DNA from: Sorangium cellulosum
Lineage (GTDB): Bacteria; Myxococcota_A; Polyangia; Polyangiales; Polyangiaceae
DNA: 64,000 nt
Direction of reading: 5' to 3'
Assembly (NCBI RefSeq): GCF_004135735.1
Contig: NZ_CP012670.1
Coordinates: 5,100,501-5,164,500, forward strand
Made by a program: the position numbers and the translations under genes
Shown here: positions 1 through 64,000 of the stretch, one piece after another
How positions within the stretch are numbered: position 1 is the stretch's first letter
How the letters are laid out: each line of letters starts with the position of its first letter
Notes under the pieces: generated by a model
The model's database searches: none
Seen by the model: the letters and a program-made list of their open reading frames with translations, nothing else
What the model was told of the DNA's origin: nothing

Positions 1-2
1 CG

Positions 3-1873
3 AGCGCCTACGGCGCGCTCGGCAACCCGAGCGCCATCCAGATCCAGGGTTTCGACCTCGACCGCGTCCTCGTCCTCGAGGACGGCGAGCGCGTCATCGG
101 CGACGCCGGCGGCGCCATCGACCTCTCTTCCCTCCCGCTCGGCGACGTCTCCCGCATCGAGCTCGTCACCGGACCGACCAGCTCCCTCTACGGCACGAGC
201 GCCATCGGCGGCATCGTCAACGTGCTCACCGCGCCCCCGGCCCACCCGGGCTTCAGCGGCCGCGGCCGCCTCGAGGTCCGGAGCCGCGCCGGGCTCCTCG
301 TCCAGGCGTCGGGCGCGTACCGCGGAGACCGCGCCTGGGCCAGCGCCGACGCCTCATTTCAGCGCGAGGACAGCCTCTCCCTCGTCGAGCCCGCCGCCAC
401 CCCCGCCACCCCCGCCGATCCTCCCGATCCTCCCGATCCTCCCGATCTTCCAGATCCCTCGGATCCCCCCGCTCCCTCCAGCCCGCCCCCCACCCCCAGC
501 GCTGCCTCCACCTCCTCCGCCGCCGCCCCACCGCCCTGCCCGCGCGCTCGCAGCACCTCCTCGGCCTGCGCGCCGGCGCCGCGCTCGGCGACGGCATCGA
601 CCTGCGGCTCCGCGCGCGCTGGATCCACGACGCGCAGGACGGCATCGAGCGGATGGACCGCCCCGGCCTCGGCGCCTACCTCGTCGATCTCCCCGAGGTG
701 ACCGACCGCATCTCCCTCCACCTCGCCGAGACGCTCGACCTCGGCGGCGGCTCCTCCCTCCGCCTCGCCGCCGGGCGGCAGTGGGCGTTCCGGACGAGCG
801 GCCGCGACCTGCGCGGCTCGCCCGCCGAGGAGGTGCGCGAGCGCTCCGCCACCCTCCAGAGCTACGAGGCGACAGCCACCCTCGCCGACGGACCGCGCAC
901 CTGGGTCGCCGGCGCGCGCGCCGAGGTCGAGACGCTCGAGCAGGTGCTGAAGGTCACCGCGGTCTCCACCTCCGGCACCTCGGTGCGCCCGCCGCTCGAC
1001 GAGGTCCCCGACACCCGGCTCGGCAGCGCCGCGCTCTACGGACAGCTCGCGTGGAAGCTCACCGACACGCTCACCCTCATGCCCGGCGTCCGCGGCGAGC
1101 TCCGCCTCCGCTACGGCGGCGTCGTCGCCCCCCGCCTCGCCCTCGCCTACCGGCCCGCGCCGCCCCTCACGCTGCGCGTCTCCGGCGGCCGCGGCTTCCG
1201 CGCGCCCAGCGCCAAGGAGCTCGGCTTCTCCTTCGACCACTCCGGCCTCGGCTACGTCCTCGAGGGCAACCCCGATCTCGCCCCCGAGACGTCCTGGGGC
1301 CTGAACGGCGACGTGACCTTTCGCCCCCGACAGGACCTCACCCTGCGCGCCGGCGGCTTCGCCAACTGGGTGAGCGACCTCATCGACATTGACCCGAGGC
1401 CGCTCCGCTCCTCGGGCGGCGTCGACACCTATACCTACTGGAACATCGCCCGGGCGCGGACCTCCGGCGTCGAGCTCTCGGCGACCTTCCAGGCCGCCCC
1501 GTGGCTCCGCGCCGAGGCCGGCTATGCCTACCTCTGGACGCGCAACGACACCGCCGAGCGGCCGCTCGCCGGCAGACCGCCGCACACCGCGCAGGCCGCC
1601 CTCCGCGCCGACCTGCCGCTCCGCATCGAGCTCGTCGCCCGGCTCCGCGCCGTCACCAGCGCGTTCGTCGAGGAGGGCCTGAGGGCGCCCGGGTTCAGCA
1701 CGCTCGACGCCCGGCTCGCCCGGCCGCTCTGGCCGTCGTCGCGGGCCTATCTCGGCGTGAGAAACCTGCTCGACGCGCAGAAGGACCCCGCCCGCCGCGG
1801 CGATCACCGCCCCCTCGAGGGCCGCACCGTCTACCTCGGCATCGCCGCCGAGCTACCGTGGGAGGACTCATGA
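3..1873 (+). pseudogene. TonB-dependent outer-membrane receptor, 5' truncated by window and frameshifted
   Basis: The 3' part of a TonB-dependent receptor gene, the outer-membrane channel class that imports haem, siderophores or cobalamin. The first frame (codons from base 3) reads a plug domain: IQGFDLDRVLVLEDGERV, then a VTGPTSSLYGTSAIGGIVNV stretch. It is open to about 540 but becomes a Pro/Asp low-complexity run. From about 540 the receptor continues in another frame (QHLLGLRAGAALGDGIDLRL, later GRGFRAPSAKELGFSF and ARPLWPSSRAYLGVRNLLDA), typical of barrel strands and the C-terminal strand region. Joining the halves needs a net -1 (or +2) shift between about 395 and 540, where GATCCTCCC repeats and C6 tracts lie. 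The HmuY-like gene starts 13 bases after the stop, which suggests haem as substrate (inference). It could be a decayed gene, a phase-variable gene or an assembly error. Confidence 0.82.
415..500. repeat. GATCCTCCC tandem repeat and poly-C tracts inside the receptor gene
   Basis: The 9-bp unit GATCCTCCC is repeated about four times with drift (DPP repeats in the first frame). C6 tracts follow at 465-470 and 486-491 and a C5 tract at 493-497. The reading frame of the receptor changes across this stretch, so it is the likely slippage site. Confidence 0.7.
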
Positions 1874-1886
1874 CCTCGGAGGACGC

Positions 1887-2966
1887 ATGACCCGATGGAC
1901 CCTCACCGCAGCGCTGCTCCTGCTCACCCCGGCGTGCAGCGAGGACGTGGGCGCAGGCGGATCGCAGGACGGCGGGGACGGCGCGCTCCTCGCGGTCGAG
2001 GTGCCGGCGTCAGGGAGCGTCCATGTCCGGCTCGCCACCCCCGAGGTCGTGGTCCCGACCGGCGACGCCGCGGCGTCGACCGCGTGGGATCTCGCCTTCT
2101 CGGGCTACGACGTCTTCACCAACAGCGGCCTGAGCGGCCCCGGCGACGGCGGGGCCCTGCCCCTCAGCCTCGAGGACTACAGGGCGGGCGACCTGCCGAG
2201 CACCCCCTTCCTGCTCGAGGACGAGCCCGGCGGCGCCTTCTCGAGCTGGTATGCCTACGACGGCGCGCAGCACGTCCTGTTCAGCCGCTTTCACGTCCAC
2301 GCGATCGAGCACGAGGGCCGCTCTTGGAAGCTCCAGATCCTGGGCTTCTACGGGGAGGTGGACAGGGCGCCGCTCGCGGGGATCTACCACCTCCGCTACG
2401 CCGAGGTGCTCCCCGAGGGCCCCGGCCCCACGGTCGAGCTCGCGGCGCTCGACGCGACCGCGGGCGGCGACGTCGACGACGACGCGGCGAAGAGCGCGTG
2501 CCTCGACCTCGCGCGCGGCGAGGCGCTCCCGCTCACGCCCGCCGAGGCGAGCGCGTCGACCGCGTGGCACGTCTGCTTCCGCAGGTCGCTCATCCGCGTC
2601 AACGGCGAGCTCGGCGGCCCCGGCGCCGCGCGCGGCGCCGACCTCCACGAGGCCGAGACGCGCTCCGAGTCGCTCGCCCAGGTCAAGGCGCGAACCGCGG
2701 CGTCCGAGACGGCGCGGTTCGACGCGGTCGGGTACGACACCCTCACCGATCCGGCCGTCGTCTACCGCGGCGATCACATCACGACCGCCTTCACCGGGCG
2801 GTGGCTCGAGCCCGGCGCGAACCCCCCCGCGCCCGCGAGCGACGCCGCGTGGCTCATCCAGGGCGCAGACGGCGCGTCGCGCTTCGTGGCGGTGATCGAG
2901 CGCTTCGAGGGCGCGACCGACATTTCGCCGGGACGGGTGATAATTCGGGTCAAGCAACTGGAATGA
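1887..2966 (+). CDS. HmuY-like haem-binding lipoprotein with two HmuY-type domains
   Basis: A 359-residue lipoprotein. The signal peptide ends in a lipobox (LTPAC, Cys17), followed by a Gly/Asp-rich tether. The motif STAWDLAFSGYDVFTNSG (64-81) is characteristic of the HmuY family, surface proteins that take haem and pass it to a TonB-dependent receptor. A second copy, STAWHVCFRR (224-233), starts another domain of similar layout, so the protein looks like two HmuY domains in tandem; single-domain members are about 220 residues. The gene begins 13 bases after the receptor stop, so the two are probably one transcript. The ATG follows a GGAGGACGC stretch. Haem specificity rests on family knowledge only; haem ligands were not identified. 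Confidence 0.8.
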   Translation: MTRWTLTAALLLLTPACSEDVGAGGSQDGGDGALLAVEVPASGSVHVRLATPEVVVPTGDAAASTAWDLAFSGYDVFTNSGLSGPGDGGALPLSLEDYRAGDLPSTPFLLEDEPGGAFSSWYAYDGAQHVLFSRFHVHAIEHEGRSWKLQILGFYGEVDRAPLAGIYHLRYAEVLPEGPGPTVELAALDATAGGDVDDDAAKSACLDLARGEALPLTPAEASASTAWHVCFRRSLIRVNGELGGPGAARGADLHEAETRSESLAQVKARTAASETARFDAVGYDTLTDPAVVYRGDHITTAFTGRWLEPGANPPAPASDAAWLIQGADGASRFVAVIERFEGATDISPGRVIIRVKQLE

Positions 2967-3099
2967 CATGCACTCGCGTCTTTCTGTGCGAGGCGGCGTC
3001 ACAGCGGTGCGCAGCGCGTGACTTCATGCGGGGCCAGGGACATACTGCGCGCGCCGTGAGGGGGCGCCTTCGCGGCTCCGGATTCGAAGGAGCATGCTT

Positions 3100-4917
3100 A
3101 TGTCAGAATCGCCTGTCCCCGCGTCGGTCTCCCGATCTCCGTCTCCCGGGGACGGCACGTCGCCAGTCGGGCGCGGGGCGACGTCGGCGCGCGCGCGCCG
3201 CGGAGGGTTCCTGGTCGCGGGCGCGCTCGCCGCGCTCGCCGCGGGCGCCTGCGGCGGCAAGGTGGTGGTCGACGGGGTCGCGCCGCTCGAGGGCGAGGGC
3301 GCCGGGGGCTCCGCGCCGGCCGGCGGCGGGAGCGCGTTCCCCCCTGGCGCGCCCCCGGCGAGCCCATCGGGCGCCGGGGTGGGCGACGACCTCGGCGAGG
3401 GCGGCGCGCCGCCGATCCCGCCGCTCGTGGCGACGGAGCACCACGTCCCCTTCGGGACCCCCACGCCGGTGGCGATCCCCCCGGGCACCCTCGGCTTCAC
3501 GGCCATCGCGAGGCGCGACACGCCGTCGCCGAGCTTCGAACCGGTCGGGATCAAGGAGATCCGCGATCCCGAGGGGGCGCCGCTCGCCGCCGACTACTCG
3601 ATCCCGGGCACCCTGGCTTTCTTCTACAACCAGGGGATCGGCACAGCGGCCGTGCCGCAGACTGGCACGACCGCGTCCGTGCCACTCGTGCCAGGCATCT
3701 ACTGGGTCACCGTCGGCGACGGCACCTCCGAGGATCCGGACCTCCTGGCCCACCTCACGGTGTGGCGCCGCCAGACGCTCGACGGGCGCTTTCACGGCGG
3801 GATCATCGACATCAATGCGTTCATCGCCGGGGACGCGCACCCCGCCGAGTACGTGCAGCAGGCGCTGCGAACGGCCTACCAGGGCTACGTGGGGCTCCGC
3901 GTGGGACGGATCACGCCCCATTCGCTCGGGCGGGAGTGGGCGCGCATCGACGAGGAAAACCTCCCCCATGTGTTCGAGCAGACGGCCGGCGCGCCTGGCC
4001 GGCCTGCGCTGAACGTCGTCGTGGTGTCGCAGCTCGACGGGGCGCTCCTGGGCGCGTCCGGCGCGACGCCCTCGGTGCCCGCGGTCGCCCTCGAGCACGG
4101 CACGCGCCTCAGCGGGCTCGTGGTCGTGCTGTACGGGAATCCGGTGATCGACACCATCATCCTGCGCCACGAGCTCGGCCATCTCGCCGGTCTGTTCCAC
4201 ACGACCGAGATCCAGCCCGGCTTCGGCGACCCGCTCGACGACACCGCGCAATGCGACGACGTGAATCGCCAGATGGAGTCGTGCCCCGACTTCAGCAATG
4301 TCATGTTCCCGACGGGCGGCGACTTCTCGGGCAAGATCACGCCGCAGCAGACGACGGTGATGCAGGCGAGCGCGTTCTACCGCGGCATCGTCGAGGAGGG
4401 CGGCGGCGCGGCCGATCCGCTGCCGGTGGATCCTGGCACGCCGGCGAGCGGGCCGAGCAGCGCGCCCCCGGCCGGCGACGCGCCGCCGCGCGGGCCGGCG
4501 CCGGCGCCGGGGCGCGGCGCCTGGGCGGCCGCGCTCCCGCCGCGCGCGGCGACGCTGCTCGCGGGGCACTTCTGCGCGCACAGCGTGGCCGCGGGCGTGG
4601 ACTACTTCGCGCTGCTCCGCGCGGCCGGCGGCGCCGGGGTCGACCCGCTGCTCGCGGTGGGCCGCGATCCGGGCGCGCCGGCGCACGTCCGGGCGCGCGC
4701 CCTCGCCGCGGTCGGCCGCGCGGCCGCGCCGCCCGCGGGCGCGCTCGCGGAGCTCGAGGCGCTCGCCGCCGATCCGCGCCTGCCGCGGGTCGCGCGGCTC
4801 GGCGCCATCCAGGGCGTGGCGTCCGCCTCGCCCGCGGCCGCCCGCGCGCTCGCGGCGCGCCTGATCGCCGATCCCGACGAGGTGGTCGAGCGGATGGCGA
4901 TCCACGCGGCGCGCTGA
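3100..4917 (+). CDS. Metzincin-type zinc metalloprotease lipoprotein
   Basis: About 605 residues. An Arg-rich N-region and a hydrophobic stretch end in AAGAC, a lipobox, so it is probably a lipoprotein. The motif HELGHLAGLFH (His357, His361, His367) fits the HExxHxxGxxH zinc site of metzincins, and SNVMFPT (Met402) is a plausible Met-turn 35 residues later. Cys pairs near 385-400 may form disulphides. After a Pro/Gly-rich linker the last 150 residues are Ala/Leu-rich helices resembling HEAT repeats. Two ATGs lie at 3094 and 3100; GAAGGAG at 3086-3092 is one base from the first and seven from the second, so 3100 is preferred. It probably acts in the envelope or outside the cell. The substrate is unknown. 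Confidence 0.78.
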   Translation: MSESPVPASVSRSPSPGDGTSPVGRGATSARARRGGFLVAGALAALAAGACGGKVVVDGVAPLEGEGAGGSAPAGGGSAFPPGAPPASPSGAGVGDDLGEGGAPPIPPLVATEHHVPFGTPTPVAIPPGTLGFTAIARRDTPSPSFEPVGIKEIRDPEGAPLAADYSIPGTLAFFYNQGIGTAAVPQTGTTASVPLVPGIYWVTVGDGTSEDPDLLAHLTVWRRQTLDGRFHGGIIDINAFIAGDAHPAEYVQQALRTAYQGYVGLRVGRITPHSLGREWARIDEENLPHVFEQTAGAPGRPALNVVVVSQLDGALLGASGATPSVPAVALEHGTRLSGLVVVLYGNPVIDTIILRHELGHLAGLFHTTEIQPGFGDPLDDTAQCDDVNRQMESCPDFSNVMFPTGGDFSGKITPQQTTVMQASAFYRGIVEEGGGAADPLPVDPGTPASGPSSAPPAGDAPPRGPAPAPGRGAWAAALPPRAATLLAGHFCAHSVAAGVDYFALLRAAGGAGVDPLLAVGRDPGAPAHVRARALAAVGRAAAPPAGALAELEALAADPRLPRVARLGAIQGVASASPAAARALAARLIADPDEVVERMAIHAAR

Positions 4918-4955
4918 CGTCGCGCGCGGCCCGGGCGGGCCGGCGCCAGGAGGCG

Positions 4956-5783
4956 CTAGCTCGCCCGGGATCGCGCGGCCACCGGGAGCAGCCCCGTGCC
5001 GGCGACGGCGCGCGCGAAGTCGAGCCCCGTCAGCACGCCGCGCAGCCGCCGCCCCTGCACCACGAGCACGCGCCGCGCCTGCGCCGCGTGCGCGGCGGAC
5101 GCGGCCCGGTGGAGCGGCGTGCGCGCGTCGAGGCAGACCATCGCGGGGCTCATCACATCCTCGACGGGCGAGTCCGAGAGCACGCCGTGCGCGAGCAGCG
5201 CCTCGGTCTGGGTGAACATGCCCACGGGCCAGCCGCCCGGGTCCACCACGACGAGCCCGCTCACCTGCGCGGTCGTCAGCCGATCGGCGGCGAGCGCCAG
5301 CGGCGCGTCGAGCGGGATCGTGTACGCGGGGGCCGACATGAGCTCGCCGATCGGCGTCGCGACCCGCCCCTCGACCAGGGCGAGGAGCAGGTCCTTCGTG
5401 CTGAAGACGCCGGTCAGGGCGTCGTGCTCGCGGACGAAGACGCGGTGGATGCGGTGCTTGAGCAGCACGCTCGCCGCCTGGACCACGAGCGTCGCGCGCC
5501 CGACCGTGATGATGCCCGGGCGCAGCACGTCGCGCGCCGGCACGTCAGGCAGGGTCAGCAGCATCCCGCGGCAGTTCGTCTTCGTCTCGAACCGGCCGAG
5601 CCGGAGCAGATCGGTGCGGGACAGCACGCCGATCGCGCGGCCGGCCGCCTCGTCGAGGATGGGGACGCAGGAGATCGCATGAGCGCCGAGGGCGCGGTGC
5701 ACCTCGGAGAGTGGGGTGGTGTCGGGCGCCGTGATGACCTCGCAGGTCATGTAACGCGAGACCGGTGTCGCAAAGCGCATCAT
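4956..5783 (-). CDS. Protein with four CBS domains
   Basis: About 275 residues made almost entirely of CBS domains, which bind adenine nucleotides and act as energy or ligand sensors. Four units can be read: SRYMTCEVITAPDTTPLSEV, DVLRPGIITVGRATLVVQAA, ELMSAPAYTIPLDAPLALAA and DVMSPAMVCLDARTPLHRAA. Each is followed by a hydrophobic strand and a G(V/M)(L/F)(S/T) segment. No enzyme or channel domain is attached, so it is probably a stand-alone regulator. An open frame runs up to 5834, but an ATG pair at 5778-5783 preceded by CGAGG fits better. It converges with the metalloprotease gene. The ligand is unknown. Confidence 0.85.
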   Translation of the reverse strand: MMRFATPVSRYMTCEVITAPDTTPLSEVHRALGAHAISCVPILDEAAGRAIGVLSRTDLLRLGRFETKTNCRGMLLTLPDVPARDVLRPGIITVGRATLVVQAASVLLKHRIHRVFVREHDALTGVFSTKDLLLALVEGRVATPIGELMSAPAYTIPLDAPLALAADRLTTAQVSGLVVVDPGGWPVGMFTQTEALLAHGVLSDSPVEDVMSPAMVCLDARTPLHRAASAAHAAQARRVLVVQGRRLRGVLTGLDFARAVAGTGLLPVAARSRAS

Positions 5784-5834
5784 GGGGAATCCTCGACCGG
5801 ACGCCGGCGCGAAGGTCGGCAGGCGGCGCGTCAT

Positions 5835-6346
5835 CGCGCAACAGCGGTGTCAGCAAGAACCGATCCGCGGCGCGACCGGAGCGCGCCCGGGCCTCGAGGC
5901 CGGCGAGCGCGACCTGGGGTGCGCCGTCATGAGCTGGCCCGCCGCGGCGGACGCGGGCGCAGGGGCAGCGCGTCGGCGCTCGATCTGCGCCACCTGCGCC
6001 ACGACCCCCCTGCGCCACGATGAGCAGCGGAGTGGGCAGGGATGTCAGGGGCTCGACCCAGCGTGCCCCGCCGAGCGGCGGTGTCTCAAAATGCGACACG
6101 TGGGGAGCCCTGGAGTGCGATCGCCGCGGCCAAACGGCCGCCGTGAGGCCGGAGATGGCCGAGGGGCCCCCGGCCGCGCGAGCAGCGCATCGGCCGCGCG
6201 CTCCCGTCGGCCGGGGCCCTCGAGGCGCTGCGAAGAGCGATCCGCGGCTCAGGCCCCGGGGTGCGCGGCGGCTCCGGGCCGACAGGCCGAGGCGCGATCA
6301 CGCCGCGATCCGGGGCCAGGGCTCGCCTCCGCAGACGGGCTCCGAG
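5835..6346. other. Intergenic stretch with no recognised gene
   Basis: About 510 bp between the CBS gene and the Gly-rich lipoprotein gene. Open frames exist on both strands but encode only Arg/Ala/Pro-rich text without family resemblance. No hairpin or RNA gene was noticed. Confidence 0.5.
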
Positions 6347-6802
6347 CTACCACGGCCTGCTGCTGCAGGGCCTGCGGAACGGGTTGAAGTACGGATTGCC
6401 CCCGCCGAGCCCGCCGGGCACAAAGCCCCCCGAACCGCCGCAGGGCCGGCCTCCCCAGCCGCCCCACGTGCCCCCCCCGGGCGGGTAGAAGCCGCCGCCC
6501 CCGGGCGGGTAGAAGCCGCCGCCCCCGGGCGGGAAGACGCCGCCGCCCCCGCCCCAGCCGCTCCCCGGCCGATTCGATCCCCAGCCGCCGCCCGGCCAGC
6601 CCGGCCAGCTACCGCAGTTCCTCCCGACGAAGCCCGGATAACCGCCACACATCGCCTGAGCGGCCTCGTCGACCTCCACGACATCGGCCTCGTCCACGTC
6701 GAGCTCGTCGGCGCTGCCCTCGCCCATCGCGCACCCGGTGGCCGTCGCCGCCATCGCCACCATCGCGACGGCCATCCACTTGCCATTCAACAGCTCAATC
6801 AT
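6347..6802 (-). CDS. Small Gly/Pro-rich secreted lipoprotein
   Basis: 151 residues. A lipoprotein signal peptide ends ATATGC, followed by an acidic segment (ELDVDEADVVEVDEA) and a Gly-Trp-Pro-rich tail with near-perfect GGGFYPPG repeats and several Cys. AAGGAGG sits just upstream of the ATG at 6802 and decides the start; the frame is open further upstream without such a signal. The composition suggests a surface or matrix protein, but no domain is recognised and function is unknown. The repeat is also visible as 24-bp units at DNA level (about 6475-6545). Confidence 0.75.
   Translation of the reverse strand: MIELLNGKWMAVAMVAMAATATGCAMGEGSADELDVDEADVVEVDEAAQAMCGGYPGFVGRNCGSWPGWPGGGWGSNRPGSGWGGGGGVFPPGGGGFYPPGGGGFYPPGGGTWGGWGGRPCGGSGGFVPGGLGGGNPYFNPFRRPCSSRPW
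6475..6545. repeat. 24-bp tandem repeat encoding GGGFYPPG
   Basis: About three units of a 24-bp sequence built on CCCCCGGGCGGG, inside the Gly-rich lipoprotein gene; the copies are almost identical, which suggests recent expansion. Confidence 0.7.
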
Positions 6803-7369
6803 TTGTCCTCCTTCCACGGCCCCGCGACGACCGCGGGACCGTCGGTCCATCGGATTGCGCAGAGAGCAGCGCTCGTGCCCGACAGCCGTGTGCACAGGCT
6901 GCCGCTCGAGATCGCGCGCAGCGGACGCGGGGCGCCGACAAACCGAGATTCCTCAACAGAGCTGAACTCCGCGGCGCGGCGCCGTTCAATCGCGCCGGAT
7001 CGATGCGCAGAGAAGGCCCTTCGAGGTGCGCCGAGCGCGCAGCGGCGCTCCCGGCGCTCGACTCGACGACTCCGATAAAACACGCCTTTCGCGAGGGGTC
7101 GACTTTCGCAGCGCGCGCGGCGCGGCGTCGCCGGCGACTCCACACCTCCTCCATGCGACGAGGTGGTCAGCGCTCACGGCAAGGTAGTCGAAGAGACGAC
7201 ATCACCACAGGCCATCTCGCCGTCCACGGGCGATCGGGCCTGCGCTGGTCGACGTGCTCGACCCATCGTCCAGGCGCCCGTGCCGGCGGGCGCGGTGGAG
7301 GTCCGCGCAGGGCGCCTCGCGACGCGCGCCTCAGCCCCCTGCCGCCCTGGTCCCGGCGCGCGGCTCGGC
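6803..7369. other. Intergenic stretch, nothing recognised
   Basis: About 570 bp between the Gly-rich lipoprotein gene and the hydrolase gene, both on the minus strand. It should hold the promoter of the lipoprotein gene. No coding segment with family resemblance, RNA gene or strong hairpin was seen. Confidence 0.45.
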
Positions 7370-8437
7370 TCAGGGCGCGGCGGTCCAGGTCGCCCACGCG
7401 CGCGTGAAGTCGTCGGCGTGGATCTCGTGGCCGCGCCCGGGGTGCACCACGAGCTCGTGCTCCCAGCCGTGCTGGGTGAGCAGGTCGGCGAGGTTCTCGG
7501 CGCTCGCGATGGTAGAGGCGAGCTCGCGCTCGCCGACGGCGATGTAGATCGGCGGCCTCTCCTGGGAGAACAGGTGCTCCTCGATGACCATGCGCCCCGC
7601 GCCGACGAGCCCTGCGCCGTCGACGTGGAGGAGCCCCTCCAGCGCGATATAGCTCGCGAAATAGCCCCCGTTGGAGAAGCCCATGACATAACGCCTGCTG
7701 AACGAATCCCCGAGGACCTGCGCTATCCGCGCCTCGGCGCGCGTCCACGCGTCGAGCAGGGCGGGCGCCTCGGCGTCGACGGTCTCGCGCCGCGTGGGCC
7801 AGCAGAAGTAGCTCGCGACGGACGGACTGAAGGTGCAGAGTCCCTGTCTTCCGCGCGGGAACACCGCGACGGCGCCGAGCGCCGCGGCGGCCTCGGCGGC
7901 GATCGCCTGGAGGCTCACGGGCAGCGCGTCGGGCGCCATGATCCCGTGCAGCACGTGGAGGATGGGCGCGCCGCGGGCTGCCGTCTCCGGCACGTGAAAG
8001 CAGGTGTGATCGTCCAGGCCGCTCCACCCTTCCGAGCACCAGTCCGTCTCGACCGGCTCCCAGCTCCGCGCTCCGCCCTCGCCGCCAGCGCCGCTGCTGC
8101 CCGCGCCTCCCTGCCCGCCCGCGCCGCCGTGCCCGCCCGCGCCTCCCTGCCCGCCCGCGCCGCCGTGCCCGCCCGCGCCTCCCTGCCCGCCCGCGCCTCC
8201 CTCCCCGCTCGCGCCTCCCTGCCCGCCGGCGCCGCTGCTGTCCGCTCCTCCCTGCCCGCTCACGCCGGACGCGCTGCTGCTCGTCGCGATCCGGTCCGGG
8301 GCGGCGCCGCCCCCGCCGCCGTCGGCGGCACCCGTGGCACCGGACGCCCGCGGCGCCTCACCGGCGGAGCACTCGCACGCGGCCAGCGTGAGCGTCGCGA
8401 TGGCCGCGAGGAGGGTCGCGCCGTCCGCCTTGTCCAT
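7370..8437 (-). CDS. Secreted alpha/beta-hydrolase (PHB-depolymerase/feruloyl-esterase-like) with Gly-rich linker
   Basis: 355 residues. A lipoprotein signal (TLTLAACEC), then about 80 residues of a Gly-rich linker made of GGAGGQGGAGGH-type repeats, then an alpha/beta-hydrolase domain. The nucleophile elbow is GFSNGG (Ser255) and the likely catalytic His is in GRGHEIH (His337). ILHVLHGIMAPD holds the oxyanion-side HG element. The layout matches the LpqC/PHB-depolymerase-like esterase group, so a secreted esterase on polymer or ester substrates is likely. Cys residues in CSEGWSGLDDHTCF may form a disulphide. The start at 8437 places the signal peptide at the N-terminus; the frame stays open upstream without a signal. 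Confidence 0.8.
   Translation of the reverse strand: MDKADGATLLAAIATLTLAACECSAGEAPRASGATGAADGGGGGAAPDRIATSSSASGVSGQGGADSSGAGGQGGASGEGGAGGQGGAGGHGGAGGQGGAGGHGGAGGQGGAGSSGAGGEGGARSWEPVETDWCSEGWSGLDDHTCFHVPETAARGAPILHVLHGIMAPDALPVSLQAIAAEAAAALGAVAVFPRGRQGLCTFSPSVASYFCWPTRRETVDAEAPALLDAWTRAEARIAQVLGDSFSRRYVMGFSNGGYFASYIALEGLLHVDGAGLVGAGRMVIEEHLFSQERPPIYIAVGERELASTIASAENLADLLTQHGWEHELVVHPGRGHEIHADDFTRAWATWTAAP
8085..8262. repeat. 18-bp tandem repeats encoding the Gly-rich linker of the hydrolase
   Basis: Alternating units of the type GCCCGCCCGCGCCTCCCT, about eight copies, inside the hydrolase gene. They encode GGAGGQ and GGAGGH hexapeptides. Confidence 0.7.
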
Positions 8438-8610
8438 GCGCGTTCGTTCAAGATGCCCTGTCGGCCGCGGCGCCGCAATGCTCGCGCTGCGCCCGCGCAG
8501 CGAGGACGCCCGCCGGCGAGGCGCGCCGCGCGTCTCCCCGGCCCAGGCGAAACGCACGGCTCGCCGCGATCCTGCAAGACGAGCCGACCACCGGAGCATG
8601 GGTCCACCGC

Positions 8611-8950
8611 ATGGCCGACCTTGCCGCCCGCCCCGTTACCCCGGCCGAGTACGACCACTTCGCCCGCCTCTTCGTCGAGCTTGACACCAGCGATCCCGGA
8701 CGCCGCCCCGCTCGGATTCGCCGGCTTCGACCCGCTCTACCTACCCGCGCGCGTACCCCTTCGCGTGGCCGCCGCCGATCTCGCCGCGCCACGGCTCGAC
8801 GCCATTCGCCCCCACGCCCCGCCCGACGCGCAGGCCATCTCGGTCACGGTCCAGGACGACGACGCGCTCACGGCCGCCTTTCGCGACGCCGGCGCGCCCA
8901 TCCGGCTGACGACCGCTCATATCCGCGGCCCTCTCCCTGCCCTGGGGTGA
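8611..8950 (+). pseudogene. GNAT acetyltransferase remnant, frameshifted and internally deleted
   Basis: The start (ATG 8611) reads VTPAEYDHFARLFVELDTSD, like the first helix of GNAT N-acetyltransferases. The frame then degenerates. A different frame reads GFAGFDPLYLPARVPLRV and ends TTAHIRGPLPALG, resembling C-terminal parts of GNAT-fold proteins. No acetyl-CoA loop is present between them, so the gene is probably a decayed remnant. The assignment is by resemblance only. Confidence 0.45.
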
Positions 8951-9051
8951 AGCGCGACGGCCGCTTGCGCCCCCGGCGACGTCGCAGGACCGAGATGAAC
9001 CCTTCCCCGGCCTCGCCGGCCGCGCGTCGACCGACGACACACCGCATCAAG

Positions 9052-9462
9052 TCAAGCGCCGCCCTCTATCTCCGCCCCCCGCGTCGCGGACGCATAGGCG
9101 GTGAAGACATACAGCGTAATGAAGACGCTGCCAACGAGCAAGGAAGGAGCGATCGTCGCCAGGATCGAGCGCGTGCCCATGGTGGCGTGCACCCCGTACA
9201 TGAGCCCGAACATCAGCAGAACGGCGCACACGATCCCGAGGATCAACCCCTGCACTGGGGTTCGCCCCAGCCGGAACAGCCAGTCTGCAATCCTGGCCAT
9301 GGCGAACGTCGACGAGAAGCTGAGCACGGCCTGGGCGCCGCCGGCGCGCACCGCCGCGCTCGCCCCGTGACCCCAGTTGCAGAACACCGCCCACGAGCCG
9401 TACGCGAGCGCGGCCGCGAGCGCCAGGACGACCGACGCCCTCCTCCGCCGCGCGCCGCTCAT
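9052..9462 (-). CDS. Small four-helix integral membrane protein, last gene of the NAS-like operon
   Basis: 136 residues with about four transmembrane segments (roughly 8-28, 40-58, 72-95 and 102-125) and an Arg-rich N-terminus that favours a cytoplasmic N-end. The ATG at 9462 overlaps the stop of the GNAT gene (ATGA), so the two are translationally coupled. No transporter family was recognised, although EamA/SMR-type small transporters have similar size and helix number. By position it could export or retain the product of the operon; this is inference. Confidence 0.72.
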   Translation of the reverse strand: MSGARRRRASVVLALAAALAYGSWAVFCNWGHGASAAVRAGGAQAVLSFSSTFAMARIADWLFRLGRTPVQGLILGIVCAVLLMFGLMYGVHATMGTRSILATIAPSLLVGSVFITLYVFTAYASATRGAEIEGGA

Positions 9463-10025
9463 CGGTGTGACGGGTTCGCCGCGAGCCTCGCGACGGGCGC
9501 CCACATGAAGACCCCGGCCTCGGTGCGGCCGCCCACGCGCGCATAGTCGGGGAGCTCGCCGAACGGCGAGAATCCCAGGCGGCGCCACAGCCCCTCGGCG
9601 CGCGTGCCCTTGCGGACGTCGAGGGTCAAAACCTCGATGCCGAGCTCGTGGCAACGCGCGCACAGGGCGCGCAGCCCGGCTTCAAGAATTCCCCTGCCGC
9701 GATGGCGCGGGTGGATCATGCATTTCGACACCTCCCCGAGGTGACGGCAGTTCGGCTGCCCGTTCTGCGACAGCAGCACCATCGCCACCAGCTCGCCGCA
9801 CGACCGCACGACGAGCGCGCGCTTTCTCCCGAGCCGGACGTCCAGGCGGACGCCCTCGAAGAACGGCTCAGCCTCGCCGCCGCGGAGCGGACCGGGGAAG
9901 CCGATGACGTCCTCCGTCTCCAGCACGGCGTTGAACAGCGCGCGGATCTCTCCGGCGAAGCGGGCGTCGATCTCCTCGACCCACGCGATCTCGATGTCCG
10001 CCGAGTCAACCTGTGAACCAAGCAT
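9459..10025 (-). CDS. GNAT-family N-acetyltransferase in the NAS-like operon
   Basis: 188 residues. The acetyl-CoA-binding motif A is visible as CMIHPRHRGRGILEAGLRAL (R-x-x-G-x-G/A type), preceded by the strand VAMVLLSQ and followed by LGIEVLTLDVRKGTRAEGLW and the usual LGF. GNAT enzymes transfer an acyl group from acyl-CoA to an amine. The ATG at 10025 lies inside the end of the DJ-1/PfpI gene (20-base overlap), and its own stop overlaps the next ATG. The tight packing implies one transcript and suggests that it acylates an amine made or modified by the upstream enzymes. The substrate is unknown. Confidence 0.82.
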   Translation of the reverse strand: MLGSQVDSADIEIAWVEEIDARFAGEIRALFNAVLETEDVIGFPGPLRGGEAEPFFEGVRLDVRLGRKRALVVRSCGELVAMVLLSQNGQPNCRHLGEVSKCMIHPRHRGRGILEAGLRALCARCHELGIEVLTLDVRKGTRAEGLWRRLGFSPFGELPDYARVGGRTEAGVFMWAPVARLAANPSHR

Positions 10026-10599
10026 CTGATCTGTACTCCATCCAGTCCGCGGTGTTCCTCGCCGCTTCCTCTCCGAGGAGCCGGGCGACCAGGAATAGCG
10101 ACGCGTCGAGGCCCGCCGAGATGCCCGCCGAGGTGATGACATTGCCCTCCCTGACAAACCGCTTGCCCTCCTGGACGCTGACGGTGGGCTCGAGCGCCTT
10201 GAGGGCCGCGATGTCCGAGCGATGCGTGATGGCGCGGCGGTCCTTGAGCAGCCCCGAGCTCGCCAGAAATAACGCCCCGGAACAGATGGACATGACCCAT
10301 GTCGCCTTGCGCGCGGCGGTGCGGATCCACATCATCGCGCGCGGATCGCTCTCGATCAGCGGCTCCACCCCCGGCCCGCCCGGCAGCACGAGCACGTCCG
10401 GCGGCGCCGCGGGGAGGTCCGCTGCGGAGGGGCAGACCACGAGCCCGTTGCGGGCCGTGACCGAGCTCTTCACGCCGACGGTACGAACCGAGATGGTCCC
10501 GGGGACAATCCGCGTCCCCGCGAGCGAGAGGGTCTCGAACGGGGCAGCAAAATCAAGGACCTCGACGCCGTCGAAGAGGAGAATGGCTACGTTGTGCAT
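10006..10599 (-). CDS. DJ-1/PfpI-family protein (isonitrile-hydratase-like) in the NAS-like operon
   Basis: 197 residues covering a complete class-I glutamine-amidotransferase-like DJ-1/PfpI domain. It begins MHNVAILLFDGVEVLDFAAP, has PDVLVLPGGPG, and the nucleophile elbow SICSGALFLA with Cys106, followed by THRSD. This subfamily includes isonitrile hydratases, amidases, glyoxalase-III-like enzymes and the N-terminal domains of some AraC regulators; no DNA-binding domain is attached here. The start is 17 bases after the stop of the diiron-oxidase gene. Hydration of a nitrogenous product of the oxidase is possible but speculative. Confidence 0.87.
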   Translation of the reverse strand: MHNVAILLFDGVEVLDFAAPFETLSLAGTRIVPGTISVRTVGVKSSVTARNGLVVCPSAADLPAAPPDVLVLPGGPGVEPLIESDPRAMMWIRTAARKATWVMSICSGALFLASSGLLKDRRAITHRSDIAALKALEPTVSVQEGKRFVREGNVITSAGISAGLDASLFLVARLLGEEAARNTADWMEYRSDAWFTG

Positions 10600-10616
10600 G
10601 GGATATCTCTCAGCCT

Positions 10617-11324
10617 TCAGCTCATCTCACGATAAGCCTGGCCGATGCCCTCGTACATCCTGTAGAAGAGCTTGCAGGTGTGGTCCACCGCGTGGAGGGC
10701 TTCCTCCTGCATCTGCTCGGTGTCGCACAGGTCCGACACGAGCTCGATCCCCTCACGGACATGGCCGACGTCCTCCTTCTGGTGCACCGAGAAGAAGAGC
10801 GCGTCCTTGTCCGAGAGGCCATACCGCCGCCCGAGCGCGGAGTGGCGCGCCTCGCCCGCCCTGGTCTCGAGGTTCTGGCCCTCGCTCGCGATCATCACGG
10901 CCGCCGCGCCGATGTGGTAGCGCCTCGGGTCGCGGACGTGCTCAAGGCGATACTCGATGAGCTCGCGGGTCGCCGGGAGCGGCTCCACGGCGTCGCGCTC
11001 CTCGTCGGAGACGCCGATCGCCCGGATGAAGTCGTGCATCAGCTCGACGTGGTTCTTCGTCCTCGAGAGGCGTCCGGTCTCCTCCTCGTAGAGGTTGTGC
11101 AGCAGCAGGCGCTTGTGCCTGGGCAACGGACAGTAGAAGAAGAGGTTCTCCACGTAGATCAAGAAATGCTTCGTGAGCTGGTACCCCTGCAGCGTCATGA
11201 AACGGAGCAGCTTCCAGTTGGGCTCTCCGACCATCAGATCGGCGAAGATCGGGTTATCCAGGGTGATGTTGCGTTCGAGCGTGCCCCGGAGCGCGCTCTT
11301 GAACTCGTCCTTACCAAGGAGCAT
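10617..11324 (-). CDS. Haem-oxygenase-like diiron oxidase (CADD/TenA/PqqC-like)
   Basis: 235 residues, the usual size of the CADD/TenA/PqqC fold. The metal site of haem-oxygenase-like diiron oxidases (HDO) can be read: an Glu cluster in LYEEETG (80-82), His92 in KNHVELM, Glu148 in IASEGQN, and HxxxDxxH as His181, Asp185 and His188 in VHQKEDVGHV. Known HDOs oxidise amino or fatty acids (UndA, BesC, SznF) or make p-aminobenzoate (CADD). The start at 11324 follows GAGGG and lies 10 bases after the NAS-like gene. The frame is open upstream to 11411, but that would overlap the preceding gene. It is probably a cytosolic O2-dependent enzyme acting on the NAS-like product or its precursor (inference). 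Confidence 0.83.
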   Translation of the reverse strand: MLLGKDEFKSALRGTLERNITLDNPIFADLMVGEPNWKLLRFMTLQGYQLTKHFLIYVENLFFYCPLPRHKRLLLHNLYEEETGRLSRTKNHVELMHDFIRAIGVSDEERDAVEPLPATRELIEYRLEHVRDPRRYHIGAAAVMIASEGQNLETRAGEARHSALGRRYGLSDKDALFFSVHQKEDVGHVREGIELVSDLCDTEQMQEEALHAVDHTCKLFYRMYEGIGQAYREMS

Positions 11325-11334
11325 GGCGCCACCC

Positions 11335-12222
11335 TCACGGTTCGTGCCTGGCGAGCAGCAGCGAGGAGATCGTGTCTCCGTGATGCAGCGCGAGGCGTCT
11401 ATCAGCGACACGGAAATGCTTGAGATCTTCTGCCGGGTTCATCGGCTCGTATACGATGGTCCGCAGGCCGAGCGAGGTCCGACAGATGATGCGGCAATCG
11501 GGGCGCGCCGACTCGCTCACCTGCGCGAGGATCTCCGCCTTCGGCTTGGCCAGCAGCGCGATGAGGACCATGTCGTGACGGGAGGCGTCCACCGCCGCCC
11601 CGTCCGTGAGCGAGACGCCGATCCGATCTCGGAGCGACAGCCGCTCGAGAAGCGTCCTCGACTGCGCGACCGCGCTCGCATCGATGTCGATGCAGTCGAC
11701 GGGGACGCCGAGGTACTCGTGAAGGAGGATGGCGCTGACCGGCACCGGCCCCGAGCCGATGAACAGCGCCCGCGCGGGCTTCGCTCCCCCGAGGAGGTCG
11801 ACCTCGCGCTCGATGAGCCGCCGGAAGCGCGGCGTGAGCCTGTAGGAATCGATGCTCGCAGCCGTCCCGAGGCTCTGGATGAATCGCCTCTCGAGCTCCG
11901 TCTCCCAGAGCCCATAGGCCACGTGCTGGAGCGTGAGCAAGTGGGAGGAGAGCCCGTTGAGGAACATCTCCGCGACGAGGCCATGATCGTCGAGCGAGAA
12001 GACCATCTCCTCGATCGAGCCAACATGTGGGTCGAGCTCGGTGAAGCGCTGCAACCGGCGCCTAGTCTCGTTCAACAGCCGCTCCAGCGACTGAAATCGC
12101 CTGTAGATATCGGCCCCCGGCTCGGAAGTCGACGCAAACGACGGATAACCACCATCCTCGCTCGACCTACGTCCCGCACGCGAAGCGATCAGCGGATCCA
12201 CATCCAGCCTCCCCGGCGACAT
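11335..12222 (-). CDS. Nicotianamine-synthase-like aminobutyryltransferase
   Basis: 295 residues. The SAM-binding signature FIGSGPVPVSAILL (154-167), the acidic loop CIDIDASAV (177-185) and the late segment CRTSLGLRTIVYEP (247-260) match nicotianamine synthase and the bacterial staphylopine/pseudopaline CntL group. These transfer the 2-aminobutyrate part of SAM to an amine instead of a methyl group. The first 60 residues are polar and poorly conserved, so the true start may be internal; no clear ribosome site precedes the ATG at 12222. It is the first gene of five closely packed genes and lies behind a good promoter. No opine-type dehydrogenase (CntM) or ABC importer is nearby, so a classical CntL-CntM metallophore is not supported. 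Confidence 0.8.
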   Translation of the reverse strand: MSPGRLDVDPLIASRAGRRSSEDGGYPSFASTSEPGADIYRRFQSLERLLNETRRRLQRFTELDPHVGSIEEMVFSLDDHGLVAEMFLNGLSSHLLTLQHVAYGLWETELERRFIQSLGTAASIDSYRLTPRFRRLIEREVDLLGGAKPARALFIGSGPVPVSAILLHEYLGVPVDCIDIDASAVAQSRTLLERLSLRDRIGVSLTDGAAVDASRHDMVLIALLAKPKAEILAQVSESARPDCRIICRTSLGLRTIVYEPMNPAEDLKHFRVADRRLALHHGDTISSLLLARHEP

Positions 12223-12303
12223 TCGCGTCGCACCAATACCTCGCCGTCAGGATATCCCTCGGATCGTATTACCCCGCGGCGCGCGATAGGGTGAACGGAC
12301 CGG

Positions 12304-12332
12304 AATGTACGGCGGAGCACCGACAGTGTCAA
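12304..12332 (-). promoter_or_regulatory. Sigma70-like promoter of the NAS-like operon
   Basis: On the minus strand TTGACA (12332-12327) is followed by 17 bases and TACATT (12309-12304), close to the consensus -35/-10 pair with ideal spacing. The predicted start of transcription is near 12297, about 75 bases before the ATG at 12222. The surrounding DNA is clearly more AT-rich than the genes. Confidence 0.6.
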
Positions 12333-12472
12333 CACGTGAGTGATTAGAACACGAGACCATCATCTGTTCTGCACCCTGAGCATGCGACGCGCCCCCGATG
12401 TCGAGACGTGGCAACAAAATCGACATGACAACGAAAACCACCTGAAACATGGCCCCATGAATCAACGGCCCT

Positions 12473-12868
12473 TTACAATCGCTCGCGGAGCGGACCTGGC
12501 TCGAATTGAACTTTACAGCAGCAACAGAAGGACGATGGCGCTGGAGCGCGGAGGTGCGTCGCTGCCACGATGATCCTGGTCGAGTTGCGGGCGAGGCGGT
12601 TGGCCTGGTCGCGCCGGCAGGAGAGCCCGCGTACGGCGAGGCGCGAGTCCAGCGGGGCCGCAGCGCGCGCGCTGCTGGAGCGCATGGGGTCGTACCGGGG
12701 CAAGCTGCGGAAGGCGCCCAGCAGGACGTCCTGGCACAGGTCGTCGAGGTCGTCCTCGGCGACGCCGAGGAACCGGAGCATGCCAGGGAGGACGTGAACG
12801 GCGGTCGCGTGCAGGGACGCCCAGGCGCTGTGCTGGACCGGGTCGGTCGGAGGAGGAGAAGGGCTCAT
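12473..12868 (-). pseudogene. Truncated ECF-type sigma factor (region 2 only)
   Basis: A 131-residue frame beginning MSPSPPPTDPVQHSAWASLH. It contains LGVAEDDLDDLCQDVLLGAF and RSLPRYDPMRSSSARAA, which is sigma-70 region 2 as found in myxobacterial ECF-like factors. After about residue 80 the text becomes unlike region 2.4 or 4, and there is no sigma4 helix-turn-helix before the stop. It is probably a 3' truncated remnant; the truncation point lies next to the AT-rich stretch at 12250-12480. A frameshift hiding a longer gene was looked for and not found. Confidence 0.55.
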
Positions 12869-12916
12869 ACTCAGAGTTACGGGGCGTCTCCCGTGGCCGT
12901 CACAGAATCGGACCGG

Positions 12917-13040
12917 CCATCCGGACACGCCCCCTCCCATCCGGACACGCACCCCGCCCATCCGGACATCCCCCCGCCCATCTGGACACGCCCCCCGCCC
13001 ATCTGGACACGCCGGCCCGCCATCTGGACATCCCAACTCG
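12917..13040. repeat. Tandem array of about six 20-21-bp units, core CCATCYGGACAY
   Basis: Six units starting CCATCCGGACA or CCATCTGGACA with C-rich spacers of 8-10 bases, between the sigma-factor remnant and the FAD dehydrogenase gene. Spacing is 20-21 bp. The units are too short and have no separate spacers for a CRISPR array. Confidence 0.75.
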
Positions 13041-13271
13041 ACCCACTCGCCCCCGGTACCCCGCCCTCGCGTCCAGATCCGGCGTTTGCGTTGGCGAGGA
13101 ATCGCGGCGAACACCCTCTCCGGGGGCCGGGCAGCCCGTCGAGGCCTCTCGTCCGTGCCCCGCAGCGCCCCGCAACCGGCCCTCCCGCCCCCGCCCGCCC
13201 CCTCCGGGCGGGCGAGCCGTGAAGCCCGCTTGCCCTTGCCCTCCCGGCGACATCGCAGTACCGAGCCGGCC

Positions 13272-14678
<1,407 letters not shown>

Positions 14679-14855
14679 CGCTGCGTCACCGGACGCTCTC
14701 CAGCCTTCCGGCCCGCTTGTCCCTGACGGCGCGCGGCCCGAGCATTGCATCTTCGCGGCGCGACCTCGGGGACGTGAGGACCACGGAGGACGCTCCTGCC
14801 ATGCCCCCCGAGCGCCGCTCGAGGAGCAACAGGAAAAAGCGAGGCGCTGCCACCC

Positions 14856-16826
14856 ATGGAGCAGGACGAGCGAGCACGGCAGGACGCGTGGCAGGATGAG
14901 CTCTACCGGCTGCTGATCGAGAACGCGAAGGACTACGGGATCCTCATCATCGATCCCGAGGGGAAGATCATCGCCTGGAACCCCGGGGCCGCCGCGGTCC
15001 TCGGGTACACCGAGGAGGAGATCGTCGGCGCGCCCGTCGAGCGGATCTACACGCCCGAGGACGTCCAGGCCGGCTTGCCTGCGCTGGAGATGGGGGCGGC
15101 CCGCTCGGTGGGCCGAGCGTCCGACGAGCGCTGGCACCTCCGGAAAGATGGGACGCGCGTCTATTGCAGCGGCGTCATGACGCCGCTCCGGGACGAGCAG
15201 GGCGACCTGCGCGGGTTCGCCAAGGTCTTGCGCGACTTCACGGACCGCCACCTCGCGAACAAGGCGCTGCGCGAGAGCGAGGAGCGGCTGCAGATCGCGC
15301 TCGACGCGGCCCAGATGGGCACCTGGCTCTGGCATGTTCGCCCGGACAGGCAGTCTCTGGGGCCGAGCATGCGGCGCCTGATGGCCGTGCCGCCGGAGCG
15401 CGAGGTCCAGAAGCTCGACGACTTCATCAGGCTCGTCCACCCCGACGACCAGGGCGCCGTGCGCGAGGCGTTCGACGCCGTCCTCCGCGGGGACGCCGAG
15501 CTGGCCGTCGAGTTCCGCGTCGTGCGGGCCGACGGCTCCGTGCGCTGGCTGCGAGACCGGGGCAAGCTCTTCCGCGACCCGTCCGGCACCCCGGCGTACA
15601 TGACGGGCGCGTGCGTGGACATCACCGAGCGAAAGCAGCTCGAGGAGGCGCTCCGGGAGCGCGCGGAGCAGCTCGCGGAGGCGGACCGGCGCAAGGACGA
15701 GTTCCTGGCGATGCTGGGACACGAGCTGCGAAACCCGCTCGCCCCGGTCCGCAGCGTCCTGGAGGTGCTCCGCCACGCGAGGCACGATCCCGGGCGCGTG
15801 GACAGCGCCTGCGCCATGATCGAGCGGCAGATCGAGCACCTCGTGCGGCTGGTCGACGACCTGCTCGACGTGGCGCGCATCACCCGCGGCAAGATCCACC
15901 TCCACAGGGGGGCGGTCTCTCTCTCCACGATCGTGACTCAGGCCGTCGACACCGTTCGTCCGCTCGTCGAGGCGCGCGGTCACGAGCTCATGATCTCGCT
16001 CCCCATGAAGCCGGTGCAGCTCGACGCCGACCCGACCCGGATGATCCAGGTGATCGACAACCTGCTGCACAACGCCATCAAGTACACGGAGCCCGGGGGC
16101 AAGATCTGGTTGACCTGCGAGCGGGCGAGGGGCGGGCTGGAGATCCGGGTCAAGGACACCGGCCAGGGCATGGCGCCGGACCTCGTGCCGGACGTGTTCG
16201 ACCTGTTCACCCAGGGGGAGCGCCTTCCGGACCGGTCCCAGGGCGGGCTCGGCATCGGCCTGACCCTGGTGCGCCGCCTGGTGGAGATGCACGGAGGGAC
16301 GGTCCATGCCCGCAGCGCGGGGTCCGGGAAGGGCAGCGAGTTCAGCGTGTGGCTGCCGCCCACGGCCGTCCTCGACGACGCCCGGGGGGCGGCGGGCCCC
16401 TCCGCCGCGGCGCCCGCGCCCGGGCGGCCGGCCGCCGGGGGCGCGCGGCGCATCCTGGTCGTCGACGACAACGCCGACGCGGCCGAGTCGCTCGTAATGC
16501 TGCTGGAGGCGCTGGGACACGAGGCGCGCATGGCGAGAGACGGCCCGGAAGCGCTCGAGACCGTCGCGGCCTTCCAGCCCGAGCTCGTGCTCCTGGACAT
16601 CGGGCTCCCCGGGATGGACGGGTACGAGGTCGCGAGGCGGCTCCGCGCGCGTCCCGGCCTCGCGGGCGCGCGCCTCGTCGCCCTCACCGGGTATGGCCAG
16701 GACGAGGATCGCCGCCGCTCCCGGGAGGCGGGCTTCGACCAGCACCTGGTCAAGCCGATCTCGCAGAAGGTGCTGCTGCCGCTCATCGGCTCGCTCGAAC
16801 GCCGGCGCGACCAGGACGCGGTCTGA
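14856..16826 (+). CDS. Hybrid sensor histidine kinase (PAS-PAS-HisKA-HATPase-receiver)
   Basis: 656 residues with no membrane segment, so probably a cytosolic sensor. PAS 1 covers about 20-140 (GILIIDPEGKIIAWNPGAAA) and PAS 2 about 145-270 with its PAC segment. The dimerisation helix DEFLAMLGHELRNPLAPVRS has phospho-acceptor His289. The ATPase has an N box (DNLLHNAIKYTE) and G boxes (VKDTGQGMAPD, GGLGIGLTLVRRLVEMHGG). After a Pro/Ala linker there is a receiver domain starting RILVVDDNADAAE, with phospho-acceptor Asp581 in VLLDIGLPGMDG and Lys in HLVKPIS. No separate output regulator lies next to it, so the partner is encoded elsewhere. Confidence 0.92.
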   Translation: MEQDERARQDAWQDELYRLLIENAKDYGILIIDPEGKIIAWNPGAAAVLGYTEEEIVGAPVERIYTPEDVQAGLPALEMGAARSVGRASDERWHLRKDGTRVYCSGVMTPLRDEQGDLRGFAKVLRDFTDRHLANKALRESEERLQIALDAAQMGTWLWHVRPDRQSLGPSMRRLMAVPPEREVQKLDDFIRLVHPDDQGAVREAFDAVLRGDAELAVEFRVVRADGSVRWLRDRGKLFRDPSGTPAYMTGACVDITERKQLEEALRERAEQLAEADRRKDEFLAMLGHELRNPLAPVRSVLEVLRHARHDPGRVDSACAMIERQIEHLVRLVDDLLDVARITRGKIHLHRGAVSLSTIVTQAVDTVRPLVEARGHELMISLPMKPVQLDADPTRMIQVIDNLLHNAIKYTEPGGKIWLTCERARGGLEIRVKDTGQGMAPDLVPDVFDLFTQGERLPDRSQGGLGIGLTLVRRLVEMHGGTVHARSAGSGKGSEFSVWLPPTAVLDDARGAAGPSAAAPAPGRPAAGGARRILVVDDNADAAESLVMLLEALGHEARMARDGPEALETVAAFQPELVLLDIGLPGMDGYEVARRLRARPGLAGARLVALTGYGQDEDRRRSREAGFDQHLVKPISQKVLLPLIGSLERRRDQDAV

Positions 16827-16934
16827 GCCGCGGCGGGCTCACCGCGCCGCGGCCCGGCCCCCGCGACGCCGCTCCCGGCGCGCCGAGGACGCGTTTGACG
16901 CGGCAGAGCGGCCGGTGGAGCCTGCCGGGCCACC

Positions 16935-18158
16935 ATGCTTCGCCGCATCCCTGACCGGAACATCTGGCTCATTTACGGCGCGATCTTCCTGCTCGGCCTC
17001 GCGTACGGCATCGCCATCTCGCTCACGGCGGTCTTCCTCGACGCGCGCGGGTTCGACAAGCGCGACATCGGGATGCTCGCCTCGTGCTTCGCGCTCGGCA
17101 TCGTCGTGCTCTCGCTGCCGATGGGCGCGCTCATCCGCCGGTTCTCGGCCAAGGCCACGCTGGTCCTCTCGCTCGTCGGGTACGCGGCCGCGGTCGGCGT
17201 CTTCCCCTTCCTGCCCGGCTTCGCCTCCATCGCGGCCGTGAGGTTCCTCGACGGCGCGTGCTCGGTCGGCATCTGGGTGAGCTGCGAGACCATCCTGCTC
17301 GCCCGGTCGGATCAGCACAACAAGGCGTTCGTCACGAGCCTCTACGCGGTCGCGATGGCGCTCGGCTACGTCCTCGGCCCCCTCTCCGCGAAGGGGATCG
17401 TCGCGCTCTCGTCGATGCCCGCCGCGTTCGTCGTCTCGTGCGTCATCTCGGCGCTCTCGGCGCTGCTCGTGCTCGCGCGCCTCGACCGCGACCCGCCCGA
17501 GGCGCGGGCGCACGGCGAGGCCGGCGCCCCGGACGGCGCGGAGCCCCCGGCGTCCTCGGCCGCGATCCTCTGGCGCATCAAGACCTCGTGCTTCGCGACC
17601 TTCGCTTACGGCTACTTCCAGGCGTCGGTGGTGCTGTTCCTCCCGCTGTACCTGATGGCGTCGAAGGGCGTCACGCTCGAGCAGACGATCCTGATCCCCG
17701 CCTATTTCGCGGTGGGCATGCTCGTCTTCACGAACGTCGCCGGCCGGATCGGCGATCGCCGCGGCCACCTGTCGCTGATGCGCGCGCTCGGCGTGATCGG
17801 CACGCTGATGATCCTCGGCTTCGTGTACCTCGACCGGTACGCGGCGATGTGCGCCGCGGTCTTCATCGCGGGGGCGACGCTCGCGTCGATCTCGCCGCTC
17901 AGCCTCGCGCTCCAGGGCGTCGTGACCGCGCCGCGCGACTACAGCCGCGCGAACTCGATTTACAACGTCTTCTATGCGGCGGGGATGCTCCTCGGCCCCC
18001 CGGTGTCGAGCGCCATCTACCAGGCGACGGACGGGGTGATGATGCTCTATCACCTGGCGGCGCTGTGGGCCGCGTTCGTCGTCTTCACCATCGTCTTCGC
18101 GGGCGACGACCCGGCGGCCCGGCGCGGCGAGCGCGCGCGGGTCGGCGTCCCGGCCTGA
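16935..18158 (+). CDS. MFS transporter
   Basis: 407 residues with about 12 hydrophobic helices in two halves separated by a charged loop near 190-215 (DRDPPEARAHGEAGAPDG). The N-half has the cytoplasmic loop MGALIRRFSAK and the C-half has NVAGRIGDRRGHLSLMR, which fits the MFS loop motif between helices 8 and 9. It is an inner-membrane secondary transporter. The substrate is unknown and the neighbours do not help. The gene begins about 110 bp after the histidine kinase and could share its transcript. Confidence 0.88.
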   Translation: MLRRIPDRNIWLIYGAIFLLGLAYGIAISLTAVFLDARGFDKRDIGMLASCFALGIVVLSLPMGALIRRFSAKATLVLSLVGYAAAVGVFPFLPGFASIAAVRFLDGACSVGIWVSCETILLARSDQHNKAFVTSLYAVAMALGYVLGPLSAKGIVALSSMPAAFVVSCVISALSALLVLARLDRDPPEARAHGEAGAPDGAEPPASSAAILWRIKTSCFATFAYGYFQASVVLFLPLYLMASKGVTLEQTILIPAYFAVGMLVFTNVAGRIGDRRGHLSLMRALGVIGTLMILGFVYLDRYAAMCAAVFIAGATLASISPLSLALQGVVTAPRDYSRANSIYNVFYAAGMLLGPPVSSAIYQATDGVMMLYHLAALWAAFVVFTIVFAGDDPAARRGERARVGVPA

Positions 18159-18496
18159 AGCGGCGGCGCGTCGAGCGCGCGCCCCTCGCCGCGCCGGGGT
18201 GCCGCGCGCGTGTCCCGGACCAGGATGAATCCTGTGCACGCGGTCCATGACGGCTATGCATTGGAAGCACGCTGTCCGGTGATCCATGGATGCGGGCGCA
18301 TCCGACCTCTGCAGTAGAGAGGTCCGCGCAGGGCGCTGCCGGCCGTCGCGGGCGCCGTCGTCATTCTTCTTCGCACACGACCCATGGGCGCCGCGCGCCG
18401 CGCGCACGCGCGCGCACGCGAGCGCACGGAGCAGGCCCTCCAGGGCGGCGCGCGGCCAGCGAACACCGCACAACGGCAATCAGGAGATCGTTTGAC
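18159..18496. other. Intergenic stretch upstream of the cytochrome gene
   Basis: About 340 bp with alternating CG/CA runs near 18395-18425 and no convincing coding segment. AGGAG at 18482-18486 is the likely ribosome site of the cytochrome gene. Confidence 0.45.
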
Positions 18497-20074
18497 ATGT
18501 CAATCCCGAAACCCGGGCTCTTGTTCCTCGGCTCGGCCATCGCATCTGCCTTGCTCACCGCCTGCGCCCCTCCCGAGCCCGAGGGGGGCGCCGAGCGCCA
18601 TGAAGCCGTGTCGAGCGCGCTCACCGCGCAGGACCGGCTCGCCGCGTGCAACCTGGATCCGCGCGTGATCGCCGGGCTCGTGTCCGCGGAGGTCTGCGCC
18701 GGAGCCGACATCTTCTTCCGCGAGACGTTCGAGGGCAACGGCCGGACCTGCGGCACCTGCCACCCGGTCGCCAACAACTACACGATCGACGTCCCCTTCA
18801 TCACCGCGCTCGACGCGAGCAACCCGAACGATCCGCTGTTCGTCTTCGAGCAGGACCCCGCCCTCGCCGAGCTCGAGAACTTCGAGCTCCGGACGCTGGG
18901 GCTGATCCGCGAGAACGTCGACGGCTTCGAGGACCTCGACAACAAGTTCACGATGCGGGCGGTCCCCCACATCTTCTCCATGGCGACGACCATCACCCCG
19001 GATCCGGCGGACGGGACGGCGGTCCCGCCGGTCCATCGCACGGGCTGGTCGGGCGACGGCGCGCCCGGCGACGGCTCGCTCCGCTCGTTCCTCACCGGCG
19101 CGATCACCCAGCATTTCCCGACGGATCTCAGCCGCCAGCCGGGGGTGTCGTTCCGGCTCCCGACCGAGGACGAGCTCGATCTCACGCTGGCGTTCCAGAT
19201 GAGCGTCGGCCGGACGAACGAGCTCGATCTCACGCAGGTGAACCTCTTCGACCCCCAGGCGAACGACGGGCGGCAGGCGTTCCTCGACCCGCAGCGGGGC
19301 CGCTGCAACGTGTGCCACACCAACGCGGGCGCGAACCACATGGACTCGGGGTTGAACCGCAACCTGGACACGGGGACCCGAAAGGCCCCCGCGACCAGCA
19401 CCATCGGCGCGTTCGACGGCGGGTTCGGCGGGCTCGGGCAGGCCGCGCCCAACCTCGACGTCCTGGACATCGGGTTCCTCCACGGGTTCGGTGACGGCAC
19501 GTTCAGCACGCCGCCCCTCATCGAGGCCGCGGACACGCCGCCGTTCTTCCACACCAACGCCTTCGGGAACACGATCGAGGACGGGATTTCCTTCTACGTC
19601 ACCCCGAACTTCTTCCCCAACTCCCCGGCGGGCCTGGAGCTGGAGGCGCGGTTCGGCACCCCGGTCGCGTTCGACGGCGACGAGATCGTGAAGATGGGCC
19701 GGTTCCTCCGCGTCCTCAACGCCGCCTTCAACCTCGACATCGCGAAGCAGCGCTTGGAGGCGGCCCAGACGCTCGCCAACCAGTTCCAGGACACGCGCGC
19801 TGACATCCAGCTCCGCCTGATGGAGCTCGCGGAGGTGGAGATCGACGACGCGCTGGGGGTCCTCGACGTGGCGCCCCCGAACCTCCCGCTGCACACGATC
19901 TCCCAGGATCACCTGCAGCAGGCGAAGGGCGAGATCGCGGCCGGCCTCGCGGCCGCCACCTGGTCGCAGCGCCAGAGCCGGATCTCGACCGCCATCTCGC
20001 GGGTGACGAACGCGCGTGACCAGTTCGGCGCGAACATCACCTACCAGCTCGGCCAGGGCACCCTGATGTACTAG
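18497..20074 (+). CDS. Di-haem cytochrome c peroxidase-like lipoprotein
   Basis: 525 residues. The signal peptide ends SALLTACAPP (lipobox). Two c-type haem-binding motifs are present, CGTCH (Cys85) and CNVCH (Cys270), spaced as in the two-domain bacterial di-haem peroxidase/MauG group. FETFEGNGRTCGTCHPV and GRCNVCHTNAGANH surround them. It is probably a periplasmic or outer-membrane electron-transfer or peroxidase protein. The peroxidase role is family inference, because active-site residues other than the haem motifs were not confirmed. AGGAG ten bases upstream supports the ATG at 18497. The last 150 residues are helical and rich in Gln/Ala. Confidence 0.82.
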   Translation: MSIPKPGLLFLGSAIASALLTACAPPEPEGGAERHEAVSSALTAQDRLAACNLDPRVIAGLVSAEVCAGADIFFRETFEGNGRTCGTCHPVANNYTIDVPFITALDASNPNDPLFVFEQDPALAELENFELRTLGLIRENVDGFEDLDNKFTMRAVPHIFSMATTITPDPADGTAVPPVHRTGWSGDGAPGDGSLRSFLTGAITQHFPTDLSRQPGVSFRLPTEDELDLTLAFQMSVGRTNELDLTQVNLFDPQANDGRQAFLDPQRGRCNVCHTNAGANHMDSGLNRNLDTGTRKAPATSTIGAFDGGFGGLGQAAPNLDVLDIGFLHGFGDGTFSTPPLIEAADTPPFFHTNAFGNTIEDGISFYVTPNFFPNSPAGLELEARFGTPVAFDGDEIVKMGRFLRVLNAAFNLDIAKQRLEAAQTLANQFQDTRADIQLRLMELAEVEIDDALGVLDVAPPNLPLHTISQDHLQQAKGEIAAGLAAATWSQRQSRISTAISRVTNARDQFGANITYQLGQGTLMY

Positions 20075-20119
20075 AGCGACGGCCGAGCGCTGCTGCTGGC
20101 AGCGCGCGCGAGCCCCGGA

Positions 20120-20144
20120 GGGGGGCCGGGCTGCCCGGCCCCCC
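20120..20144. terminator. GC-rich hairpin between convergent cytochrome and serA genes
   Basis: A perfect 11-bp stem (GGGGGGCCGGG with its complement) and a 3-base loop. It lies 46 bases after the cytochrome stop and 60 bases after the serA stop, so it could serve both directions. There is no T tract. Confidence 0.55.
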
Positions 20145-20168
20145 TGCCCGGCCGCCCCCCCCGACTCC

Positions 20169-20207
20169 GGCCGCCTGGCGACGGGAGGTCTCGAGAGGCG
20201 CTCTCAG
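20169..20207. repeat. 39-bp repeat containing the serA stop codon (copy 1)
   Basis: The 19 bases GGCCGCCTGGCGACGGGAG and the final 15 bases, which contain the self-complementary GAGAGGCGCTCTC, recur at 39540-39578 with five differing bases between them. In both places the minus-strand stop TGA is inside the repeat. Confidence 0.7.
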
Positions 20208-21454
20208 TAGAGCACGCGGGTCCGGAGGCTGGTCTCCAGCGCCCCGATCCGCCGGCTCACCTCCGCGGACACGTCCTGCGCCAGGTCCATGATGAGGTAG
20301 CCGATGTTGGCGTCGGTCGACAGGACCTGGCTGTCGATGTTGGCGTTCACGTCCGACACGATGCGGTTCACGTCGCGGAGCACGCCGGGCACGTTGCGGT
20401 GGACGTTGAGGATGCGGTGCGTCCCCTTGAGCGGCGGCAGCTCGACGTTCGGGAAGTTCACCGCGCCCGTCGTCGCCCCCGTGGTCGCGAACTGCGTCAG
20501 CGCGCGCGAGACCTCGCGCCCGATCGCCTCCTGCGCCTCCTCCGTCGAGCCGCCGATGTGCGGCGTCAGGATCACGTTGGGCAGCCCTTGCAGCGGCGTC
20601 CGGAACCCGTCCGAGTTCGACGCGGGCTCCTCCGGGTAGACGTCGATCGCCGCGCCCGCCAGGTGGCCGCTCTTCAGCGCCTCGGCGAGCGCCGGGATCA
20701 CCACGACCGACCCGCGGCTCGCGTTGAGCAGGTACGAGCCCTTGCGCATCTGCGCGAGCTCGGCCGCGCCGATCATCTCGCGCGTCTCCGGCGTGGCCGG
20801 GACGTGGAGCGAGACGAAATCCGACGCCGCGAGCAGCTCGGAGAGCGTGGGCAGGGGGCGGTTGTTCCCCATCGGCAGCTTCTGCGCGATGTCGTAGTAC
20901 AGGACCCGCATCCCCATCGCCTCGGCCAGCACGCCGAGCTGCTGGCCGATGTGGCCGTAGCCGATCAGCCCGAGCGTCTTGCCGCGGACCTCGTAGCAGG
21001 CCTTCGAGACCTTCTTCCACGTGCCGCTGTGCACCTCGCGCGAGCGGTCGCCGAGCTGCCGCGCGAGCATGACGCACTGGGCGATGATCATCTCGGCGAC
21101 GCTGCGGGTGTTGCTGAACGGCGCGTTGAACACGGGCACGCCGCGCCGGTTGGCCACCTCGAGATCGACCTGGTTCGTGCCGATGCAGAAGCAGCCGATC
21201 GCGAGCAGCCGGTCGACCTTCTCCAGGACGCGCGCCGTGATGTGCGTCTTGCTCCGGATGCCGACCAGATCGACGCCCGCGAGGGCGGCGATGAGCTCGT
21301 CTTCCTTCAGCGCGGAGCTGCGCGTCTCGATCTCGAACGACCGCGATCGAAACAGCTCGTGCGCGCTCTGGTGGATGTTCTCGAGCAGGAGCACCTTGAC
21401 GGGCTCCTTCACGACCGGGGGGGTGGACTGGAACTTGTTTGCAGTTGGCGTCAT
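20204..21454 (-). CDS. serA: D-3-phosphoglycerate dehydrogenase
   Basis: 416 residues, like the 410-residue E. coli SerA. It oxidises 3-phosphoglycerate to 3-phosphohydroxypyruvate, the first step of serine synthesis. The substrate half starts VKVLLLENIHQSAHELF. The NAD-binding motif is LGLIGYGHIGQQLGVLAE, with LNASRGSVV and the catalytic-His segment ILTPHIGGSTEEAQEA. A C-terminal ACT domain (THRILNVHRNVPGVLRDVN) is the usual serine-feedback site. The gene is divergent from the HtrA-like gene, and its stop lies in a dispersed 39-bp repeat. Confidence 0.95.
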   Translation of the reverse strand: MTPTANKFQSTPPVVKEPVKVLLLENIHQSAHELFRSRSFEIETRSSALKEDELIAALAGVDLVGIRSKTHITARVLEKVDRLLAIGCFCIGTNQVDLEVANRRGVPVFNAPFSNTRSVAEMIIAQCVMLARQLGDRSREVHSGTWKKVSKACYEVRGKTLGLIGYGHIGQQLGVLAEAMGMRVLYYDIAQKLPMGNNRPLPTLSELLAASDFVSLHVPATPETREMIGAAELAQMRKGSYLLNASRGSVVVIPALAEALKSGHLAGAAIDVYPEEPASNSDGFRTPLQGLPNVILTPHIGGSTEEAQEAIGREVSRALTQFATTGATTGAVNFPNVELPPLKGTHRILNVHRNVPGVLRDVNRIVSDVNANIDSQVLSTDANIGYLIMDLAQDVSAEVSRRIGALETSLRTRVLY

Positions 21455-21790
21455 GGGCTTTGTCCGTCAGGGCCACCTCTACCGCAACTTCGCCCGTTTG
21501 CATCTCGGATCCGATCCGGCGCGAACACGACGAGGCGGCCGTTCCGCGCATCCTTTGCGCGCCCCGGACCTCCGCGCCGCCTCCCCCGCGCCCCGCGCGC
21601 CGCCTCCCTCGCTCCCCGGGCGCGGGCACGACGGCGCGGCCGTCCCGCGCAGCCGTTGCGCGCCCCGGGCGCGCAGCGCGCCGCCTCCCCCGCGCCCCGG
21701 GCGCGCAGCGCGCCGCACGTCGTCTCCCGCGCGCACCCGGCGCGCTGCGTGGAGCAGACGCCTCGCCCATCGCAGGCTAGATTGCGGCGC
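21455..21790. repeat. Divergent promoter region with imperfect duplicated GC-rich blocks
   Basis: A block starting GGCGCGAACACGACGAGGCG recurs about 110 bp later as a diverged copy, and the unit GGGCGCGCAGCGCGCCGC occurs twice near 21668-21715. The stretch separates serA and the HtrA-like gene, so it must hold both promoters, but no -35/-10 pair stands out. Confidence 0.5.
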
Positions 21791-22960
21791 ATGCGCCACC
21801 GCCGACACGCCCGTCTCCCTGCCGTCCTCCTCGTCGCCGCGCTCGCGGCTGCCCCTGGATGCAAGGGGAAGCCCGGTCCGGCCGGCCCATCGTCGAACGC
21901 GACGACCGTGCCCACGCCGGCGACCGTCGACACGCCCCCGTCGCCCATCCCGCCCCCGTCGCCCGTCCAGCCCCCGTCGAAGGCGGCGCTCATCGAGGAC
22001 GAGCGCAACACGATCGCGGTCTTCCGCGAGGTCGCCGCGTCCACGGTGTTCGTCACCCAGCGGCGCCTCGTGGTCGACCGCTTCTGGGGCACCGCGGTGG
22101 AGGTCCCCGCCGGCTCCGGATCGGGCTTCGTCTGGGACGCCGACGGGCACATCGTCACGAACTTCCACGTCGTGGACAACGCGCAGTCGCTCCTCGTCCG
22201 GCTGCAGGGCGAGAAGACGTTCCCGGCGCGCCTCGTGGGCGTCGAGCCGCGCAAGGACGTCGCCGTGCTCAAGATCGACGCCCCGAAGGAGCTGCTCAAG
22301 CCGATCCAGGTCGCGCCCCTGCGCGAGCCGCTCGAGGTCGGCCAGAAGGCGATCGCGATCGGCAACCCCTTCGGCCTCGATCACACCCTGACGACCGGCA
22401 TCATCAGCGCGGTCGGGCGCCAGGTCGAGGGCGTGGGCGGCGTGAGCATCCGCGACATGATCCAGACCGACGCCGCCATCAACCCCGGCAACTCCGGCGG
22501 CCCGCTGCTCGACTCGAGCGGGCACCTCATCGGCATGAACACGATGATCTTCTCGAAGAGCGGCGCCTCCGCCGGCATCGGCTTCGCCGTGCCCTCGACG
22601 ACGATCGCGCGGATCGTCCCGCAGATCATCAAGACCGGGAAGGCCGAGCAGGTCGGCCTCGGCATCCAGCTCGACCCGGCCCGCCGCCTCGAGCGGCGCA
22701 ACGGCATCCGCGGCGTCATCGTGATGAGCGTCATCCCGGGCGGCCCCGCCGCCAAGGCGGGCCTGCGCGGCCTGTCCGAGGGCGATCGCGGGCTCGTGCT
22801 GGGCGACGTGATCGTGGGGATCGACGGCAAGCCCGTCGAGGACTACGACGGGCTCTACAACGCGCTCGACACCAAGCGTCCGGGGGAAAAGGTGAAGGTC
22901 GACCTGCTCCGCAACGGGCAGAAGACCACGATCGAGATCGCGGTCGAGCTGCTCTCCTGA
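21791..22960 (+). CDS. HtrA/DegP-like periplasmic serine protease with PDZ domain
   Basis: 389 residues. The N-terminus is a lipoprotein signal (ALAAAPGCKGK) followed by a Pro-rich tether. The trypsin-like domain has His126 (TNFHVVDN), Asp156 (KDVAVLKI) and Ser235 (NPGNSGGPLL), the HtrA triad. One PDZ domain follows (VIPGGPAAKAGLRG, GDVIVGIDGKPVEDYDGL). It should degrade or refold damaged envelope proteins. A single PDZ is DegS-like rather than DegP-like. A dispersed palindromic element begins 40 bases after the stop and may terminate transcription. Confidence 0.92.
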   Translation: MRHRRHARLPAVLLVAALAAAPGCKGKPGPAGPSSNATTVPTPATVDTPPSPIPPPSPVQPPSKAALIEDERNTIAVFREVAASTVFVTQRRLVVDRFWGTAVEVPAGSGSGFVWDADGHIVTNFHVVDNAQSLLVRLQGEKTFPARLVGVEPRKDVAVLKIDAPKELLKPIQVAPLREPLEVGQKAIAIGNPFGLDHTLTTGIISAVGRQVEGVGGVSIRDMIQTDAAINPGNSGGPLLDSSGHLIGMNTMIFSKSGASAGIGFAVPSTTIARIVPQIIKTGKAEQVGLGIQLDPARRLERRNGIRGVIVMSVIPGGPAAKAGLRGLSEGDRGLVLGDVIVGIDGKPVEDYDGLYNALDTKRPGEKVKVDLLRNGQKTTIEIAVELLS

Positions 22961-23000
22961 CCCCTGGCCGCCGCTACCCGGGCGCGGGTAGTGGGGCTTC

Positions 23001-23080
23001 CTGGATGCTCCCCGGAGGGGCTTGTGCTCCGGTGGGCCACAAAAGAGGCCCGCCGGAGCACAAGCCTCGGGAGTGAGCAC
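23001..23080. repeat. Dispersed palindromic element, copy 1 (after HtrA-like gene)
   Basis: An 18-bp inverted repeat (23021-23038 with 23047-23064, one G-T pair) and looser outer arms of the GCTCAC-CTCC type around a loop containing ACAAAAGA. The sequence resembles the elements at 27987-28071 and 42388-42510. Confidence 0.7.
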
Positions 23081-23106
23081 CCCGAACGCGACCACCACCC
23101 GGCTCC

Positions 23107-23330
23107 GAGACGCTGACGCCCCCTGGATCGCCCGGCGACGGCGCGGCCTCGGTGCACCGCTTCCGCCTCGACCTCGCCGAGCGGCCGGCCACGGGCACCG
23201 CCTGGGACTCGTCCGCGGCGCGGTGCTCGCTCGGCTCGGGCGACGGCAACGACCCCGTGATCGCGGCCCCGACCGTCTCGCGCTCCCACTGCGAGATCCT
23301 CATCGACGACGCCCGGGCGCGCGTGTCGAG
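23107..23330 (+). pseudogene. 5' fragment of an FHA-domain gene, paralogue of the activator at 33616
   Basis: Reads ETLTPPGSPGDGAASVHRFR, WDSSAARCSLGSGDGNDPVI and APTVSRSHCEILIDDARARV. This is nearly identical in protein and DNA to residues about 15-80 of the FHA-sigma54 activator gene at 33616. The match stops at GARV, where a transposase fragment begins. The sigma54-interaction and DNA-binding parts are absent, so this is a truncated duplicate broken by insertion. Confidence 0.75.
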
Positions 23331-23334
23331 GACC

Positions 23335-23741
23335 GACTCGATCGGGACGAGCACCACGTCGACTCCACGATCGTACGGGGACAGAAGCACGTAGCGGGTG
23401 CACAAGGGGATCCAGAAGTGGAGGGGCTCGGCCGCCGTCAGGGCGTCTTCGCCACGAAGCTCCACCTTCGCGCCGGCAACGGAGGCAAGCCGATCGCCTT
23501 CCCCCCGACCGCGGGGCAACGGCACGAGACCATCGCCTTCAACGACCTGATGGCACGCAGCACCGTCCGCCGCCCTGGCCGTGGACGCCCGCGCCATCGC
23601 CCCCGTGCCATCGTGCGTGGACGCGTACACCACCCGCGCCGTGCGCGCATGTGCGCTCGTATCGGATCCGCCCGGGCATCCCCCCCAAAATGCAATCAGC
23701 CGTGTGCCACGCTGTGCGATCGCGGAAAATGCCAACAGGTT
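23335..23741 (+). pseudogene. IS5-family transposase, N-terminal part, frameshifted
   Basis: Reads HHVDSTIVRGQKHVAGAQGD (first catalytic Asp), then EGLGRRQGVFATKLHLRAG and GGKPIAFPPTAGQRHETIAF and VRRPGRGRPR, which is IS5/IS427-type DDE transposase. Frames are lost after about 23600. It joins the FHA fragment directly and is cut off at 23741 by the IS3-family element. The C-terminal part reappears at 25409. Confidence 0.75.
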
Positions 23742-23763
23742 TGAGACAGGCCGGACGAGAATC

Positions 23764-24897
23764 CTATGAGTGGATCGCGCAGAGGGGCGCGTTCCGGCTC
23801 TGGGACGTGAGCGGCAGAGGTCGCGCCGCGGCGGCGGGCGTGGCGCCAGGCTCGGGCGCGTCGCTGGTCGTGCCCGTGTGCGGCGGCGCAGCGGCCTCGC
23901 CGGCAGCGTCGTCTACGGACAGCGGGTTGATGGCGACCGAGGCAGGCGGCCTGCGTACGACGGGCGGACCGTTCGGGAAGCGTTCAGGATGCGCAGCGTA
24001 GGCCGCATCGAGGGCGACCTGTCGACGGGCCGCGATGTCTTCAACGCGGCCGTAGAATACATCAGCAGGTGTGAAGAGCGCAAGGCCAGAATGCTGATGA
24101 AGGTCGTTATACCAGCCGAAGAACTCCTGGCACCACGCTCGTGCATGAGTCAGCGATGCAAAGCGATCCGGATAGTCGGGCTGGTACTTGAGCGTCTTGA
24201 ACTGCGCCTCGGAGAACGCGTTGTCATCGCTGACGTGAGGCCGGCTGAAGCTACGACCGACGCCGAGGGAGCCGAAGAGCTGGGCGAGCCCCTCCGACCT
24301 CATCGCGGAGCCGCGGTCGGCGTGCACCGTGAGCGAGCCGGGCTCGACGCCGTGGCGGGCGACGGTCTCCGCGAAGAGCTGCTCGGCAAGCTCCGCGCTC
24401 TCGCGCTCGGCGAGCAGCCAGCCAACGGTCATGCGGCTGAACAGGTCGAGGACGACGTACAGGCAGTAGAAGACCCCGGGCAGCGGCCCGCGCAGCTTGG
24501 TGATGTCCCACGTCCAGATCTGGTTGGGGGCCGTGGCGGTGAGCGTCGGTTTGGCATGCTTCATCGGCCCACGCTGCGCGCGCCGCTCGCCGCTCTCGCC
24601 GGAGGCGGCGAGCAGCCGGTACATCGTGCGGATGGAGGCGAGATAGACGCCGCGCGACAGCAGCGTCGCGTAGACCTCCGGCGGGGGCTGGTCGACGAAC
24701 TCGTCGCTGTGCAGCACGTCGAGCACGGCCTTCCGCTCGGGGTCGCTGAGCCGGCGTGGACTCGGAGCGGGCCGGGGCGGCGCGGGAGGCGGCGCGGGCC
24801 GGGTCTGCCGGTAGAGCGTAGCGCGGCTGACGCCGAGCGCCTCACACGCCTGCGCGATGGGGACGTGCGGGTCATCGAGCTGCTCGATGACGTCCAT
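23764..24897 (-). CDS. IS3-family transposase OrfB (DDE integrase domain)
   Basis: 377 residues with an N-terminal helix-turn-helix part (IAQACEALGVSRATLYRQTR) and an rve integrase core. The catalytic DDE residues are in IWTWDITKL, LTVHADRGSAM and DNAFSEAQFKTLK. Near the end are QEFFGWYNDLHQHSGLALFT and PADVFYG, typical of the family. Its ATG shares a base with the OrfA stop (TGATG), and the frame is open upstream to an A8G stretch, so it is probably also made as an OrfAB fusion. The gene looks intact. Confidence 0.92.
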   Translation of the reverse strand: MDVIEQLDDPHVPIAQACEALGVSRATLYRQTRPAPPPAPPRPAPSPRRLSDPERKAVLDVLHSDEFVDQPPPEVYATLLSRGVYLASIRTMYRLLAASGESGERRAQRGPMKHAKPTLTATAPNQIWTWDITKLRGPLPGVFYCLYVVLDLFSRMTVGWLLAERESAELAEQLFAETVARHGVEPGSLTVHADRGSAMRSEGLAQLFGSLGVGRSFSRPHVSDDNAFSEAQFKTLKYQPDYPDRFASLTHARAWCQEFFGWYNDLHQHSGLALFTPADVFYGRVEDIAARRQVALDAAYAAHPERFPNGPPVVRRPPASVAINPLSVDDAAGEAAAPPHTGTTSDAPEPGATPAAAARPLPLTSQSRNAPLCAIHS

Positions 24898-25352
24898 CAG
24901 CGCTCTCCGTCGGTCGTGAGATTGACGCCCAGAATGGCAGAGACTTTTTTTTGGAGGTCGATGAGCTTCTCAGCGAGCGCGAGCTTCTCCTCGAGCCGCG
25001 CCGAGCGCTTCTCGAGCTCGGCGATGCGCCGGTCCTTGGCGTCCTGCTTCGGCTTGCGGCCGGGCTTGCGCTCCGCGAGAGCCTCGCTGCCGTGGAGGGC
25101 GAGCTGCTTGCGCCACGCCGCCAGGAGGGAGCTGTAGATGCCCTCGCGGCGCAGCAGCGCCTCGATGTCCCCGCGCTGGGTGCACGCGGCCGCCTCGCGA
25201 ACGATGCGCAGCTTCTCCGCCGCCGAGAACTTCCGCCTCTTGCCCGGCTTCGGCACGCTCTCGACGGCGGCGCCACTCGGGCGGGGAGCAGCGCCCTGCG
25301 CCGCTGGGGCGGGGGTAGGATCGACGGATCGGAGATGGGAAGGCTTCGGCAC
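24897..25352 (-). CDS. IS3-family transposase OrfA
   Basis: 151 residues. The helix-turn-helix segment is KRRKFSAAEKLRIVREAAAC, followed by LLRREGIYSSLLAAWRKQ and a leucine-zipper-like coiled coil (RRIAELEKRSARLEEKLALA), as in IS3 OrfA proteins that bind the element ends. The 3' part contains A8G on the coding strand, a probable slippery site. Confidence 0.9.
   Translation of the reverse strand: MPKPSHLRSVDPTPAPAAQGAAPRPSGAAVESVPKPGKRRKFSAAEKLRIVREAAACTQRGDIEALLRREGIYSSLLAAWRKQLALHGSEALAERKPGRKPKQDAKDRRIAELEKRSARLEEKLALAEKLIDLQKKVSAILGVNLTTDGER
24944..24952 (-). promoter_or_regulatory. A8G slippery sequence for -1 frameshifting (OrfAB)
   Basis: Eight A followed by G on the coding strand, about 45 bases before the OrfA stop. 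A -1 shift here enters the OrfB frame, which has no stop between this site and the OrfB start. A-rich slippery heptamers are a known way in which IS3-family elements make the active fusion transposase. Confidence 0.7.
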
Positions 25353-25408
25353 GGGTCAGGTCCATTCTCCGCCCTCTCATCACAGATTTCCAGGGGCAGC
25401 TTGTCTCA

Positions 25409-25571
25409 CCCGACGTTGGCACAGAGGGTCGCGCGCGGGACAGGGCACGGAATGAAGTCGAGCGTCTCATCAGCGGATGGAAGCAGCCCCGCCGTGTATG
25501 TAACCACGCGCTATGAGAAGCGCGGCGCCAGCTACCTGGCCATGGTGGTCGTCGCGGTGATTCGGCTATGA
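25409..25571 (+). pseudogene. IS5-family transposase, C-terminal part
   Basis: One frame reads RARNEVERLISGWKQPRRV and, after a one-base shift, TRYEKRGASYLAMVVVAVI then a stop, the standard end of IS5-family transposases. It is the other half of the fragment at 23335-23741, separated by the IS3-family element. Confidence 0.75.
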
Positions 25572-25789
25572 TTGTAGGATTCACAAACACACCCTAGCCC
25601 GCGCCGCACGGACGGTCACGATGCCCTGGGCCGTGCGCTTACGTCCAGATGTCCAAATCTGACCATCTGAGCGGCAACCGATCACGGATGCGAGAGTCAA
25701 GCACCTCGTAGCAACCTTCCGGCGCACAGTAACACTGTACGCACAAACGTACCAAGGGCAGTACCGAAAATTCGACCACACGCTAGTAT
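25572..25789. other. Lower-GC stretch without recognised gene
   Basis: About 220 bp after the IS5 remnant; no coding segment or hairpin was recognised. The base composition is clearly lower in GC than the flanking chromosome. Confidence 0.4.
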
Positions 25790-25981
25790 GCGCGGCTACC
25801 ATATCGCGGCAAGCACCCATCGGGTGCGTCCACTCCGGGCTCCGCGGAATATGGGGCCAGCATGGTCTGGTCGGACCTCACTCAGTAATAAAACGCCATG
25901 GATCGAAAGCACGTACAGGATACCGTTCGGCTCTTCATTCTCTTGCAAGCGTTACGCAAGTGCATCGGACGCTTACATGAG
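25790..25981 (+). pseudogene. Decayed copy of the 3' end of the trypsin-like gene
   Basis: The frame reads YHIAASTHR, then SLSNKTPWIESTYRIPFGSS and ASASDAYMRC. It matches the last 60 residues of the trypsin-like protein that ends at 27758 (YIAAGTHRG, LSNKTSWIQDTLRLSFGPS, ASGANAYMKC). The middle is frameshifted. The catalytic parts are missing, so it is a remnant of a second gene copy. Confidence 0.75.
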
Positions 25982-26314
25982 GTGCGTTCAACCCGTCCAC
26001 CCCTTGGCGAGATATGCTGCATAGTCCTCGCCCTTGCCGGCGTCGCGAGCTGCGCCGAGCAGGTTGCTCACACGCGTACGCCCGCGACGCAGGCCCCCGC
26101 GAACGAGCCCAATCTGCCGCCTGAACCGCCTGCTAACTCGAACCAACAAGAGAAGTGTGGAGCCATGATCGCTGGCAGCAGTTACTGCTTTCCCTCGGAA
26201 GCGGAGGCTTGCGCTTATCTCAACTGCCCCGGCAACCGATGTTCACTCGGTTACTCATTGCCACCCGTGGTAAGCTGCGCGAGTGCCGACGACGAGGCCG
26301 CATACAGACCTTGA
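25982..26314 (+). CDS. Small Cys-rich putative lipoprotein
   Basis: 110 residues from a GTG at 25982. MRSTRPPLGEICC, a hydrophobic stretch and LAGVASC look like a lipoprotein signal. A Thr/Pro-rich spacer and a short Cys-containing domain follow (EKCGAMIAGSSYCF, EACAYLNCPGNRC, VVSCAS). No family was recognised. The start lies directly after the decayed trypsin copy, so the frame could be a fusion product; a true gene is plausible but not certain. Confidence 0.5.
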   Translation: MRSTRPPLGEICCIVLALAGVASCAEQVAHTRTPATQAPANEPNLPPEPPANSNQQEKCGAMIAGSSYCFPSEAEACAYLNCPGNRCSLGYSLPPVVSCASADDEAAYRP

Positions 26315-26842
26315 TCGTGAACGCGGCATCGTCCGCTGCCCTTGCGACGCATGAGATACCTCTCCGGCAAGAGCGGGTGCGGGTCGTGTCTTGGCTCAGA
26401 GGCCGGCGCACGAACCGCGACGCTGTCTGCGCCCTACCGCCCTCACTCCCGCACGTCGCCCCCCCCGAGCAGACGCGCATCGTCGGGCGGTCGCGTCCGG
26501 CAGAGAGCTGGGCCCGCGCGGCTGACTTCTGGCACCGGCATGCGAGCCCATGATCAACCCCGCAGGCAGTGATACAAATCGACCCATTCAATACATGGAC
26601 AAACCATTAATATAGTGTCACCCTGCCAGGAGGGAGACGAATCGCGCAAGAGAATCTTCTGTCCCCTAAAGCAAGCGCGTCGACTCACCTTGCCACAATC
26701 AAATTGCCTTGAGTTTCCTTTCCTCATGCAACACCGAACAGCAGATTAAGCGCGGTGCCTACCCACAGCATCAGCACCACTTAATGAACCGCCCCATTTC
26801 GCACCAACAACAAAACTATTAAAGCGAACAAAAGAAATAACA
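26315..26842. other. Low-GC gene-poor stretch
   Basis: About 530 bp; 26570-26840 is the most AT-rich part of the window. Open frames present have no recognisable content. It may hold the promoter of the trypsin-like gene. Confidence 0.45.
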
Positions 26843-27758
26843 ATGACACACAATACTCATTACCATTTCCTGCAGCCCGCACGTCTGTCTGGTTGGAACC
26901 ACCGGCCTGTGTGCTGCGCTCGCCGGCTGCGCAACCGAGGTCGACGATAGCCACAAATTCGAATCCATCGAATCCATTAGTGATCCGATATGGTACGGCG
27001 ATTCCGCCGCAGCAAATTTGGCCGTCGTAGAGCTCACACGAAGCGGCGCAAGCGGAATTTGCAGCGGCTACTTCATAACCAGACGCCACATTATGACGGC
27101 GGCTCACTGTACAGATTCATTCTATAGCAGCCAATGGTATCAAGTTCGCGCCAAGACGGGGTACACCACCTTCATGAACCTGACGGATTCAGCCCGGACC
27201 GACAACTGGATCCTCATGGAAGAGCACGCCGCGCCGGGATGGGACTTCAATGCCCAGAGCGCCAGCACGGACACTGCAATTCTTACGCTTCCCTCGACGG
27301 CCTGGGCATCCGTAGTCGCCAACCAGGATGTCATGCGCATATCGACGGCCGCCCCGTATCTCACTCAACCGCTTAGCATCTGGGGTTGGGGGGCTCGCCA
27401 TCCGACGGATACCGCTGGGGCGGGCGACCTGCTCACCGGAGCCACATTCTCGCAGGTCTACGTATCATCCGTTCCTGGAGACGGTTCATTTTACGCGGTT
27501 GCCTTGACAAATGCGCGGACCTGCAAGGGAGACTCCGGAGGCCCTGCCACGCGCTACTACGATAATGCCTATATCGCGGCAGGTACCCATCGGGGCGCGA
27601 CCACCCTGGGCTGCGCGGAACTTGGGGCTAACATGACCTGGTCGGACCTCAGCAACAAGACGTCATGGATTCAAGACACGCTCAGGCTATCATTCGGCCC
27701 TTCGTTTGCGTGTAGCCATTTCGCGAGCGGAGCGAACGCTTATATGAAATGCTTTTGA
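26843..27758 (+). CDS. Trypsin-like (S1) serine protease lipoprotein, frameshift in signal peptide
   Basis: The S1 fold is complete: His in MTAAHC, Asp in STDTAILTL and Ser in CKGDSGGPA, with IWGWG before it. The mature part begins after a lipobox (AALAGC) at about 26930. In this frame the nearest upstream codon is a stop at 26844 with no good start after it, while an ATG at 26843 in another frame (MTHNTHYHFLQPARL) would give a normal signal-peptide start. A one- or two-base indel near 26885 therefore probably interrupts the gene, unless a rare start is used. A decayed copy of its 3' end lies upstream at 25790. It is probably a secreted protease; lower GC suggests acquisition. Confidence 0.75.
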
Positions 27759-27986
27759 GCAAGAGCCCCACGGGAAAGTCGAGACCTTCGTAGTACCGAG
27801 CGCGGTACTTGATGCAAAGCAGACCATCAGCGATCCGGTTCTTTGATGGCAGGTGCGCGTAAGCACGCGACACCTGGACGAAGTGGATCGGCGGGTATCG
27901 CCGTCGATGATGGGCTCGCGTTCGCGCGAATCCCGCACCATGACGCGTAGCTACCCGGTCTCCCTAGGCCGCCGCGACCCGGGCCC
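27759..27986. other. Short stretch between the trypsin-like gene and the palindrome
   Basis: A minus-strand frame reads AYAHLPSKNRIADGLLCIKY, which looks protein-like but has no start, no stop context and no family that could be named. It is left unassigned. Confidence 0.35.
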
Positions 27987-28071
27987 GCGTCCGGGGGGGG
28001 CAGCGCGCTGGGGGCTCGCCGGAACGCAAGCCCCGGAGGTGAGCACCCAGCGCGCTGCCCCCCCCGGACGC
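27987..28071. terminator. Dispersed palindromic element, copy 2, between convergent genes
   Basis: A perfect 26-bp inverted repeat (27987-28012 with 28046-28071) around a 33-base loop that contains the shared core CGGAACGCAAGCCCCGGAGG. It lies between the 3' ends of the trypsin-like gene and the DUF1552 gene, so it can act as a two-way terminator. The core is also in the elements at 23001 and 42388. Confidence 0.75.
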
Positions 28072-28099
28072 GCGCCCGGCGAGGCCGGCGCGCCCGCGC

Positions 28100-29479
28100 T
28101 CACGAGGCGAGGATCTCGCCCACCAGCCCGCCCTCGAGGCTCTCGTCGCCGAAGTCGTCGAGCGGCCCGCCCTCGGCGTTGGTGCAGCCGACGGCCGCGC
28201 CGATCGTGTTCAAGAGCTTGTTGTTCGTGATGGAGACGTCGACGAACCGCCCGGTCTTCAGGGAGCCCGAGGCGCCGCCGGCCAGGATGTACGGGACCCT
28301 CTTGTAGGAATGGTGCTTGTCGCCGAGGTCGTTGAGCCACACGGCCACGCCGTGGTCGAGCAGCGTCCCCGAGCCGAGCTGGTAGGCCGAGAGCCGGTCG
28401 AGCAGGTGCTTGAACAGCCGCGCGTGGATCCGGTCGATCTGGTGGTGCAGCTCCTGGGCGCCCTCGATCGGCGGCCCCTCGGAGCCGTCGCCGTCGATGC
28501 GGTGGGAGATCTTGTGGAAGCTCTTCTGCCGCACGCCGTGGATCGTGTACTCGGTCGAGTCGTTGCCGTCGCCCACCTGGAGGGTCGCGGCGCGCGTGAC
28601 GCCGCACGCCATCGCGAGCGCGATGAGGTCCATGTGCATGCGGGCCACGGCCTCCACGTTGTCGTTCGCGCGCACCGCCGGGGCGATCGCCTCCATCTCG
28701 GCCACCCGCTCCGGCGGGAGCTTGCAGGTGAGCGTGACCTCGAGGTCGCGGATGCTGTCGAAGTGGAGCTCGAGCCGCTCGCGGTCGGCCTTGCTGAGGT
28801 CGGCCCGGCCGAGGAGCGCCCTCATCTCCCCGCGGACCAGGTCGTTCACGCTGGCGCGGCGCTCGGCCAGCGCCTTCATGACCTCGGGCTCGACGTCAGC
28901 CAGCCCGAAGAGCTTCTGGTAGGCGTTGAACGGGCTGCGCTCGGCCGCGCGGAGCTGCTTCGGCCCGCGGTAGGAGAGCACCTCGTTGATGTACCCGGCC
29001 GCCTTGCCGGCGTAGAGCGTCAGCGGCTCGACGCCGGGCGGGTTGAGCTCGGTCGCGATGCGGTTGTCGATCGACTCGCCCATCGCGAGCGACTCGTTGC
29101 CCGACGGATCCTCGGACACGCGCGCGGCCGTGAGGCACTGGTTGCCGCCGCCGGAGTGGCCGCAGCCGTTGCCCTCGAACGCGAAGCGGACGCCGCGCAC
29201 CAGGATGAGCCTGTCCGCGTAATCCTTGAGCTCGCTCACCGCCCGGTCGCTCTCCCGCTCCATCCCGGCGGCGGTCAGGGGGCCAGCCTCGCTGGGCCAG
29301 AACATCTCGGGCTCGTCGTGGGTCGCCTGGGCCACGCCGTTCGCCTGGCGCATGAAGATCGCGAACGGCGGCACGTCGCCCGCGCCGGCCGAGGCGCGCC
29401 GGGGCGCGAGGCTCTCCAAAAACGGCAGCGCGACCGTGACGCCGAACAGGCCTCGGAGCACACGTCGTCGGGTGATCAT
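28100..29479 (-). CDS. DUF1552 family exported protein
   Basis: 459 residues. It begins MITRRRVLRGLFGVTVALP with a twin-arginine-like RRRVLRGL stretch and a hydrophobic segment, so it is probably exported, possibly by Tat. The body is DUF1552 (LILVRGVRFAFEGNGCGHSG, GESIDNRIATE, LTLYAGKAAGYINEVLSYRG, and a distal SGTLLDHGVAVWLNDLGD). DUF1552 genes usually occur beside DUF1592 genes in planctomycetes and myxobacteria; function is unknown, though a sulfatase-like fold has been suggested. Its ATG overlaps the stop of the DUF1592 gene (ATGA), so the two are translationally coupled. Confidence 0.9.
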   Translation of the reverse strand: MITRRRVLRGLFGVTVALPFLESLAPRRASAGAGDVPPFAIFMRQANGVAQATHDEPEMFWPSEAGPLTAAGMERESDRAVSELKDYADRLILVRGVRFAFEGNGCGHSGGGNQCLTAARVSEDPSGNESLAMGESIDNRIATELNPPGVEPLTLYAGKAAGYINEVLSYRGPKQLRAAERSPFNAYQKLFGLADVEPEVMKALAERRASVNDLVRGEMRALLGRADLSKADRERLELHFDSIRDLEVTLTCKLPPERVAEMEAIAPAVRANDNVEAVARMHMDLIALAMACGVTRAATLQVGDGNDSTEYTIHGVRQKSFHKISHRIDGDGSEGPPIEGAQELHHQIDRIHARLFKHLLDRLSAYQLGSGTLLDHGVAVWLNDLGDKHHSYKRVPYILAGGASGSLKTGRFVDVSITNNKLLNTIGAAVGCTNAEGGPLDDFGDESLEGGLVGEILAS

Positions 29480-31206
29480 GGCGCCTCCGCGGGAACGCGA
29501 GCGAGGAAGGACGGGGAGGAGACGATCTGGAGCAGGAGCTCCCGGGTCGAGGCGCCGCCGCGGGACGCCTCGGCGAGCGCGGAGAGGAGCGCCCGGTCCT
29601 CGGGGCGCGCGTCGCGCCCGTGGGCGAACTCGATCCAGCGCTTCGCGTAGCATGCGTGCGCCTCGCTGCTCTCGGCGAGGATCTGGCTGAGCTCGACGGC
29701 GTCGGCGAAGCTCCGCGGCTGCCCGCCGAGCGCGTAGACGTCCGCGGCGTTGACGGGCTCGCCGTTGTCGGTCGTGCGATACTGGCCGATCGCGTCGTAG
29801 TGCTCGAAGGCGAAGCCGGCGGGGTTGATGAGCGCCCCGTGGCACGCCGCGCCGCACGTCCCCTTGCCCGTGTGCGCCTCGACGCGCTCGCGGTTGGTCC
29901 TGTGCTCGCCCGGCGGCAGCGCGGCGACGTTGTCGGGCGGCGACGGCAGCGCGACGCACAGGATCCTGAGGTTCACGAAGACGCCGCGGTGGATCGTGTC
30001 GGGCTCCCGCGCCGTCGCCTTCGCCGCGAGGAAGCCGGCGCGCGTGAGCAGCCCCGAGCGCTCCGCCGCGTCGAGCTCCACCCGCTCGAACGCCTCCGAG
30101 AACTCGCCCTCGAGGCCGTAGACCGCCGCGAGGTCGTCGTTCACGAACGTGGTGCGCGACGTGAGCAGGTCGGTGAGCCCGCCGTCCCTGTCGAAGACGA
30201 TGTGATCCACGAAGAGCTCCGCCTCGCGCTGCATCGCCTCGCCCATCTCGGGGCCGAACTCGGGATAGAGCTCCGGATCCTTGTTGAGGTCGTGGTACTG
30301 GGCGTAGTCGTAGAGCTGGCGGTGGAACGCGCCGACGACCTCGCGCGCCCGCGGGTCCTCCAGCATCCGCGCCGCGTAGGCGCGGACCGCCTCAGGGCTC
30401 GACAGCTCGCCCGCCGCCGCGGCCAGGAAGAGCTCGTCCGACGGCATGGTGTTCCAGAAGAGGTACGCGAGCTTCGTCGCGATCTCGTGGCCGCTCAGCG
30501 GGACGAGCCCGCCCTCGGCCGGCCCGGCGCCGATCTCGACGCGGTAGACGAAATGGGGCGATTGCAGGAACGCCTCGAGCGCCGCGCGCACGCCGGCGAC
30601 GAACGGGTCCTCGCCCGGGAAGAGCGCCTCGCCGCGGTCGAACAGCGCCGCGTACGCGTCGATCTCCCCGGCCGCGAGCGGCCGGCGAAACGCCCGCTCG
30701 CCGAACCGCTCGATGAACGCCCGCGCCCGCGCCTCCGGCGCGGCGGGCAAATCCGCGGGCAGGACGCGGCCGAGCTTCGCCTCGTCCGCGGTGACCATCG
30801 CGGCGAGCTCCTCGGCCGCGCGCTGGTAATCGCCCCACAGCCCCGGCGTCACCTGGAGCACGACCTCGTTGTTGTCGAACACGCCGCCGAGCGGATCCGT
30901 CGTGAAGGACGCCGAGAAGCCGGGCCTCTCGTCGAGGCGCAGGAGATCACGCACCGTGTTCTCCCACTGCGCGTGGCTGAGCCGCGGGAACATGCTGCGC
31001 GCGGCGACCTGCGCCCCCTCCGCGCCCTCCGGCAGCTCCACGCCCCCGCCGCCCGGCAGGTCGCGCCCCTCGCCGCCCTCCCACGGAGCGCCCACGGAGC
31101 CCGTGCACCCCGGGAGCAGCAGCGCCGCGGCGCAGAGCGCCGCGCCGAGCAGCCGCCTCGCTCCGCGTGGACCGGAGGCGGTCCTCGAACAAGACGAAGA
31201 CATCAT
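29476..31206 (-). CDS. DUF1592-family (DUF1587/1595/1592/1588/1585) lipoprotein
   Basis: 576 residues. The signal peptide ends LLLPGCTGS (lipobox). The domain order is typical of this group: FPRLSHAQWENTVRDLLRLD (DUF1587), AFIERFGERAFRRPLAAGE (DUF1595), the DUF1592 core (LSGHEIATKLAYLFWNTMPS), then DUF1588 with TCGAACHGALINPAGFAFEH and a C-terminal DUF1585 segment. The Cys pair is spaced CxxxCH, not CxxCH, so covalent haem is uncertain. AGGAG six bases before the ATG at 31206 decides the start. It is coupled to the DUF1552 gene and probably works with it in the envelope. Confidence 0.9.
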   Translation of the reverse strand: MMSSSCSRTASGPRGARRLLGAALCAAALLLPGCTGSVGAPWEGGEGRDLPGGGGVELPEGAEGAQVAARSMFPRLSHAQWENTVRDLLRLDERPGFSASFTTDPLGGVFDNNEVVLQVTPGLWGDYQRAAEELAAMVTADEAKLGRVLPADLPAAPEARARAFIERFGERAFRRPLAAGEIDAYAALFDRGEALFPGEDPFVAGVRAALEAFLQSPHFVYRVEIGAGPAEGGLVPLSGHEIATKLAYLFWNTMPSDELFLAAAAGELSSPEAVRAYAARMLEDPRAREVVGAFHRQLYDYAQYHDLNKDPELYPEFGPEMGEAMQREAELFVDHIVFDRDGGLTDLLTSRTTFVNDDLAAVYGLEGEFSEAFERVELDAAERSGLLTRAGFLAAKATAREPDTIHRGVFVNLRILCVALPSPPDNVAALPPGEHRTNRERVEAHTGKGTCGAACHGALINPAGFAFEHYDAIGQYRTTDNGEPVNAADVYALGGQPRSFADAVELSQILAESSEAHACYAKRWIEFAHGRDARPEDRALLSALAEASRGGASTRELLLQIVSSPSFLARVPAEAP

Positions 31207-31702
31207 CAAGCTCTCCTGACTAAGCAGCTCCCTCAGCTTAACCCATCTTGCCTCGAGCACCCATCAGAAACAGCCTTGAGGCGCGCCATCCATCGCATCA
31301 CATCGCATCGTTCACGAGTCCTCGCACACGCGGCCTGGCCGAGCTGGACAATTCGAGCGACACCGAAACTCCCACGCTCAAGCACGCCAGAGCACGCGCC
31401 GGCTCGGGATATCGACGCATCACGGTCACCCAGCGCGGCCGCGAAGCCCCGAGGGTCAACGAATTTCATGACATCGCCGCTCTCCTCTCCGACGCCATCA
31501 AACGACGAGTCGCGCCAACAGCGCAGGATCTCCGGAGCGTCGCGGGGCGTCACGGCGTCATGCGTCTCGGTCGCCGCCCGGCGCGCGCGGGCGGCGCGAG
31601 GCGCGCCTGTCACGCGCCCCGGGGCGACATGCGCCCGGCGGCGGACCGCGGCGCGCGGGACGGCGCCGCGTCCACTGCACGGCGCGCCGCGCGGCCCCTA
31701 CG
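31207..31702. other. Divergent intergenic region, nothing recognised
   Basis: About 500 bp between the DUF1592 gene and the GT-C-like membrane protein gene, which face away from each other. It should carry both promoters. No clear motif or gene was found. Confidence 0.45.
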
Positions 31703-33499
31703 ATGTGGGCCGAAATGAGCCCGCCCCCTCCCGATCGCCTCGCGCGGTGGCTTTGCCACCCTCACTTCTTCAAGGTCGTCCTGCTCCTCGCGCTCGTCAT
31801 CTCGGCGCCCACCGTCGCGATCGGCTTCTACGCCGACGACTATGTCCTGCTCTCCTACCTCGCGGGGCGGATCCCCGGCTCGCCGCCCTGGTACGATCTC
31901 TACAACTTCTTCGACGGCGACGCGCTGAAGCTGCAGGCGAACCTCGTCTCCGGGTTTCCGTGGTGGACCGACCCCGGGCTGAAGCTCCACCTCGTCCGCC
32001 CCCTGGCGAGCGCGCTGTTCACGCTCGAGCACGCCGTCTTCGGCCACGCCCCGCTCGGGTACCACCTCGTCTCCATCGCGCTGTACGTCGCCCTGGTCGC
32101 GGCCGCAGGCAGGCTCTTTCTGCGGGTGCTCCCGGGCGCGACCGGGGCGCTCGCGCTCTTCCTGTTCGCGGTGTGCGACAACCACCTGCACCCGGTCGGC
32201 TGGATCGCCTGCCAGCACCTCTTGCTCGCGGCGCTCCCGGCGGTGCTCGGGCTCCTGGCCTACCTGCGGTACCGCGAGGAGGGGTGGCGGCCCGGGCGGT
32301 ACCTCGGCCCGCTCGGGCTCGGCGTCGGGCTCCTCGGCGGCGAGGCGGCGCTCGGCGGGGCCGCCTACTGGATCGCCTACCAGCTCGCGGGTCCGGTGCC
32401 GCCGGGCCGCGCGGCCGGCCTCCGCGCCCGCGCGGCCGCCGCGCTCCCGGCGCTCGGCCTCCTCGCCTACTTCGCCGCCTACAAGGCGGTCGGCGGCGGC
32501 GCCGCGAACACGGGCGGCTACGTCGACCCGCTCGCGAGCCCGCTCCGGTTCGCGGCCGCGGCGGCGGAGCGCCTGCCCGTCCTGCTCGGCGACGCCCTCG
32601 TGTCCATGCCCGCCGACCTCACCTCCGCGCTCCCCAGCGGCCCCTTCGTCGCCGTCGGCCTCGCGGCGGTCGCCGGCCTCGCCCTGCTCTACCGCGCCTG
32701 CCTCCCCGCCATCCCCGAGCGCGAGCGGGCCGCCCTGCGGTGGCTCGTCCCCGGGGCGCTCCTCGCGCTCGTCACGAGCCTCGGCGGCTTCCCCGGGTCG
32801 CGCCTCCTCCTGCTCCCGAGCCTCGGGATCGCGCCGCTCCTCGCCGTCGTCATCCTGCGCGGGCTCCGCCGGGGCCCCTCGCCCGGGCGCGCCGCGTGGC
32901 CCCGCCGCGCCGGGGCGGGGCTCCTCGCCGCCGTGCACGTCGCGATCGCGCCGCTGCTGTTCCTCGCCGCCACCGCCTCGAGCGCGGACATCGCGCGCAA
33001 GCTAGAGGGTGTCGCCCGCACCGCGGAGCTCGGGGCGCCGCCCCGCGAGCGGGCGTTCATCGCCGCCGCGTCGGATCCCATGGTGACCATCTATCCTCAG
33101 GCGATCCTCGGCCTGGCGTCGCCCGACGCCCTGCCCTGCTGGTCGGCGCTCTCGATGGCCAGGGCCTCGCACCGCCTCACGCGCACCGGCCCGAGCTCGT
33201 TCACCCTCGAGCCGCTCGGCCGGACGATGCTGACGGGCGCCTTCGAGACGCTCTACCGCGCGCCGTCCGCGCCGATCCCGCGGGGCTACCAGGTCACCCA
33301 GTGCGGCGCCACGATCCGGGTCGCGGAGGTCGAGGACGGCAAGCCCTCGCGCCTCGAGGTCGATCTCGGCGCGCCGCTCGAGGATCCGGGGCTCGCGCTC
33401 CTCTCCTGGCGCGACGGGCGGCTCCGCCGCATGGCGCTGCCCGCGATCGGCGAGGCGGTGGAGCTGCCGTGGTCGCCGGGGCCGATCGGGCTATTGTGA
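31703..33499 (+). CDS. Polytopic membrane protein, GT-C glycosyltransferase-like
   Basis: 598 residues with about ten hydrophobic helices in the first 430 residues, then a soluble 150-residue C-terminal domain. After the first helix the loop has FYADDYVLLSYLAGR, the DD-type motif in the first periplasmic loop of GT-C-fold polyprenyl-sugar transferases. Next come HLVRPLASALFTLEHAVFG and LGYHLVSIALYV, also seen in that group. It probably moves a sugar from a lipid carrier to an envelope substrate, but donor and acceptor are unknown. A second ATG four codons in (31715) is an alternative start. Confidence 0.72.
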   Translation: MWAEMSPPPPDRLARWLCHPHFFKVVLLLALVISAPTVAIGFYADDYVLLSYLAGRIPGSPPWYDLYNFFDGDALKLQANLVSGFPWWTDPGLKLHLVRPLASALFTLEHAVFGHAPLGYHLVSIALYVALVAAAGRLFLRVLPGATGALALFLFAVCDNHLHPVGWIACQHLLLAALPAVLGLLAYLRYREEGWRPGRYLGPLGLGVGLLGGEAALGGAAYWIAYQLAGPVPPGRAAGLRARAAAALPALGLLAYFAAYKAVGGGAANTGGYVDPLASPLRFAAAAAERLPVLLGDALVSMPADLTSALPSGPFVAVGLAAVAGLALLYRACLPAIPERERAALRWLVPGALLALVTSLGGFPGSRLLLLPSLGIAPLLAVVILRGLRRGPSPGRAAWPRRAGAGLLAAVHVAIAPLLFLAATASSADIARKLEGVARTAELGAPPRERAFIAAASDPMVTIYPQAILGLASPDALPCWSALSMARASHRLTRTGPSSFTLEPLGRTMLTGAFETLYRAPSAPIPRGYQVTQCGATIRVAEVEDGKPSRLEVDLGAPLEDPGLALLSWRDGRLRRMALPAIGEAVELPWSPGPIGLL

Positions 33500-33615
33500 G
33501 CGGCGATCGCGCGCCGGCCGACGCCGGTGCGCCGCGCGGCCGCCGCCCTCGGGGCGCCCGGGCGCGGCGCGAGGGGTCGCCGCCGGGCGTGATCCGCGTG
33601 TGATAACGTGGCCGC

Positions 33616-34986
33616 GTGCCCAGCAGACCCCCGAGCAAGGCGGCCCACAGCGGCTTCGAGACGCTGACGCACCCTGGCTCGCCCGGCAGCGACGGCGCGG
33701 GGGCGGTGCGCCGCTTCCGCCTCGAGCTCGTCGAGGGGCCGGCCAGGGGCACCGTCTGGGACTCGTCCGCGGATCGGTGCTCGCTCGGCTCGAGCGACGG
33801 CAACGACCTCGTCATCGCGGACCCGACCGTCTCGCGCTTCCACTGCGAGATCCACATCGACGGCGCGGGGGCGCGCGTCCGCGACCTCCGGAGCCACAAC
33901 GGCACGGTCGTCGACGGCGTGCACGTGATCGAGGCCCTGCTGCGGACGGGGAGCCACATCCGGCTCGGCAAGACGGTCGCGCGCTTCGAGTTCGGGACCG
34001 AGCACAACCGCCTGCCGCTCTGGGACGAGGCGCGGTTCGGCGCGCTCTCGGGCGCGTCGGCGGCGATGCGCGCGGTGTTCGCGCTCCTCGCCCGGGCCGC
34101 GGAGCGCGACGTCACCGTGCTGCTCGAGGGCGAGACGGGCACGGGCAAGAGCCAGGCGGCCCGCTCGATCCACGAGCGGAGCGCGCGGCGGGATCGGCCG
34201 TTCGTGGTCGTGGACTGCGGGGCGATCCACGGCAGCCTGATCGAGAGCGAGCTGTTCGGGCACGCGCGGGGCGCGTTCACGGGCGCGGCCGAGCAGCGCG
34301 TCGGCGCCTTCGAGGAGGCCTCGGGCGGGACCATCTTCCTCGACGAGATCGGCGAGCTGCCGCTCGACCTCCAGCCGAAGCTCTTGCGGGCGCTCGAGGC
34401 GCGCGAGATCCGCCGCGTCGGGACCAACGCGCCGCGGCCGATCGACGTGCGCGTCGTCGCGGCCACGCACCGGGACCTGCGCGCCGAGGTCAACGCGGGT
34501 CGCTTCCGCGCCGATCTGTATTTCCGGATCGCGGTCGTGCGGATCTCGATGCCGCCGCTCCGGCAGCGCCCGGAGGACATCCCGGCGCTGCTCGACGATC
34601 TGCTCGCGTCGCTCCACGCGACGCCGGAGGAGGCGGCGGCGCTGCGGGAGCCGAAGGTCGTCGCCCGGATGAAGCGCGCCGCGTGGCCGGGCAACGTGCG
34701 CGAGCTCAGGAACTACGTGGAGCAGTCCCTCGTGTTCCGCGCGCCGCCGCCCGTGGGCGAGCGGGCGCCCGAGAGCGCGCCGGCGCCGGTCGACGTGAGC
34801 CTGCCGTACGCCGAGGCGCGCGATCGGGTGCTCGCCGATTTCGAGCGCCGCTATTTCGAGGCGCTCCTCGCCGCCCACGGCGGCAAGGTCTCGCGGGCGG
34901 CGGCGGCCGCGGGGCTGGACCGGCGGTACCTGTATCGCCTGCTCCACCGGCACGGCCTCGGGCCGGAGCGCGAGCCGCAGGGTTAG
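33616..34986 (+). CDS. FHA-domain sigma54-dependent transcriptional activator
   Basis: 456 residues from a GTG. The FHA domain (about 40-125) has CSLGSSDGNDLVIADPTVSR and HCEIHIDG, the phosphothreonine-binding loops. The AAA+ domain has Walker A GETGTGKS (172-179), GAFTGA (219-224) for sigma54 contact, and the Walker B IFLDEIGELP. The C-terminus has a Fis-type helix-turn-helix (GKVSRAAAAAGLDRRYLYRL). It should read phosphorylation by a Ser/Thr kinase and open sigma54 promoters, a common myxobacterial arrangement. Target genes are unknown. A truncated copy of its 5' end is at 23107. Confidence 0.94.
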   Translation: MPSRPPSKAAHSGFETLTHPGSPGSDGAGAVRRFRLELVEGPARGTVWDSSADRCSLGSSDGNDLVIADPTVSRFHCEIHIDGAGARVRDLRSHNGTVVDGVHVIEALLRTGSHIRLGKTVARFEFGTEHNRLPLWDEARFGALSGASAAMRAVFALLARAAERDVTVLLEGETGTGKSQAARSIHERSARRDRPFVVVDCGAIHGSLIESELFGHARGAFTGAAEQRVGAFEEASGGTIFLDEIGELPLDLQPKLLRALEAREIRRVGTNAPRPIDVRVVAATHRDLRAEVNAGRFRADLYFRIAVVRISMPPLRQRPEDIPALLDDLLASLHATPEEAAALREPKVVARMKRAAWPGNVRELRNYVEQSLVFRAPPPVGERAPESAPAPVDVSLPYAEARDRVLADFERRYFEALLAAHGGKVSRAAAAAGLDRRYLYRLLHRHGLGPEREPQG

Positions 34987-35059
34987 CGCGCCGAGCCCGG
35001 CGCATACTCGGCCTGAGGCCGTCCGACGCCGCTGGCTCCATGCGTCATCGACGCACCCG

Positions 35060-36241
35060 TCACGCGCCGGCGAGCGCCGGATAGAGCCAGAGGAGCATCA
35101 CGAGGGAGAACTGGATGAAGAGGAGCCGCGACGCCGCGCGCGAGACGGCGGATCCGCGGCCGGCGCGCGCCCGAAACACGCGCGCCGCCCCGTCCCACGC
35201 GATGAGCGCACAGCCGTGCACGACGAAGGCGACCACCACCGTCCACGGCGTCCGGCCGTGAATCAAGCGCTGCACGCCTGCGTGGAGCACGCCGCACGCG
35301 ACGAACGCGGCGAGCACGGCGAGCGCACCGGCGACAGGCACAGGCGCAGGCACGCGCCGCCCGAGCGAGCGCGCGCAGGGGATGTAGACGTAGCATCGGA
35401 GCCACTGGCCGAGGTAGACGTTCCAGCGGCGCCAGAAGTCGCGAGGGCTCGTGGCGGCCAGGGGGAACCGGTATCGCTCGCCGGCGCGATACCCGAGCAT
35501 CGACAGGAGCGCGATCTGGATGCTCGCGACCCCCGAGTGACCGGCATAGAAGGAGAGCGCCATGGCCCCGGCGATCGCCACGACGCGCGCGTAATGGGCG
35601 GCGCCGCTCGCGAGCCAGGGCGGGCTGGAGAGGAGCGGCGCCGCGGCGAGGGCGAGCGCCACGCTGCCCGCGACGGCGGCCACCCCGAGCAGGAGGCGCG
35701 CCGCTGCCGGGAGCCGGAGCCCCGGCGCCTCGACGCGGCGCGCGCGCTGCGAGAGCACCAGCGTCGGATCGACGAAGACGAAGAACAGGCTGTCGCGGAG
35801 GGGCCTTCGCGGCTCCCCGTCGCGCGCGACGCTGTAGATCGAGAGCATCCCGTCGACGCCCGCCAGCACCACGGCGGCCCGCGCGGGCCCGGTCAGGAGC
35901 GCCGCGGGGACGACGAGCCACACGGCGGCGATGGCCACGAAGGAGACCGGAGCGGGCGCGCGTCGCCACGCCCCGACGCGCGCGAGCGCGGAGAAGGCCG
36001 CCGCGGCGGCGATCCAGTACCCGAACGCGGCGCAGAGGACGGCGAGCCGCTCGATGTGGACGGGGGCCAGGCGGCCCACCCAGGCGGCGAGCGCCGCGTA
36101 GAGCAGCAACACCACCCCCCTGTCGCCCGCGCCCACGCCCCTCGAGACGAGCGCGACCGCGAGGACCGGCAGCGCGCGAAGCAGGAGCACCGCCATGGCG
36201 GTCGTGACGACGCCGAGCCCGTCGATTCCGTGGATCATCAT
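35060..36241 (-). CDS. MBOAT-family membrane O-acyltransferase
   Basis: 393 residues with about nine or ten transmembrane helices. The segment SPRDFWRRWNVYLGQWLRCY followed by VYIP is the MBOAT signature found in AlgI and DltB, and CGVLHAG provides the conserved membrane His thought to be catalytic. The family moves acyl groups to polysaccharides, lipids or proteins. No alginate or D-alanine genes are near, so the acceptor is open. ATG codons at 36241 and 36238 are both possible. Confidence 0.8.
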   Translation of the reverse strand: MMIHGIDGLGVVTTAMAVLLLRALPVLAVALVSRGVGAGDRGVVLLLYAALAAWVGRLAPVHIERLAVLCAAFGYWIAAAAAFSALARVGAWRRAPAPVSFVAIAAVWLVVPAALLTGPARAAVVLAGVDGMLSIYSVARDGEPRRPLRDSLFFVFVDPTLVLSQRARRVEAPGLRLPAAARLLLGVAAVAGSVALALAAAPLLSSPPWLASGAAHYARVVAIAGAMALSFYAGHSGVASIQIALLSMLGYRAGERYRFPLAATSPRDFWRRWNVYLGQWLRCYVYIPCARSLGRRVPAPVPVAGALAVLAAFVACGVLHAGVQRLIHGRTPWTVVVAFVVHGCALIAWDGAARVFRARAGRGSAVSRAASRLLFIQFSLVMLLWLYPALAGA

Positions 36242-36316
36242 GGCCCCACAGGAGCAGCGGGCAGGGCCCGCGCGGCGCGACGCCCGCGCGAGCCCTGCCC
36301 CGAGGACGCCTCCGGC

Positions 36317-36781
36317 TCAGTTGAAGGCGCAGATCTGGTCGAAGGGACAGAGCTCGTCAGGGAGATAGATCCTCGCGTCGGCGCGCCGGGGGGTCGTCCC
36401 CGACGGGCAGAAGACCGTGCGAGAGCCGGTCTCGTGGAACTCGATGAGCTCCGAATACGTGTTGCTCGAGCACGCGATATCGCCGTAGACGGTGTGGAAC
36501 GAGCTCCCGACCTCGGTGGCCTCCACCGTCAACCCACCGCCGTTGCCGGTCGTGGTGCGGCGCGTCCGGAACGACGTCCGGGCCCCGTTGATGTCCGTCG
36601 TCGAGCGGGACTGCCAGGCGGTGCCGGTGATCCCGAGCGCCCACGCGGTGGTGCACGGCGCGCAGCCGAACGCCACCTTGCACTCGCTGTCGACGGTGCA
36701 TGTCGCCTCGGCGTTCGACGAGACGAGCGCCCCCGCGAGGGCCACCGCGCCGAGCGCGCCAACGGCCAGTTTCTTCATCAT
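36317..36781 (-). CDS. Small secreted Cys-containing protein
   Basis: 154 residues. A Sec signal peptide (KKLAVGALGAVALAGAL, probable cleavage after AEA) is followed by a domain with Cys pairs in TCTVDSECKVAFGCAPCTT, IACSS, VFCPSG and LCPFDQICAFN. It is probably exported and disulphide-bonded. GGAGAG upstream of the double ATG supports the start. No family was recognised. Confidence 0.75.
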   Translation of the reverse strand: MMKKLAVGALGAVALAGALVSSNAEATCTVDSECKVAFGCAPCTTAWALGITGTAWQSRSTTDINGARTSFRTRRTTTGNGGGLTVEATEVGSSFHTVYGDIACSSNTYSELIEFHETGSRTVFCPSGTTPRRADARIYLPDELCPFDQICAFN

Positions 36782-36864
36782 GGCTCTAACTCTCCTTCAC
36801 TGAACGAGATAGGGTGTCTTCTCGCGGGCGGAGCCCGCGCTGCGAGGACGGCGGGGTCGCCGCC

Positions 36865-38448
36865 TCACATCCTGGTCATCGCCTGGAACCAGCGCTCCCG
36901 CGCCTCGACGAGCTCGGCGTAGCGACGACTCCCGAGCATGAGCGCGGCCTCCCGCTCCGCCTCCTCCACGAGCGCGCCGCGCTCCTCCGGGGCGCAGCGC
37001 TCGAGGGCGGACGCGAGCGACGACAGGATCGCCGTGATCTGCGCCCGCTCCTCCTCCGAGAGGCGCATCGCCTCCGTGATGTGCCGCCCGAGCTGGCGCG
37101 TGAACAGCGCGACGCGCTGCCCGTCGAGCTTCTGGAGGTAGTCGGCCATCTTCCAGGGGCTCGAGTCGGGGAACCGGGTCGTCGTCGGCGCGCGCCGCGG
37201 ATCGTCGTCGCTCAGCGCATGGCGCGCCGGGTCCTCGCGCCGGACGAGGACATAGCCGAGGAGCGTCTCCACGGGAGCCGCCCCGATCTCGCCGATCTGG
37301 AGCCGGCGCACGGCCTGCTCGATCTCGGGGATCATCCTCCCCTGCGTCCACGGCGCGGGGCGCCCGCTGCACAGCCAGGCGTCGCAGTGAGCGCGCGCGA
37401 GCTCCTCGAAGCTGGCGGCCGCGCCGCGGGCCTTTCGCGCGAGCTCCTCGGCGAGCCGCCTCGCGTCCTCCGCCGTGCGCGCGACAGGGCGCGAGAGGAA
37501 CCCCGGCGAGACCCCCTGGTGGCCGACGACGATCGTGGAGGCGGCGAGCTCCTCCCGCTCGACGCGGCCGTCGCGCCGCAGCACCTGGAACCCCCATCGG
37601 GTGTCGATGACCGGGGTGACGGCGCCCTCCCCGGCCTGCCCGAGCACGCTCAGGAGGAGCGGCTCGGCGCCGAGCTCGTGGGTCGAGAAGGCGCCCAGGT
37701 CGCCTCCTCCCGCCACGTCGAGCGCGTCCGAGTACCTCGGCACGAGCTCATCGAACGAGGCGGGCGCCGCGGCGGCCAGCGCGCGCGCCTCCTCGGCGAG
37801 GCGGAGCGCCTCCTGCCTCGTCCGCTCGCCTCGCCCGGGCCGGAGCCCCTCCGCCTGGACCCCCCGATAGCCGATGAGGATCCTCCGCGCCGACAGCCGG
37901 CTGGGCTGCTCCGGCGCCGCCCTCCGCAGGAGGATATGAAACCCGAGCTCGCTCTCGACGATGCGCGAGACCTCGCCCGGCCTGAGCGCCGCGATGGCGT
38001 CGACGAGCGGCGGCGACAGCCGCATCACGCGGAAGAGCCCGAGCTCGCCGCCGTGGGGCGCGGAGGCCTCGTCGTCCGAGAACCGGCGGGCGAGCTCGCC
38101 GAACCGCTCCGGCTCGCCCGCGAGCTGCCGGAGGACGTCTTGCCCGATGCGGAGCGCCTCGGCGCGCGTCCTCGTCACCTGCCGCACCGGCATCCACAAC
38201 CTCGTCCGGGGAGGCCTGCCGGACGGATAGGCGATCAGGATATGGGCCGCCGAGGCGACGACGCGATCGAGCCCCTCCGGGTCACGCCAGTAGCGCCCGC
38301 GCGGATACCCCAGCGCCGCGGCGGCAGGCTCGCTCCGCGCGGGCGCGGGCGTCGTGTCTTGCGGTGAGCAGGCCGCGACGAGGAGGCAAAGAAAACCCCA
38401 TGTCATCGCGCCTCGCGCGAGCGAACGTCTATGCTCATGCCTCGACAT
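36865..38448 (-). CDS. Lipoprotein with three parvulin-type peptidyl-prolyl isomerase domains
   Basis: 527 residues. Signal peptide with lipobox LVAACS. Three PpiC-like domains can be traced by their opening strands (VVASAAHILIAYPSG, LSARRILIGYRGV, LAASTIVVGHQGV) and by GELGLFRV/GDLGAFST and SELGFHILLRR/TRWGFQVLRRD, as in SurA/PrsA-type isomerases. The third unit is less regular. A charged helical C-terminus follows. It should assist folding of exported proteins in the periplasm. GAGG seven bases before the ATG at 38448 supports that start; the open frame extends about 30 codons further upstream. Three parvulin units in one protein is more than the one or two in SurA. Confidence 0.82.
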   Translation of the reverse strand: MSRHEHRRSLARGAMTWGFLCLLVAACSPQDTTPAPARSEPAAAALGYPRGRYWRDPEGLDRVVASAAHILIAYPSGRPPRTRLWMPVRQVTRTRAEALRIGQDVLRQLAGEPERFGELARRFSDDEASAPHGGELGLFRVMRLSPPLVDAIAALRPGEVSRIVESELGFHILLRRAAPEQPSRLSARRILIGYRGVQAEGLRPGRGERTRQEALRLAEEARALAAAAPASFDELVPRYSDALDVAGGGDLGAFSTHELGAEPLLLSVLGQAGEGAVTPVIDTRWGFQVLRRDGRVEREELAASTIVVGHQGVSPGFLSRPVARTAEDARRLAEELARKARGAAASFEELARAHCDAWLCSGRPAPWTQGRMIPEIEQAVRRLQIGEIGAAPVETLLGYVLVRREDPARHALSDDDPRRAPTTTRFPDSSPWKMADYLQKLDGQRVALFTRQLGRHITEAMRLSEEERAQITAILSSLASALERCAPEERGALVEEAEREAALMLGSRRYAELVEARERWFQAMTRM

Positions 38449-38636
38449 GAACGCACCTCGATGGTCACGGTGAGAACCCAGCACGGGAGTGGACGAGCTC
38501 CCAGGGACAGGCGAGCCCGTCGGATCGGCTCGCGACATCCCGCGGCTGGGACGGCGGCCGCCCGGGGCTCACGCGCCCCGGGCGAGATCGCGGCCTCCCG
38601 CCTCGCGTCCCGTGGACTCCGCGGCGAGCCGCCGGG

Positions 38637-39215
38637 CTAGCAGGCAGCGTCGTAGTTGGGGCAGCAGTCGCCGAAGCGCGAGCAATCCGCGTCGCAATAG
38701 CAGCCGTCCGGGGCTCGCTGCCCGCAGCGGTTGACGCAGCTCGCGGCGGGGTCGAGCTTCGACTGGACCTCGAGGTGGCAGTCGCCATAGAAGAACCCGC
38801 CAGAGTCCTTGATGCGCACATTGACCCGGCAGTCCTTCGGATCGCTGGACGCCCAGCCGAGGGCCCAGCAATTCCCGTGGCCGGAGTTCCACACCTTGTA
38901 GGAGCTCTTGATGTAGCCGTCCCCGCAGGCGCAGCCCATCACCTTGTCGTACGTCTGCTCCCAGAGATTGCCGCCGTGATGCCACGTGGGCGCGCACGCG
39001 AGGAGCGCCTCCTGCGCCTCGCCGACGTCCTCCGAGGCCTCGCCGGCCTCCTCCTCGCCGGCGTCCTCCGCGAGATCGTCGATCTCCGCCCCGCGCTCCG
39101 CCGACTCCGCGTCCTCCTCGACGGCGGGGGCGTAGCACCCCGCCGCGCCGAGCACGGTGAAGGCGACACAGGAAGAGAGAAGAACGGCAACGTTCGTCAG
39201 CATTCGATGGTTCAT
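38637..39215 (-). CDS. Secreted lipoprotein with somatomedin-B-like domain
   Basis: 192 residues. Signal peptide with lipobox GAAGC, then an acidic Glu/Ala/Asp-rich tether (about 30-70), a Cys-containing domain (CAPTWHHGGNLWEQTYDKVM and further Cys), and a C-terminal Cys-rich module. That module starts SCVNRCGQRAPDGCYCDADC and ends FGDCCPNYDAAC; it has eight Cys in the spacing of somatomedin-B domains. These are mainly known from animal extracellular proteins. AAGGAG upstream of the ATG at 39215 fixes the start. It probably sits outside the cell; function is unknown. Confidence 0.78.
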   Translation of the reverse strand: MNHRMLTNVAVLLSSCVAFTVLGAAGCYAPAVEEDAESAERGAEIDDLAEDAGEEEAGEASEDVGEAQEALLACAPTWHHGGNLWEQTYDKVMGCACGDGYIKSSYKVWNSGHGNCWALGWASSDPKDCRVNVRIKDSGGFFYGDCHLEVQSKLDPAASCVNRCGQRAPDGCYCDADCSRFGDCCPNYDAAC

Positions 39216-39574
39216 GATGAGAATCTCCTTCGTGGGCGAGCTCGATCGAGGCAGCGGGCGCGCGGGCGCGCGGGCGGGATCCGAGGCGCCCCACGGCGCG
39301 CGATCCATTCCAGGGGCGGCGTGTCGCCCCGGGGCCACGACCGCGTCGACCGCGTCGACCTCACCGGCCTCGTCCTCGGTAGGAGCACGGCACGTGCCAG
39401 CCTCGACCAGGCGGATCCATCGCGCGATATCGAGGCGCCGCGAGCGCAGCGCGCCGCGCTGTCCCGGTGTCGTGTCGCCTGGGAGGCGACACGATCGCGC
39501 CTTGCCTGCGACGCGGCGGCGACAGCATCCGCCGCCCTCGGCCGCCTGGCGACGGGAGCTGTTGAGAGGCGCTC
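39216..39574. other. Intergenic stretch with hairpin and repeat at the end of the kinase gene
   Basis: About 360 bp without coding content; it contains the 39470-39494 hairpin and part of the 39-bp repeat. Confidence 0.5.
39470..39494 (-). terminator. Perfect 11-bp stem hairpin downstream of the Ser/Thr kinase gene
   Basis: TCGTGTCGCCT and its complement enclose a GGG loop. It lies about 80 bases after the kinase stop. No T tract follows, so it is a stem-only terminator candidate. Confidence 0.55.
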
Positions 39575-39578
39575 TCAG
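39540..39578. repeat. 39-bp repeat containing the kinase stop codon (copy 2)
   Basis: 34 of 39 bases match the copy at 20169-20207. As at serA, the minus-strand TGA stop lies in the self-complementary part GAGAGGCGCTCTC. Confidence 0.7.
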
Positions 39579-41002
39579 CCCTCGTCGAGCCCCGCGCGCG
39601 CCGCGGGCGTGATCGTGAGGCCGCCCCCGCGATGCGCGGCGGTCCACGCGCCGACGCGCAGCAGCTCCCCTCCCTGGAACCGCTGCCGGCCCGGCGCGCC
39701 CTGGACCCGCGCGGGCGCGGCGTGCAGCACCAGCGCGACCTGCACCGCCGGGCTCGGCCGCGGCCGCGCGGCGATCGTCGCCTCGAGCGCGCGCGCCGCG
39801 CGGACGAGCCGGGCCCGGGCGGCGCGACTGCCCTCCGGATCGCCGGGGAGCGCCGTCGCCCCGACCAGCACGCCGCCGCCGTCGACGACCGGGACGAGCC
39901 CCGCGTCGGCCGCCGCGCGCCGGGCCATCGCGAGGACCGCCTCCGCGTCGTCGAACGCCGCCGCGTCGATCTCGTCCTCCCCGTCGCTCCCCTCGATCTG
40001 CACCCCGACGTGCAGCGCGGCGGCCTCGCCGGCCGGGGCCTCCTCGCGCGCGGCGAGCGGCGCCGCGCGGAGCTCCGCGAGCAGCGCGGCCACGCTCGGG
40101 TAGCGCGCGTCCGGCGATTTCTCGAGGCACCGCGCGATCGCGGCGTCGACCCCGGGCGGCACGGGCACGAGATCGCTCGCCCGGGGCGGCGGCGCGAAGA
40201 GCTGGAGCTCCTCGAGCTCGATGAGGTCGTCCGCCTGAAACGCGGGCTGCCCCGTCAGCATCTCGTACAGCAGGAGGCCGAGCGCGTAGACATCGGTCCG
40301 CGCGTCGACGGGGCGGCCGGCGATCTGCTCGGGGGCCATGCTGCCCGGCGTCCCGAGCACGCTGCTCTGCGTGAAGATGGGGTCGCGGCCGAGCCGCTCG
40401 GGCTCGAGCAGCTTGGCGATCCCGAGGTCGACGAGCCGCGTCGTGAACCACCCGCCCCGCGGGATCGCCATGATGTTCTGCGCCTTGACGTCGCGGTGGA
40501 CGATCCCGAGCGCGTGCGCGGCGGAGAGCGCGCCGCCGATCTCCTCGAGCACGGCCAGCGCCTCGGCGGCGGAGAGCGCGCCGCGGGCGCGGAGCTCCTC
40601 CTTGAGCGTCCGGCCCTCGATCCACTCCATCGCGAGGTAAGGCCGGCCGTCCGGCAGGTCGCCCACGCCGACGATCTCGACGAGGTGCGGGTGCGCGAGC
40701 CCCCGGAGGGCCGCGGCCTCTTGCTGAAATCGCGCCAGGATCCGCGTACTTGCGGCGAGCCGACGCCGGAGGACCTTGAGCGCGACCGGCCGCCCGGTGC
40801 CGAGCTGCGTGGCCAGGTAGACCACGGCGAAGCCGCCATGGCTGCGGGCCGCCTCGACCAGGAACTCCCCGACGAGGGTGCCGGGGGCGAGATCGTCGGA
40901 CGCGACCGACGCCTCGTCGACCAGGGTGACGGCAGGGTCAAGGGGTCGTGTGGTCGCTGTCACGGCGATCCGCAGATCGCAGCAGCCGGCGGCGGGGCGC
41001 AA
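39575..41002 (-). CDS. Hanks-type Ser/Thr protein kinase
   Basis: 475 residues. The kinase domain covers about 40-310: Gly-rich loop AARSHGGFAVVYLA, ATP-anchoring Lys76 (VALKVLRR), catalytic HRDVKAQN (Asp171), then DLG in place of DFG, APEQ, and DVYALGLLLYEMLTG. The last 150 residues resemble no named domain; they include a strand-rich part (VQVALVLHAAPARVQG) that may be a degenerate cyclase-like fold. There is no transmembrane segment, so it is cytosolic. The exact start is open: GTG about 13 codons later is an alternative. A partner could be the FHA activator at 33616, by function only. Confidence 0.9.
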   Translation of the reverse strand: MRPAAGCCDLRIAVTATTRPLDPAVTLVDEASVASDDLAPGTLVGEFLVEAARSHGGFAVVYLATQLGTGRPVALKVLRRRLAASTRILARFQQEAAALRGLAHPHLVEIVGVGDLPDGRPYLAMEWIEGRTLKEELRARGALSAAEALAVLEEIGGALSAAHALGIVHRDVKAQNIMAIPRGGWFTTRLVDLGIAKLLEPERLGRDPIFTQSSVLGTPGSMAPEQIAGRPVDARTDVYALGLLLYEMLTGQPAFQADDLIELEELQLFAPPPRASDLVPVPPGVDAAIARCLEKSPDARYPSVAALLAELRAAPLAAREEAPAGEAAALHVGVQIEGSDGEDEIDAAAFDDAEAVLAMARRAAADAGLVPVVDGGGVLVGATALPGDPEGSRAARARLVRAARALEATIAARPRPSPAVQVALVLHAAPARVQGAPGRQRFQGGELLRVGAWTAAHRGGGLTITPAARAGLDEG

Positions 41003-41064
41003 GCCCCGTGACGCCAGCGCCGGGCATCACCTCCCCGTGCGGCGGCGCCGGGCCGACGCCTACC

Positions 41065-42327
41065 TCAGCGCGCCGGCGCCTGGGGGCGCTGGCGGAGGGC
41101 GGGGTTGACCGCCGGCGTGACGCGTTGCTCGCGGATCGCCTTCACGCGGTCGTCCGGCGTGCCGAGCTTTCGCGCGCGGGCGCGGTCTTCCGGGCCGGGG
41201 TCCGGGCTCGGGCGGTTGTGGTCGCGGAGCCGGTCCGGTTTCCGCTGCGGTCTGCACGCGTGCCGGTCGGCGTTCGTGGGTGGCAGGGGGGGGAGGAACA
41301 CCGAGGCGGGCCGCGCCCAGGTGCGGCCGCCCGCGGTGCAGCTCGGGTACACATCCCCGGAGGCCTTGCTCGCGGGGGCACAGACGTTGACGCGGGTCCC
41401 GGCAGGGGCGTTGGGCGTCGCTTCGCGGCACGAGCCGGCGTACGTCGCGACGCACCCCTCGTGTCGAGCGCCGTCTTTCAGATCGGGGACGGCGCAGACG
41501 CGCGTCGAGATCCAGACCTGAGGCTTCATGTTGTCGCACCCGATGCTCATCAGGAAGCGCGGGTCCGGCGGAGAGCAGACGAAGGCCTTGTTATAGATGA
41601 CGCCCACCCTGGGTGGGGCCTGGTCGACCGCGGTCTTCTCCGCGGCCGGGTTCAGCCCGTCCGGATCGAGGATGTTGCCGAAGAAGGCGCCCTCGAGCTC
41701 CTTGTACCGCTCGCGCTCTTCCTTGGTGGTCGCGAGCGCGGCGTGGGTCCCCCGGATCGAGATCGAGGCGGGCCTGCCACGGGCGTTGTTCCTCGTCAGC
41801 AGGCAGGACGACACGAGCTCCTGGCAGCTCGCGTCGGGCGCGCCGGTCGCCCACGCGGGGCAGAGGCCCGCGCCGCGACCCGTCCAGGTGAGCTTGCCCG
41901 TCCGCGCCACCGCCGACGACTCCTCGGCGGTCGGGCGCCACGCCTCCTTGGCCCCCGGCGTCCACGAGACCCTCTGGTGGCCGCCGAGCGCGCACTCGAC
42001 CAGGTCCTTCATCACCTCGCGCGCCGAGGGGTCGAGCAAGGCCCGGTGGAGCGTCCCCGCGGGGACGGGCGTCCCGGCCCTGCCGGCGAGGCGCGCTCCC
42101 GCGGAGAACGACGCGTCATTGAACGGGTTGCTGACGAGCGCCGTGAGGCTCCGCCGGTTGGTCGTGAGCATGTTGAAGCCGAGCTGCTCGAGCGAGAGGT
42201 GGTTGCCGGCTTGCATCATCGGGACCGGGAGCGCCGGAGGAGCGCCGGAGGCGCTGGCCGCGAGCGCGAGGCCCGCGCCCGAGAGCAGCGTGGAGAGGCC
42301 GAGGCAGACGGTTCGTCGATTCATCAT
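41065..42327 (-). CDS. Secreted Cys-rich protein of unknown function
   Basis: 420 residues. A Sec-type signal (MMNRRTVCLG and a hydrophobic run ending ASASGAPP) is followed by a domain with many Cys (LCPAWATG, ASCQELVSSCLL, FVCSPPDP, IGCDNMK, RVCAVPDL, AGSCRE, VCAPAS, YPSCTAGG). The last 65 residues are Arg/Pro-rich and lack conserved features, so a late frameshift is possible. No domain was recognised. AAAGG precedes the ATG pair at 42322-42327. It is separated from the upstream large kinase gene by a long palindrome. Confidence 0.68.
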   Translation of the reverse strand: MMNRRTVCLGLSTLLSGAGLALAASASGAPPALPVPMMQAGNHLSLEQLGFNMLTTNRRSLTALVSNPFNDASFSAGARLAGRAGTPVPAGTLHRALLDPSAREVMKDLVECALGGHQRVSWTPGAKEAWRPTAEESSAVARTGKLTWTGRGAGLCPAWATGAPDASCQELVSSCLLTRNNARGRPASISIRGTHAALATTKEERERYKELEGAFFGNILDPDGLNPAAEKTAVDQAPPRVGVIYNKAFVCSPPDPRFLMSIGCDNMKPQVWISTRVCAVPDLKDGARHEGCVATYAGSCREATPNAPAGTRVNVCAPASKASGDVYPSCTAGGRTWARPASVFLPPLPPTNADRHACRPQRKPDRLRDHNRPSPDPGPEDRARARKLGTPDDRVKAIREQRVTPAVNPALRQRPQAPAR

Positions 42328-42387
42328 CGCGCCTTTCGTGAGGTGTGCTGGGGTCATGAGCATCGGTCGTGCCACGCGGAGGCTCCT

Positions 42388-42510
42388 CGCGAGGGGGGTG
42401 CGGCCCTTGGGGGCTCACCTCCGGGGCTTGCGTTCCGGCGAGCCCCGTTTGTGGCTCGCCTGCACTTCAGCCCCTCCGGTGAGCCCCCAAAGGGCCGCAC
42501 CCCCCTCGCG
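42388..42510. terminator. Dispersed palindromic element, copy 3, long stem
   Basis: Outer arms of 32 and 33 bases (42388-42419 with 42478-42510) pair perfectly except for one bulged base. Between them lies the core CTCCGGGGCTTGCGTTCCGG shared with the elements at 27987 and 23001. It is about 100 bases after the stop of the large kinase gene and should end its transcription. Confidence 0.75.
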
Positions 42511-42610
42511 CGCCGCGCGCCAGGAGGGTTGACCGGCGCGCCGTGGCCTGCGCCGCGACACGGGGAAGGTTCCTGTCGCCCCGGCCGCGACAGCGGCGTT
42601 CCACCGGAGC

Positions 42611-45600
42611 TCACGGGGGCGATCGCCGCTCGATCGCGGCGGCCAGCCGGGCCAGCCGCCCGCGCCAGAAGCGCGAGCCGGAGGTCTCCGCCGCCGCCTC
42701 GCCGAGCCAGCGGCGCGCCGCCGCGAGACGGCCGCCGCGGAGCGCGGCCTCCGCGGCGAAGCAGAGCACCTCGATGTGCTCGCTCAGGAGCGCGGCCCCC
42801 CGCACCTCGGCCACGAGCGCGTCCCACAGCGCGTCCGGCGCCTCGCCGCCCTGCACCACCTGCGCGCAGAGCCGGACCAGCGCCCGCGTGACCGGCGGCA
42901 AGGCGTCGAGATCGGCGTGGCCGAGCACCCAGTCGAGGTGGCGCCGGGCGTCGTCGAGCTCGCCGCGCGCGCAGTGGATCCGCGCCACGAGGAGCGCATA
43001 ATCGGGCACGAGGCTCGCCTCGAAGAACCGCTGCTGGAGCTCCCAGGCGCGGACCGCGAGGGGCAGCGCCTCGGAGAGCTCGCCGCTCCAGTAGAGCAGC
43101 TCGGCGAGGTTGTGCGTCGGGCCGCGCTCGAGGAACGCGCTGCCGAGCTCGCGCGCGAGGGCGACCGCGATCCGGAGGTCGCCGACGGCGCCCTCCGGGT
43201 CCTCGCGCATCAGCCGGACGAAGAGGCGGTTCATGTAGGCGACGCCGAGGTGCAGGCGGTCGCCCGCGCTCGCGCAGCGCGCCATGACCTCCTCGAGCCG
43301 CGCCTCGGCCTCGTCGACGCGGCGGGCATAGACGAGCGCGGGCGCGAGCAGGAGCAGGGCGATCACGTGGCTCTCGTGGTCGCCGAGCGCCGCGGCGCGC
43401 CGGGCCGCCGGCGCGAGGCGCGCGATGGCCGCCTCGATCTCCTGCCGCCGGAAGTGGCCGCGCCCCGCGGCGACGTCGCAGCGCACCCCGAGCCCGGCGT
43501 CCCCGAGGCGGGCCGCGAGGGGCGCCGCCAGGTCCACGAGCGCCTGCGAGCCCGCGTAATCGCCGCACCAGTCGAGCACCGTGGCCTCCTCCAGGAGCAG
43601 ATCGGCGATCAGGGCGGCGTCCTCCTCGGCCTCCGCGAGCGCCCGCGCGGCGCGGAGGTCGCTGGCCGCGTCGTCGAACCGCTGGATCCGGTGGCGGACC
43701 TTGCCCCTGCCCGCCAGCACGGCGGCCTGGCGCACGGGGCGCTCCGACGTCCGGCCGAGCGCCGCGCGCGCCGGCCTCGTCCCGGCGGCCGCCGCGGCCT
43801 CCGGCTCCTCCGCGGCCTGCTCCTCCGCGGCCTCCGGGACCTCCGGCTCCTCGGCGGCCTCCGCGAGCGCCGCGAGCGCCGCGGTGTAGTGCCGCTCCGC
43901 GTCGACGTAGAGGTGCCGCCGCCGCGCGTCCTCGGCGAGCTCGAAGCAGGCCGCCGCCGCCTCGGCGTGCGCGCCCGCCGCCGCGGCGTGCCGCGCGATC
44001 CGCGCGAGGCGGGCGCCGCCCTCCCCGGGCGCCGCGAGCAGCCCGCGGAGCGCGACGCCGTGCAGCCGCCGCCGCGCCCCCGCCGGCACCTCGGCCTCGA
44101 TCGCCTCGCGGAGGAGCGGGTGCGCGAACGCGAGCCGCTCCGCGCCCACCACGCGCAGCAGGCCGCGGCGCACGAGCCGCGAGGCGCCGACGCCGGGGTC
44201 CAGATCCCCGCACGCCGAGACGGCGCGCGCGCGCGCCGCGTCGTCGAGGAGCCTCCCGATCTCGGCGAGCGAGGACGCGTCGCCCGCCACGGCGCAGACC
44301 GTCGCGAGCTCGGCGAGCGGCGGCGGCAGGCCCGCGAGCGCGCGCCGGGCGAGCCGGGTCATGACCGGCGCGGCCTCGCCGCGCGCGATCTCGTCGCCGG
44401 CGAGGTACCACCCCGGGCCGCCGCGGACCTTCCGGATGGCGCCCGCGTGCCGGAGCGCGGCGGCGAGCTCGACCAGGAAGAGCGGCACCCCCTGGGCTGA
44501 CGCCAGGAGGCCCGCGACCACGGGCTCCGGGACGAACTCGACCGGGTGCAGCCGGTCGAGGAGCAGCGCGCGCGCGGCGCCGGCGTCGAGCGGCGCGAGC
44601 GCCCGCTGGAGGGAGCGCGCCGCGCGCTCGCCGTGGAGCGGGCGCATCGCGGGCAGCGCGGGGCTCGCCGCCACGACGACGGCGAGCGGCGCGCGGGCGC
44701 CCGGGAGGGTCGCGATCTCGAGCGCGTCGAGGCCGCCCTGGTCGCCCCACTGCGCGTCGTCGACGAGGAGCGCGAGCGGCCGCTCCTCGGCGAGCCGCCG
44801 GAGCGCCTCCCCGACGGCCCGGGCCAGCGTCTGGCGGAGGGCGCCCGGCGCGGCGAGCACGGCGGCGACGGCGGGCTCTTTGCCGGAGAGGGCATCGAGC
44901 GTGAAGGCGACCGCCGGCCACGAGGCGAGGCCGAGCTCGGGGCCGAGGCGCGCGACGCAGGCCGCGCGGAGGGCGTCGGCGCCCGCGCCGGGCTCCACGG
45001 CGAGGCAGGCACGGAGCAGCGCGCGGGCGAGGCCGGCCGGCTCGGCGAGGTCGGGCGGCCTCGCCGCGACGGCGATCACGCGGGCGCCGGGCTCCGCGGA
45101 GAGCGCCTCGGCGAGCGCCCCCGAGAGGCGGGTCTTGCCGTGGCCGATCTCGCCGAGCAGCGTGCACAGGAGCGGCGCGCCGTCGCGAAAGGCCGCGCGC
45201 GCGTGCGCGACGACCTCGGCGACGAGCTCGTCCCGCCCGCGGAGCGGCGTCGCGGTGGCCTGGAGGTCCGGCGCGGCGGGGCTCGCGCTCGGCGCGCTCG
45301 GGTCGTCCTCGGCGCCGTCGCCGAGGAGGGCGGCGGCCTCCGGGGTGATCGCCACCGGATCGGCCGCGCCGGGAGGCCAGAAGGCCGCGGCCCGCGCGAG
45401 CGCGGGGCCGGCGAAGACCATCCCGGAAGCGCCCTCGCGCACCCGGAGGTCGGCGACGTGCACGGCCGCCGAGGTCCCGTCGGCGAGCGCGGCCACGAGC
45501 CGCCGGGCCGCCTGCAGGGCGGCGCGGGCGCGCGGGCGCGGCGGGCCCGGGAACGCGACGACGTAGAGCCCGTCGTGCACCCTGGCGAGCCGCCCGCCGA

Positions 45601-46879
45601 AGGAGGAAGCGATGCTCACGACCTGGTCCATCGGCGCGCCGCCGCGGACCGCGACGAGCGCGACGGGGCTGCGCCGCGGCGGGGCAGCCGGACGCGCCGC
45701 GGCGTCGTGGGGCGGTTCGCCAGGCCTGCGGGACGGCTCGTCGACCGCCTGGAGCGGATTTTTGTCGCCCGGGATCGGTTTTTCGATGTCCGAGATCGAT
45801 TTTCCGATGTCCCGGCGCGGCGCTTCGATGTCCGGGAGCGGTCTTCCGATGTCCGAGATCGATTTTTCGATGTCCCGGCGCGGCGCTTCGATGTCCGGGA
45901 GCGGTCTTTCGATGTCCGGGAGCGCCGGGGCGGCGATGGCGCCCGTGAGCGCCGCCCGGAGCGCCTCGGAGAGGGCGTGCGCCGATCCGAAGCGCTCCTC
46001 CCGCGACTTGGCCAGCGCGCGCAGCAGCACCTCGTCGACGCCTCGGGGGACGGGGGCGATCTCCGATGGTCGCGGCGGGCGCTGGGCGACGTGCGCATGA
46101 ACGACCGAAGCCGCCTCGCCCACGAAGGGCGGCCGCCCGGTGAGCAGCTCGAAGGCGAGGATCCCGAGCGCGTACAGGTCCGCGCGGGCGTCGACGTCGC
46201 GCGCGTCGAGGCACTGCTCCGGGGCCATGTACGTCACGCTGCCGAGCCGCAGCCCGGTGTGCGTCGGCGGAGGCCCCTCCCCCCTCGCGCGACGCCCCTC
46301 CTCCAGGCGCGCGAGCCCGAGATCGAGGAGGGCGACCTCCGGCATGGGCCCCGCCTTCCGCCGCAGCATCACGTTCTCCGGCTTCAGATCCCGGTGCACG
46401 ACGCCGGCCGCGTGGGCCCTGTCGACCGCGGCGCCGAGCGCCCCGACGAGCCGCGCGGCCTCGGCCGGCGCGGCGGCGCCCGTCCCCGGGAGCGCCGCCA
46501 TCCACCGCGAGAGCGTCTCCCCATCGATGAGCTCGAGGACGAGGTACGGAACGCCTCCGTCCAGCGCCCCTGCTCCGAGCAGCCGCGGCACCGTGGGCGG
46601 GCCGAGCCGGCGGAGCGCGGCGGCCTCGCGCGAGAAGCGCGGCTCGCCCCGGTGGCGCGCGATCTTGAGCGCCACCGCGAGGCCGTCCGCGCGCCGCACG
46701 GCCGCGAACACGCGCGCGAAGCCGCCCTCGCCGAGCAGGCGGAGCGCCTCGAACCCCGCCACCCGGGGCGCGGCCTCCGCCGCGACGACCTCCGCCGCGG
46801 GCGCCTCCGCCGCGACGCCGCGGTGCAGCGGACACCCTGCGATGGCGCCGATCCGGCGATGACAGACAGAGCAGCGCAT
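42611..46879 (-). CDS. Large PknK-like Ser/Thr kinase with AAA ATPase and TPR-rich C-terminus
   Basis: 1422 residues. The N-terminus MRCSVCHRRIGAIAGCPLH looks like a small zinc ribbon. The kinase domain (about 33-290) has LLGEGGFARVFAAV, Lys72 (ALKIARH), HRDLKPEN (Asp164), DLG instead of DFG, and APEQ. A heptad-repeat linker of xxxDIxx units (about 318-372) follows, then a cyclase-like region, and an AAA/NACHT-type ATPase with P-loop EIGHGKTRL (Lys582). The rest is helical, TPR-like (RAALQAAR, GKVRHRIQRFDDAASDLRAA). The architecture matches the PknK/myxobacterial kinase-ATPase-TPR group, which integrates protein-protein signals. It is alone on its transcript. Confidence 0.9.
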   Translation of the reverse strand: MRCSVCHRRIGAIAGCPLHRGVAAEAPAAEVVAAEAAPRVAGFEALRLLGEGGFARVFAAVRRADGLAVALKIARHRGEPRFSREAAALRRLGPPTVPRLLGAGALDGGVPYLVLELIDGETLSRWMAALPGTGAAAPAEAARLVGALGAAVDRAHAAGVVHRDLKPENVMLRRKAGPMPEVALLDLGLARLEEGRRARGEGPPPTHTGLRLGSVTYMAPEQCLDARDVDARADLYALGILAFELLTGRPPFVGEAASVVHAHVAQRPPRPSEIAPVPRGVDEVLLRALAKSREERFGSAHALSEALRAALTGAIAAPALPDIERPLPDIEAPRRDIEKSISDIGRPLPDIEAPRRDIGKSISDIEKPIPGDKNPLQAVDEPSRRPGEPPHDAAARPAAPPRRSPVALVAVRGGAPMDQVVSIASSFGGRLARVHDGLYVVAFPGPPRPRARAALQAARRLVAALADGTSAAVHVADLRVREGASGMVFAGPALARAAAFWPPGAADPVAITPEAAALLGDGAEDDPSAPSASPAAPDLQATATPLRGRDELVAEVVAHARAAFRDGAPLLCTLLGEIGHGKTRLSGALAEALSAEPGARVIAVAARPPDLAEPAGLARALLRACLAVEPGAGADALRAACVARLGPELGLASWPAVAFTLDALSGKEPAVAAVLAAPGALRQTLARAVGEALRRLAEERPLALLVDDAQWGDQGGLDALEIATLPGARAPLAVVVAASPALPAMRPLHGERAARSLQRALAPLDAGAARALLLDRLHPVEFVPEPVVAGLLASAQGVPLFLVELAAALRHAGAIRKVRGGPGWYLAGDEIARGEAAPVMTRLARRALAGLPPPLAELATVCAVAGDASSLAEIGRLLDDAARARAVSACGDLDPGVGASRLVRRGLLRVVGAERLAFAHPLLREAIEAEVPAGARRRLHGVALRGLLAAPGEGGARLARIARHAAAAGAHAEAAAACFELAEDARRRHLYVDAERHYTAALAALAEAAEEPEVPEAAEEQAAEEPEAAAAAGTRPARAALGRTSERPVRQAAVLAGRGKVRHRIQRFDDAASDLRAARALAEAEEDAALIADLLLEEATVLDWCGDYAGSQALVDLAAPLAARLGDAGLGVRCDVAAGRGHFRRQEIEAAIARLAPAARRAAALGDHESHVIALLLLAPALVYARRVDEAEARLEEVMARCASAGDRLHLGVAYMNRLFVRLMREDPEGAVGDLRIAVALARELGSAFLERGPTHNLAELLYWSGELSEALPLAVRAWELQQRFFEASLVPDYALLVARIHCARGELDDARRHLDWVLGHADLDALPPVTRALVRLCAQVVQGGEAPDALWDALVAEVRGAALLSEHIEVLCFAAEAALRGGRLAAARRWLGEAAAETSGSRFWRGRLARLAAAIERRSPP
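45764..45928. repeat. 21-bp tandem array encoding xxxDIxx heptads in the kinase
   Basis: Eight 21-bp units reading ALPDIER, PLPDIEA, PRRDIEK, SISDIGR, PLPDIEA, PRRDIGK, SISDIEK and PIPGDKN. Three heptads (PLPDIEA, PRRDIEK, SISDIGR) form a 63-bp unit that recurs, so the array grew by two levels of duplication. The DNA core is GGACATCGAA. Confidence 0.78.
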
Positions 46880-47254
46880 CGCGGTGTGAGCCTCGGGCGC
46901 GGATGTTATCCCACCGAGGACACCGCCGGAAGGGTGATGTGGGGCGTCTCTCCCGACGACTCGAGCGGCTGGCCCGCGTCACAGCCGCCGGCATGGTTGT
47001 TCGCCATGAGAGATTGGATTTCAACGCAACGGCGCGGAGGCGCAAAGGTGCAAGACCGCCTTCGCCTCTTGCGCCTCCGCGCCTCCGCGCCTCCGCGCCT
47101 CCGCGCCTCCGCGCCTCCGCGCCTCCGCGCCGTTGCGTTGAGATTCGGGCTTCGAGATGCCGTCGGGGGGAAGGGCGAAGATGCGCCGGACCGCGCGGTC
47201 CGCCCTGGATCGCGCGCGCGGCCGCCCGGCCGCTCGGCTCCGCGCGGGGCGGCC
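46880..47254. other. Intergenic stretch with inverted and tandem repeats
   Basis: About 375 bp between the large kinase gene start and the small conserved gene end. It contains an inverted repeat whose arms are at 47021-47043 and 47119-47141 (core CAACGCAACGGCGCGGAGG), and about seven copies of CGCCTCCG at 47072-47129 next to the right arm. No gene was recognised. Confidence 0.55.
47021..47141. repeat. Inverted repeat around an 8-bp tandem array
   Basis: The arms, about 23 bp, pair CAACGCAACGGCGCGGAGGC with its complement. Between them is a short unique part and an array of CGCCTCCG units. The arms themselves contain GCGGAGGC, the complement of the tandem unit, so the array may have grown from one arm. 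Confidence 0.7.
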
Positions 47255-47686
47255 TCAGCGCTCGCCGACCGTCTTCTCGAGCTGGGCCACCAGCGCGATG
47301 GCCGCCCGCTGTTCGCCGGGCGACGCGTCGAGCTCCCGCAGCGCCTCCAGGAGCTGGCCTCGCTTGAAGAGCTGATATTGACCGCTGATCGGGTTCAGCG
47401 CCGGAGCATCCATCCCCTGGACGACGCCACGCACGAAGGTCGAGTCCGTCACGACGCAATACTTGCCCTTGTGAAAGGGGATCTCCGGGTGGGTCACGAG
47501 GCGCTGCCACTGGGCCGGGCTCGGCGCGCCTCCCTGCGTGACGATCAGCGCGCGCGCACGGGAGCGTCCCCGATAATGGGCCATCACCGCGTCCAGGTAT
47601 CGATTCCATTCCTTGTCCGATGGCGCCAGGTGGCCGTGCACGACCACGAAGACCTCCCCCACCGCCCCGAACGCCATCGTCCGCAT
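47255..47686 (-). CDS. Small conserved protein, STAS/SpoIIAA-like
   Basis: 143 residues starting MRTMAFGAVGEVFVVVHGHL, then PSDKEWNRYLDAVMAHYRGR and RARALIVTQGGAPSPAQWQR. The strand-helix order and length resemble small STAS/SpoIIAA-like proteins common in myxobacteria, but the match is by general pattern. The frame is open to 47761; the ATG at 47686 fits the family start better. No catalytic motif was seen. Confidence 0.62.
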   Translation of the reverse strand: MRTMAFGAVGEVFVVVHGHLAPSDKEWNRYLDAVMAHYRGRSRARALIVTQGGAPSPAQWQRLVTHPEIPFHKGKYCVVTDSTFVRGVVQGMDAPALNPISGQYQLFKRGQLLEALRELDASPGEQRAAIALVAQLEKTVGER

Positions 47687-47798
47687 ATCATACAGAATAC
47701 CACAGCCAACGAATGGGCGAGGCGAAGCAAAGCCAAGCGATACGCGTTCCGCCCCGGGCACGGATACAGGCCAGTTCCGTGCGCGTGTGGACAGGAGG

Positions 47799-47886
47799 GC
47801 TCACCGCGCGTGCGCGGGCGAGCGAGCGGGGCCCGAGCCCGCGCCGCGCCGCCGTGAGGGGCTCACCGCGCGTGCGCGGGCGAGCG
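47799..47886. repeat. 26-bp direct repeat at the 3' end of the flippase-like gene
   Basis: GGCTCACCGCGCGTGCGCGG and the following GCGAGCG occur at 47799-47825 and again at 47859-47885. The second copy is the stop and last codons of the gene that ends at 47863; the first is a duplicated copy outside it. Confidence 0.65.
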
Positions 47887-48990
47887 CCCCGGCTCGCGCC
47901 CTCTCCCGGGCAGAGGCCGGAAGAGCGCCCGGCTGCAGAAGAAGACGAGCAGGCCGAGGGCGATCCAGACGATCTCCTTGGCTCGTTTGAGCAGGACGAA
48001 CGCGGCGCCGGCCGTGGCGGCGCCGGGCACGCCGAGGGCGTGCAGGAAGGCGACGTAGCCGGCGTCCTGAACGCCGAGCCCGGCCGGCACCATGAAGGCG
48101 GCCGCGCGGAGCAGCGCGAGGACGACCTCGAACGACAGCACCTCGGCGAGCGAGACGTCGACCCGGAGCAGGCGGAGCAAAAAGAGCGTCTCCAGCCCCT
48201 CGGCGAGCCACATGCCGAGCAGGAGGAGCGCCGAGAGGGCGAGCGCGCCGCGCTGCTTCCCGAGCGCGGTGGCGTGCGTGTCCATGGCGGAGAAGCTCGC
48301 CGCCTTCGCCTCGAAATAGGCCCCTGCGCGCCGCCCGGGCAGCCGCCGGAGCAGCGCGAGCGCCCGCGACGCCACCGTGCCGGAGAGGAGCGCGCTCGAC
48401 ATCGCGACCGACGCCGCGAGCAGGCCGAGCCCCGAGAGGACCAGGAGCCACGGGAGCCCCGGCGCCCCGAGCAGCGGGCGCGAGGCGCGCTCCAGGTGGC
48501 CGAAGCCGAGCGCGAGGGCGATCGCCACGTACGCCGCGTTCGCCAGCAGGATGAGCGACCGCCGCGCCGCGATGCCGGCGACGCCCTGCGGCCCCGGGAC
48601 GCCGCACCACCGCTGGAGCAGGTAAAACGTGGCCGACTCCGACACGGCGGGCCCGGCCGGGACGCTCAGGACCAGCGCCTCGGTCGACAGCGTGAGCGAG
48701 AGATAACGCCCGAACGATGCGGTCCGCCCGAGCGCGCCGAAGACGCGCCGGCTGGCCTCGGCCTGGAGCCCGCGCGCGACCAGGTTGGGGAGCAGGCCGA
48801 GCGCCATCATCGGCGCGCCCACCGACGCGAGGAGCGCCGCCACGCCGTCGAGATCCGCGCCGCGGAGCGCGCTCCAGAGCGCCGCCGCGGCCACGGCGGC
48901 GCCGAGCCCCTTCAGCAGGGCGGCGCCCGCGCTGGAGCGCCCTCTCGCCTGGGCCTGGGGAGACAGCTTGTCCTGGGCAGGGGCGTCCAT
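47863..48990 (-). CDS. LPG-synthase-TM/YbhN-type flippase-like membrane protein
   Basis: 375 residues with about eight transmembrane helices. The late segment AAFMVPAGLGVQDAGYVAFL and the early GLLPNLVARGLQAEASRRVF fit the UPF0104/lysylphosphatidylglycerol-synthase transmembrane region family. Members include the flippase part of MprF and HpnL in hopanoid transport. No catalytic synthase domain is attached. The start at 48990 is preceded by no strong ribosome site; an internal start cannot be excluded. The substrate is unknown. Confidence 0.83.
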   Translation of the reverse strand: MDAPAQDKLSPQAQARGRSSAGAALLKGLGAAVAAAALWSALRGADLDGVAALLASVGAPMMALGLLPNLVARGLQAEASRRVFGALGRTASFGRYLSLTLSTEALVLSVPAGPAVSESATFYLLQRWCGVPGPQGVAGIAARRSLILLANAAYVAIALALGFGHLERASRPLLGAPGLPWLLVLSGLGLLAASVAMSSALLSGTVASRALALLRRLPGRRAGAYFEAKAASFSAMDTHATALGKQRGALALSALLLLGMWLAEGLETLFLLRLLRVDVSLAEVLSFEVVLALLRAAAFMVPAGLGVQDAGYVAFLHALGVPGAATAGAAFVLLKRAKEIVWIALGLLVFFCSRALFRPLPGRGREPGRSPAHAR

Positions 48991-49305
48991 GGCGAGCGCG
49001 CTCCCGGGCCGCCGCCCGGGCGAGCGCTCGTATCCCAGAGGCGGGCCTCGACCTCATGTCGTGGCGGCAACACCGCGGCGACACGTCCGGCCCTCGCGGG
49101 CCCGGCGCGCTCATCCGCCTCTGTCACAAAAAAGGCTGTGGCTCCCCGGGAAATGAGCGATCCTCTCGGCAGGCTGCGATGAGACGGCGCGCGTCCGGTC
49201 GCCGGGCTCCCGGGGGGAGCACGGGCCGAGAGGCGCGCTCGATCCGGTGCCCTCGTCAGGCAGCGCGCAGGGCGACGCGAGGATGTACGGGAGGCAAGAG
49301 CGAAG
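48991..49305. other. Divergent intergenic region, nothing recognised
   Basis: About 315 bp between two genes facing away from each other. No hairpin, RNA gene or promoter pair stands out. Confidence 0.45.
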
Positions 49306-50613
49306 GTGGCGACAGATCAGGACACCATCGAGCGGCTCCGGGAGGAGAACGCCAGCCTCCGAGAGGAGCTCGAGAGGCTGCGGGAGCAGATCGCGAGGAA
49401 GGAGGAGCGGACGCGGCTCATCCTCCAGGCCGCCCTCGAGGGGTTCCACGTCGTCGCGATGAACGGCGACATCCTCGACTGCAACCCGTCGTTCGCCAGG
49501 ATCGTGGGGTACGAGCGGAGCGAGCTCCTCTCGATGAACATCGCGCAGATCGACCGGCAGGAGCCGGGGGAGATCGCCGCGCTCCTCGAGGAGCTCAGGG
49601 CGAAGGGGGCGATGCGGTTCGTCACGAGGCACGTCCACAAGGACGGCCGGCCGATCGACGTCGAGGTCAGCGCGCACCTCGTGAGCATCGACGGGGAGGA
49701 GGTCTTCTCGGCGTTCTCTCACCCGATCACCGAGCAGCTCCGGCGCGAGCAGGCGCTCCGCGAGAGCGAGCAGAAGTTCCGCGCGATCTTCGACGAGACC
49801 TCGATGTTCATCGGGCTGCTCACGCCCGCGGGGGAGCTCATCGAGCGCAACCGGACCCTGGCCGAGTTCACGGGCGCCCGGTCGGGCGAGGGCCGCGGCG
49901 AGCCCCTCTGGCAGGCGCCCTTCTGGGGCGGCGACGCCCGCGCCGAGGAGCGGGTGAAGGCGTGTGTCCAGAAGGCCACGTCGGGCGCCCCCGCCGCGTG
50001 CGAGGCGGTGCTCCACGGGCCGGGGGGCCGCGCGGCGACGATCGAGCTCAAGATGAAGCCCATCGTCGACGCGTCGGGCGAGACGGTGCTCGTGATCGCC
50101 GAGGGCTACGACGTGACCGAGCTCAGGCGGGCCGAGGCGGAGCGGGCCTCGCTCCAGGAGCAGATGATCCACGCGCAGGAGGCGACCATCCGGGAGCTCT
50201 CGACGCCGCTCATCCCGCTCGACGCGGGGATCCTCGTCACGCCGCTCGTCGGGCGGCTCGACAAGGTGCGGATCGGGCAGCTCCTGGAGCGGCTGCTCCA
50301 CGGGGTGGTGGCCCAGCGGGCGGCCACGGTGATCCTCGACGTCACCGGCGTCCCGATGGTGGACGCCGAGATCGCGGACGCGCTGCTCCGGGCCGCGCAG
50401 GCGGTCAAGCTGCTCGGCGCGGAGGTGATCCTCACGGGCGTCGGCCCCGAGGTCGCGCAGACGATGGTGAGCATCGGCATCGATCTCCGGGAGATCACGA
50501 CGCTGAGCTCGCTCCAGAGCGGGCTCCACCACGCGCTCTCGCGCTCGCGCGGCCGGCGGCGCTCCGGCGGACGGCGGGTCGGCGGGAACGGATCGGGGGC
50601 GCCGGGGGCGTGA
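49306..50613 (+). CDS. PAS-PAS-STAS regulator (RsbR-like)
   Basis: 435 residues from a GTG. An N-terminal coiled coil (TIERLREENASLREELERLR) is followed by PAS 1 (about 40-150, GFHVVAMNGDILDCNPSFAR), PAS 2 (about 160-285, GLLTPAGELIERNRTLAEFT), a short linker coiled coil and a C-terminal STAS domain (ATVILDVTGVPMVDAEIADA). RsbR/stressosome proteins have this order and feed a partner-switching cascade. The site after VILDVTGVP carries no obvious phosphorylatable Ser, as is common in RsbR-type STAS. A related protein lies at the window end. Confidence 0.88.
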   Translation: MATDQDTIERLREENASLREELERLREQIARKEERTRLILQAALEGFHVVAMNGDILDCNPSFARIVGYERSELLSMNIAQIDRQEPGEIAALLEELRAKGAMRFVTRHVHKDGRPIDVEVSAHLVSIDGEEVFSAFSHPITEQLRREQALRESEQKFRAIFDETSMFIGLLTPAGELIERNRTLAEFTGARSGEGRGEPLWQAPFWGGDARAEERVKACVQKATSGAPAACEAVLHGPGGRAATIELKMKPIVDASGETVLVIAEGYDVTELRRAEAERASLQEQMIHAQEATIRELSTPLIPLDAGILVTPLVGRLDKVRIGQLLERLLHGVVAQRAATVILDVTGVPMVDAEIADALLRAAQAVKLLGAEVILTGVGPEVAQTMVSIGIDLREITTLSSLQSGLHHALSRSRGRRRSGGRRVGGNGSGAPGA

Positions 50614-50692
50614 GCGTCAGGCGCCGGGGGCGTGAGCGTCAGGCGCCGGGGGCGTGAGCGTCAGGCGCCGGGGGCGTGAGCGTCAGGCGCCG
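50601..50692. repeat. 22-bp tandem array carrying stop codons of two convergent genes
   Basis: Four copies of a 22-bp unit built on GGCGCCGGGGGCGTGAGCGTC; TGA is at 50611, 50633, 50655 and 50677 and TCA (minus-strand stop) at 50617, 50639, 50661 and 50683. The plus-strand gene uses the first TGA and the minus-strand gene the last TCA. Confidence 0.8.
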
Positions 50693-51495
50693 GGGCCGCG
50701 CGCCGCGCGCGCCAGGGCCACCATCGCCTTGCGGACCTCGTCGGTCGTCGAGACCGGCGCGTCGAACGCGAGCCGCGCCGCCCTCGGCCCCGCCGGCGTG
50801 ATGACGTCCAGCTCGAACCCGTAGCGGTCGACCGAGGTCATGGTCGCGGCCGTCGCGTCCTTGATCCCCGCGAGGACCTTCGCGTAGGCGAGCACGGCGT
50901 CGGCGTGGTCGGCGTTCATGTGCTCGAGGATGTGCGCGGCGTCGGACGCGAGCGGATCGGGCTCGGCGGCCGCGTACTCGCCGGCGTCGACCCACGACAT
51001 GCGGCCGAAGCCGCCGACGTAACGGATCGACGCCGGGTCGAGCCGGTAGAAGGCGAAGTCGGCGAAGTCGACGTAGTGCGCGGCGCGCGGGTGCGCCGCG
51101 AGGAACCGCGTCCGGGTGGCGGCCGCCTCCGCGGGGTCGAGCGGGCGGCACGGGCCGAGCAGCGTCATGCGCCCGAGGGCGAGCGGGTCCGCGCGGCCCT
51201 GGGCGGGCTCCGCGAGGAGCAGCGACGCCTCGGGGCGCGCCTTGAGGTTGCCGGTGTGCTCGGCCAGCGCCGACAGCAGGAGGAGCAGGCGCCCCTGGGG
51301 GTCCGCGGCGACGGTGACGAGCGATCCGTACGGGTAGCCGGCGGGATCCCGGGCGATCGTGCACAGCGTGGCCGTACGGGCCTGCTGCGCGAGCGTGCGG
51401 CAGCGCTCGGCGTGGCTCGGCGCGGTCGCGCGCGGGGCGGGTTGCTCGGACTCCGGCTCCGCAGGGCCGCCGGGCCGACCGTGGTCTGTGCTCAT
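50683..51495 (-). CDS. HugZ-like FMN-binding protein (PNPOx-like plus DUF2470)
   Basis: 270 residues. A split-barrel PNPOx-like FMN domain (TLCTIARDPAGYPYGSLVTV, RLLLLLSALAEHTGNLKARP, ASLLLAEP) is followed by a C-terminal DUF2470 domain (AAHILEHMNADHADAVLAYA). This pairing is typical of HugZ/HutZ-type haem-degrading or haem-storage proteins and of related heme-utilisation flavoproteins. A haem role would fit the HmuY genes at 1.9 kb, but that is only a thematic link. The ATG at 51495 gives the usual short N-terminus; the open frame continues upstream into repeat DNA. Confidence 0.83.
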   Translation of the reverse strand: MSTDHGRPGGPAEPESEQPAPRATAPSHAERCRTLAQQARTATLCTIARDPAGYPYGSLVTVAADPQGRLLLLLSALAEHTGNLKARPEASLLLAEPAQGRADPLALGRMTLLGPCRPLDPAEAAATRTRFLAAHPRAAHYVDFADFAFYRLDPASIRYVGGFGRMSWVDAGEYAAAEPDPLASDAAHILEHMNADHADAVLAYAKVLAGIKDATAATMTSVDRYGFELDVITPAGPRAARLAFDAPVSTTDEVRKAMVALARAARGPGA

Positions 51496-51881
51496 GCAGG
51501 GCGGGTAGCACGCCGGGTGGCCCGCAGAAACCCGATCGGGGCACGCCGAACGGCCTGACGTGTCACAGGGCATCTCGGCAGGGCGCCTGGATCGCCCCTG
51601 CTTCTGGCGATGTCGCCACGGCCGCTTTGGACGAACTCCTGCTTCTGGGGATGTCGCCACGGCCGCTTTGAACGAACTCCTGCAGTCTGGCGGTTCGAGC
51701 CCCGCGATCCGCGCCGGAATATCGGCGCGGACTCCGCCGCGCGCGCGTTCATCGAGCGTGTGTCCCGGTAGCGGGAGGCTCGCAGTTCTTGTAATGATGA
51801 TCGATACGCCCGATTTCGCGCACGGTCGCATGGTGACGCGGCCGTGTCGTCGGGCAGGCGTCGACGAGGTCGTGACCGGAC
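51496..51881. repeat. Intergenic region with a 44-bp direct repeat and a TGACRTGTCA site
   Basis: Two adjacent copies (about 51599-51642 and 51643-51684) of a unit containing GATGTCGCCACGGCCGCTTT. Upstream, TGACGTGTCACA at 51556-51567 resembles the palindromes at 53015. The region separates two genes that face away from each other. Confidence 0.6.
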
Positions 51882-52985
51882 ATGATGGCTCCCGTCCCCA
51901 TGCAAGCCGCGGGTGAACCGCCCGCGATCGAGCCGAGCGCGCGGGCCGCGAAGCCGCGGGTGGAGTGGGTCGATTACGCGAAGGGCATCTGCATCTTCTT
52001 CGTCGTGATGCTGCACGCGAACGGCATCACGCAGGAGCGGATGCGCGAGATCGGGTGGCTCGAGGAGGTCGTCGAGTTCGCGCGGCCGTTCCGCATGCCC
52101 GACTTCTTCCTGATCGCCGGCCTGTTCCTGGCGAGCGCGCTGCGCCGGCCGTGGCGGCGCTACCTCGACACGAAGGTCGTGCACTTTTTCTACTTCTACC
52201 TGCTGTGGATGACGCTGCGCTTCTTGGTCGTGGACCTCGATAACCTGGTCCGCGCGGACGGCGCCACCGCGCACGGGGTCGTGCTGGTCTACCTCCGGCG
52301 CTGGATCGATCCGATCGGCACGCTGTGGTTCATCCACATGCTGCCGATCTTCTTCGTCGTGACCCGCCTCCTGCGTTCGGTCCCGCCATGGGGGATGTGG
52401 CTCGGCGCCGCGGCGCTCCACAGCGCGCAGATCGCGACCGAGTGGACCGTGATCGACAACTTCGCGTCACGGTACGTGTTCTTCTATTCGGGGTACGTGC
52501 TCGCGCCGCACATCTTCCGGATCGCCGCGTGGGCGCACGCGCGGGCGGGCGCGGCGCTCGGCTACCTCCTGGGCTGGGGCGTCCTCAACGGGCTCCTGGT
52601 CGCCGCGGGATGGGCGCTGCTGCCGGGCGTGAGCCTCGCGCTCGGCTACGCGGGCGCGCTCGCGGTGATCTTCGTGGCGGTGATGTTATCGAAGCTGTCG
52701 TGGACCGGGCCCCTGCGGTACCTCGGCGAGAACTCGCTCGTCGTGTACCTGGGTGACTTCTGGGTCAGCCGGATCGCGAACCGGGCGCTGGCCCTGGCGA
52801 TCGGCGATGTCGGCTCGCTCGCGCTGGCCACGACGGTGGCGAGCGCGATCGGGACGGTCCTCCTGTGGCGCGTGGTGATGCGCACCCCGGGGCGCTTCAT
52901 GTACGTGCGGCCCCGCTGGCTCCGGCTCGACGACGGGCCGCCGCCGCGCGAGCAGGATGGGCGCAGGCCGCTCCTCGCCGCGTGA
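51882..52985 (+). CDS. Acyltransferase-3 family membrane protein
   Basis: 367 residues with about ten transmembrane helices. The start of the fold, WVDYAKGICIFFVVMLHANG with His45, and FRMPDFFLIAGLFLASAL are typical of acyltransferase 3 (OafA/NodX-like, also OpgC). Such proteins acylate sugars of exopolysaccharide, O-antigen or antibiotics in the inner membrane. No glycosyltransferase is beside it, so the acceptor is unknown. A second ATG six codons in is possible. Confidence 0.85.
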   Translation: MMAPVPMQAAGEPPAIEPSARAAKPRVEWVDYAKGICIFFVVMLHANGITQERMREIGWLEEVVEFARPFRMPDFFLIAGLFLASALRRPWRRYLDTKVVHFFYFYLLWMTLRFLVVDLDNLVRADGATAHGVVLVYLRRWIDPIGTLWFIHMLPIFFVVTRLLRSVPPWGMWLGAAALHSAQIATEWTVIDNFASRYVFFYSGYVLAPHIFRIAAWAHARAGAALGYLLGWGVLNGLLVAAGWALLPGVSLALGYAGALAVIFVAVMLSKLSWTGPLRYLGENSLVVYLGDFWVSRIANRALALAIGDVGSLALATTVASAIGTVLLWRVVMRTPGRFMYVRPRWLRLDDGPPPREQDGRRPLLAA

Positions 52986-53008
52986 GGTGTCATGGCGAGG
53001 GCGTGACA

Positions 53009-53054
53009 GGGGCCGTGACATGTCACGTCCTCGAGCGTGACATGTCACGGCCCC
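53009..53054. promoter_or_regulatory. Paired palindromes GTGACATGTCAC, operator-like, in a 19-bp inverted repeat
   Basis: GTGACATGTCAC, itself a perfect 12-bp palindrome, is at 53015-53026 and 53037-53048, 22 bp centre to centre, about two helical turns. The whole forms a perfect 19-bp inverted repeat (53009-53027 with 53036-53054). Half sites (GTGTCAT, CGTGACAG) lie just upstream. It lies after the acyltransferase gene and about 210 bases before the cupin gene. It could be an operator for a dimeric regulator or a terminator. Confidence 0.6.
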
Positions 53055-53261
53055 TCGCCCGACGCCCCGTCGCGCCCCCATGCCCGGAGCGCCGCGGCTC
53101 GCCCATGTCGGCCTGATTTGCCGCGCCGGCCGCTCCCCGGCGTCAACGCAGGTCCCGCCGGCAAACGCGCGGCAGGCGGCATGTGCCTTGCCTGAGCGCC
53201 CGGTGGACCCACACCCGACGCGCGCGCGAGGCGGCCGCGCCATCACGCAGGGAGAAGCATC

Positions 53262-53702
53262 ATGATGTCTGCACCGATACGGAGGACGACAAGGGATCTC
53301 CTCACGGCGTCCATCTCTCCTGAGGACCTGCTCGACGCGGCGGTCGTCTGCGCCAACGTGCCGAGCCCGCTGTCCTCGGTCGCGTTTCACCGGGAGGTCG
53401 AGTGTATCCGGAGGTTCTTCGCCGCGGGGTTCCCGGTTCACCTGGCGATCCACCGCGTGGACGGCGCGGCGCCGGCCCGCCGGGACTACACCGAGCTGCA
53501 CACCCACGATGTCCCGGAGATCAACCTCATCCTCCCCGATCCGACGGGCCTCGAGTACCGCGTCGAGCTCGGCGACAGCGTCCATCACCTCGTCGAGAGC
53601 ACGAGCCTCTGGATCCCGCCGGGCGTCCCGCACGCCGCGAACGTGGTCCGCGGCTCGGGCTACCTCGTCGCCGTGCGCCTCGATCACGGGGGTGCGACGT
53701 GA
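53262..53702 (+). CDS. Cupin-domain protein
   Basis: 146 residues. The beta-barrel part has YTELHTHDVPEINLILPD, with HxH and Glu as likely metal ligands, and SLWIPPGVPHAANVVRGSG, with PPGxPH as the second cupin motif. It starts with ATG ATG after GGGAGAAGC. It overlaps the following methyltransferase frame at its stop if the GTG at 53699 is used. The function could be a metal-dependent enzyme or sensor; the substrate is unknown. Confidence 0.85.
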   Translation: MMSAPIRRTTRDLLTASISPEDLLDAAVVCANVPSPLSSVAFHREVECIRRFFAAGFPVHLAIHRVDGAAPARRDYTELHTHDVPEINLILPDPTGLEYRVELGDSVHHLVESTSLWIPPGVPHAANVVRGSGYLVAVRLDHGGAT

Positions 53703-53743
53703 GGTGTGATCTTCCCCGGGAGCGCGACGAGCAAGCCCGCGCA

Positions 53744-54532
53744 ATGGCGAGCGCCGCGAGCCTCTCCCCGGTCGCGCAGGCCTACCGGAGCGGGAGCGTC
53801 TGGCAGAAGGGGCGCGGCGAGCACCTCATCGCGCTCGCCCGCGTGAGGCGCGGTGAGCGCGTGCTCGACCTCGGGTGCGGCACCGGCGGCCTCACGCAGC
53901 AGCTCGCCGCGCTCGTGGGTCCCGAGGGGCGCGTGCTCGGGCTCGATCCGGACGCGGCGCGGATCGCGCTCGCCCGGCACACCGCCGGCGCGCCCAACCT
54001 GGCGTTTCACGTGGGGGCGGCCGAGCGCCTCGGCGCGCTCGCCCGGGGCCGCTCGTTCGATCTCGTGTTCTCGAACTTCGTGCTCCACTGGATCCGCGAC
54101 AAGCGGGCGGTCCTCCGCGCGCTACGCGATCTGCTCCACCCCGCGGGGCGCATCCTCGTCCAGTGCGTCTCGTCGCTCCCCGCGCTCGTCGGGGAGCTCT
54201 CGCGGCTCGCGGACCCTTCGGGGGAGAAGATCCTCGGGGGCTTTGCGTTCGAGGGCGCCGCGGCGCTCGCCCGCCACGTCGAGGGCGCCGGCCTGCGGCT
54301 GATCCGGCTGGAGGAGCAGCAGGGGACGCACGTGTACCCGTCGCTGGACGCGCTGCTCACCTGGTGGCAGGCGACGACGCACGACCGGTTCGACCCGCGG
54401 ACCATCGAGCCCGCGGCGCTCTCGCGGTTCGCCGCGCTGCACGGCGAGGGCGGCGCGTTCCCGGTGCGCGAGACGTTCTGCTGGTTCGAGGCGCGGCTCG
54501 CCCCGGCGCACGGGCGGGGAGGCGGCGGCTGA
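53744..54532 (+). CDS. SAM-dependent class-I methyltransferase
   Basis: 262 residues. Motif I is VLDLGCGTGGLTQQLAALVG, with the acidic residue of motif II in VLGLDPDAARIALAR and the later FDLVFSNFVLHWI (motif IV, methyltransferase-11 type). The frame is open upstream, and GTG at 53699 overlaps the cupin stop (GTGA), which would couple translation. The ATG at 53744 lacks a ribosome site but gives a usual N-terminal length. It is probably in one transcript with the cupin. The substrate is unknown. Confidence 0.86.
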   Translation: MASAASLSPVAQAYRSGSVWQKGRGEHLIALARVRRGERVLDLGCGTGGLTQQLAALVGPEGRVLGLDPDAARIALARHTAGAPNLAFHVGAAERLGALARGRSFDLVFSNFVLHWIRDKRAVLRALRDLLHPAGRILVQCVSSLPALVGELSRLADPSGEKILGGFAFEGAAALARHVEGAGLRLIRLEEQQGTHVYPSLDALLTWWQATTHDRFDPRTIEPAALSRFAALHGEGGAFPVRETFCWFEARLAPAHGRGGGG

Positions 54533-54659
54533 CCCGCGCGTGGGGGATGCGTGCTCATCGATGGCGTGTCCCGGTAGCCGCAGGTGGGTGGAGCGCTCGG
54601 CTGCGCGATGACGCTCGGAGCGACGACACCCCGCGCGGCCTGTGCGAGACTGCGCGCCG

Positions 54660-55517
54660 ATGCCCTACGACGACCTCCTCGGACGCCTCGTGACCCTGCC
54701 GATACGACGGTTCGGCCCGCCGGGCGCCTTCCTCTCGCCCGATCCGGGCGACCTGCGCCCGAGCGCGCCGGTGCTCCTCCTGCCGGGCGGCGAGGTGCCC
54801 GAGGGCGCGAAGGAGGGAGACACGCTCGAGGTGTTCGTGCACCTCGACTCGGAAGATCGGCCCATCGCCACCACGCGCCGGCCGAAGATCGCGCTCGGGG
54901 AGGTCGCCTTCCTCCCGGTGACCGACGTGGCGCCCTTCGGCGCGTTCGTCGACTGGGGCCTGCCGAAGGAGCTGCTCGTGCCGCGCGCGGAGCAGACCCG
55001 CGATCTGCGGGTCGGGCAGCGGCACCCCATCGGGCTCGTCGTGGACAGGACCGGCCGCCTCGCGGGGACGATGCGCGTGAGCGAGATGCTGCGTGACCAG
55101 GGCGAGTTCGATCTGGACGAGTGGGTGGAGGGCGAGGCGTGGCGCAACGAGCCGGGGATCGGGCTCTTCGTCATCATCGAGCGCAGGTTCGTCGGCCTGG
55201 TCCCCGCGGACGAGCCGCACGGGCTCGCGCGCGGCGAGGCGGCGCGGTTCCGCGTGACGAGCGTGCTGACCGACGGGAAAGTCGAGCTGTCGGTGCGCGG
55301 CCACGCGCACGAGGAGCTCGAGAGCGACGCGGAGGAGGTCCTCGCGAGGCTCTCTCGCCCGGGCGCGCCGCGGGTCGGCGACCGCTCGAGCCCGGACGAG
55401 ATCCGGGCGATCTTCGGCCTGAGCAAGAAGGCGTTCAAGCGCGCCGTCGGCCGCCTCCTGAAGCGGCGCGCGGTCGCGATCGACGGCGAGGGGTTCGTCG
55501 TTCCGCACCGGCGCTGA
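54660..55517 (+). CDS. CvfB-like S1-domain RNA-binding protein
   Basis: 285 residues. S1-type OB strands are visible in LGEVAFLPVTDVAPFGAFVD and in VGQRHPIGLVVDRTGRLAGT, and a winged-helix end reads DEIRAIFGLSKKAFKRAVGR then LLKRRAVAIDG. This order fits the CvfB/YitL family of S1 RNA-binding regulators. ATG at 54660 gives the family start MPYDDLLGRLVTL. It is a single gene downstream of the methyltransferase. Confidence 0.85.
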   Translation: MPYDDLLGRLVTLPIRRFGPPGAFLSPDPGDLRPSAPVLLLPGGEVPEGAKEGDTLEVFVHLDSEDRPIATTRRPKIALGEVAFLPVTDVAPFGAFVDWGLPKELLVPRAEQTRDLRVGQRHPIGLVVDRTGRLAGTMRVSEMLRDQGEFDLDEWVEGEAWRNEPGIGLFVIIERRFVGLVPADEPHGLARGEAARFRVTSVLTDGKVELSVRGHAHEELESDAEEVLARLSRPGAPRVGDRSSPDEIRAIFGLSKKAFKRAVGRLLKRRAVAIDGEGFVVPHRR

Positions 55518-55637
55518 TCCGGGCCGTGAGCCCGGCCCGCCTGGCGGCGGTGGACGACATGGCGTATCCCGAGGACCTGAAGCGCGACCGCGATCGTCGA
55601 GCCCAGGCCGGCGACGCCGGAGGAAGCGGAGCCTGTC

Positions 55638-55970
55638 ATGACCATCCAGGAGCGCGTCGAGCAGTCCATCGGGCAGGGGCGCGAGCGGCGGAGGGCGGCG
55701 CGCGTGCCCATCGCCACGCTCCTCGCGCTCGTCGTGGCGGGCGCCGCGCTCGCGGCCTGCTCCAGGGGCGTCGGCGCGCCGAAGCACCGCGAGGCGGCGC
55801 CGGAGCGAGACGGCGCCTGCGCGGATCCGGCGAGGCCCAGAGCGTACTTCTACCCTGCCGAGAACCGGACGGACTACGCGCCCGACGACCCCTGGAAGGA
55901 CGGCTGCGCCATGCTGGTGCCAGATCACCTGTTCTGCTGTCCGGAGAAGGCCACTGAGCGGCCGAGGTGA
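55638..55970 (+). CDS. Small Cys-containing lipoprotein
   Basis: 110 residues. A hydrophobic stretch ending GAALAACSRG is a lipobox. The mature part has Cys in DGACADP, KDGCAMLVP and LFCCPEK. GGAGGAAGCGGAG precedes the start at 55638. No family was recognised. Confidence 0.7.
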   Translation: MTIQERVEQSIGQGRERRRAARVPIATLLALVVAGAALAACSRGVGAPKHREAAPERDGACADPARPRAYFYPAENRTDYAPDDPWKDGCAMLVPDHLFCCPEKATERPR

Positions 55971-56007
55971 AAGGGACCGCCCGCGCCCAGATCTCCGTCT
56001 GCCCTCC

Positions 56008-57837
56008 CTACGACGGCACCACCCGCAGCCGCCCCCGCGGCATCGCCGCCTCGCGCCCGCCCTCCTCGCGCGCGGGCGCCGGCGCAGGCCGCGCCCCGGC
56101 CGGCGGCCACACCGCGAAATCCTCCGGCAGCGGCCCCGGCAGCGCCGGCTGCGCCGTCCTCTCGAGGAGCTGAAAGTCGCACCGCGCGACCAGATCGAGC
56201 GGCAGTCCCCTGCCCGGCCCGCCCTTCGCGAACCACGCCCGCGCGGCCTGCACGTTGCGGATCAGCACCGGATGCTGCGGGTCGCGCCGCGCCGCCGTGG
56301 TGAAGTGATCCTGCATCGCCTGGATGTCGCCCCGGCGCGCCGCGATGCACGCGAGGGCGTTGTACGCCAGCCCCGGCACCGGAACCCCGAGATCGAGCGC
56401 GCGCGCCACGTGGCGCTCCGCGAGATCGAGCTGCCCCGCGTCGAGATGAGCAATCCCGAGCTCCAGGTGCGCCGCGTGGTGATCGCCGAGCCGCGCGAGG
56501 ATCGCCTTCCGCTCCTCCACCCCCTCGCGGTAGAGCTCGCGCAGGCCCTTGTTCTGCTCGAACCACGCGCTCATGAGCGCCGTGTCCTCCTCCGAGGCGT
56601 CGAACGGCGTCTTGAGCTCCTGGAAGTCGCCCTGGAAGTAGACCTCGCGGTCGAGCCACCCGGCCGCCGCGGCGTCGTCGAAATCGCGCGTCCCGGGGTA
56701 AATCGACAGGCACGAAAAGATGTATTGATGCGGCCTCGCCGCCTCCAGGAATGCGAGCGTCTCGCGGAACGTCTGGGCCGTCTCGCCGCGATTGCCCAGC
56801 ATCATGTAATAACGGACCTGGATTCCGTACTTCTTCGCGAGCTCGGTCGACTCGATGATCTTCTTGACCGTGATCTTCTTGTCGATGTTCTTCAGGATGG
56901 CCGGCGACCCCGACTCGACCCCCAGGCTCAGGCGCTGGCAGCCGGCGAGGCGCATCTCCCGGAGCAGATCGTCGCCGAGGACGTCGACGCGCGTGTCGCA
57001 GCTCCACAGAAACGAGATCTTCCGCTCCCGGATGCCCTGGCAGATCTCGATGACCCGCTTGCGGTTGGTGGTGAAGGTGTCGTCCTTGATCTGCACCATC
57101 TTCACGGGCAGCCGCGCCACCGCCGCCTCGAGGGCGTCGAGCACGTAAGGCACCGACTGGCCGCGGAAGCCGCGGCCCCAGGTCGTCTCCGCCCCGCAGA
57201 ACGTGCAGGCCCAGGGGCAGCCGCGCGAGGTCATCACGATGTGCGTGGTGAAATGGTCGTGCGGCGACGCCAGCGCGTCGAGATCCTCGATCGCCGGCCG
57301 CGGCGGGCCGAGCTCGACGCGGCCCCCCGCCCGGTAGGCCGTGCCGGCGATGCCGGTCGCCGGGAGGCCGGCCTCCAGGCGGTCGAGCAGCTCCAGGAAC
57401 GCGAGCTCGCTCTCGCCGAGCGTCACGGTGTCGACCTCGGGGTGGTGCCGCAGCACCTCGGCCGCGAGCGGGGTCGCGTGCGGCCCGCCGACGACGATGT
57501 GGGCGCGGGGGTGGATCGCGCGGATGCACCGGGCCGTGAGCGCCACGCCGCGCCGGTTGGCGGTCCAGCACGACATGCCGAACACATCGGCGTCGAGCGC
57601 CCGCACCACCCGCTCGACCTCCGAGAACGGGTACGAGGAGAGGTTCAGCACCTTCACCTGGTGGCCCGCGCGGATCGCCTGCGCCCCCAGCGAGAAGAGG
57701 CCGTACGGCGTCTGGTGGAAGTCCGGATCGAGGTCGCCCTCGCGGTACTCGGCCGGGGGGCCGTCCCCGCCTCGGTCGGGCGGCTCCCCCGGCGCGGGGA
57801 TCTTCCAGGGCGGTGGGTAGAGCAGCGCGATGCGCAT
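56008..57837 (-). CDS. B12-binding radical SAM protein with TPR-like C-terminus
   Basis: 609 residues. The N-terminal cobalamin-binding domain starts MRIALLYPPPWKIP and includes VFGMSCWTANRRGVALTARC and HIVVGGPHATPLAAE. The radical SAM domain has SRGCPWACTFCGAE (Cys207, Cys211, Cys214), the 4Fe-4S cluster site, then MVQIKDDTFTTNRKRVIEIC and SLGVESGSPAILKNIDKK. The C-terminal 150 residues look like TPR helices (HLELGIAHLDAGQLDLAERH). Family members methylate or rearrange unactivated carbon. It starts 26 bases after the GH1 gene, likely the same transcript. Confidence 0.9.
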   Translation of the reverse strand: MRIALLYPPPWKIPAPGEPPDRGGDGPPAEYREGDLDPDFHQTPYGLFSLGAQAIRAGHQVKVLNLSSYPFSEVERVVRALDADVFGMSCWTANRRGVALTARCIRAIHPRAHIVVGGPHATPLAAEVLRHHPEVDTVTLGESELAFLELLDRLEAGLPATGIAGTAYRAGGRVELGPPRPAIEDLDALASPHDHFTTHIVMTSRGCPWACTFCGAETTWGRGFRGQSVPYVLDALEAAVARLPVKMVQIKDDTFTTNRKRVIEICQGIRERKISFLWSCDTRVDVLGDDLLREMRLAGCQRLSLGVESGSPAILKNIDKKITVKKIIESTELAKKYGIQVRYYMMLGNRGETAQTFRETLAFLEAARPHQYIFSCLSIYPGTRDFDDAAAAGWLDREVYFQGDFQELKTPFDASEEDTALMSAWFEQNKGLRELYREGVEERKAILARLGDHHAAHLELGIAHLDAGQLDLAERHVARALDLGVPVPGLAYNALACIAARRGDIQAMQDHFTTAARRDPQHPVLIRNVQAARAWFAKGGPGRGLPLDLVARCDFQLLERTAQPALPGPLPEDFAVWPPAGARPAPAPAREEGGREAAMPRGRLRVVPS

Positions 57838-57863
57838 CGGTCGTGCCTCTCGGGTGCTGTCCG

Positions 57864-59150
57864 TCACGCGGGCGCCGCGGCCCGCCCGGAGGAGGGCGCG
57901 TTGCCCGCGCCGTCCGTGTCGATGCGGCGCGCGCGCGCGATCCGCGCGTAGAGCTCGGCGCTCGGCCGCGGGCTGCGCTCCTGGGTCGCGTGGTCGACCT
58001 GGACCAGCCCGAAGCGCGGGGCGTAGCCCTCGGCCCACTCGAAGCTGTCGAGCAGCGACCAGTGCATGTAGCCGCGCACGTCGACGCCGCGCGCGATGGC
58101 CCGGGCGACCTCGGCGAGGTGCCGCACGAGGAACCGCGGGCGCTGGTCGTCGTCGGCGTCGGCGATGCCGTTCTCGGTGATGTAGATGGGCACCCGGGCG
58201 CGGGGCCACCAGGCGTCGAGCACGTAGCCGAGCCCCTCCGGGTAGATCTCCCACCCGAGATCGCTGACCTCCGCCCCCTCGGGGACCAGGCGCCGGAGGA
58301 ACCCCGCGCGCGCGTGCGCGGGCGAGAAGCGGACCAGGTCGCGGCTGTAGTAGTTCACCCCGAAGAAGTCGTGCAGGCCGCTGTCGCAGACGGCGCGCGC
58401 GAACGCGTCGTTGAACAGCCGCTCGAACAGCGCGGCCCACATCCGGTCGGCGAGGCGCCCGAAGCGCTCCGGCTCGATGACGCGCAGGTGGTGCGCCACG
58501 CCGATCGAGAGGGCGTGGCCGCGGCGGCCCGCGGCCTCGTGCATCGCGCGGTACATGGCGGCGTGCGCGCGGTAGAGGTTCTGGTGGGCGCGCACCGCCT
58601 CGACCGGCGAGCTGCGCGCCGGCGGCCAGACGCCGAGCAGGTGCGCCTGCAGGGCGAGCATGTTGGGCTCGTTGAGGGTGACCCAGAGCTGGCAGAGGTC
58701 GCCGAGCGCCTCGACGGCGCGCTCGGCGAAGCGCGAGAGCAGCGCCGGCAGCTCCTGCGAGAGCAGCCCGCCGCGCTGCGCGACCCAGCGCGGGAGCGTG
58801 AAATGGTGGACGGTGACCATCGGGGTGATCCCCGCCTCGCGGTGGGCGCCGAGCACCTCCCGGTAATGGTCCCACGCGGCCGGATCGAACTCGCCCGGCT
58901 CCCGCTCCACGCGGGCCCACTCGATGGAGAGCCGGTGCGCGCCCATGCAGAGCCGGGCCTGGAGCGCCACGTCCTCGCGGAAGCGGTGGAGCTGGTCGCA
59001 CGCGCCGTCCGGCGTGTCGCCGCCGCGGACGCGCCCCGGCTCGCGCGCGAACGCGGCCCAGTCGCTCTGCTCGCAGTGCCCCTCGACCTGCGTGGCAGAG
59101 GCGGCGGTGCCGAACAGGAACGCGTCCGGGAAGCGCAGGACCTCACCCAT
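57864..59150 (-). CDS. Family 1 glycoside hydrolase (beta-glucosidase-like)
   Basis: 428 residues. GH1 signs are FLFGTAASATQVEGHCEQSD, the acid/base Glu161 in TLNEPN, FFGVNYYSRDLVRF and the nucleophile Glu326 in IYITENGIAD, followed by RGYMHWSLLDSFEWAEGYAP. It should hydrolyse beta-glucosides or related disaccharides in the cytosol; no signal peptide was seen. The ATG at 59150 gives the normal start. Close spacing with the radical SAM gene suggests joint expression, though the biochemical link is unclear. Confidence 0.92.
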   Translation of the reverse strand: MGEVLRFPDAFLFGTAASATQVEGHCEQSDWAAFAREPGRVRGGDTPDGACDQLHRFREDVALQARLCMGAHRLSIEWARVEREPGEFDPAAWDHYREVLGAHREAGITPMVTVHHFTLPRWVAQRGGLLSQELPALLSRFAERAVEALGDLCQLWVTLNEPNMLALQAHLLGVWPPARSSPVEAVRAHQNLYRAHAAMYRAMHEAAGRRGHALSIGVAHHLRVIEPERFGRLADRMWAALFERLFNDAFARAVCDSGLHDFFGVNYYSRDLVRFSPAHARAGFLRRLVPEGAEVSDLGWEIYPEGLGYVLDAWWPRARVPIYITENGIADADDDQRPRFLVRHLAEVARAIARGVDVRGYMHWSLLDSFEWAEGYAPRFGLVQVDHATQERSPRPSAELYARIARARRIDTDGAGNAPSSGRAAAPA

Positions 59151-59229
59151 GGCCGCGCATCCTACGCGAACTCGCGCCGTGCGGCTGCCCTCCGGACACG
59201 GGCGCGGCGCCGGGTGGGGGATCGCGCTC

Positions 59230-59262
59230 GGGGGGCTCAGCTCCGGGGCCTGTGCCCCGGCA
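59230..59262. repeat. Half copy of the dispersed palindromic element
   Basis: GGGGGGCTCAGCTCCGGGGC followed by CTGTGCCCCGGCAGGGGC resembles the left half of the elements at 27987 and 42388, without the second half. It lies after the GH1 gene start and before the TPR gene. Confidence 0.5.
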
Positions 59263-59367
59263 GGGGCAGGCGCCGGGGTCGCCGCGGGGCGCCGCGATCC
59301 GCGGCGCGGCGGCCGCGGCGCGGCGGCGAGATTGCCCGGGCGGCGGGGCGCCGGTACGCTGGGAGCG

Positions 59368-60117
59368 GTGTGCGCGGGGCGTTGCGGAGCGGCGGCGAGG
59401 GCGCGCCGGCGAGCGGGTGCCCTCGCCGTCACGCTCGCCGTGGCGCTGCTGCACGGGGCCGCGGTGGCCCGGGCCGAGGAGGTCGGGTGGGCCACGTCGC
59501 AGGCCGCCGAGCTGACCCGGCAGGGCGAGGCGCGCGCGCTGGCCGGCCAGGCCGACGTGGCGCTCTCGCGGTACCTGGAGGCCCTGCGCTTCGACGCCAC
59601 GTACGGTCCGGCGTACCTCGGGCTGGGCGCGCTGTACGAGCGGGCGGGCGATCCGCGCGAGGCGGAGCGCACCTACTCCGTGGGGCTGGACCACGTGCGC
59701 GGCTTCGTCGAGGGCTACCGGGCCCGGGCGGCGCTCCGGGCGCGCGCGGGGCGGCGCGCCGAGGCGCTCGCCGATCTGGAGGCGGCGGTGGCGCTCCGGG
59801 GCGACGACGCCGCCCTGCTCCAGGAGCTCGCGGCCGCGTACGTGGCCGCGAGCGCGCTGCCGGCGGCGCTCGGGGTCACGCGGCGGCTGGCCGCGCTCGC
59901 CGCGCGGACCGGCGACGGCGCCCTCGTGGCCAGGGCGACGACCCAGGCGCGCGCCCTGTCCGCGCTGATCGACGAGGCCGATCCCGTGCGAGCGGGCGGC
60001 CGCGATCGCGGCCCGGTCCGGCGCGCGATCGCGCGCTACGCGGCGTCCCCCGCGGCGGCACGGACGCGCGGCGGCGCGCCTGCCGGGCGCGCGCCGCGTG
60101 AGCCCGTCCGCCCCTGA
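59368..60117 (+). CDS. Secreted TPR-repeat protein
   Basis: About 249 residues from a GTG. A signal peptide (LAVTLAVALLHGAAVARAEE) is followed by three or four TPR units (RQGEARALAGQADVALSRYL, YLGLGALYERAGDPREAERT, YRARAALRARAGRRAEALAD, LLQELAAAYVAASALPAALG). It is probably a periplasmic scaffold. The open frame extends upstream to 58924, but the signal peptide argues for the later start; its exact codon is uncertain. Confidence 0.68.
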   Translation: MCAGRCGAAARARRRAGALAVTLAVALLHGAAVARAEEVGWATSQAAELTRQGEARALAGQADVALSRYLEALRFDATYGPAYLGLGALYERAGDPREAERTYSVGLDHVRGFVEGYRARAALRARAGRRAEALADLEAAVALRGDDAALLQELAAAYVAASALPAALGVTRRLAALAARTGDGALVARATTQARALSALIDEADPVRAGGRDRGPVRRAIARYAASPAAARTRGGAPAGRAPREPVRP

Positions 60118-60266
60118 CGCCACGCGGCCCCGGGCCCTGCACAGCCCCCCTGACACCGCACGATCGGCCGCGCCGGACAGCCGTGCTGGCGACGGGAGCG
60201 GCCGTTGACGATAGGTGATCCGGTGGCTAGCGATCGATCGACGCCAGCCGAGGAAGGAGCCCTGAT

Positions 60267-61019
60267 ATGCTCTTGATCACCGGAGAGGACCCCGTCCTCA
60301 CGGAGCAGGTCTGTGATGGGCTGTCGCAGCGGAGCATCGCGCACAGCCGGGTGGACGCCGTTCATGCCACCGCGGAGCGCGGCAACCTGTTCCAGGCCGC
60401 GCTCGACGCGCGCGCGACCGGGATCGTGGTCATCGAGCCGGTCGCGTGGCGCGGCGCGCCGCCGCCCTCGCCTCCGCCCTCCGCCGGGCTGCTCGCGGCG
60501 GCCCTCTCGGCGACGCGCGCGCCCGGCGTGACCTCGCTGCTCCTCGTGACCTCGCGCCGGGACGATGACGAAGGCATCCGCCGACTCCGGCGGGACGGCG
60601 CCCCGTACATCGTGCTCAGGCCAGCTCCGCTCTTCCACGTGCTGCCGCGCGGCGCGGAGCGCTCGCTCCGGGATCGGCGCGTGCTGATTCCGCCGGAGGT
60701 GGCGGAGGCGTTCAAGGAGGCGATCCCGTTCGGGGCGCTCCTCCTGGCGATCGAGCGCGCGCTGGCGGGTGAGACGCCTCAGGGGACGATCGTGGAGGTC
60801 GCGGCGTCTCCGGAGCACTCCGTCATCGAGGTGCTCTCGCGGGCCGGCGCGCGGCCCGAGCTCGCCGGGGGGCTCCGTTCCCGGATCGGCCGGTGGTTCG
60901 GCCAGGCGATCGCGCGGGCCGACGGGGCGGACCTGCGCCTCGACGGCGTCGAGGCGCCCGCGACGAGCGAGGCGCCGCGGCGCGCGGTCGCGGAGGCGCT
61001 CACGGCCGCGGGCTCGTAG
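60267..61019 (+). CDS. Rossmann-like protein, possibly NAD-dependent epimerase-like
   Basis: 250 residues. Starts MLLITGEDPVLTEQVCDGL, with strands ATGIVVIEPV, VTSLLLVTSRRDDDEG and PYIVLRPAPLFHVLP, in the order of a short-chain epimerase-like fold, but the Gly-rich NAD loop is degenerate and no YxxxK was seen. GAGGAAGGAG before ATG 60267 supports the start. Function is open. Confidence 0.6.
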   Translation: MLLITGEDPVLTEQVCDGLSQRSIAHSRVDAVHATAERGNLFQAALDARATGIVVIEPVAWRGAPPPSPPPSAGLLAAALSATRAPGVTSLLLVTSRRDDDEGIRRLRRDGAPYIVLRPAPLFHVLPRGAERSLRDRRVLIPPEVAEAFKEAIPFGALLLAIERALAGETPQGTIVEVAASPEHSVIEVLSRAGARPELAGGLRSRIGRWFGQAIARADGADLRLDGVEAPATSEAPRRAVAEALTAAGS

Positions 61020-61239
61020 GGCCGGCGAGCTGCCTTCGCCGGGGGCTCGGTCGCAGCCTCCTCCGGGACCTCGTCGAGAGCCATCGACGACGAGGGCGTC
61101 GAGGTCGTCCCCCTTCCTCACCCCGACCATCCGACAGGACAATGAACCCGTAACCCGTGGCCGCGCCGGCCCGCGCCAGGGCGATGACGTGATGGGCCTC
61201 CTCCGGCGCGCGCGGGGGCGCTTTCGACGCGCGGGTCCG

Positions 61240-61878
61240 ATGGAGGTAGCCTCGGCGCTCCCCATGCAGATCGCTCCGATCCGAGCGCGGCTCCGCGACG
61301 GCCGCCATTGCGTCGTCCGCCCGTTCTCGGAGGAGGACGCCGCCGCGCGGCTCGCGCTCGAGCGAGCGATCGTGCGGGCCCGGCACGGCGTGGTGAAGCA
61401 CGAGGACGAGCTGCCCGCGGACGCGGGCGCCTACGCCGAGCGGCTGGAGCGCGCGGGGCTCACGGCCACGGACGGCTCGGCGATGTGCCTGGCGGCCGAG
61501 ATGGATGGCGGCCGCCTCGTGGGCGAGGCGACGCTGCTGCGGCTCCAGCCGAGGATGCTGCGCCACGTGGGGGTGGTCGGGCTCGGCGTGCACCCGGAGG
61601 CCCAGGGGCTCGGCGTGGGGCGGGCGTTGATGGGGCGGCTGCTCGAGTGGGCGCGCGCGCACCGCGACGCGGACGGCGGGCGCGTGCTGCGGGTGGAGCT
61701 GCAGGTGCGGTCGGACAACGCCCGGGCGATCGCGCTGTACCGGTCGCTGGGGTTCGTGCTGGAGGGGACGCGCCGCGCGCTGGTCCGCCGCGACGACGGG
61801 GTGTTCGTGGACGACCTGGTGATGGGCCTGCTCCTGGAAGGCGCGCCCGCCGCCCCCGATCCGCGCGCTGCCCCGTGA
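61240..61878 (+). CDS. GNAT-family N-acetyltransferase
   Basis: About 212 residues. Acetyl-CoA motif A is GVVGLGVHPEAQGLGVGRAL, with VELQVRSDNARAIALYRSLG and F as the usual C-terminal part. The order CVVRPFSEEDAAARLALERA is a typical GNAT start. In-frame starts are ATG 61192, 61240 and 61264; GGAGGT follows 61240, so 61264 may be the true start. The substrate is unknown. Confidence 0.82.
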   Translation: MEVASALPMQIAPIRARLRDGRHCVVRPFSEEDAAARLALERAIVRARHGVVKHEDELPADAGAYAERLERAGLTATDGSAMCLAAEMDGGRLVGEATLLRLQPRMLRHVGVVGLGVHPEAQGLGVGRALMGRLLEWARAHRDADGGRVLRVELQVRSDNARAIALYRSLGFVLEGTRRALVRRDDGVFVDDLVMGLLLEGAPAAPDPRAAP

Positions 61879-61917
61879 GCGTGACGGCGCCGGGCGCAAC
61901 GGGTTAGCCTTCGCGCG

Positions 61918-63066
61918 ATGAGCGGACCGCCTGCCGCCGCGGCCCCCAACCTGGGTGCCGCGGACCCCAACCTGGGTGCCGCGGACCCCAACCTGGGTGT
62001 CGCGGACCCCAACCTGGGTGCCGCGGACCCCAACCTGGGTGCCGCGGACCCCAACCTGGGTGCCGGCCGAGACCCCAACCTGGGTGCCGCGGACCCCAAC
62101 CTGGGTGCCGGCCGAGACCCCAACCTGGGTGCCGGCCGAGACCCCAACCTGGGTGTGGCCCCCGACCCCGGCGCCCGCGCCGCCGAGCGCGCCCGCCTCG
62201 CGCTGCGTGCCGGACGGATCGCAGCGTTGACCGCCGGCGGCCTCGCCCTCGGCAAGCTCATCGCCGGCCAGCTCGGCCACTCCATGGCCGTGACCGCGAG
62301 CGCCGTCGACTCCCTCTCCGACCTCTTCGCGTCCTCGGCGAACGCCCTCGCCATCCGGCTCGCCCACGCCGCGCCCGACCGGTCCCACCCGTTCGGCCAC
62401 GCGAAGATCGAGACGCTCGCCACCGCAGGCCAGGGCCTGCTCATCGGCGGCTCGGGCGTCTACCTGCTCATCGAGGGCGTCCGTCGGCTGTTCTCCCCCG
62501 AGCCGCTCCGCCTCGCCGCCGTCACGCTCGGCGCCATGGCCGTCGCCGCGCTCATCACCGCGGCGCTCGTCGCCTACCTCGGCCGCGTCGCCGCGCGCAC
62601 CGGGTCGAGCGCCATCCAGGCGGACGCGGTCCACTACCGCACCGACATCGCCGCGAACCTCGCGGTCTTCCTCGGCGTCGCCCTCACCTACGCGACGGGC
62701 ATCTCCCGCGTCGACGGCGTCCTGTCGATCGCGGTCGCCGTCTACATCCTCGCCTCGGCGGGCTCCCTCCTCCGCCTCGGCGTGCGCGACCTCATCGACA
62801 CGAGCGCCCCCGAGGAGCGCGTCCGCTCCATCGAGGCCGCGCTCGACGCGCTGCGCGCGGTCGGCGAGATCGCCGGCCACCACGCGCTGCGCACGCGGAT
62901 CGCCGGGCACACGCTGTTCGTGGACGTGCACATCGAGCTCCCCGGCGACCTCCGCCTCGCCCGCGCTCACGCGATAGGCGACCGCGCGCGCGACGCGATC
63001 CTGGCCGTCGAGCCCGACGCCGAGGTGCTCGTGCACATCGACGTCGAGCGCGACGAGCCCGCCTGA
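61918..63066 (+). CDS. Cation diffusion facilitator with N-terminal heptapeptide repeat
   Basis: 382 residues. After a repeat region (about 8-82, see array below) there are six transmembrane helices of the CDF family. SAVDSLSDLFASSANALAIR on helix 2 and HYRTDIAANLAVFLG on helix 5 hold the metal site. The C-terminal cytoplasmic domain (LRTRIAGHTLFVDVHIELPG) is the usual ferredoxin-like dimer part. It exports Zn, Co, Fe or similar ions. The repetitive N-terminus is not part of the family and is probably disordered. Confidence 0.9.
   Translation: MSGPPAAAAPNLGAADPNLGAADPNLGVADPNLGAADPNLGAADPNLGAGRDPNLGAADPNLGAGRDPNLGAGRDPNLGVAPDPGARAAERARLALRAGRIAALTAGGLALGKLIAGQLGHSMAVTASAVDSLSDLFASSANALAIRLAHAAPDRSHPFGHAKIETLATAGQGLLIGGSGVYLLIEGVRRLFSPEPLRLAAVTLGAMAVAALITAALVAYLGRVAARTGSSAIQADAVHYRTDIAANLAVFLGVALTYATGISRVDGVLSIAVAVYILASAGSLLRLGVRDLIDTSAPEERVRSIEAALDALRAVGEIAGHHALRTRIAGHTLFVDVHIELPGDLRLARAHAIGDRARDAILAVEPDAEVLVHIDVERDEPA
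61944..62162. repeat. Tandem array of ten 21/24-bp units encoding DPNLGAA
   Basis: Ten units with core AACCTGGGTG. Seven units have 21 bp and encode seven residues such as DPNLGAA; three have 24 bp and encode DPNLGAGR. The frame is kept throughout the gene. The core has a short inverted repeat (CCCA and TGGG). Confidence 0.85.
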
Positions 63067-63197
63067 GGCCAGGCGGGCGCACTCCCGGGCGGCGGTCGCC
63101 GGGAGCCCGCCGGACGGAGCCGGCGCCGACGCGCCCCCGATGTGCGCTCCCCACCCGCCCCGGGTACAAGCGCCACGGAGCGGCGGTCCCCCGCACA

Positions 63198-63282
63198 GGA
63201 GACGGGCCCAGATCGGCGTTTTCGGCGCGGAAGCGCGCTCCGGTGCGCTGAGCACCGAAAACGTCGAGATGGGCCCGTCTCC
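63198..63282. terminator. 28-bp inverted repeat between convergent genes
   Basis: Arms at 63198-63225 and 63255-63282 pair over 28 bases with about four mismatches, around a 29-base loop. It lies between the stops of the CDF gene and the PAS-STAS gene, so it can terminate both. Confidence 0.65.
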
Positions 63283-63301
63283 GAAGCGGGTGACCGCCGC
63301 T

Positions 63302-64000
63302 CTAGCGCCCGGCGTGGCGGAGGGCGTGGGCGATGCCGCTCTGCAACGTGCCCAGCGTGGTGATGCCGGACAGATCCACGCCGAGCACGACCAGCGTCTG
63401 CGCCACCTCCGGGCGGACGCCGGTGAGCACCACGCGGGTGCCGAGCAGCTGGGCGGCGCGCGCGGTCCGCGTCAGCGCGTCGGCGACGAGCGTGTCGACC
63501 GCGCGCACGCCGGTGATGTCCAGGATCGCGGTGTGGGCGCCCTGGCTGCTGATACCGGAGAGCAACGTCTCCATGATCTGCGCGGCGCGCGCGCTGTCGA
63601 TCGTCCCCACGAGCGGCATCGCCACCACCCGGTCGGCGAGCGGGATGAGCGGCGTGGACAGCTCCCGGAGGGCAGCCTGCTGGGCGACGATGATCTTCTC
63701 CTGCAGCGCCGCCCGCTCGGCCTCCGCGCGCCTCAGCATCGTGATCTCGGTCACGATGCCGCCGAGGCCGATCGCCTGGCCGCGCTCGTCGAGGATCGGG
63801 AACTTGACCGTGGAGAAATGGATATGCGTGCCGCCGAACGGCAGCGCCTCCTCGAACTGCATGACGCTCCCCCCGGCGAGCACCTCTCGCTCCTTCGCCA
63901 GGAGCATCTCGGTGCCCTCGGGGGTCAAGGTGTTCACCTCATGTTCTTTCTTGCCGATGACCTCGATGGCGTGCCTCTGCAGGACTTGCGCGAGAGCACG
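63302..64000 (-). CDS. PAS-STAS regulator (RsbR-like), 5' end outside window
   Basis: About 233 residues are visible. A PAS segment (TPEGTEMLLAKEREVLAGGS, then HFSTVKFPILDERGQAIGLG, GIVTEITML) is followed by a coiled-coil linker and a STAS domain (HTAILDITGVRAVDTLVADA), close to the protein at 49306, especially over LRELSTPLIPL and the STAS part. The frame continues to the window edge (ALAQVLQRHAIEVIG), so more PAS sequence lies outside. It probably belongs to a stressosome-like partner-switching system. Confidence 0.85.
   Translation of the reverse strand, partial: RALAQVLQRHAIEVIGKKEHEVNTLTPEGTEMLLAKEREVLAGGSVMQFEEALPFGGTHIHFSTVKFPILDERGQAIGLGGIVTEITMLRRAEAERAALQEKIIVAQQAALRELSTPLIPLADRVVAMPLVGTIDSARAAQIMETLLSGISSQGAHTAILDITGVRAVDTLVADALTRTARAAQLLGTRVVLTGVRPEVAQTLVVLGVDLSGITTLGTLQSGIAHALRHAGR

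What the first reader, a model, noticed from the sequence alone, without database searches (positions are those of the whole stretch)
9052..12222. Five-gene operon pairing a nicotianamine-synthase-like enzyme with a haem-oxygenase-like diiron oxidase
Seen: NAS-like gene, then HDO gene (10-base gap), DJ-1/PfpI (17-base gap), GNAT (20-base overlap) and a four-helix membrane protein (ATGA overlap), all minus strand. The NAS-like protein has FIGSGPVPVSAILL and the HDO has the complete HxxxDxxH set. Known: NAS/CntL enzymes move aminobutyrate from SAM, and HDOs cut C-C or C-N bonds or oxidise amines with O2. Inference: SAM-derived aminobutyryl product, oxidised by the HDO, hydrated or amidated by the PfpI protein, acylated by GNAT, and moved by the membrane protein. 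I know of no described pathway with this set; the usual CntM dehydrogenase and transporter are absent.
Basis: partly seen in the sequence, partly recalled or inferred. Interest (0 to 1): 0.82.

Follow-up and report, generated by a model that had tools for sequence, protein, structure and literature searches.

The report
Acquired five-gene putative biosynthetic operon
A soil bacterium carries an acquired block of five tightly packed genes that pairs an enzyme of the kind that builds metal-binding amines from S-adenosylmethionine with an iron-type oxygen-using enzyme, a combination that probably makes a small unknown molecule but was found only once here.

Summary

New here: the operon lies in a low-GC insertion that is absent at the same site in four other Sorangium genomes; two of them carry defence-like genes there. 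None of 29 other NAS-like loci has an HDO in the stretch held, so the NAS-HDO pair is a singleton. Yet one distant relative keeps GNAT, DJ-1 and a truncated HDO fused to part of the membrane protein side by side, without NAS, next to a carrier-protein ligase and an amino-acid permease.

Best reading: a transferred pathway for a small amine or amino-acid metabolite; HDO/DJ-1/GNAT/membrane protein form the core and NAS supplies a SAM-derived aminocarboxypropyl unit. Order of steps and product are inferred.

The parts
12304..12332 (-). sigma-70-like promoter TTGACA-17-TACATT ahead of the operon
   Evidence: 10 of 12 matches, 1 found vs mean 0.2 in 50 shuffles; consensus match only
11335..12222 (-). 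NAS-like SAM aminocarboxypropyltransferase-fold protein, 295 aa (possibly 288 aa from GTG 12201); E107 = MtNAS Glu81, F133 = MtNAS Tyr107
10617..11324 (-). haem-oxygenase-like dimetal oxidase (HDO), 235 aa; ligand set E81, H92, E148, H181, D185, H188
10006..10599 (-). DJ-1/PfpI protein, 197 aa; D16 and C106 align with Asp17/Cys101 of isonitrile hydratase
9459..10025 (-). GNAT N-acyltransferase, 188 aa, nearest solved structure tabtoxin resistance protein
9052..9462 (-). small membrane protein, 136 aa, three clear hydrophobic segments
9021..13234 (.). insertion relative to other Sorangium genomes; its part 12644-13094 resembles other places of the same chromosome
8964..9020 (.). left copy of an imperfect direct repeat: truncated copy of the start of the FAD-linked oxidase gene
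   Evidence: (D5, D17)
13235..13298 (.). right copy of the direct repeat, at the start of the intact FAD-linked oxidase gene

Best explanation
A horizontally acquired five-gene operon that makes and handles a small amine or amino-acid metabolite. Shown: gene order, co-transfer as one block, the NAS fold with its catalytic Glu, the HDO fold with a complete 3H/3C ligand set, and (in a second genome) clustering of HDO, DJ-1, GNAT and membrane-protein relatives. Inferred: the NAS-like enzyme moves one or more 3-amino-3-carboxypropyl groups from SAM to an amine or amino acid (or onto itself, as an azetidine); the HDO then uses O2 to desaturate, cleave or N-oxygenate that product; the GNAT acylates the free amine, as tailoring or as self-protection; the DJ-1 protein hydrates or hydrolyses a reactive product through its Cys; the membrane protein exports it. 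HDO/DJ-1/GNAT/membrane protein are the core, and NAS is the interchangeable supplier of the substrate.
Against: No second NAS-HDO pair: 0 of 29 other NAS-like loci. No NAS match in G425. The G425 HDO lacks four of the six ligands and is fused to the membrane protein, so there it cannot work as a normal HDO, unless the fusion is an assembly error of the MAG; GNAT and DJ-1 there lie on the opposite strand to it. Of six membrane-protein relatives whose surroundings I opened, five have none of the other four. MtNAS Tyr107 is Phe133 here. The NAS-like protein is a lone long branch in the tree. No expression, no product.
Confidence: 0.45

Rival explanations
1. The functional unit is only HDO, DJ-1, GNAT and membrane protein; the NAS-like gene is a neighbour with its own job, joined by chance at the head of the operon.
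For: The four others cluster without NAS in G425; NAS-like genes elsewhere keep other company: CntM plus transporters, PhyH plus aminotransferase, ATP-grasp, AdoMetDC-like.
Against: NAS and HDO are 10 bases apart on one strand under the same promoter-like site and inside the same insertion; the NAS stop overlaps the likely ribosome-binding site of the HDO (my reading).
Confidence: 0.27
2. A metallophore (opine or nicotianamine type) operon in which the HDO replaces CntM.
For: NAS fold; the known bacterial NAS-like enzymes with described products make metallophores (passages of PMC10491745; PMC7438024 abstract and section 8), and some zincophore clusters there carry acetyltransferases.
Against: No CntM, no ABC or TonB-type uptake gene in the operon; the CntL equivalog model scores 21.8 bits against a cut-off of 350; the two plasmid NAS loci with CntM also carry the ABC transporter.
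Confidence: 0.1
3. The HDO is a self-sacrificing p-aminobenzoate synthase of the CADD type.
Against: Below the subfamily cut-off of 200; sacrificial Tyr27 is F27 and Lys152 is R160 by the HMMER alignment (roles of these residues from passages of PMC11965152).
Confidence: 0.02
4. A cargo block of an integration hotspot with a role in defence or competition, by a small molecule or otherwise, since the same site holds SIR2-EAD7 and kinase genes in two sister genomes.
For: Same insertion site in G361 and G362 with SIR2_2, EAD7 and protein kinase genes; ThsA-like SIR2 and PD-T4-6-like kinase matches in the G361 set.
Against: None of the five window proteins matches a PADLOC defence model convincingly (only the NAS-like one, 20.1 bits to a 492-position model); sharing a site is weak evidence for sharing a role.
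Confidence: 0.1

Closest known systems
Archaeal thermonicotianamine synthase MtNAS (PDB 3fpe/3fpj)
   Different: Tyr107 is F133; sits in an operon with an HDO; acceptor unknown
CntL and opine metallophore clusters
   Different: CntL model 21.8 of 350 bits; no CntM, racemase or uptake transporter; a fully supported branch separates the four CntL-side rows (L018, L025, L026, L029) from the rest
CADD / NePabS p-aminobenzoate synthases
   Different: Sacrificial Tyr and Lys replaced by F27 and R160
HDOs of small-molecule pathways (UndA, BesC, HrmI, FlcD, PolF)
   Different: 13-18% identity; none of these is described with an NAS-fold partner in the passages and sections I read
Isonitrile hydratase InhA (DJ-1 superfamily)
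   Same: Nearest solved relative of the DJ-1 protein, 94.6 bits; Asp and Cys kept
   Different: The same Asp/Cys pair is present in four other DJ-1-domain proteins of the genus, so it is not diagnostic
Tabtoxin resistance protein TTR (GNAT)
   Same: Nearest solved relative of the GNAT, 39.9 bits
   Different: Weak similarity; substrate unknown; the relative in G425 shares a frame with AMP-binding and carrier domains

Membership tests
Nicotianamine synthase family (PF03059) | Pfam gathering score | tested here: met
   56.5 bits, cut-off 27.1
Nicotianamine synthase family (PF03059) | N-terminal helical domain plus Rossmann-type SAM domain over the whole chain | tested here: met
Nicotianamine synthase family (PF03059) | Catalytic Glu (MtNAS Glu81) | tested here: met
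   E107 in the HMMER alignment; invariant in the 20-row alignment A6
Nicotianamine synthase family (PF03059) | MtNAS Tyr107, named with Glu81 as deprotonating the substrate nitrogen | tested here: not met
   F133 (role from passages of PMC10491745). Also absent in L030 and in the CntL-side rows of A4, so not universal in the family
Nicotianamine synthase family (PF03059) | Transfer of aminobutyrate from SAM | not testable with these tools
   needs enzyme assay
Staphylopine enzyme CntL / opine metallophore cluster | CntL equivalog score and neighbouring CntM | tested here: not met
   21.8 bits of 350; no dehydrogenase among the five genes
HDO superfamily | Haem-oxygenase-like fold and PF14518 score | tested here: met
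HDO superfamily | 3 His and 3 carboxylate metal ligands | tested here: met
   E81, H92, E148, H181, D185, H188 by alignment to CADD and 25 relatives; distances in the model not measured
HDO superfamily | Binds two metals and activates O2 | not testable with these tools
   needs protein
CADD-type p-aminobenzoate synthase (TIGR04305) | Subfamily score; sacrificial Tyr27 and Lys152 | tested here: not met
   83.4 of 200 bits; F27 and R160
Isonitrile hydratase | Asp17 and Cys101 | tested here: inconclusive
   D16 and C106 present, but also kept in four of four DJ-1-domain proteins of the genus compared
TTR-like amino-acid N-acetyltransferase | Sequence similarity and amine substrate | tested here: inconclusive
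   39.9 bits to 1ghe; substrate not testable here

The most novel reading that the evidence does not exclude
A new kind of pathway in which an NAS-fold enzyme hands a SAM-derived aminocarboxypropyl adduct directly to a dimetal HDO, which cleaves or desaturates it to a reactive non-protein amino acid (for example an azetidine, an alkenyl or nitrogen-oxidised amino acid, or an isonitrile), with the GNAT and the DJ-1 hydratase as built-in self-protection; the block moves between strains through a hotspot that otherwise holds defence genes, as a chemical weapon or defence.
Probability: 0.25. Interest if true: 0.78.

Novelty: new variant of a known kind. Interest (0 to 1): 0.55.

Why it matters
Bacterial NAS-fold enzymes with described products are read almost wholly as metallophore makers. 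An NAS-fold enzyme without dehydrogenase or uptake system, coupled to an O2-using dimetal oxidase, would extend both families: a new use of the SAM aminocarboxypropyl group and a new substrate class for HDOs. The set is small (3.2 kb, five genes), so the question can be tested by expression and metabolomics. The second cluster without NAS suggests that the HDO/DJ-1/GNAT/membrane set can be fed by different front ends.

Tried and rejected
Wide searches for an ortholog of the NAS-like protein: one pattern scan of genome contigs with the protein alone found no relative; a second with alignment A1 gave 165 pattern matches and 21 relatives, best segment 37% identity; 317 class genomes gave 8 genomes with a match, none an ortholog except the window itself; plasmids gave 7 records. 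Dropped before counting NAS-like loci: L021, L022 and L023 (G201, G024, G153), which I read as PrmC/PrmA-like methyltransferases from their sequences (motif recognition recalled, no family search run).

HDO relatives in the phylum: 39 of 282 genomes, best other 79 bits and 31% identity. The surroundings of the three best (L102-L104) showed kinases, a flavin monooxygenase-like protein, a CoA-transferase and a peptidase, and no common theme.

PF14518 across 25 genomes or records with NAS-like genes: 14 of 25 matched; the 20 matches that came as loci do not overlap the NAS loci; the remaining places were not fetched, but the HDO profile found nothing in the NAS loci themselves (control: three known HDO loci found, two of them in the training alignment, L151 independent).

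Shared F133 with L030 as a sign of one subfamily: the tree does not join them. Decarboxylated SAM as donor, suggested by an AdoMetDC-like frame beside L030's NAS (29.8 bits in Pfam, nothing in NCBIfam): no such gene in the window operon. Isonitrile hydratase as an assignment: weakened by the control. Rfam over 8500-14000: nothing. PHROGs: only generic matches for the DJ-1 protein and the GNAT.

That the NAS-HDO pairing is not in print rests only: no paper with all three terms; among the 18 listed of 20 and the 8 listed of 77 none holds both 'nicotianamine synthase' and an HDO term. Spelling variants such as 'haem' were not searched, and subscription papers are missing from the library.

Papers: PMC13108848 outline with abstract and sections 4, 10, 11; PMC7438024 outline with abstract and section 8; passages only of PMC10491745, PMC11794875, PMC11965152, PMC10248798, PMC13185094 and PMC10971408; all others only as search listings.
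Full report
Where it is. The window lies in an 11.26-Mb chromosome.

The observation. Five genes on the minus strand run from 12222 to 9052 with gaps of 10 and 17 bases and overlaps of 20 and 4. Pfam names four of them above cut-off. A single promoter-like site lies about 80 bases ahead of the first ATG.

The other three. The DJ-1 protein is nearest to isonitrile hydratase among solved structures (94.6 bits) and keeps its Asp and Cys (roles from passages of PMC10971408), but four of four DJ-1-domain proteins of the genus that I compared keep them too. The GNAT is nearest to tabtoxin resistance protein (39.9 bits); its plasmid relatives, in the two of 19 neighbourhoods that I opened, sit beside a diaminobutyrate transaminase and an N-succinylarginine dihydrolase. 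The membrane protein has relatives in 11 other of 317 class genomes.

It is an insertion. The FAD-linked oxidase just upstream (13086-14678) is 90-92% identical in the five other genus genomes. At the same site, G360 and G363 lack the block; G361 and G362 hold about 5 kb of other genes, with SIR2_2, EAD7 and protein kinase domains (PADLOC run on the G361 set only). G364 was not examined. GC is 0.669 over the five genes and 0.579 in the leader, against 0.759 and 0.714 in the neighbouring genes. The ends carry an imperfect repeat: 8964-8994 with 13235-13265 (87%) and 9000-9020 with 13278-13298 (95%), a truncated second copy of the start of the oxidase gene. The right part, 12644-13094, resembles other places on the same chromosome (88-90%), so the history is not a single clean event.

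Does the pair recur? Among 317 class genomes, 8 have any NAS-like match (one of them a false match by my reading), none an ortholog apart from the window. A profile of HDOs was run over 32 NAS-like loci, 29 after removing three that repeat the same genomes; one of the 29 is the window genome's own second NAS gene, and three hold only about 5 kb. It found no HDO. The pairing is therefore a singleton. Conversely, following the membrane protein to six of its relatives, one of six, G425 contig C696, holds relatives of four of the five genes: GNAT 36%, DJ-1 45%, and a frame in which HDO residues 2-145 (43%, the best HDO relative seen) run straight into membrane-protein residues 48-118 (35%). That HDO half has two of six ligands, so it is a broken or repurposed gene or an assembly error. 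The GNAT there is in one frame with AMP-binding and carrier-protein domains; DJ-1 lies next to an amino-acid permease. No NAS was found in that genome (81% complete).

Mechanism. I commit to a transferred operon for a small amine or amino-acid metabolite, with HDO, DJ-1, GNAT and membrane protein as the core and the NAS-like enzyme as supplier of a SAM-derived aminocarboxypropyl unit. That the genes form one transferred unit is well supported; that NAS and HDO act in one pathway is about an even bet; the chemistry of each step is inference from families. The carrier-linked GNAT and the permease in G425 favour amine acylation and amino-acid handling. The main rival is that NAS is an unrelated neighbour.

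Novelty. Each enzyme is a divergent member of a known family. The combination was not found in the papers searched (with the limits stated under Tried and rejected). I rate it a new variant of a known kind: interesting and easily tested, but supported by one genome.

Noticed in passing
L014 (window genome C1:10501001-10521000), L015, L016, L017; L037 (Pyxidicoccus fallax): A second NAS-like gene, with the FPYxxNY motif, sits in the Sorangium loci with a class I/II aminotransferase (4 of 4 loci) and a PhyH-type dioxygenase (clear in 3 of 4, a fragment-like match in L015); Pyxidicoccus has NAS plus PhyH. NAS + aminotransferase + Fe/2OG dioxygenase recalls the plant mugineic-acid set (NAS, NAAT, IDS; recalled), a possible bacterial phytosiderophore-like pathway.
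   Followed up: partly
L122:8447-13535 and L123:8351-12980 (same site as the window insertion): The insertion site upstream of the FAD-linked oxidase is a hotspot: two sister genomes carry SIR2_2-EAD7 and protein kinase genes there.
   Followed up: partly
L030:6411-7666 (Deltaproteobacteria UBA2409): NAS-like gene overlapping an AdoMet decarboxylase-like frame (PF02675, 8e-7); possible aminopropyl rather than aminocarboxypropyl donor.
   Followed up: partly
L018:8434-10226 (G360): A CntL-side NAS-like gene next to an ATP-grasp ligase, another NAS setting without CntM in the frames scanned.
   Followed up: no
L032:6680-8557 (Gottesmanbacteria): A 626-aa frame with the NAS-like part at its N-terminal side and what looks like a second SAM-type domain after it (read by eye, no search run).
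   Followed up: no
L151:4786-10736 (G425:C696): AMP-ligase/carrier/GNAT frame, truncated HDO fused to membrane-protein half, DJ-1 and amino-acid permease side by side.
   Followed up: partly
window 12644-13094: Stretch 88-90% like 6550194-6550769 of the same chromosome, with short repeats around CCGCCCATCYGGACA; the frame there looks like the start of a sigma factor (by eye, no search run).
   Followed up: no
window 23767-24969: Integrase/transposase (rve), about 10 kb from the insertion.
   Followed up: no
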